A stretch of 23,840 nucleotides of DNA, from positions 1-23,840 of IMG/VR virus record IMGVR_UViG_3300042883_001486. One strand, given 5' to 3'. Positions 1 to 23,840 of the stretch are shown here, piece by piece. The position numbers and the translations under genes were made by a program. Origin of the DNA: a virus. The notes under the pieces were generated by a model. It made no database searches and had not been told where the DNA came from. It was given only the letters and a program-made list of their open reading frames with translations. The stretch's first letter is position 1, and each line of letters opens with the position of its first letter.

Positions 1-1
1 A

Positions 2-787
2 GACGACCCCGGAGCAATCCGGGCACGCCTCTCCGACGCTGGCGCAGACGCTTCGCGGGTCTTCCTCTGGCTGAAGAACAAGAGCGGCAAGCGACCTCGC
101 TTCCCGGAAGACGCTGACGAGCTCGGTGAGCACCTCAAGCGGGTAGGGGCCTCTGTGCTCATCCTTGACCCGGTATCGGCCTACGTGAGGACCACCGGGG
201 CGAGTGACCAGATCCGAGAGAAACTAGGCTCGGTGTTGGACACGGCACGCAACAACGGCGCTGCGGTCTGGCTCTTGGCTCACCCATCGAAGACGAGCGC
301 CACCGGGCGAGCCTCTGGGCTCTACTTCGCCTCAGGCTCGGCGGCTCTTCCGGAGCTGGCGCGAGCGGCGGCGGTGCTTGGCGCTAACCCCGACGACCCC
401 ACCCACCCAACAAAGCGAGTGCTGGCCTGGGCGAAGACCAACAACGCCTCTCGCCCTGGCTCACTGGCTTGTGAGATCCTTGCCGGATCCTATGGACCAT
501 CAATGAGCTTCACCGGACCATCGGCCTCAACAGCTGATCAGGTAGCCAACGCAGGCACCGGCGGAGACGACACAAAGAGCTCGGAACTCGACGAGGCTCG
601 GCGCTTCCTGCGGGCCCTGCTTGCCGGTCGCATCCTCTCGGCGAACTTCGTCAAGCGAGAGACCGGCATGGCTGGGCTCTCCTGGTCGACAGTGAGACGA
701 GCTCAGATCGCTCTCGAGATCCGGCCCCGCAAGATCGGGACCACCTGGAGCTGGGCGCTTCCTGGACAGGGAGAGACCGAGAGCTAA
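2..787 (+). CDS. RepA-like AAA ATPase / replicative helicase, 5' partial
   Basis: The reading frame is open from the first bases of the window, so the N-terminus, including Walker A, lies upstream; a GTG at 155 is only an internal in-frame codon. The visible part resembles the RecA-fold of RepA/AAA_25 hexameric helicases. It has a DDPGAIRARL segment like the conserved post-Walker motif, a Walker-B-like strand LILDPVSAY, and a sensor-like strand WLLAHPSK. The C-terminal 55 residues (LLAGRILSANFVKRETG, then TVRRAQIALEIRPRK, then WSWALPG) look like the winged-helix tail common in these phage proteins. It would unwind phage DNA at replication initiation. A hairpin terminator follows the stop, and the repeat-rich non-coding region next to it is a natural target. 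Alternative: a DnaB-like or RecA-like ATPase of another subfamily. Confidence 0.8.
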   Translation, partial: DDPGAIRARLSDAGADASRVFLWLKNKSGKRPRFPEDADELGEHLKRVGASVLILDPVSAYVRTTGASDQIREKLGSVLDTARNNGAAVWLLAHPSKTSATGRASGLYFASGSAALPELARAAAVLGANPDDPTHPTKRVLAWAKTNNASRPGSLACEILAGSYGPSMSFTGPSASTADQVANAGTGGDDTKSSELDEARRFLRALLAGRILSANFVKRETGMAGLSWSTVRRAQIALEIRPRKIGTTWSWALPGQGETES

Positions 788-817
788 CCTCTTCGTGCGG
801 ACGACTCCCCGCACCCC

Positions 818-860
818 GCCCCGCTCCCCTACTTCATCGGGGGGGCGGGGCTTCTTCTTG
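818..860 (+). terminator. GC-rich hairpin terminator after the helicase gene
   Basis: GCCCCGCTCCCC (818-829) pairs with the G-run and CGGGGC ending at 851 across a 9-nt loop, with one T-G wobble. It is followed by the pyrimidine-rich TTCTTCTT (852-859). It lies about 30 nt after the helicase stop. The U-tract is interrupted, so efficiency is uncertain. Confidence 0.65.
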
Positions 861-863
861 CCC

Positions 864-954
864 CAACTTGCTCACCCTGAGCATCTTGAGCTTTCAACTT
901 GCTCAAGTTAGTGTGGTTGAGCATCTTGGGCATCTTGGGCAACTTGAGCAACTT
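864..954. repeat. Iteron-like 9-bp tandem repeats
   Basis: Four contiguous 9-bp units run from 919 to 954: GAGCATCTT, GGGCATCTT, GGGCAACTT, GAGCAACTT (consensus GRGCAWCTT). A fifth isolated copy, GAGCATCTT, is at 879-887. CAACTTGCTCA occurs twice (864-874 and 895-905), and the second continues into AACTTG-CT-CAAGTT, an inverted arrangement of the same core. The cluster lies between the helicase gene and an AT-rich stretch, the arrangement of iteron-type replication origins. It could instead be an operator, or coding sequence for a short Leu-rich repeat, but that reading frame lacks a ribosome binding site. Confidence 0.6.
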
Positions 955-1022
955 GGATCAGCAGCAAAACCCGAAGACGAGAGCGAGCTTGCCCGAAATC
1001 GCCACAAGATCCCTAAGGCTCT

Positions 1023-1061
1023 AATACGCGCGCAACTTTTCCCAGACCCTAATACGCGCGC
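1023..1061. repeat. AATACGCGCGC direct repeat, copies 1 and 2
   Basis: AATACGCGCGC is at 1023-1033 and 1051-1061, each preceded by CT. They are 28 bp apart, close to three helical turns, and so lie on roughly the same DNA face. Copy 1 continues as AACT, as does the third copy at 1420. GCGCGC is self-complementary. This is a possible protein-binding site (operator or origin element). Confidence 0.6.
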
Positions 1062-1078
1062 GATTTTGGCCACCCTCT

Positions 1079-1107
1079 TTGACAAGCCATCTCGACGCCA
1101 TATTTAT
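1079..1107 (+). promoter_or_regulatory. Candidate sigma70-type promoter
   Basis: A perfect TTGACA is at 1079-1084, with an AT-rich TATTTAT 16-17 nt downstream (1101-1107). The -10 element matches consensus only partly. The 11-mer CTCTTTGACAA around this -35 recurs exactly at 3908-3918, again ahead of a gene block. Transcription would run into the small basic and pentapeptide genes. Confidence 0.4.
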
Positions 1108-1190
1108 TAGAAAAACTCTTTATAAGGGATCTCTTAAGGAATATCTATATATATATATTTATATACTTATTCTCTAATACCACCCTATCT
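1100..1190. other. AT-rich stretch, candidate DNA unwinding element
   Basis: About 90 bp made mostly of A and T, with an alternating TA run around 1144-1170, in an otherwise GC-rich genome. No gene or clear fold is visible in it. Together with the repeats on its left and the helicase gene beyond, it fits the melting region of a replication origin. It could also simply be a promoter-rich leader. Confidence 0.5.
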
Positions 1191-1228
1191 ACACCACTAC
1201 AGTGGAAGTTACAACAGGCGGGGGCCAT

Positions 1229-1399
1229 ATGGACGAGGATCTTCAGGGGAGCGAGCAGTCTCGGGCCAGGCGTCGAGACCGAAGGGCGGGGGACAAGCAC
1301 CGCAGCGGCATGCGCACCGGACTGCTCAAGACCATGATTGCCAATAAGCGCGCCCAGGAAAAGCGGGATCGCGAACGCCTTAAGCGCCGCGATGCATAG
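1229..1399 (+). CDS. Small highly basic protein, unknown function
   Basis: The product is 56 residues if translation starts at ATG 1229, which has a GGCGGGGG purine run about 4 nt upstream. The in-frame GTG at 1202 has no such site, so I prefer 1229. The N-terminus is acidic (MDEDLQGSEQ) and the rest is dense in Arg and Lys (SRARRRDRRAGDKHR, then KRAQEKRDRERLKRR). It would be helical and able to bind nucleic acid. No family is recognised. It lies between the candidate origin and the pentapeptide gene, so a DNA-associated role is possible but is inference only. Confidence 0.5.
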   Translation: MDEDLQGSEQSRARRRDRRAGDKHRSGMRTGLLKTMIANKRAQEKRDRERLKRRDA

Positions 1400-1419
1400 C
1401 CCAATCCTCTAGAGTCCCC

Positions 1420-1430
1420 AATACGCGCGC
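1420..1430. repeat. AATACGCGCGC direct repeat, copy 3
   Basis: This exact third copy of the 11-mer sits in the gap between the small basic gene and the pentapeptide gene, and continues AACT as in copy 1 (15 identical bases). A looser relative, TATACGCGCC, is at 1471-1480. The position upstream of a gene favours a regulatory site. Confidence 0.55.
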
Positions 1431-1530
1431 AACTCCGCGAGACTGTGGGTGGCACTTCGCTCGCTTTCCGTATACGCGCCGCCTATGGTATCCTCATAGC
1501 TCCCACCGGGGGCACATGGAGGACAGACCA

Positions 1531-2007
1531 ATGACCGAAGGCTTTAACCCACATCTCGAGGCGGAGTACCCCCCAATGGAAAAGGGCGAGCTGGACGCGC
1601 GCGATTGGCGTCGCTTCGACCCCGAGCAGGAGACCCAGCCGTCGTTTGCCTGCATGGACATGCCGCGAGGTCGCTTCCAGTGGGCGCGATTTATCAAGGC
1701 GAACTTCACCGACGCCTTCATCATTCGCTCGAACTTTCGCTACGCCAGTCTCGTTGACGCGCGCTTCGATCGGGCCACTCTCCGACTAGCCGACATGCGC
1801 AATACCGACCTGACTGGAACCTCGTTCCGATATGCAGACATCCGGGGCGCTAACTTTGAGGGGGCTACCCTCCCGGCAAATATACTCGAGGCATTTTACG
1901 GAGCCCAGGTCAACGAAGGCACCAAGCTCCCCGTCGAGCTGCGCGATCAGCTGGCCGAAATCGCCGAGGGTATCCGCGAAAGAGTCCCAACATTCTACTG
2001 GGGATGA
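1531..2007 (+). CDS. Pentapeptide-repeat protein
   Basis: The product is 158 residues. I chose ATG 1531 because GGAGGAC lies 6-7 nt upstream; the in-frame ATG at 1516 would overlap that site. From residue 49 to 114 a hydrophobic or aromatic residue falls at every fifth position without a break: F49, F54, F59, I64, F69, L74, F79, L84, M89, L94, F99, I104, F109, L114. Small residues precede most of them (for example YADIRGANFEGATL). That is 14 repeats, about 3.5 turns of a right-handed quadrilateral beta-helix. Some family members mimic DNA and act on gyrase; most have no known role. The C-terminal 40 residues are non-repeat and helical, ending PTFYWG. The role in the phage is unknown. Confidence 0.85.
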   Translation: MTEGFNPHLEAEYPPMEKGELDARDWRRFDPEQETQPSFACMDMPRGRFQWARFIKANFTDAFIIRSNFRYASLVDARFDRATLRLADMRNTDLTGTSFRYADIRGANFEGATLPANILEAFYGAQVNEGTKLPVELRDQLAEIAEGIRERVPTFYWG

Positions 2008-2083
2008 TTTTGCCAGTTCCTGCGACAGCCGCACAAACAAGGCCAAGTGTCGCAAAACCAAGTACAGACAGAAGGAGAACCCC

Positions 2084-3346
2084 GTGACCCTTAGCTGGAA
2101 GTATCACAAGGACGTTGAGGCCCGACTAGCGGTGCTGATCAACGAGCGACCACGGGCCACGGCCCAGCAGCTCGCCGATATCCTTAACGCAGAGTTCGGA
2201 CTAGAACTCACCGACAACCAGGTCCAGAAGCGTCGCCAGGTTATGGCCATCGCTAACCGGCCAAAGGCTGCGGTTGAACTCGTCGAGCAGGTGGAAAGCG
2301 CATCGAGCGGTAGCGTTCTCCCATCAGACTTTGTACCACGCGCCGTCCAGGTCACGGAGATGGAGCGAGACGAAGAGGGCAATGCTCGCAAGGTGTCCGT
2401 CACCTACGCGCACAAGCCGACACTGCAGGCACCAGAAGATCTTGGGCCAGTCATTGCCTGGAAGGGCGGCGAGCTCTCGAAGCTCATTGCTCGCAACGCG
2501 GGTGAGACGGTTACCGTCGTCGCCGGCGACACCCAGTTCCCCCACGAGGATCCAATCGCTTGGGGACTCTTCTTGGACTTCCTGCGCTCTGTTCGACCAG
2601 ACCGCATCGTCCTATCGGGAGACATCGTTGACTTCGGCAAGAGCTCTCGCCACGCGGTGAAGCTCGACCGAGAACTCATTGGCGGACTCAACTCCGACCT
2701 CAACTACGCTTACACGCGACTCCGCGAGTTGCGCGCAGCGGCTGGCGAGGACGCGCAGATCCTCTACGTCATGGGCAACCACGACTGCAACTGGGAGCGC
2801 ACCCTGGCCCGACTTGGCGGCTTCCAGTCGGATCTCGCCACCCTCCGCGAGGCGGGCGATGAGACTGCGCCAAAGCTCTTGAGCATTGAGCGCATGCTCC
2901 GACTCGAGTCGCTCGGCATTGAGACCAGCGGTATCTGCTGGCCAGACGACCGCGCAATCCTCGCGCCGGATCTCGTGGTCTTCCACGGTGACTCAGCTCG
3001 CAAGGGCGCCGGCCAGTCGGTCAAGTCGCTACTCGCAAAGTATCCGATGGCCTCAACCATCCAGGGTCACTGTCACCGACAGGCGATCATTGGCGAGGCG
3101 ATCCACGGGATCGACGGTTCCTATCGTATCCGCTACGGCATCGAGACCGGCGCGCTCTGCAAGACTGACGGGCTGGGCTACACGACCGCCCCGGACTGGC
3201 AGCAGGGTTGGGCTGTGATCTCGTTCGGCCCAGACGGCGACTGGACACCGGAGATAGTTACCATCAATGGCGGCAAGACCAGCTGGCGCGGAAAGCACTG
3301 GACTGCCACCGAAGAGATGCTAGAGCGCGTAAAGGAGAACTCATAA
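2084..3346 (+). CDS. HTH-metallophosphoesterase fusion protein
   Basis: The product is 420 residues from GTG 2084, which has AAGGAGA about 5 nt upstream. The frame is open further upstream, but that part lies inside the pentapeptide gene. Residues about 22-55 look like a helix-turn-helix (TAQQLADILN, then TDNQVQKRRQ). Residues 145-335 carry the calcineurin-like phosphoesterase motifs in order: D149-T-Q151, GDIVD (D180), GNHD (231-234), VFHGD (H301) and GHCH (328-331). Motif I normally reads D-x-H; here Gln151 replaces His. It should be a two-metal phosphodiesterase or phosphatase acting on an unknown, perhaps DNA-linked, substrate. It is followed without a gap by the next gene, so the two are probably co-transcribed. 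Confidence 0.85.
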   Translation: MTLSWKYHKDVEARLAVLINERPRATAQQLADILNAEFGLELTDNQVQKRRQVMAIANRPKAAVELVEQVESASSGSVLPSDFVPRAVQVTEMERDEEGNARKVSVTYAHKPTLQAPEDLGPVIAWKGGELSKLIARNAGETVTVVAGDTQFPHEDPIAWGLFLDFLRSVRPDRIVLSGDIVDFGKSSRHAVKLDRELIGGLNSDLNYAYTRLRELRAAAGEDAQILYVMGNHDCNWERTLARLGGFQSDLATLREAGDETAPKLLSIERMLRLESLGIETSGICWPDDRAILAPDLVVFHGDSARKGAGQSVKSLLAKYPMASTIQGHCHRQAIIGEAIHGIDGSYRIRYGIETGALCKTDGLGYTTAPDWQQGWAVISFGPDGDWTPEIVTINGGKTSWRGKHWTATEEMLERVKENS

Positions 3347-3648
3347 TGCCACTACTCAAGGGATACTCACAGAAGTCAATCAACAAGAACATTCGAACTG
3401 AACTAAAATCTGGCCGCCCACGCAAGCAGGCGATCGCGATCGCCCTGTCGACTGCCCGCTCCGCGCGGAAAGTCGTTAAGGGCATGGCAGAAAGCATGCG
3501 CGCTACCGCGGCAGGTCCGCGACCGGGCCGCCTGAGTGCCGCTGAAAAGTATAAGCAACTCAAAGCGCAAACCGAGCGCGCCGGAATGACCGTAAGGGAA
3601 AGAAGCGGAAAAATCATTGTATCTCGACCACGACGACGGGCGCGATAA
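3346..3648 (+). CDS. Small basic phage protein (DUF6496-like)
   Basis: The product is 100 residues. Its ATG shares one base with the TAA of the phosphoesterase gene, and AAGGAGA lies about 8 nt upstream. The N-terminus MPLLKGYSQKSINKNIRTEL followed by SGRPRKQAIAIALSTAR matches a short segment common in phage proteins annotated as DUF6496, whose function is unknown. The C-terminal half is a predicted helix followed by an Arg-rich tail (SRPRRRAR). The overall charge is strongly positive. It may bind DNA or RNA, but nothing here shows it directly. Confidence 0.7.
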   Translation: MPLLKGYSQKSINKNIRTELKSGRPRKQAIAIALSTARSARKVVKGMAESMRATAAGPRPGRLSAAEKYKQLKAQTERAGMTVRERSGKIIVSRPRRRAR

Positions 3649-3915
3649 GTGTTGACGGCTGAGCAGCTCCTCGAAGAGGCGCGCGATGCCGCTGAGCGCT
3701 GGGGACTCGGGTTCCGCAAGGAGTCCGGCCCCGGCGCTCGACACTTTGCCTTTCAGCCACCGCTGACCGACGAGAAGGTCGTGCGCGCAATCGATAGCTT
3801 TATGTGGATCGCAGCACGCGACTGGCCAACCGGCACAAAGCTCATCATTACCCAACTGCGCGTTGTTGAGTCGACCATTGTCTTCAACCTAGAGCCAGAG
3901 GCCCAATCTCTTTGA
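3649..3915 (+). CDS. Hypothetical protein, 88 aa
   Basis: It begins with GTG directly after the previous stop; TTG at 3652 is an alternative start. No strong ribosome binding site is visible, so translation probably couples to the gene upstream. The N-terminus is helical (TAEQLLEEARDAAERWG), followed by what look like beta strands (TKLIITQLRVVESTIVFNLE). No family is recognised. Its stop overlaps the -35 hexamer of a candidate promoter. Confidence 0.6.
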   Translation: MLTAEQLLEEARDAAERWGLGFRKESGPGARHFAFQPPLTDEKVVRAIDSFMWIAARDWPTGTKLIITQLRVVESTIVFNLEPEAQSL

Positions 3916-3939
3916 CAACTCGTCGCGCTCAATAAATCT
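3912..3939 (+). promoter_or_regulatory. Candidate promoter ahead of the Rad52-like gene
   Basis: A perfect TTGACA (3912-3917) overlaps the preceding stop codon. A/T-rich -10 options TAAATC (3933) or AAATCT (3934) follow at 15-16 nt, weak matches with a slightly short spacer. CTCTTTGACAA (3908-3918) is identical to the sequence at 1075-1085. Confidence 0.35.
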
Positions 3940-3969
3940 CAATCCATAGACATATAGGGGGATACACAG

Positions 3970-4623
3970 ATGAGCGTAGCACCACAGCAGATTTACGAAC
4001 AGCTCGCAGCACCGTTCGCGAAGAGCGAGCTCCGCTCGCGACCAGGCCGAGCCGGACTCACGTTCACCTACGCTGACGCGGCCGCAGTTATCCGACGCCT
4101 CGACGAGGTGCTCGGTGGCAACTGGTCATTCGACATCGTGCCGCTTGAGGGCGGCAACTGCGTGAAGGGGATCATCTCCGTGCGCTACCCAGACGGCACG
4201 GTCTCCCAGCGCTCCGACATTGGTTATCCAAACAAGGTGGGCCAGGATGAAGAGCCACTCAAGAGCGCGGCTACGGATGCCCTCCGCCGAGCCGCGCGCC
4301 TCTTCGGTGTTGGTCTCTACCTCTACGCGCGAGACGACGCCTCCAAGAAGGTCGCCGACTCTGCCCCGGCCAAGCGGGCCGAGAAGCCGGCGGCCCCTAT
4401 CGTGAAGAGCCCAATGCGTGATATGCTCGACACAATGCTCAAGGAGCTGGTGCGACTGGGACACCCAGCCGACCTCTCCGGACCACTCGCTAAGCAGGGC
4501 GTGAGCTCTCTAGACGAACTCTCCGAAGAGGTGATCACCGAGTGGGCCGAACGTGCCGCCGCTAAGGTTCAGCCAATGCTAGAAACGGAAGCGGCCCTTC
4601 TTGAGGTCGATCTCGCCAAGTAA
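3970..4623 (+). CDS. Rad52/Rad22-like single-strand annealing protein
   Basis: The product is 217 residues, with the ATG preceded by TAGGGGGA. Residues 28-121 match the Rad52/Rad22-type phage annealing domain: FTYADAAAVIRRLDEVLG (32-49), W52, VRYPDGT (71-77), SDIGYPN (82-88), EPLKSAATDALRRAARLFGV (95-114) and LYLYARDD. Such proteins anneal complementary single strands in phage recombination and repair. An Ala/Lys-rich linker (about 123-145) leads to a helical C-terminal region of unknown role. No partner exonuclease is in the window. The next gene follows 9 nt later. Confidence 0.88.
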   Translation: MSVAPQQIYEQLAAPFAKSELRSRPGRAGLTFTYADAAAVIRRLDEVLGGNWSFDIVPLEGGNCVKGIISVRYPDGTVSQRSDIGYPNKVGQDEEPLKSAATDALRRAARLFGVGLYLYARDDASKKVADSAPAKRAEKPAAPIVKSPMRDMLDTMLKELVRLGHPADLSGPLAKQGVSSLDELSEEVITEWAERAAAKVQPMLETEAALLEVDLAK

Positions 4624-4632
4624 GGATGTGGA

Positions 4633-4896
4633 ATGCCGCTGACTCGAAGACCGCACTCGGAACTCGATTACGCACGCTGCCCGTTCTGCGGCTCTACCGA
4701 CACACGCTGGGGGCGCTCCTCAATGGAGCGCGATCGCATCTCTTACCGCGCCCGCAACTGCGCAGCGTCGAAGTGCGAGCGAAGCTATCGCGTCGCCATG
4801 CTTGTCGTTGACGACAACCCCGCCGCCCTGGAGGTCCTCTCCTCATACCACGACTTGGCCGAGGCCGGGGTGAGCATCGAGACCGTCGAAGAGTAA
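4633..4896 (+). CDS. Ogr/Delta-like zinc-finger protein
   Basis: The product is 87 residues, with the ATG preceded by a weak GGATGTGGA. Four cysteines (C16, C19, C43, C48) form C-x2-C-x23-C-x4-C. The surrounding sequence (ARCPFCGSTDTRWGRSSMER, then SYRARNC) resembles the Ogr/Delta family, where P2 Ogr has C-x2-C-x22-C-x4-C and activates late-gene transcription. I infer a possible late-gene activator. It is the last gene of the early block, facing the virion block across a terminator. Against this, Ogr proteins are known mainly from P2-like phages, and generic zinc ribbons can look alike. Confidence 0.6.
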   Translation: MPLTRRPHSELDYARCPFCGSTDTRWGRSSMERDRISYRARNCAASKCERSYRVAMLVVDDNPAALEVLSSYHDLAEAGVSIETVEE

Positions 4897-4915
4897 AACG
4901 CCACCAGATAGCACG

Positions 4916-4946
4916 AAACCCCCAGTTTTGCTGGGGGTTTTATTTT
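4916..4946. terminator. Intrinsic terminator between convergent blocks
   Basis: A perfect 7-bp stem CCCCCAG/CTGGGGG (4919-4925 with 4931-4937) has loop TTTTG. It is followed by TTTTATTTT on the plus strand and flanked by AAA on the other side, so it may also act, more weakly, on minus-strand transcripts. It lies 20 nt after the zinc-finger gene and about 50 nt beyond the end of the last minus-strand gene. Confidence 0.9.
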
Positions 4947-4998
4947 GCCCTCAGGAGCCTCTATAAGGCCCGTCAGACTCAAATCGCTACAGGGACAC

Positions 4999-5436
4999 TC
5001 AATGGCCCTTGCGCAGCCTCTTAATCGCTCTGAGGTGTCCTGGCGTGGACTTCTTGCCACTCGTGGCGACTCTTTTTCGCGGGGCCCGAAGGACACCGGC
5101 GGCGGCGTTTGCGGCAGGGTCGGTGGTCGTCCCGAGAAGCATCAACGCGGCATCGATCCGACCGGTCAGCTCGGAGATCGCGTCCCGAAGGGCGAGACCA
5201 TCACGGCGAGCGTCGGCAAGCTCTTCCTCGAGTGCGCGCAGGCGGCCCTTGGCCTCGGCGAGTTCGCCCTCCATCCCGGCCAGCGCCTCGGAGAACATGC
5301 CAGCGTTACGAGAGACGGCCTCGGCGACCTCGCTCCCCACGCTTCGCTTGGCGCGGCGAAGTCCGGCAATCGCGCCGAGCACGCCGGCAATCCCCGCCGA
5401 GAGCGCCGTGATTACCGCGGCAAGATCAAAGGTCAT
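4999..5436 (-). CDS. Membrane-anchored coiled-coil protein, late block
   Basis: The product is 145 residues, with GAGGAGC about 5 nt before the ATG. Residues 4-26 (LAAVITALSAGIAGVLGAIA) form one membrane segment. Residues about 35-95 are a charged heptad-rich coiled coil (EGELAEAKGRLRALEEELAD), and the C-terminus is Lys/Arg-rich. It is the last gene of the virion block, after the tail fibers. The size and layout recall some holin-like or spanin-like proteins, but a holin candidate already exists in the lysis block, so I leave the function open. Its start overlaps the stop of an 11-codon mini-ORF (ATGA). Confidence 0.65.
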   Translation of the reverse strand: MTFDLAAVITALSAGIAGVLGAIAGLRRAKRSVGSEVAEAVSRNAGMFSEALAGMEGELAEAKGRLRALEEELADARRDGLALRDAISELTGRIDAALMLLGTTTDPAANAAAGVLRAPRKRVATSGKKSTPGHLRAIKRLRKGH

Positions 5437-5468
5437 ACTTGCTCCTCATTAACAAAAATAATACTCAC
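5433..5468 (-). other. 11-codon mini-ORF repeating the start of the lectin-like tail gene
   Basis: GTG 5468 to TGA 5433 reads M(V)SIIFVNEEQV. Its start overlaps the previous stop as GTGA and its stop overlaps the next start as ATGA. The first 21 bases match the first 21 of the gene starting at 6648 at 17 positions, giving SIIFV in both. It also contains the GAGGAG site of the following gene. It is either a remnant of a second tail-gene copy or a coupling leader. Confidence 0.4.
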
Positions 5469-5653
5469 TTTACCCACACAATCTGCGTTTTTGCAATAGA
5501 GGCAGCAGCATAGAGTGTGACCGCCTCGACAACAAGTTGCGTGGCGCGCATACTCGAGCTCAACGTAACCGCTTCGACAACCACTTCGGTGACGCGCGGA
5601 GTATCGCCGCTGGTAACCGCCTCGATGATTGCCTGTGTGACTCGCTCTGCCAT
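5465..5653 (-). CDS. Small repeat protein of the tail region (VTQ-VVE repeats)
   Basis: The product is 62 residues, starting 2 nt after the preceding tail gene. It is almost wholly three 16-residue repeats beginning at R4, R20 and R36: RVTQAIIEAVTSGDTP, RVTEVVVEAVTLSSSM, RATQLVVEAVTLYAAA. Alternating hydrophobics suggest one beta strand per repeat. Similar R-V-T-Q-x-V-V-E units occur, from memory, near the C-termini of phage minor tail proteins; no mechanism is known to me. It could be an independent tail-tip protein or a segment split from the protein before it. No clear ribosome binding site, so translation is likely coupled. Confidence 0.65.
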   Translation of the reverse strand: MAERVTQAIIEAVTSGDTPRVTEVVVEAVTLSSSMRATQLVVEAVTLYAAASIAKTQIVWVK

Positions 5654-5655
5654 CG

Positions 5656-6648
5656 TTAGACCGTCTTCTTGATCCCGGCCTCAGAAGCGTTAACCGCCGC
5701 CTCGGTCCAAGACCCTCCGTCCGGGTTGGTCTCCCAAATCGATTGACCGTTGGCGTAGGTTGCCGTTTGAGCAACTCCAGTGCCAAGTCGATCGGTGCTA
5801 CCCGGACGCAACACGGGGGTTACCTGCGGCGAACCCCCGGCGTCCGCTCGACCAACGACGTTAACCGCTACGGCGAGTACCGCCCCGGAGTTTGCGGTAA
5901 GATCGCCGAACGTATAGGTATCAATGTTATTGAGCGTCGAGGTGCTAACGTAGGTGGTGTCGCCATCTCCAGTCGTCTCGTCGACGGCCGCGTAGTTGGC
6001 GCCCGCCAAAGGCGTCCACTGCGTGGTTGCGCCGGCCCCGGTCGGATAAAGCGTCTGAACGATCGCCGCTCCGATTTGCGCAAAGGTGTCAGAGATCACC
6101 ACGTCGTCGATATAAAAGTAGGGGTTGCTAAAGGCATTCGGTCCAGTAAATCGAACCGAGGTAGCTCCGGCAATCGCGGTATTTTTTGTATCAACACCAG
6201 ACACCGAAATGACCGAGGCGCCGTTAAGATACACATTAACGGCTCCGGTTGAGTCATGAATGGTAACATCAAGCTCTAAATGAAACCAACTACCAAACGT
6301 AACGCTACCCCCGCTACCGAGTAGCGTGCCGGTTTCAGAACCGCGATAGACTGAGATAGTTCCGCCGCTTGCAATATTCACGGTCATTTGGATTGCCCCA
6401 GCACTATCTAGGAGCTGCACTCTACCCAAACCAGTGGCGCCAATGTAACCGCCTAGCGCAATGGAAAGCGTGCCGTAGGACGAGCCAAATGTTTTAGTAA
6501 GCACGCCGGCAACAGAGGCGCCGCCAAGGCGGATTGATCGGTTTCCAGTTCGAGCCGTTGTGACTGAGTAGTTGGTACTAGTGACCGCGGTCCATTTTTC
6601 TGTAAGTGCGGCGTTATACTGACACCCGTCAACAAAAATGATACTCAT
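5656..6648 (-). CDS. Tail protein with LamG/concanavalin-like domain
   Basis: The product is 330 residues, starting 1 nt after the fiber gene stop, with GAGGAG upstream. Residues about 1-190 look like a concanavalin A/LamG-type beta sandwich: NRSIRLGG, GSWFHLELDVTIHDSTGAVN, VYLNGA and YFYIDDVVISD. Residues about 195-330 match a segment frequent in phage tail proteins: VQTLYPTGAG, WTPLAGANYAAVDETTGDGD, then VTPVLRPGS and the end SWTEAAVNASEAGIKKTV. It is probably part of the host-contact or decoration apparatus at the tail tip, binding sugar or another surface ligand (inference). The next gene is the 16-residue repeat protein. Confidence 0.75.
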   Translation of the reverse strand: MSIIFVDGCQYNAALTEKWTAVTSTNYSVTTARTGNRSIRLGGASVAGVLTKTFGSSYGTLSIALGGYIGATGLGRVQLLDSAGAIQMTVNIASGGTISVYRGSETGTLLGSGGSVTFGSWFHLELDVTIHDSTGAVNVYLNGASVISVSGVDTKNTAIAGATSVRFTGPNAFSNPYFYIDDVVISDTFAQIGAAIVQTLYPTGAGATTQWTPLAGANYAAVDETTGDGDTTYVSTSTLNNIDTYTFGDLTANSGAVLAVAVNVVGRADAGGSPQVTPVLRPGSTDRLGTGVAQTATYANGQSIWETNPDGGSWTEAAVNASEAGIKKTV

Positions 6649-6649
6649 G

Positions 6650-9469
6650 TTAAATGCTCCTCGTAATAGTTATGGCAAGCGTCACGCGCTGAACGCTTGT
6701 AGCAGAGTCAACGTTAAACCGAAGATAGTCACCGGCCGTAAGCGCCGTGGTCCAACCGGTGAGGGTTGTGTCCTCGTACTTCTGCGCAGAACTTAGGGTT
6801 GGCTTGGCGGAAGCGGTAACAGTATCGGCCACGGTTGGTGGAAAGTTGGCGTAGGTATCCTTCCAGATATCAACCACGATCGAGCCGCTCTGGTCGGCCA
6901 ACAGGCGAGCGGCCGTAATGGTGGCCGCATAGGGGATCAATAGGTCGGCCTTGACGCCGGCCGCGATAGCCGTCCCACCGCCGTCGATGATCACATTGAT
7001 CGTCTCGGTTGAGCTGTGTGTGTGACTGCTGGCAGCTACGCCAGCATCGGATGCGGTCTGGTTTTTCCACATTGATGAAGTGGTATCCCAGGCTAGGATG
7101 TCATTATCGGAAGGAGAAGCCGCCGAGACGTTGTGCAACTCGTCGAGCTCGTAGCCATTCTGGACCTTTACTAAGATCTCACCATTAACAGCATGCTTGC
7201 GGGCAACGACCCCAAGGTAGACTGAGTGGGCGGGCTCGGCCGGAGGGGCGCCATAGACGCGGCCACCGGCAGTACCGGAAAGCCAAACCGAGTCCCCGGC
7301 AGCGGTAGCGGCATCAGTATCCACGCCGACTAGTAGGCCCTCGGTCAGCACGTAGCCGAAGGAGCCGTTGGCAATATCAGAGAATAGTAAACCAAGCGTC
7401 TTGCTTGATGTGCTCTCGGCATCTGCGTCCGCAAGGGCAACAAGGACGTTTGTGCCGGTGGCACCAGAAATATAAACCGCCTGGCCCTTAGTCATCCCCG
7501 CCCCGCTCTGGTTCTTGACGTAGGTACGCAGGTCAGTGGTAAAGTTATCGATCCATGCAAGGCCGGTGGCGGCAGCCGAGTCGGCGGCAAGAAGTTGGCC
7601 GTCGGTGGCGCTAACCGCAAGTCGGGAAATGGTATCGGCAGCCGTGCCAACGAGCAGGTCGCCCTTGGCGTCAACAATAGTCTGAACAATGGCGGTACCG
7701 GTAATCTGGGCCGGGGCTAGCTCGAGCTCGTCGCTCCCCGCATCCTGGTGGCTGGCGGCGTGGGCGGTCGGGGTGCGGTCGTCGGTCAGGCGGGCGTCAT
7801 CCCCATACACCGGTCGATAGCCCGTGTAAATCTCGATCCGTCGGTAGTTAGACGAAACTGTGCCGGCAAAGCTGCCACCGGCGGCGCGGCGCCACTGCAA
7901 ATCAATATCAGATCCGCCATCCTCGATAATCGGCTCCCAAAAGGAGAAGGCGATAGGGCGGTATACCTCTACAATGTCAGCGGTTGCACTGTCCGAGGCA
8001 ACGCTATCGACCAAAAGGCGAAACTCAAGCTCTGCTGTTCCGTCGTCGCTTCTTGTAAAATCAGCGAGGACGTTCATTAAAACGGTTGGGTCCGGCCAGG
8101 TGGTTACTCCGGCGAACGACGCCAGGGTTGTCCAATCGTTCGGATCGGTGCTAAAATCTCGAGTAACATTTGTCGTTTCGGTATCGACAATGGTTGGCCC
8201 CAGATTATTGTTAACGTCCGCCCTGCCGAAGAGCGCATTGTAGATGCCCGCCTTCTGAAACAAGAAGTCTTCGTATCCTACCGCGCCAATCCCAGCAACC
8301 GTGGGCGTGACCTCATCCCAGCTGGCGCCGTTGTCGCGATAAATCTTGCCCTCATCCTGAGAAAAGTAGAGGCGCGCCTCGGCCGACGCCGCTGGTATGT
8401 CACCGATATCGCCGCGCAAAATGACCAGTGCCGGATCGCCAGGATCGCCCTGCGCACCCGGATCGCCCTTCGCCGCAAGCTCTGTCCAATAGGCCCCTTC
8501 GGACGGTGTGTCGCCAAGGTTTCCGCCATGCGCATCGATACGGTACCAGGTAGCGCCATCGTACGTAGCGACATCGCCGATAGCATATGCGGCGCCGCCG
8601 GAGTAGGCACCGGTAAAGTTCCATAGGGCGTCCGCACCCGGAGCGCCGGGATCTCCCTGCGGGCCGGGATCGCCCTGCGGACCGGGCTCGCCCGCCGCCG
8701 GGGCCCAGCTCGAGCCATTCCAAGTTAGAACATCATTTTCTGTTGGACTGGCCGCATCAATAGGGTTACCCTGGATCGCCGCAACTGTGGGGTCCGGCAA
8801 AAACCCAGAAAGATCGCCCCCCAGCGGCTCGGGATCGGCCGCCACCGCAAGCTCGCAGCCGGTGGAGTAAATGGTTAGCGGGTTGCCGCTTGCAATCCGA
8901 AACTCTGGCCGAAATACGTGCGTCTTTAGCGGCGGAAGGACAATGGAGTATGGGCCAAAGGTTGCAAGATCGGTATCTCCGGCATCGCTATCCGAAGCCG
9001 GCTCCAGCACAATCGGCTCAAAAAGATAGCCGTCCGCCCACAGCCGGACTTCAATCTCACGTGATCCACCGTCAGTAACGGAAACGGACACCGGGACGGT
9101 TGCCGTAACGGATACTCGCCCGGCCCCGGCCTCAAGCGTAAGCGCGATCTCCTCGCCAAGATCGGTGCGCATGGCACGCCAATCAACGGCATCATACAAT
9201 GTATTGTTAATGCGGCCGAAGTCTGCGACCAGAGACCCCTCTGGCACCACATCGTCAACTGCCGGGATTAGGTCGGCCAGGGCCTCCCAGTCTGGGTGAG
9301 ACTTGCCGCGGCTTGGATCATAGGCGACAAGGTTTGGGCCGGTCGAAAGGGGCGGTTCCTGGTCATAAATATCGCCAACGTCAAGGCGGCCCGGAGGAAG
9401 GGTCCCAGACGTGTCGCTATGAATATTCGGATCATAGTTATTTGGTGGATAAAACTTTGGATTAGACAT
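6650..9469 (-). CDS. Tail fiber with collagen-like repeats
   Basis: The product is 939 residues; its ATG overlaps the stop of the baseplate gene (TGATG). Two collagen-like Gly-x-y stretches, at about 259-276 (GEPGPQGDPGPQGDPGAPGA) and about 334-345, flank a 55-residue segment. That segment (YAIGDVATYDGATWYRID, then a closing W) resembles a CBM5/12 chitin-binding fold. Other features: a repeated motif ASPTENDVLTW (about 241) / ASPSDNDILAW (about 783), a KGDLLVGTAADTISRLAV segment (about 593) common in phage fibers, and a beta-rich middle part GMTKGQAVYISGATG (about 658). It should form a trimeric receptor-binding fiber. The receptor is unknown. Confidence 0.85.
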   Translation of the reverse strand: MSNPKFYPPNNYDPNIHSDTSGTLPPGRLDVGDIYDQEPPLSTGPNLVAYDPSRGKSHPDWEALADLIPAVDDVVPEGSLVADFGRINNTLYDAVDWRAMRTDLGEEIALTLEAGAGRVSVTATVPVSVSVTDGGSREIEVRLWADGYLFEPIVLEPASDSDAGDTDLATFGPYSIVLPPLKTHVFRPEFRIASGNPLTIYSTGCELAVAADPEPLGGDLSGFLPDPTVAAIQGNPIDAASPTENDVLTWNGSSWAPAAGEPGPQGDPGPQGDPGAPGADALWNFTGAYSGGAAYAIGDVATYDGATWYRIDAHGGNLGDTPSEGAYWTELAAKGDPGAQGDPGDPALVILRGDIGDIPAASAEARLYFSQDEGKIYRDNGASWDEVTPTVAGIGAVGYEDFLFQKAGIYNALFGRADVNNNLGPTIVDTETTNVTRDFSTDPNDWTTLASFAGVTTWPDPTVLMNVLADFTRSDDGTAELEFRLLVDSVASDSATADIVEVYRPIAFSFWEPIIEDGGSDIDLQWRRAAGGSFAGTVSSNYRRIEIYTGYRPVYGDDARLTDDRTPTAHAASHQDAGSDELELAPAQITGTAIVQTIVDAKGDLLVGTAADTISRLAVSATDGQLLAADSAAATGLAWIDNFTTDLRTYVKNQSGAGMTKGQAVYISGATGTNVLVALADADAESTSSKTLGLLFSDIANGSFGYVLTEGLLVGVDTDAATAAGDSVWLSGTAGGRVYGAPPAEPAHSVYLGVVARKHAVNGEILVKVQNGYELDELHNVSAASPSDNDILAWDTTSSMWKNQTASDAGVAASSHTHSSTETINVIIDGGGTAIAAGVKADLLIPYAATITAARLLADQSGSIVVDIWKDTYANFPPTVADTVTASAKPTLSSAQKYEDTTLTGWTTALTAGDYLRFNVDSATSVQRVTLAITITRSI

Positions 9470-12018
9470 CAGGAACCAAACTCCACAGTCAAACGCTGAT
9501 TGGCCAAAAGGCCGTACGAGGCGGCCTTTGCGATGTCAATGCTTACAACCTGTCCAGCATCATTTAACGAGGTTGTAACGTATCCGGTGATGTCCTTTGC
9601 CCGATTGACCGTTTCCCCATATGCGGTTGACGTTGTATAAACTCGCACAACCATACCCTCTCGTTTGCCCGGAGCAGAAAGAGTAAATGAGGTTTGCCCG
9701 GCGTACTGGCGGAACTTACCGGAGAACTCGTTGCTGGTAGACTGTACGCCCTCAGATGAGGCGGTGCCGCTAATCTGAATAAGTGCGTAGCTGCCGAAAG
9801 ACGCTGACCAATCTTTAGAGATGTTAAAACCAATATTACGATAATCAGTTGGATCTGTGCTGAGATAGGCACGCGTCGGCACCGCTCGATCGACAATCCA
9901 TGTGGTTGTATTACTAGGAGATGGAACGCCAGTCGTGCCAGAGTTAGCCGTTGCAAAAGCTCTGGCAACCGTATAATGAGGTGACACTAATACTTTATTA
10001 TGAGTAGAAGATGTTGCCGCAATCACAAAATGCGCACTCATTTTTGTATTACTATACGGCGACTCGGCCGCTGGATATAGTCCAGGATTAAAATCTATTA
10101 CAAACCGATTAGTTCCCTCGCCCAACGAAAAAGTATGAACATTTCCAACAATACTTCCGCCGATTGACGGCGGAACAGCAGCGCTTCCTCCTGCCAAAAG
10201 ACGGGTCATCATTTCCTCAACATCCAACGGAGTATTAGATGAACCGTATGGAACATAAGAAAGCTGGGCAACGGCAATGCCGCTTACGCGGCCCGGCTCA
10301 TCAGTCGAAATGCCAGTCGCGGTGGGGGCATTTACAACTAAACATAGGCGAGCCGATTTGATTTGCGTGCCCAGTGAAATGTTTGTTTGCACCTTAAATA
10401 ATCCAATGCTCGATAAACCCTGCGTGGTATCCCCAAGCTTGTAATCATTGCCCCCGCCATAGTAAGCATCTGCACCAAAAGTGGATTTTGGCATCAGGCT
10501 TGCTCGGTTGACCGTTCCGCCCGCGCTAGTCCAGGCAAATGATTTTGGTGTATATTTAGGCTCCTGTTCACGCTGAAAAAAGTCGCTATAGGCCAACGGC
10601 ATCTTGCGAACTCCGGACGAAAGGGGGCCAAGCATTGGTTCGACATTTACCAATACGTAGTTTCCGCTGCTGCCGATTGGAGACGGAAGCACCGGAACCG
10701 TAGGAGTTGTGCCGTCCCCCGACTTGCCGCCCCCCGCCGATGCAACCGTTGGAACAAATGGCCGGAAGGCACTCGCCTCGTAGGGATCGCTGTTGAAGTC
10801 GATATCCATCCACGCCGGCTCTTCCTGCCCGGTGGACGGATTAACGTAGCCCGGCTCGAAGGCGGGCCGAATAGTAGAGATCCAGGCGTAGATATCAAAG
10901 TGGCCATCATGATCTCCGGGATGATCAATGCGATGGATATTAACCCAGCGGCCAGCCTTGACTGAGGCATCCCACGGCAGCCGGGCGTTGCCGCGAACAT
11001 TGGCGCGCTTGGCCGAGCCAATCTTACGAAGGCCGGCGGCCTGGGCCATCTGCACCGTGCGGAACTCAGTTGAAAGGCGCTCAAAGCGCTCCCCATACAG
11101 GTCAATGCTTTCGGCGTCAGAGACGGTCACGCGCTTGTCGATGATCAGTCCCGGAGTCTTAGCGCTTGCCTTCTCCCACGATACTTCGATCTTATTAACC
11201 ACGTCTGTCGCATCCTCAGCAGTAGAGATTGTTCTGGCGATAAGCATATCACGGCCCTCGACCGACGGGTCAATGTCTGGGGAGTCGGCAATCTCAAAAG
11301 AGGCGGTATTACCGGCATCTCGATCGATTGCATTCCAGGTGCGGAGAATAAAGTCGGCCCCGTCCTCTGGATCGCCCACCGGATCAATCGACCACCCCTG
11401 GCCGGCCATGGTGGCAACGTCATTAAGCAGATCCCAGTAACTTGACTCGGCCACCATCGGGAAGTACTTGGTAAATGTGAACTCTGGCGTGGCAGAAACA
11501 AACTCAGTGCTTAGGCTAATGACCGGCATTCGCCGGACGGCACGGGCAGCCTCAAGATCCTCAATCAGGCCCAGGGCCCACGCAAACATCTCCGCGGGAG
11601 TCTCATCCAAGCCGGCGGCAGGATCTGGATCTTCGGAACGGATCCGAGATCGGAACCCGGACGGCTGTTCCTGAGCGGCCTCCGCAGCACTATCCGGCTC
11701 GGGGGTGGGGATAATCGTCGAACGAAGCAGGCCATAGATATCGCTGCAAATATAGGCCGTAGACGCGTACTGACCAGCGATGGATCCCGCGTCGTTGCGC
11801 TCAATGGCATTAACAATGCCGCGGAAGATAACCGACGCCCCGTCGCGGATCTGAACTTGCGAGCCGATTACCGCCCCCTCAATCAGACCCCCAAGGGTCT
11901 CAAACTGCATACCAAGTCCGGATGGAGATGCCGTGGTGCCGGCGGAAATAGATCCAACGCGCACCTGGTTAGTGACCTCTTCCGCGGTATCCCTTAGGAG
12001 CCAAACAGACCAACTCAT
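9469..12018 (-). CDS. Baseplate hub / tail tip protein (Tal-like)
   Basis: The product is 849 residues, starting 2 nt after the tape measure stop. Its place directly after the tape measure is that of tail-tip hub proteins. The N-terminal 100 residues (MSWSVWLLRDTAEEVTNQV, then GSQVQIRD and IFRGIVNAIE) resemble gp27/Tal-type hub domains. A Pro/Glu-rich insert lies at about 105-130, then helices and strands to about 400, and a Gly/Ser/Pro linker near 430. The rest is beta-rich and resembles fiber or adhesin domains. No peptidoglycan hydrolase motif is evident, and no separate distal tail protein gene is visible, so one polypeptide may do both jobs (inference). Confidence 0.7.
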   Translation of the reverse strand: MSWSVWLLRDTAEEVTNQVRVGSISAGTTASPSGLGMQFETLGGLIEGAVIGSQVQIRDGASVIFRGIVNAIERNDAGSIAGQYASTAYICSDIYGLLRSTIIPTPEPDSAAEAAQEQPSGFRSRIRSEDPDPAAGLDETPAEMFAWALGLIEDLEAARAVRRMPVISLSTEFVSATPEFTFTKYFPMVAESSYWDLLNDVATMAGQGWSIDPVGDPEDGADFILRTWNAIDRDAGNTASFEIADSPDIDPSVEGRDMLIARTISTAEDATDVVNKIEVSWEKASAKTPGLIIDKRVTVSDAESIDLYGERFERLSTEFRTVQMAQAAGLRKIGSAKRANVRGNARLPWDASVKAGRWVNIHRIDHPGDHDGHFDIYAWISTIRPAFEPGYVNPSTGQEEPAWMDIDFNSDPYEASAFRPFVPTVASAGGGKSGDGTTPTVPVLPSPIGSSGNYVLVNVEPMLGPLSSGVRKMPLAYSDFFQREQEPKYTPKSFAWTSAGGTVNRASLMPKSTFGADAYYGGGNDYKLGDTTQGLSSIGLFKVQTNISLGTQIKSARLCLVVNAPTATGISTDEPGRVSGIAVAQLSYVPYGSSNTPLDVEEMMTRLLAGGSAAVPPSIGGSIVGNVHTFSLGEGTNRFVIDFNPGLYPAAESPYSNTKMSAHFVIAATSSTHNKVLVSPHYTVARAFATANSGTTGVPSPSNTTTWIVDRAVPTRAYLSTDPTDYRNIGFNISKDWSASFGSYALIQISGTASSEGVQSTSNEFSGKFRQYAGQTSFTLSAPGKREGMVVRVYTTSTAYGETVNRAKDITGYVTTSLNDAGQVVSIDIAKAASYGLLANQRLTVEFGS

Positions 12019-12020
12019 AT

Positions 12021-13781
12021 TTATGATGGAATATTAAAGCGGTTCAGGCGATCAATCGCCGGACGGAAGCGCGCCGCCAGCCGGTTATCGGCAGCCGGAT
12101 CAATAGTTAACTGTAGTTCCCAGTTGGCCATCGCCAGCTCCATACCATTGCGGATAATGTCAATCTGCTTATTGTAGTCATTTTGTTTGGCCGACTCGCG
12201 CGCAATCTTTTCCATAAGCACGGACTGACGACGCTGTTGCGCCCCCTGCTCCCGCGCCTCATTAAAGCGCTGACGAGCCTCAAGGATGCCGGCCGCCATT
12301 TCAAATCCACTAACACCAGCCCGGGCAACCCCGGCTCGAACCAGCTCACTGCGGGCCTCGCCAACGGTACGCGCAATCTGTCGGCGCTGTTCCGCGGCCG
12401 CCATACTATCCAGTTGACTCTGGTACTTGGCAGCGCGATCCTGAGATGTTTTAATCTTAATACTTATCGCGTCCAGTTCCGCCCCGGCACCCTCGCCCAA
12501 CCCGGCATTATTGCCCGTAAGCATAAAACGCTGTCGCTCAAGCTCATCACGCTGCTTCTCAAGCTCTGTGGTACGGCTCTTCTCTGCCTTGATGAAATCA
12601 TATGCCTGAAGCAGGCGCTTCCCCTCAATGCCGTAAACCTGCTCAAGAGTCTTGCGCTGCTCCTCATCCAAAGAGCCGTTTTCTCGCGCCACTTCAACCA
12701 ACTGTCGGGCATAGTCCAACTGTGCCTGCCTGGCAAGCGATTGCCCCGTAATGGCCAAGCCGGCACTGCGAGCCGCCTCTGTTCCCGAACCAACCCCGCC
12801 CTCCGAGCCAAAAGTGGCGTCCCAGCCGAAAAGGCGCAGCATATCGGCCTCAAATCCCTTTGACCCCAAAACGCGCAGGGCCGCCTCCATGCGCAACTTC
12901 TTAACTTCGTCTTCCGTGTAAGCACCGGCCGTTAGCCCCTTAGTCTCGGTGATGCCTTTTTCTGCCGCCAATCTGCGCTCAAATGCCGTCTGACTTTCGG
13001 ACACTCTAACGGCAGCCTCTAGCGTCTTGCGATCCTCATCGCTCATATCTAAGGCAAGGGCAAGCTTCTTTGTCCCGCCAAACTTATTGACCAAATCAGC
13101 AAGTTCTTTAGCGCGCTCCTTGGCAACGCCGAGAGGATCAACCAAAGAGCGCACCATGCTCGTTCCGGCGGTGACCAAGCCCTGAATAATCATGGTGTTT
13201 ATCATGAAGAAGCCAAAGAGGCCGGCGGTCATAAGCTGGTTAACAAAGAAGTCGGAAAAACCACGCATCTTTGTGCCGAATGATGTCATCTTCTTATTTA
13301 ACTTATCAACCTCATCCCCCGCGGCATTTGCGCTCGATGTCAGCTCAGTAACCCTAGTTTCATCACCGGCCCTTTTGGCAATCTGCAACTGATCATTAAT
13401 CCCCTCAAGCTTCATTCGAGCTTTTTCTGCATCTTGAGTTAGTTGATAAATACCAGTAATCCGCTGACTCAATGAGGAAATAACCAAAAATGGATTACCA
13501 ATATTTTTGTAAATATCCATGCCGGCAGCCTTACTTTCGCGGCGAAGGCCAGCAATGCGCAAGGACAGTTGGTCTAATCCGTCCTTGGCAGCCTTAGCGC
13601 TAAGGCTAGGATCAGTAGGCGGCGGAGCGGGCGGGCCCAAAGGAGTTCCGGGCGTCACGCCAGAAGGGCCACTGCCAACGATTGTGGCGGCGGTAGACTT
13701 AATCTTCGATAGGCTGGCCTCAAGTTCGGATGTATCTCCGACAATCTTGATTACAAGCCGCTGTGCATTGGCGTCTGCCAT
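12021..13781 (-). CDS. Tail tape measure protein
   Basis: The product is 586 residues, with AAAGGAAG upstream of the ATG. It is mainly helical and coiled-coil (about 115-165 and 385-560). A Pro-rich stretch lies near 44-58 (GTPLGPPAPPPTDP) and a hydrophobic segment at 183-210 (LMTAGLFGFFMINTMIIQGL), as in many tape measures. Its place after the two overlapping chaperone frames and before the baseplate gene supports the call. At about 0.15 nm per residue it would set a tail near 88 nm, short for a siphovirus. No lytic transglycosylase or peptidase domain is seen. Confidence 0.85.
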   Translation of the reverse strand: MADANAQRLVIKIVGDTSELEASLSKIKSTAATIVGSGPSGVTPGTPLGPPAPPPTDPSLSAKAAKDGLDQLSLRIAGLRRESKAAGMDIYKNIGNPFLVISSLSQRITGIYQLTQDAEKARMKLEGINDQLQIAKRAGDETRVTELTSSANAAGDEVDKLNKKMTSFGTKMRGFSDFFVNQLMTAGLFGFFMINTMIIQGLVTAGTSMVRSLVDPLGVAKERAKELADLVNKFGGTKKLALALDMSDEDRKTLEAAVRVSESQTAFERRLAAEKGITETKGLTAGAYTEDEVKKLRMEAALRVLGSKGFEADMLRLFGWDATFGSEGGVGSGTEAARSAGLAITGQSLARQAQLDYARQLVEVARENGSLDEEQRKTLEQVYGIEGKRLLQAYDFIKAEKSRTTELEKQRDELERQRFMLTGNNAGLGEGAGAELDAISIKIKTSQDRAAKYQSQLDSMAAAEQRRQIARTVGEARSELVRAGVARAGVSGFEMAAGILEARQRFNEAREQGAQQRRQSVLMEKIARESAKQNDYNKQIDIIRNGMELAMANWELQLTIDPAADNRLAARFRPAIDRLNRFNIPS

Positions 13782-13790
13782 AGTCTTCCT

Positions 13791-14000
13791 TTAAAGTAGG
13801 GTTGGATGCTGGCCAGGAAACCGGCCATGCTTTTTAAAAAACTCAAGTTCCAGCTGAAAATCGCGCTCAGTAATGCGACCATCAAGCTCTGAACGAAAAA
13901 GGCCACGAGAGGCCGCGAGTTCCATTTCGAACTCGGCAGTGCCGTCTAGTTTCGGCCGAAGGCCGCGGTCAGGAGGCGGCGCGAAATGTGGCAAGCGCAT
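13791..14000 (-). CDS. Tail assembly chaperone, downstream (GT-like) frame
   Basis: It encodes up to 69 residues if read from ATG 14000, overlapping the upstream chaperone frame by 32 nt. A TAG two codons before this ATG limits any frameshift fusion to nt 14003-13969. The frame is +1 (equivalently -2) to the upstream one. GGAGG lies 12 nt from ATG 14000, rather far, so I favour expression as a C-terminal extension by frameshifting near TCC-TGA, though independent initiation is possible. The helical, charged end (ELDGRITERDFQLELEFFKK) resembles gpT-type extensions that recruit tail tube and tape measure. Confidence 0.65.
   Translation of the reverse strand: MRLPHFAPPPDRGLRPKLDGTAEFEMELAASRGLFRSELDGRITERDFQLELEFFKKHGRFPGQHPTLL
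13953..13974 (-). promoter_or_regulatory. Candidate frameshift site with stem-loop
   Basis: On the minus strand TCC (13974-13972) is followed by the stop TGA (13971-13969). After 3 nt comes CGGCC-TTC-GGCCG (13965-13953), a 5-bp all-GC stem. A weak-stop codon context plus a nearby hairpin fits programmed +1 frameshifting into the second chaperone frame. The stem could be chance in GC-rich DNA. Confidence 0.45.
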
Positions 14001-14358
14001 CGTCTACGCTTACCTCCCCCTCGGCAACCTTAGCCAGCATTTCCTTGCGACCGGCGTCATCAAGGTCAGTGCCATACCCATTAAACTCGCCGATTGCCTG
14101 CGCTAGGGCGTCAAATGCCTTAGAGTCCATTTCCGCGAGCTTCTTAACGTCCGCACGATCAAGCGCGGGCTCTACAAGGCTCTCGACGATCAGGATCTCG
14201 TCGGCGTCCTTGTCTCCGGCCAGAACTGCCTCAACCAGCGCCTTCTTGGCCCGTCGGGTTAGTGCGCGGATCGTGATCTCGCCGCCGAGCGCCGCAATCT
14301 CGACCGTCTTTGTTTCTGGAGAAATCCCCAGAAGCTGGTCCTTAGTGAGCTTTGCCAT
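13969..14358 (-). CDS. Tail assembly chaperone, upstream (G-like) frame
   Basis: The product is 129 residues; its ATG shares one base with the TAA of the gene before. A helical fold follows a short beta start: TKTVEIAALGGEITIRALTR, then KKALVEAVLAGDKDADEILI, VEPALDRADVKKLAEMDSKA and AIGEFNGYG. This pattern (a 'how many residues are available' protein ending in an N-G-Y/F-G loop) is typical of small tail chaperones before the tape measure. It would bind the tape measure and tail tube during assembly and not enter the virion. The second frame overlaps its 3' end. Confidence 0.8.
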   Translation of the reverse strand: MAKLTKDQLLGISPETKTVEIAALGGEITIRALTRRAKKALVEAVLAGDKDADEILIVESLVEPALDRADVKKLAEMDSKAFDALAQAIGEFNGYGTDLDDAGRKEMLAKVAEGEVSVDDALATFRAAS

Positions 14359-14696
14359 TATGCATTCTCCTTCTTGATTGGGCCGTCAAAAACGTCCCCC
14401 TTACTTAGCGGGCTATCGCCGCGCAAGCTGATGATCTGACCCTCGATAGACTTGATGGTCAGGGAGGTGGCCAGGCGATCAGATCGCCGGCGCTTTGGAT
14501 GTGAAAGAAAGGTTAGTCGCACGTCCACCCCCGGAGTGCACCAATAGTCGCCTGCCCCCACAATAGTTCCGGTGAAGGCGGCGATTACCCCGCCGGCCGG
14601 ATTTGAAGAAAAGGTACCGGTAAGGTCCTCGACCGCGGCGACAAATCTGCCGCCGCGGTCCAGGACACCAACAGTCGGTCCGACTGCGACACTCAT
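14358..14696 (-). CDS. Hypothetical protein in tail block, 112 aa
   Basis: Its ATG overlaps the stop of the tail tube gene by one base (TAATG), so it is translated with it. The sequence looks beta-rich: an N-terminal half with FVAAVEDLTGTF and VIAAFTGTIVGAGDYW, then strands VDVRLTFLSH and LTIKSIEGQIISLRGDSPL. No family is recognised. Its place between tail tube and chaperone suggests a tail component, for example a tube-related or decoration protein. Confidence 0.6.
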   Translation of the reverse strand: MSVAVGPTVGVLDRGGRFVAAVEDLTGTFSSNPAGGVIAAFTGTIVGAGDYWCTPGVDVRLTFLSHPKRRRSDRLATSLTIKSIEGQIISLRGDSPLSKGDVFDGPIKKENA

Positions 14697-15100
14697 TAGC
14701 TGAGATCGCCCTCGGCCTGTCGGTAGAATGTAATCGTACGTCGGGACTCAGCGTTTGGTCCACCCGTCTGGAAACTTCCAGTTACGAATGACTCCCACGC
14801 GTACACAGGGGTTGTGCCCCCGTCAGCGTAAAAGTAGCAGTTCACGGTTGTGCCCGAAAGCCCGTCCGTGATTGCTGAAGCCAAAGTAGCGTCGCCGTCG
14901 GCGATGACTTCTGCCGTGATCATACCGGCCTGAAGGCCGACGATCATCTTCTTATGGTCATTGCCTGCCACGGTCACGTCGATCGTGTCCGGAGCATCGA
15001 CTGTCCACGAAACAAGCCCGGTTAGCGACGTAGCGCCTGCCGGACCCTCATCGTTAGGTCCAATCTTGATGACCGCATTGCGGCCAACGGTTACTGCCAT
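14696..15100 (-). CDS. Major tail protein (tail tube)
   Basis: The product is 134 residues, with AAAAAGGAGA 9 nt before the ATG. It is mostly beta: MAVTVGRNAVIKIG, LVSWTVDAPDTIDVTVAGND, then KKMIVGLQAGMITAEVIAD, TTVNCYFYADGG and RRTITFYRQAEGDLS. The 'T-I-D-V-T' and 'G-L-x-x-x' rhythm is seen in TP901-1/lambda-type tube proteins. The location after the DUF3168 completion gene and before the chaperones is that of the tube gene in siphoviruses. It would form stacked hexameric rings around the tape measure. Confidence 0.8.
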   Translation of the reverse strand: MAVTVGRNAVIKIGPNDEGPAGATSLTGLVSWTVDAPDTIDVTVAGNDHKKMIVGLQAGMITAEVIADGDATLASAITDGLSGTTVNCYFYADGGTTPVYAWESFVTGSFQTGGPNAESRRTITFYRQAEGDLS

Positions 15101-15117
15101 GATATGGGTTCTCCTTT

Positions 15118-15546
15118 TTAGAGTGTCAGTGCCTCATCCTGCTGCAACAGGATGGAAACTCGATACACTCGCTCATTATCTACAACCGGCTGCGGAGCGA
15201 AGATCGTGCGCCACGTTCCTTCTCGCAGTTCGAACCCGCCGCCAAACACACTGCTGGACTCGTCAGCTGCCACGCCTTGCCCGACCATTAGTGCTTCGAT
15301 ATTGTCCCCCATAGTTTCCGCCTCGTCAGGAGTGGCCGCCATAACGTCGATCTGCACGGTTCGGCGAATGATACCATGCGCGTTGCTGATCCGGCGCTTG
15401 ATCGCCGGGGACTGGATGTAGGTGATATATGGAAGCTGGGCATCTGGAGCAACGTCACCCTGAACGTAGACACCCGTAGCCCCAAGGCTGCCGGCCTCTT
15501 CATCAAGAATGCCATATACAAACTCGTTAATCGCCTGAGCTGTCAT
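15118..15546 (-). CDS. Tail completion/terminator protein (DUF3168-like)
   Basis: The product is 142 residues; its ATG overlaps the stop of the gene before (ATGA). Features that fit DUF3168: a helical start INEFVYGILDEEAG, PYITYIQ (about 39-45), HGIIRRTVQIDVMAAT with the following helix DEAETMGDNIEALM, and an end strand ERVYRVSILLQQDE. Such proteins cap the tail tube where it meets the neck. It lies between the gp10-like protein and the tail tube, as usual. Confidence 0.75.
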   Translation of the reverse strand: MTAQAINEFVYGILDEEAGSLGATGVYVQGDVAPDAQLPYITYIQSPAIKRRISNAHGIIRRTVQIDVMAATPDEAETMGDNIEALMVGQGVAADESSSVFGGGFELREGTWRTIFAPQPVVDNERVYRVSILLQQDEALTL

Positions 15547-16070
15547 GGGCGCTCCTTAAACTTCTTCTTAATCGCCTCGCCAATAGTGTGTGTCGCCGTC
15601 ATTTGTGCGAAGTTTTCAGCCACAGTCCAGAACCCCGTGGCCGCCATTCCCTTTCGGGCGATCTGCTTGGCAAGTCGCTTGGCCGAAATCTTAAGTCCCT
15701 TAGCGGCAATCCATGCTTCTAGTTCCGCCTCTGATGGCTCAATACCAGGAGCTCGTCCATAGTTGAGCTCAGACGCGTATGGAGAGTCTGTCAAAGCAAC
15801 TGACTCGCCATCTTGAACTTCGGTGCGGATACTCTTGACCAAGGCTCCGCTGGCATTGTGGGGATACTGATTTGGAGAAACTACGCCCTCACCAAGAAAG
15901 CCCACCGCAGAAAGCCCCTGCGCCCCTCCTCCGGATGGCGCAATAAGTGCCTGGCGCGCCTCCTCGGCGGCATTCTGTGCCGTTTTATTAGCCCCCTCCA
16001 GCGCCGCTTCTTTCACAAGCGCTACCAGCGCAGCGACATCAAGCTTTGGATCTTTAATAGTAATAATCAT
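15543..16070 (-). CDS. HK97 gp10-like neck/tail protein
   Basis: The product is 175 residues, with 4-nt ATGA overlaps at both ends. The N-terminal helix (LVKEAALEGANKTAQNAAEEA), the centre SGALVKSIRTEV and YASELNYGRAPG (the family's Y-x-x-x-x-E/N-x-G region), and the C-terminal helices fit HK97 gp10-like proteins of the head-tail interface. It sits between the head-closure and completion genes, as expected. Confidence 0.75.
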   Translation of the reverse strand: MIITIKDPKLDVAALVALVKEAALEGANKTAQNAAEEARQALIAPSGGGAQGLSAVGFLGEGVVSPNQYPHNASGALVKSIRTEVQDGESVALTDSPYASELNYGRAPGIEPSEAELEAWIAAKGLKISAKRLAKQIARKGMAATGFWTVAENFAQMTATHTIGEAIKKKFKERP

Positions 16071-16477
16071 GGACGCATCACCTGACGAGCCCGGAGGGTC
16101 GTGGTGACGCGCATGGTGGTATCACGGTTGTCCTGCCCCTCGAGCAGCTCATAGACGGTATCTGTGTCTTCAATGCGCACGGCAACGGCATCAGACATAT
16201 CGGCATCAAACGGAAGGATTACGTCGACTTCGCGCTGGCCGGCGGCCTGGCCGCCAATATTACGGGTGGAAGTATCGGAGTTGACTGAGAGCTTAATCAG
16301 GCCAGTAACCGTACTCAAGACGGTATAGCCATCCTTCGTCCGAAAGCCGGCGGCGGTTCGGGCTCCCTCGTCGCGGCCAAGGATCTCAACGTTTCGCTGC
16401 GTGTTGTCATCTTCCCCAATCAACTGGGGAACTAGGGCACGCAGGTCGTTAAGCAGTGACTCTGGAAATGCGGTCAT
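16067..16477 (-). CDS. Head closure / head-tail joining protein
   Basis: The product is 136 residues, joined to its neighbours by ATGA overlaps. The start is helical (TAFPESLLNDLRALVPQLIG) and the rest a small beta barrel (TVLSTVTGLIKLSV, GQREVDVILPFDADM, DTVYELLEGQD, TMRVTTTLRARQV). This matches the head-closure/joining type, where the strand before the end handles 'x-V-Y-E-L-L/V-x-G'. I assign the role from fold pattern and position. Confidence 0.65.
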   Translation of the reverse strand: MTAFPESLLNDLRALVPQLIGEDDNTQRNVEILGRDEGARTAAGFRTKDGYTVLSTVTGLIKLSVNSDTSTRNIGGQAAGQREVDVILPFDADMSDAVAVRIEDTDTVYELLEGQDNRDTTMRVTTTLRARQVMRP

Positions 16478-17016
16478 CGGAAGTCGTGCCTCTCAGCCGG
16501 AATGCGGCCGAGGCCCGACCCGCGGCGCAACTCGCGAAGCTGCGACTCCAGCGCCTTGATCTGCTGGCTTCGGGCGGCCTTTGCCGCTCCGGTAATCTCA
16601 ACGTCGAACTCAGTGTGCAGCTGGCCAATGCGCGCCACAATAAGCCGCTCGGCGGCGGCAGCGACATCCCACTTGGTGGTTCGAACATAGATGGGGGTAT
16701 CCTGTGGCTCACTAAAGACCACAATCCCACGAAGCTGGTTAATCGTATCTTCCCACAGTTCTGGATCAATAACATCAAACTGCGCATCAAAAAACTCAAA
16801 CTCCGCACCCGGGCGGAAGGGAAGCTCGAAGCGGGTTTCGTAGGTTACTCCGCCGGTGCCGAGAGCATCTGGGAGCGCGCTAAGGGAAAGCATCTCGACG
16901 GGGGTGCCGGTGGCATCGAGAGCGTCTTGGACTTCATCGTCGCTAAAATAGGTGCTTGTGCCGCCGAGAACCAGCTGGGTCTCGCCGATTGGAACTGCCA
17001 GAGTTGCTCGTGCCAT
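16474..17016 (-). CDS. Neck/head-tail adaptor protein
   Basis: The product is 180 residues, with CAGGAGA 7 nt before the ATG. No sharp motif is visible. The first 110 residues mix strands and helices with many acidic residues (FSDDEVQDALDATG, AEFEFFDAQFDVIDPELW), and the last 60 are a long helical region (KAARSQQIKALESQLRELRR). As the first gene after the capsid gene and coupled to the closure protein, it is most likely the adaptor attached to the portal. Alternative: a minor capsid protein. Confidence 0.5.
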   Translation of the reverse strand: MARATLAVPIGETQLVLGGTSTYFSDDEVQDALDATGTPVEMLSLSALPDALGTGGVTYETRFELPFRPGAEFEFFDAQFDVIDPELWEDTINQLRGIVVFSEPQDTPIYVRTTKWDVAAAAERLIVARIGQLHTEFDVEITGAAKAARSQQIKALESQLRELRRGSGLGRIPAERHDFR

Positions 17017-17064
17017 TATGTTCTCCTGAATAGGCGGATAAAACTAGAAGAGAGAAGGGGCTCC

Positions 17065-17091
17065 GGGCGGGGGGCCGAAGCCCACCCGCCC
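17065..17091 (-). terminator. Strong hairpin after the capsid gene
   Basis: On the minus strand GGGCGGG-T-GGGC pairs with GCCC-CCCGCCC around a TTCG tetraloop: 11 GC pairs with one bulged T. It lies about 17 nt after the capsid stop. The sequence beyond is pyrimidine-rich but lacks a true U-run, so it may be a partial terminator or a transcript-stabilising end. Confidence 0.6.
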
Positions 17092-17107
17092 GTCGCAAGA
17101 CTAAAGA

Positions 17108-17941
17108 TTAGTCCATGCCCCAGACGCCTAGGGCGAGTGCCCCTGGCTCAATGACCTTGAAGCCACAGACCACGAGGGCGCGGATCACGTCCGAGAACGT
17201 GGCCGGGTCGCGGTAAGCTTCAACCTTGTTAACCTGCTGGACAAACGCGGTCGAAACCTCGTGCCCGGCGATAACTCGGTTGGCCTCTAGGTTGTGGCTA
17301 ACGAGAACGCGGAGTCCCGCGGCCTCACCAACCGTACCAGTTGTCGCGATGCTATCACCAGCAACCGAAGCTCGGTTGAGGCGCTCATCGAGAACAAGCT
17401 TTGCGGCAAAATCCGGAGTCACGATCGCAAAGCGACCACTCATCGGGACCTTGGCGTCGGTCAGGTTCGCCGCAAGCTCAACAAGGAGCGAGTAGGCTGA
17501 CTGACCAGTAACGTTAACGAAGTACGGGCTTGCGCCTGAACCAACGTCATTGCCACCTGCGCGGCCGTCGATCATCGCCTGGAGAAGCTCCTGGTCGATC
17601 GCATCGGCGAACGCGTAAGCACCACGTCGGGTCGCTTCGTCAAGAACCGAGGCACGAGCCTGAGCGGCATCAACATCGTCGACCTTGATCGCGAAATACT
17701 TCGCAACATCAAGAGCGAGAGTCTGATCCGTGGTCGTAACCGCGGCCGGTGAGATGGTCGTTGCATCAGGATTATAGTTGGAAACGGTAACCGCTCCAAC
17801 CTTATTGATCACAATGCTATTACCGTACGTAAGCTCACCTTCGTACTGAGTGTTAACCACCGACCCGGCAACGAGTGCCTTGTCGAGGTGGCCCTGAAGG
17901 GCCGCCGACCAAATAGTCGGCTTGAAATCTGAAAGTGCCAT
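17108..17941 (-). CDS. Major capsid protein (P22 coat-like)
   Basis: The product is 277 residues, with GAAGGAG about 9 nt before the ATG. The start MALSDFKPTIWSAALQGHLD followed by ALVAGSVVNTQYEGEL and SIVINKVGAVTVSNY is the pattern of P22-coat-like HK97-fold capsid proteins of many phages. The end is beta-rich with VRVLVSHNLE-like strands, EVSTAFVQQVNKVEAYRDP and FKVIEPGALALGVWG. It would form the icosahedral shell with the separate scaffold encoded upstream. No capsid protease gene is visible, so no N-terminal processing is predicted. Confidence 0.88.
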   Translation of the reverse strand: MALSDFKPTIWSAALQGHLDKALVAGSVVNTQYEGELTYGNSIVINKVGAVTVSNYNPDATTISPAAVTTTDQTLALDVAKYFAIKVDDVDAAQARASVLDEATRRGAYAFADAIDQELLQAMIDGRAGGNDVGSGASPYFVNVTGQSAYSLLVELAANLTDAKVPMSGRFAIVTPDFAAKLVLDERLNRASVAGDSIATTGTVGEAAGLRVLVSHNLEANRVIAGHEVSTAFVQQVNKVEAYRDPATFSDVIRALVVCGFKVIEPGALALGVWGMD

Positions 17942-17975
17942 GTTGGGCTACTCCTTCTATATTATGAATGAACTT

Positions 17976-18605
17976 TTATCGTGCCTTGTTCTTGAGTCGC
18001 TGTAGCGCGGCCAAAACCTCGCTAGGAGAACGACCCTCGAGATCGGCAACGGTCTGGGGTTCCATCACGCGCTCGGGGTTTGTAATAGCTCCGGTTGCAA
18101 AACTACGTGGCGCGTTCAGCAAGTGCGGCTTCTTGGTCGCAAGATCAGCGAGAAGCAAACTTACGTTTGTCTCACCAGCCTCGTTAACCTCGATACCATC
18201 CTTGATGAACAGTAGTGCATCGTCTGCGTCTACAAATCCAAGGGAGGGGGCGTGCTTCAAAATCTCATTTCGGACGACGACATCGCGAAGTTTTGCCTCG
18301 AGTTCCGAAACCTTTGCCGAAAACGGCTCAAGCTCGGTCACCTTAGCAATGGCGACTTCTCGGGCGGCGTGAGCCGCTTCGATATCCCGCCGGAGCTGCT
18401 GGTGCTCTCGGTTCAACTCACGAGCCCGCCGAAGCGAGATCGGAGCATTCTCATCCTCTGGCTCCCCCTCGGAAGCCAGTAACGCCGGCGCTGCATCCGC
18501 AACTACCGGTTCCAGGTTCTGCTCGACGGGTGCCGCCGGGGCAATCACCGTCTCCGTTGCGGTCTCGCCCGCCTGGGGCTCGACAGTTGGATTGAGCTCA
18601 CTCAT
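17976..18605 (-). CDS. Scaffolding protein
   Basis: The product is 209 residues, with TAGGAGA upstream. The first 50 residues are low-complexity Ala/Pro/Glu (TVEPQAGETATETVIAPAAP). Residues about 55-125 form a coiled coil (RRARELNREHQQLRRDIEAA, then KVTELEPFSAKVSELEAKLR). The C-terminus (about 185-209) ends in the basic ALQRLKNKAR, as in scaffolds that contact the coat protein. It lies between portal and capsid genes, the standard place. It should guide procapsid assembly and then leave. Confidence 0.8.
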   Translation of the reverse strand: MSELNPTVEPQAGETATETVIAPAAPVEQNLEPVVADAAPALLASEGEPEDENAPISLRRARELNREHQQLRRDIEAAHAAREVAIAKVTELEPFSAKVSELEAKLRDVVVRNEILKHAPSLGFVDADDALLFIKDGIEVNEAGETNVSLLLADLATKKPHLLNAPRSFATGAITNPERVMEPQTVADLEGRSPSEVLAALQRLKNKAR

Positions 18606-18623
18606 CCTGTTTTCTCCTACTTA

Positions 18624-19979
18624 TCACTCGCCATTGCCGTTCGGACTGGCCGAAACGGTTGGCGAAGGCGTGGGCTCGGTAAGAGTGCCGCTCTCCGCGA
18701 CCTTCTCTTCCTCCGCTGCAGGATCAGTGATCCCGGCGGTGCGCCAGACAGTATCCTTGCTGGCACCGAGTGCAACGAGCGCCTGGGCTCGCTGGATATC
18801 GGCCATCGGATCTGGAACCATCTCGGCCCACATCAAGCGCGGCGTACTCGTGAGAGGACGGCCGGCGATGGCAAACATGCGGCGAACAACCTCGGAGACA
18901 AACGAACCGTAGGTTCGGCGCTTGATCTCCGTGCGCTCGATGATCGGGGTATAGTGGTAACGCATGGCCGACCCCGAGGCGCGACCAATCTGCTGTCCCT
19001 GCGTCGCGTCGGTTGCGATCTTTGGGATATGGGTAAAGCTGTGGAGGTCGTCAATGAACCTCGTGTAGGTGTTGAGCGAGCCGGCAACGTCAGCCTTTGG
19101 CTCCACCTGATTAAGGCGCATTTCGGCGTCTGGTAGCAAGACCACGCCGCCCGGAGTCAGGTCAAGTTCGCCGGCGCTATCGGCAGAAAGCCCGGCGACC
19201 CAAAGGATTGGGTTGGCGTAGATGCGAACCATCTTGTTGGTATGGCTGGCGATCTCTTCGATCGTCTCGCAAAGCTCGAGCACCTCAAAGGTCAGGTCGG
19301 CCTCGCCCCAATACTCATTGGCAGCAGGCAGGTTCTGGCACTCAACAATCTGAGGGAAGGTAAACGGCCACTCGTACTCACGGCTTGTGATGACGCGGCC
19401 AGAGCCGGCATCCTCGGTCGTGTCGGTGATAGTCCACGTGCCCATCGAGTTTCGTTCGTGGCGCTGGGTAAAGAGGATTGGCTTTCCGGTATCTGGTGAC
19501 ACGGCAGAATACTGGATCCTGTAGGCCATCGTCTCTTCAATGTCGTCTGGGCTAAAGGTTGCGGTAACAGTCATTGGATCAAGGATAACCAGCTTCGGGA
19601 ACTCAGAGCCGGCGATGCTAACGATCTTACCAAAGACGTGGCCCGAAACTCCGCCGTTAACGGCAAGCTTCTGAAGCTGGACCATGCGTCGGTCCATTGG
19701 CCATGCCTCGTTAATCCACGCCTCGTCCTCGGTCGCCCCAGAGCCAAGCTCAATGGGAAGATCCTTGCTGAAGAGCCAGTTAACGCCCTTGTCAACGATC
19801 AGGCGCGGCCAAGAAAGGCGCACGCTATCGCGATTGTCATCGCCCCTAAATGCGGGCGCAGTAGCTCCGGCGTATGCCTTGTAGGCTCGATAAAGCTGGC
19901 GCTGGCGTCGGTCCTCTGACTCGACGGTGCGCTGATACTCGAGTGGAAGACCGGTAAGTTGATTGATGATCTTTGCCAT
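18624..19979 (-). CDS. Portal protein
   Basis: The product is 451 residues from ATG 19979, whose first base is shared with the TAA of the terminase gene. An in-frame ATG at 19997 would add 6 residues but has no ribosome binding site; GGAG overlapping it serves the downstream start. The SPP1 gp6-like portal pattern is visible: an N-terminal helix with DRRQRQLYRAYKAYAG, then VRLSWPRLIVDKGVNWLFSK, central beta parts, the long helix ELCETIEEIASHTNKMVRIY, then THIPKIATD, QIGRASGSAMRYHYTPIIER and RRMFAIAG. The C-terminal 45 residues are low-complexity (TLTEPTPSPTVSASPNG). It forms the dodecameric DNA channel. Confidence 0.88.
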   Translation of the reverse strand: MAKIINQLTGLPLEYQRTVESEDRRQRQLYRAYKAYAGATAPAFRGDDNRDSVRLSWPRLIVDKGVNWLFSKDLPIELGSGATEDEAWINEAWPMDRRMVQLQKLAVNGGVSGHVFGKIVSIAGSEFPKLVILDPMTVTATFSPDDIEETMAYRIQYSAVSPDTGKPILFTQRHERNSMGTWTITDTTEDAGSGRVITSREYEWPFTFPQIVECQNLPAANEYWGEADLTFEVLELCETIEEIASHTNKMVRIYANPILWVAGLSADSAGELDLTPGGVVLLPDAEMRLNQVEPKADVAGSLNTYTRFIDDLHSFTHIPKIATDATQGQQIGRASGSAMRYHYTPIIERTEIKRRTYGSFVSEVVRRMFAIAGRPLTSTPRLMWAEMVPDPMADIQRAQALVALGASKDTVWRTAGITDPAAEEEKVAESGTLTEPTPSPTVSASPNGNGE

Positions 19980-21364
19980 TATCGTCTCGTGCTCCATGGG
20001 CTACGGACAAGGCGAACGGGGCGATTGCTCCGGACTGCCAGCGCACTCAGTGCGCCCGACGCGGCATCTACCTGGTCGTCGTGAAACCCAGGTAGGGGGA
20101 ATGCCTCGAGCTCGTCAAAGAAACTGGCATTCCATGGACCGCGCACAATCCAAACATCTCCCGCTTCGGCCATCGCCGCGAACGGATTTGCACGAACCTC
20201 CTTGCTACCTGTGCTGCGAATAGCCTTGAAGTCGAACCCAAATAGTACCTGACGACGATAGCGATCCGCAACCGCCACGCCAGATGCTCCTGGTTCCTGC
20301 TCCATGCGGACGGCCACAGCCTTGCCATCCCTCTCCGCAACCTCGCGGACCTTCTCTTCTACCTTGCCGGGCGTCGCACGGAACCGGACGATATCGCCAA
20401 TAACAACGCTTCCGTCCTTGCGGCGACCCACGAGCGCTCCGACGGTGTAGTCTGGATCTTTGCCCTTCGCGGCCTCTGTTGCGGCGAGGTCCCAAAAGCG
20501 GATCCACTGGATCATATCCTCTGGGCGCGTATCAGTTAGTTTACCATCAAACCATTCCTTGCGGAACTTCTGACCGGTCTCAGTTGCCACCCAGTCGCCA
20601 TTCAGCAGGCGTGCCCGCTGGACGGGATCAAGGATCATAAGGGAGTTGATGTAGGACTCTCGGTCAAGGTGGGGGTTGTCGTTGACGCTGGCCGGAACGA
20701 AGAGGCGGTCAGACTCGAGCCCCTCCGGCTTGTCGATAAAGCGCCGACGGACCCACTCGTGGCCGGGGCCCCCCGGGTTAGTGGCGGCACGGACTCGGAG
20801 CGGAACCTGGGACGTAGACAATCGGCGCAGACGGCTGAAGAGATAGAGATACTGGTACTCGTGGGGGAACTGGGTCAACTCATCGATCCCAATAAACTGG
20901 AACTCCGCACCCTGGTAACGAAGCTCGTCGCCATCGTGCTCGAGGTAGCCAAAGGAAAGCGTGGCACCGGACGGGAAGGTGAAGCGATAGTTGACCCCAT
21001 CCCAGTGGGCATCGGATCCGGCCAGCCAGGCGCGAGCGCGATACATGATCGCCTCGGGCAGCGCAAGGTCCTTGTAGCTACGACGAAGAATGAGCGCGTT
21101 GTAGCCGGGCACGTCAACATACTGCAGTGCCGCCATCAGGAGCGCTGAAGACTTCCCGCCGCCAGCGGCTCCTCCGTAAAGGGCCTCTTGGCAGTCTAGA
21201 AGTAAGAAAGCCGCTTGTGGCGGCTCAGGCGCCTGTGGAATATACTTCGTCATCCTCGGTGTCGTCGCTTTCGCCAACTCCGCCAGTTTCTCCGGCGACG
21301 CTGAGCGCACTAGCGATAGCCAGTGTTCCGAGGATGCGAGCGATGCGTTCTGGGTCTCCGGCAT
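19979..21364 (-). CDS. terL: Terminase large subunit
   Basis: The product is 461 residues from ATG 21364, with AAGGTGGAG at ideal spacing; it overlaps the small subunit by 140 nt. TTG 21367 and ATG 21253 are alternative starts. I keep the longer form because the SPEKLAELAK segment before TKYIPQ is usual in this family. ATPase: Walker A GGAAGGGKS (64-72), Walker B FIGIDE (157-162), coupling motif AATNPGG (193-199). RNase H-type nuclease: D292 (FWDLA), acidic E355/E357, D429-D430 (HDDQVDA). It pumps and cuts DNA during packaging. The packaging type cannot be told by eye. Confidence 0.93.
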   Translation of the reverse strand: MPETQNASLASSEHWLSLVRSASPEKLAELAKATTPRMTKYIPQAPEPPQAAFLLLDCQEALYGGAAGGGKSSALLMAALQYVDVPGYNALILRRSYKDLALPEAIMYRARAWLAGSDAHWDGVNYRFTFPSGATLSFGYLEHDGDELRYQGAEFQFIGIDELTQFPHEYQYLYLFSRLRRLSTSQVPLRVRAATNPGGPGHEWVRRRFIDKPEGLESDRLFVPASVNDNPHLDRESYINSLMILDPVQRARLLNGDWVATETGQKFRKEWFDGKLTDTRPEDMIQWIRFWDLAATEAAKGKDPDYTVGALVGRRKDGSVVIGDIVRFRATPGKVEEKVREVAERDGKAVAVRMEQEPGASGVAVADRYRRQVLFGFDFKAIRSTGSKEVRANPFAAMAEAGDVWIVRGPWNASFFDELEAFPLPGFHDDQVDAASGALSALAVRSNRPVRLVRSPWSTRR

Positions 21365-21743
21365 CAATCTCCACCTTATTTACGATGACATTGCTGGTGG
21401 CAAGTTGCCCCCCCACGGTCACCTTCGCGTTTCGACTAAACTCTTCCGGCATGGTTCGCTCGAGGATCCAGGCCGCGGCCTTCCAATCGCCCTCTTCGGA
21501 CGACTGCTCGATGCGTCGCAGAAGCTTCTCGCGCCGACGAAGCTTGGCCTCATCAATGCGCTCGCCCAACTCTGGGTCCTGCTCCAACCAATCGTAGAGG
21601 GTGCGACGGCCGATCCCCGCAACTCGTGCCGCGTCTGTTAGTGTCCCACCGGCCTCGATGGCGTTGAGGACGGCCTCGATGGTCTCGGGCGTCTTCTTGG
21701 TCATGCCGATCGGAGCTGGCTTCGAGGTAATCTCTTCGCTCAT
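21225..21743 (-). CDS. terS: Terminase small subunit
   Basis: The product is 172 residues from ATG 21743, with TAGGAGA 5 nt upstream; an open frame to 21815 lacks such a site. Residues about 32-55 form a helix-turn-helix (GTLTDAARVAGIGRRTLYDW), followed by a helical oligomerisation part (ELGERIDEAKLRRREKLLRR). The middle is EEGDWKAAAWILERTMPEEF, a segment typical of phage small terminases. The C-terminus is acidic (ESDDTEDDE). It recognises the packaging site. It is the first gene of the leftward virion block and overlaps terL. Confidence 0.85.
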   Translation of the reverse strand: MSEEITSKPAPIGMTKKTPETIEAVLNAIEAGGTLTDAARVAGIGRRTLYDWLEQDPELGERIDEAKLRRREKLLRRIEQSSEEGDWKAAAWILERTMPEEFSRNAKVTVGGQLATSNVIVNKVEIDAGDPERIARILGTLAIASALSVAGETGGVGESDDTEDDEVYSTGA

Positions 21744-21969
21744 ATATCTCCTATATTCCCCATGGGTCGATAAGGACGGCAGGCCCCACCTCACGCCAAC
21801 CACCGTCACCGACAACCAACGCTAGGGGGTAACGTTCAGTCGGTCCCACAAACGGACGGTCGCGAGGACACATCCGTAAGATCTCGCAGTAGGCGCGACG
21901 ATTGGTCATATTCGGCCGCACGCTGCTGCGCGGTGCGAGGATAGATACGGGGATATAGGAGGACAGGGG
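21744..21969. promoter_or_regulatory. Divergent intergenic region between virion and lysis blocks
   Basis: These 226 bp separate terS (leftward) and the first lysis-block gene (rightward), so at least one promoter each way is expected here. I find no consensus -35/-10 pair. An imperfect inverted repeat, ACGGA...TCCGT, lies near 21853-21878. ATATAG precedes both ribosome binding sites (21751-21756 complement, 21953-21958). The packaging site could also lie here, next to terS. Confidence 0.4.
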
Positions 21970-22278
21970 ATGCTTGAACTGATCAACGCACTGCTCGCAA
22001 AGGCAGATCTAACCACGCCAGAGGGATGCCGACGCGTTGCCGATGAGCTCGTCGCCGCGCTAAAGACTGCCGAGATCGGCGATCCAATCCTTATTGTGCC
22101 ATCAGACTTCCTATCGGCGCTTGAGATGTCGCCACGCGCGCGCGTGCTTTGGCCCCGTCACGGTGTCGATACTGAGGGACATGTTATCTTTCCCATTGGC
22201 CCTGCCGGCACCTATGGCCCGCTGCGCCTCTTTCTTGACCCACACGCAACGCGTATCGCCGTTGCGATCACAGCCTAA
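21970..22278 (+). CDS. Hypothetical protein at start of lysis block
   Basis: The product is 102 residues; the ATG has AGGAGG about 7 nt upstream. The first half is helical (MLELINALLAKADLTTPEGC, then RRVADELVAALKTAE). The second half looks beta-rich (IVPSDFLSALEM, HVIFPIGPAGTYGPLRLFLD, RIAVAIT). No membrane segment and no known motif. It lies 9 nt before the endolysin gene and is surely co-transcribed with it, but that alone does not make it a lysis protein. Confidence 0.6.
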   Translation: MLELINALLAKADLTTPEGCRRVADELVAALKTAEIGDPILIVPSDFLSALEMSPRARVLWPRHGVDTEGHVIFPIGPAGTYGPLRLFLDPHATRIAVAITA

Positions 22279-22287
22279 GGAGAGCAG

Positions 22288-23124
22288 ATGATCACCAAGA
22301 AGTTCAAGGTTGTTACCCAGACCGACTCGATCGAAAAGGGCAAGCCCGGCACGACGGCGGATAACTGGATGGATGATTGCGCGCCCAGCTCGCTTGCCGC
22401 GGCCGTGAACTGGCTTCTCGGGACTGCCTACACCTCGAAGGATGGAGTGGCCTGGGTCGCCAAGGCTGGACGCAAGGATCGCGACGGCTTCGGTGATCCC
22501 ACAACCTTCGAGCAGATTGGCCGAGCCACCAAGGCACTCGGCCTTCGTATGGAATGGGCCAAGTCATGGCCTCAGGTCCTGACCGCGCTTGCCGACGAGA
22601 GCCGCGCCCTACTCATCAGCGTCGACCAGCCGAACAACTACCCGGCAACCGTCCGGCTCAGCAAGTGGGCCGCGGCTCACAAGAAGCGAACCGGTGGCAA
22701 GGCTTATGGGCACCTGACGGCCGCCGTGGGCGGACCAAAGGGGGCACAGTGGGCCGACCCAACCATGTCCGGCAAGGGCAAGGAGGCATACGCCGTTGAC
22801 GTTACCGTCGAGGAGCTAAGGGGCATCCTTGAGTCCCGCTTCCCGGGTCAGGCATATAAGGGAGTCCGGATCGTCTCAGTGGTCAACGCCAAGCCGGCCC
22901 CGGCCCCAACCCCGGCCATTACCCCCATCGCCGCCTCGCTCCCGGCCATCCCGGCCCCCAAGCCGGTGACGCCAGCGCCAAAGCCAGCCGATCCCCGGCA
23001 GGCGGCGCGAGTAGAGCTACAGACCATCCTGGGCCGCATCCTCAAGATGCCCTGGGGTGAGGCCAAGGCGGCGGCCTGGGGCCGAGTAACCGCACTTCGC
23101 CAGCTCATCAATCGTAATAAATAA
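22288..23124 (+). CDS. Endolysin with C39-like cysteine peptidase domain
   Basis: The product is 278 residues, with AAGGAGA upstream. Residues about 25-200 look like a peptidase C39-like domain: catalytic C31 in DDCAPSSLAAAVNWLLG, H142 in AYGHLTAAVGG, and D157 in WADPT. Residues 201-236 are a Pro/Ala-rich linker (AKPAPAPTPA, then PAPKPVTPAPKPADPR). The C-terminal 40 residues are helical and basic and may bind the cell wall. It would cut peptidoglycan peptides at lysis, released by the holin encoded next. No signal peptide. Alternative: a virion or other peptidase; position in front of a holin favours endolysin. Confidence 0.75.
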   Translation: MITKKFKVVTQTDSIEKGKPGTTADNWMDDCAPSSLAAAVNWLLGTAYTSKDGVAWVAKAGRKDRDGFGDPTTFEQIGRATKALGLRMEWAKSWPQVLTALADESRALLISVDQPNNYPATVRLSKWAAAHKKRTGGKAYGHLTAAVGGPKGAQWADPTMSGKGKEAYAVDVTVEELRGILESRFPGQAYKGVRIVSVVNAKPAPAPTPAITPIAASLPAIPAPKPVTPAPKPADPRQAARVELQTILGRILKMPWGEAKAAAWGRVTALRQLINRNK

Positions 23125-23139
23125 CAAAGGAGAACCGAC

Positions 23140-23559
23140 GTGAACGACATTCTTTCCCAGCTCGCTACCGCCCTCGTAGTGGCTCTTGTTCCGGTTGCAA
23201 TCGGGGCCCTTGGCTATCTCGTTCGCGCGGCGATCTCATACCTTAAGGCCCGCACCAGCGCCGAGCACTATGCACTTCTCGAGAAGCTTGCAACTCAAGC
23301 CGTTGCGGCTGCTGAGCAGACCATGAAGAGCTCGGCCGGCAAGGCCAAGCTTGAGGCGGCCACTGCCGTTGTCCGCAATGCCCTTCTCAAGAAGGGGATC
23401 CAGTTGGACGAGTCACAGATCGCCGCTGCGATCGAGGCCGCCGTCTATGTCGAGAAGGGATTTATGTTCTCTTCTGCCGACACTGGCGTTAGTGCCATCG
23501 CTGCTTTGCCTGAGCCAGACGCTCAGACGGATGCCGCCGCCGACAGCGCGGTAATCTAA
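23140..23559 (+). CDS. Holin, LL-H family-like
   Basis: The product is 139 residues from GTG 23140, with AAAGGAGA upstream. A single strong membrane segment is at residues 8-35 (ATALVVALVPVAIGALGYLV). It is followed by the helix LEKLATQAVAAAEQTMK, GKAKLEAATAVVRNALLKKG and IAAAIEAAVYVEKG, the pattern of LL-H-type phage holins. The last 30 residues are Ala/Asp-rich. It should oligomerise in the inner membrane and release or activate the endolysin encoded 15 nt upstream. Confidence 0.75.
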   Translation: MNDILSQLATALVVALVPVAIGALGYLVRAAISYLKARTSAEHYALLEKLATQAVAAAEQTMKSSAGKAKLEAATAVVRNALLKKGIQLDESQIAAAIEAAVYVEKGFMFSSADTGVSAIAALPEPDAQTDAAADSAVI

Positions 23560-23804
23560 TGTTTGGCCTGGCGATCATCGCGACCATCGCGTTGGTCGTC
23601 GTAGCCAGTTCTGCGGTCGTAGCCTGTGGCTTTGCCTTTCTGGCAATGCGCTCAGTGCTACGCACCGAGATCGAGCGCCGCGACATGATGGCCGCATCAA
23701 TGGAGAACCTGCTCTCCCAGGAACAGGCGATCAAGGCTCTGAGCGAACATCTAAAGCAGAAGGAAGAGGACGATGTCTTCTCTCTAGACGAGAGGACCCA
23801 CTGA
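23559..23804 (+). CDS. Small membrane protein, lysis block
   Basis: The product is 81 residues; its ATG overlaps the holin stop by one base (TAATG). Residues 2-32 are a membrane segment (GLAIIATIALVVVASSAVVA, C23 inside). Residues about 36-70 form a charged helix or coiled coil (RTEIERRDMMAASMENLLSQ, EHLKQKEEDD). The small size and the position directly after a holin suggest a second holin, an antiholin or a spanin-like component, but the sequence does not decide. Confidence 0.65.
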   Translation: MFGLAIIATIALVVVASSAVVACGFAFLAMRSVLRTEIERRDMMAASMENLLSQEQAIKALSEHLKQKEEDDVFSLDERTH

Positions 23805-23840
23805 TGGCTGCTCCATCTAAGAACGTCGGCACCAAGGTTG
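23804..23840 (+). CDS. Start of an unidentified gene (3' partial)
   Basis: Its ATG shares one base with the TGA of the previous gene (TGATG). Only MAAPSKNVGTKV is visible before the window ends, too short to identify. Confidence 0.5.
   Translation, partial: MAAPSKNVGTKV

Follow-up and report, generated by a model that had tools for sequence, protein, structure and literature searches.

Few recoding events in phages are as conserved as frameshifting in the genes for tail assembly chaperones. In the known chaperone pairs the G-T fusion links the tape measure protein and the tail tube protein (PMC5009743), and because it bridges the two there is a strong prior for frameshifting in any pair of this kind. 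In Streptomyces phage phiSASD1 (gp35/gp35.1) and its relatives (L036, L042, L043) the shift is -1 on GGGAAAC beside the stop codon and leads into a long T domain (phrog_337), and lambda gpG/gpGT also uses a -1 shift. Chaperone frameshifts of +1 are as such already annotated, in cluster F1 mycobacteriophages such as Karhdo (PMC10793310) and in archaeal HSTV-2, where the shift was inferred (PMC5009743). At the end of other tail genes, +1 sites are described for Listeria PSA tsh (CCC_UGA; PMC5009743) and SPP1 gene 17.1 (CCC_UAA; PMC6316719), where the protein extended is the tail tube protein and not a chaperone.

The DNA analyzed here (the window) is a virus record of 23,840 bases from an uncultured phage whose late genes lie on the minus strand in the order terminase, portal, scaffold, capsid, neck and tail genes, chaperone, second frame and a 586-aa ORF (Table 1). 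The second frame fills the gap between the first chaperone ORF and this last ORF, directly before it, and the locus is of the gpG/gpT tail assembly chaperone type. It shares with the phiSASD1 group a homologous first chaperone (phrog_344), an overlapping second frame and a position between the major tail protein and tape measure genes, and differs from it in being +1 in register, in lacking a heptamer and in having a short second ORF that carries an ATG and a Shine-Dalgarno (SD) sequence of its own. Gene order and first chaperone are also those of lambda and HK97, although lambda shifts by -1, and in the window a fusion is putative. The second chaperone frame of the F1 phages Karhdo and Sandalphon and of HSTV-2 is likewise +1, but there the shift is annotated, an internal start goes unreported in their descriptions, and no sequence relation to the window was found. 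PSA and SPP1 share the +1 register at a tail gene end, with CCC in place of UCC. The arrangement departs modestly from a layout familiar in phages, and a separate start for the second protein fits its sequence at least as well as a slip.

Table 1. Features of the chaperone locus and its neighbours.
Feature	Position	Strand	Evidence
First tail assembly chaperone (gpG-like), 129 aa	13969..14358	-	ORF; phrog_344; Foldseek HK97 2ob9
Second frame, +1 to first chaperone ORF	13791..14003	-	Open frame; codon usage; BFVD A0A6J5PUR7
SD-like sequence inside first chaperone gene, GGGGGAGGU / GGGGGAGGT	14012..14020	-	Anti-SD pairing energy
ATG, probable start of second protein	13998..14000	-	Second codon of open frame
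TTT_CGC in first-gene frame, candidate +1 slip site	13981..13986	-	Re-pairing score; PA-X likeness
TCC_TGA, last codon and stop of first gene, proposed slip site	13969..13974	-	Read from sequence
Hairpin CGGCC-TTC-GGCCG	13953..13965	-	Read from sequence; folding
586-aa ORF in the place of the tape measure gene	12021..13781	-	ORF position; no informative family match
Major tail protein, two genes upstream of chaperone	14696..15100	-	phrog_10528, E=2e-4

Elsewhere in the genome, the large terminase (19982-21367, minus strand) is closest to those of Gordonia phages and of archaeal psiM2 and psiM100, at 45-52% identity, and the capsid is closest to those of phiSASD1 and Bacillales phages; with such different closest relatives for the two proteins, the genome is mosaic. 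A tail-module protein (5659-6648, minus strand; phrog_2448) has its nearest named relatives in Caulobacter, Brevundimonas and Sphingomonas phages, hinting at an alphaproteobacterial host. The tape measure gene is followed by one for an 849-aa late protein (9472-12018, minus strand) that has no SD sequence and gave no match to a PHROG family or a named phage. Profile searches with the 586-aa ORF itself returned no informative family.

The first ORF matches the tail assembly chaperone family phrog_344 at profile level (E=3.2e-8) and is 32-33% identical to the chaperones of L089 and L091. Its AlphaFold model (pLDDT 70.7) finds as best PDB matches in Foldseek the HK97 chaperone 2ob9 (probability 1.0, E 3.7e-3) and also YqbN (3klu). 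A position between the major tail protein and the tape measure gene, the latter named by position only, fits a gpG-type protein as well. In BFVD there is a 129-aa protein 95% identical to it.

Regarding the second frame, re-reading of the sequence upheld every coordinate that an earlier, sequence-only reading had given: the first ORF (14358-13969) closes with GCC GCC TCC TGA, the stop occupying 13971-13969, and the second frame has a TAG at 14006-14004, is open from 14003 to a TAA ending at 13791 and carries an ATG at 14000. The stretch scores +17 bits for codon usage in this frame and -9 and -46 in the two others, which suggests that it probably codes for protein. The product from ATG 14000 would have 69 aa, and BFVD entry A0A6J5PUR7, also of 69 aa, is 98% identical to it across all 69 columns, although this entry is probably an automatic gene call rather than a measured N terminus. 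The two BFVD matches, of 69 and 129 aa (UniProt A0A6J5PUR7 and A0A6J5S4Z6), imply that a diverged sequence keeps both ends. That reading had also taken the two ORFs for a chaperone pair, which holds for the first by family and fold; the second is coding-like, and its ungapped resemblance over 37 residues to the phiSASD1 T domain is matched or beaten by 10-19% of shuffles. Considering that this resemblance is not significant, a T-like role for the second protein is suggested by its position. Comparison with T domains by hhalign and with PHROG profiles gave no significant match, and the protein modelled alone is poorly predicted (pLDDT 57.6, two helices). The second ORF also contains a terminator-like stem followed by TTTTT (13903-13918, minus strand).

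The +1 register of the second frame, already pointed out in the sequence-only reading, was borne out, and it is unusual since the relatives inspected use -1. The first chaperone has distant relatives in phiSASD1 (L005), L036, L042, L043 and L089-L091; in all of them the second frame is -1, and GGGAAAC or AAAAAAC stands at the stop or directly ahead of it. The capsid-related L018 and L022 are -1 too. This comparison covers loci inspected by eye, an automated survey of frames before tape measure genes being too noisy for counts of +1 and -1. Given that all of the inspected relatives use -1 and that the window has no heptamer, the +1 register is a real change in this lineage, and under either mechanism the window differs from its own chaperone family, which is -1 wherever inspected. 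Searches for DNA of close relatives with the first chaperone, tape measure, terminase, capsid, 849-aa and major tail proteins and with the window DNA found none in the collections searched, and a search for the junction pattern returned two chance matches only. In Sandalphon (Cheoctovirus; L008:8549-9485) the length of the annotated chaperone join implies a +1 or -2 shift, with CCC_GAG close to the end as a candidate for a +1 slip.

The agreement of the relatives on -1 would also be explained if the assembly had lost a base, so that the true second frame is -1, reached by a slip on G_GGG_GAG (14020-14014), or so that both frames form one gene. The G_GGG_GAG resembles the GGGGGAA motif present in many actinophage chaperones (PMC10885494). 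The separate database proteins, 95% and 98% identical, nevertheless keep both ORF lengths exactly, no homopolymer in the overlap exceeds 3 and the other tail genes are intact. We therefore regard a missing base as very improbable, and in view of the same database proteins a sequencing error that joins the frames, raised earlier as a possible objection, is unlikely. As the sequence stands, G_GGG_GAG (14014-14020, minus strand) lies in the first-chaperone frame, and a -1 slip on it would run for about 22 residues to a TAG near 13949, leaving the second ORF untranslated.

To evaluate programmed shifts, P-site re-pairing after a +1 slip was scored at each codon of the 12-codon overlap. Only UUU_CGC, four codons before TCC-TGA, re-pairs perfectly (UUU to UUC at 13986); the match is fair for CUU_G and poor for UCC_U, at the stop, with a first-position mismatch from UCC to CCU. 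A +1 programmed shift at UUU_CGC (13986-13981), with the P-site tRNA-Phe moving from UUU to UUC and reading continuing as A-P-P-P-D-R-G, would yield a fusion of about 187 aa. This TTT CGC is of the UUU_CGN type, whose proven example is the UUU_CGU of influenza PA-X (PMC3498833), and the +1 chaperone shifts of Karhdo and HSTV-2 add a precedent among chaperones. UUU_C is found in 2.7% of the 12-codon windows of the phage; since 37% contain a perfect +1 site of one kind or another, finding it in the overlap is weak evidence. Moreover, CGC is the commonest Arg codon of the phage (129/290), hence no slow A-site codon is evident, and the site is without an SD at a prfB-like distance. Taken by itself, a slip at UUU_CGC is a possible but rather doubtful route to the second frame.

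The sequence-only reading had placed the +1 shift at TCC-TGA instead, and this proved not to be the best-supported mechanism, considering the poor UCC to CCU re-pairing and the better slip site at UUU_CGC. UCC_UGA is the usual shift site of eukaryotic antizyme (PMC5009743), and a stop codon in the A site stalls ribosomes, here with a hairpin beginning 3 nt later. The re-pairing at UCC_UGA is, however, described as unexplained by the authors of PRFect (PMC10885494), and phage stop-codon sites of this type, those of PSA (PMC5009743) and SPP1 (PMC6316719), use CCC before the stop where the window has TCC. The hairpin, read correctly before as a 5-bp GC stem that begins 3 nt past the stop, does exist but has a short stem; about 2% of 20-nt windows contain a 5-bp stem of G and C only with a loop of 3-6 nt. 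Folding around it is ordinary (z of -0.88 for the 101-nt region; 24th percentile for the 45 nt after the stop), Rfam gave no match, and no evidence emerged that the hairpin does more than possibly assist: it may promote a shift, hold ribosomes back or have no effect. An antizyme-like shift at UCC_UGA_C aided by this hairpin is accordingly improbable.

In +1 shifts of the prfB type an SD lies about 3 nt before the slip codon, and CUU precedes UGA. In the window the SD is 37 nt before TCC, and the codon before the stop is TCC. A -2 shift of the phage Mu kind within the overlap would arrive in the same frame as +1, but no tandem -2 re-pairing scores well and the overlap has no G-run motif; we give it hardly any weight. 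The overlap also has no -1 heptamer of the X_XXY_YYZ form.

The strongest SD match of the region lies inside the end of the first gene. The sequence GGGGGAGGU (14020-14012) pairs with the anti-SD at -11.5 kcal/mol, the best value among 219 ATGs, whereas in 12/14 neighbouring genes the energies range from -4.0 to -7.1 and 2/14 have no SD. Among the internal out-of-frame ATGs of the phage, 1/148 reaches this energy, namely ATG 14000 alone, the codon that comes second in the open frame. This ATG has an SD at functional, if suboptimal, spacing, as an independently initiated overlapping gene needs. GGAGG lies 12 nt from ATG 14000, and the aligned spacing of 10 exceeds the 1-8 found in most neighbouring genes whose SD is clear; measured from the SD centre the distance is 14 nt, at the end of the 8-14 nt accepted in the annotation of SPP1 (PMC6316719). 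From the SD it is 25 nt to TTT and 37 nt to TCC, too far to stimulate a slip at either codon, but ATG 14000 is within reach. The SD bases also encode E-G-E-V of the first protein, so its sequence is partly dictated by that protein; 4.4% of the synonymous recodings of the same peptide reach -11.5 kcal/mol. Among the second frames of ten related loci, at least nine of them in the -1 register, 0/10 have a start codon with a strong SD upstream of the first stop. The alternative that the earlier reading had allowed, a start at ATG 14000, gains support from this SD, from the lack of a comparable one in relatives and from the catalogued 69-aa protein.

We favour, at somewhat better than even chances, independent translation of the 69-aa second protein from ATG 14000. 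What is directly supported is the two frames, the identity of the first chaperone, the coding-like codons of the second and the SD with its ATG. In the proposed mechanism, the strong, slightly over-spaced GGGGGAGGU would drive initiation at ATG 14000, and the second protein would be made at a low level in fixed proportion to the first; we infer that initiation occurs, that the second protein acts as a T domain and that fused protein would be needed in small amounts or not at all. By a post hoc estimate, an SD and ATG at the opening of the frame would, under pure frameshifting, arise by chance with a probability of around a percent. The +1 register is uncommon for chaperone shifts, and an independent start is indifferent to register. 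Counted against the internal start are the aligned spacing of 10, the coding of E-G-E-V by the SD bases, a 69-aa database entry that is probably automatic and the tether between tape measure and tail tube, which an unlinked T would lack. The main rival to independent initiation is a +1 shift at UUU_C or UCC_UGA, which, the two sites taken together, we hold to be a serious possibility at clearly less than even chances. These weights follow from setting the coincidence of SD and ATG against the prior for frameshifting, and they are a judgement rather than a calculation.

Both mechanisms could operate together, with some low-level +1 shifting alongside the internal start. A stronger form, in which a lineage of a normally -1 chaperone family has switched to +1 on UUU_CGN and added an internal start, so that T-like protein is made in fused as well as in free form, seems to us rather unlikely. 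If the window holds only another +1 chaperone shift, it is one case more beside those annotated. A lineage with a +1 register and a strong start signal would help to test whether the two chaperone parts need fusing, and how a frameshift gets replaced or turned in direction during evolution.
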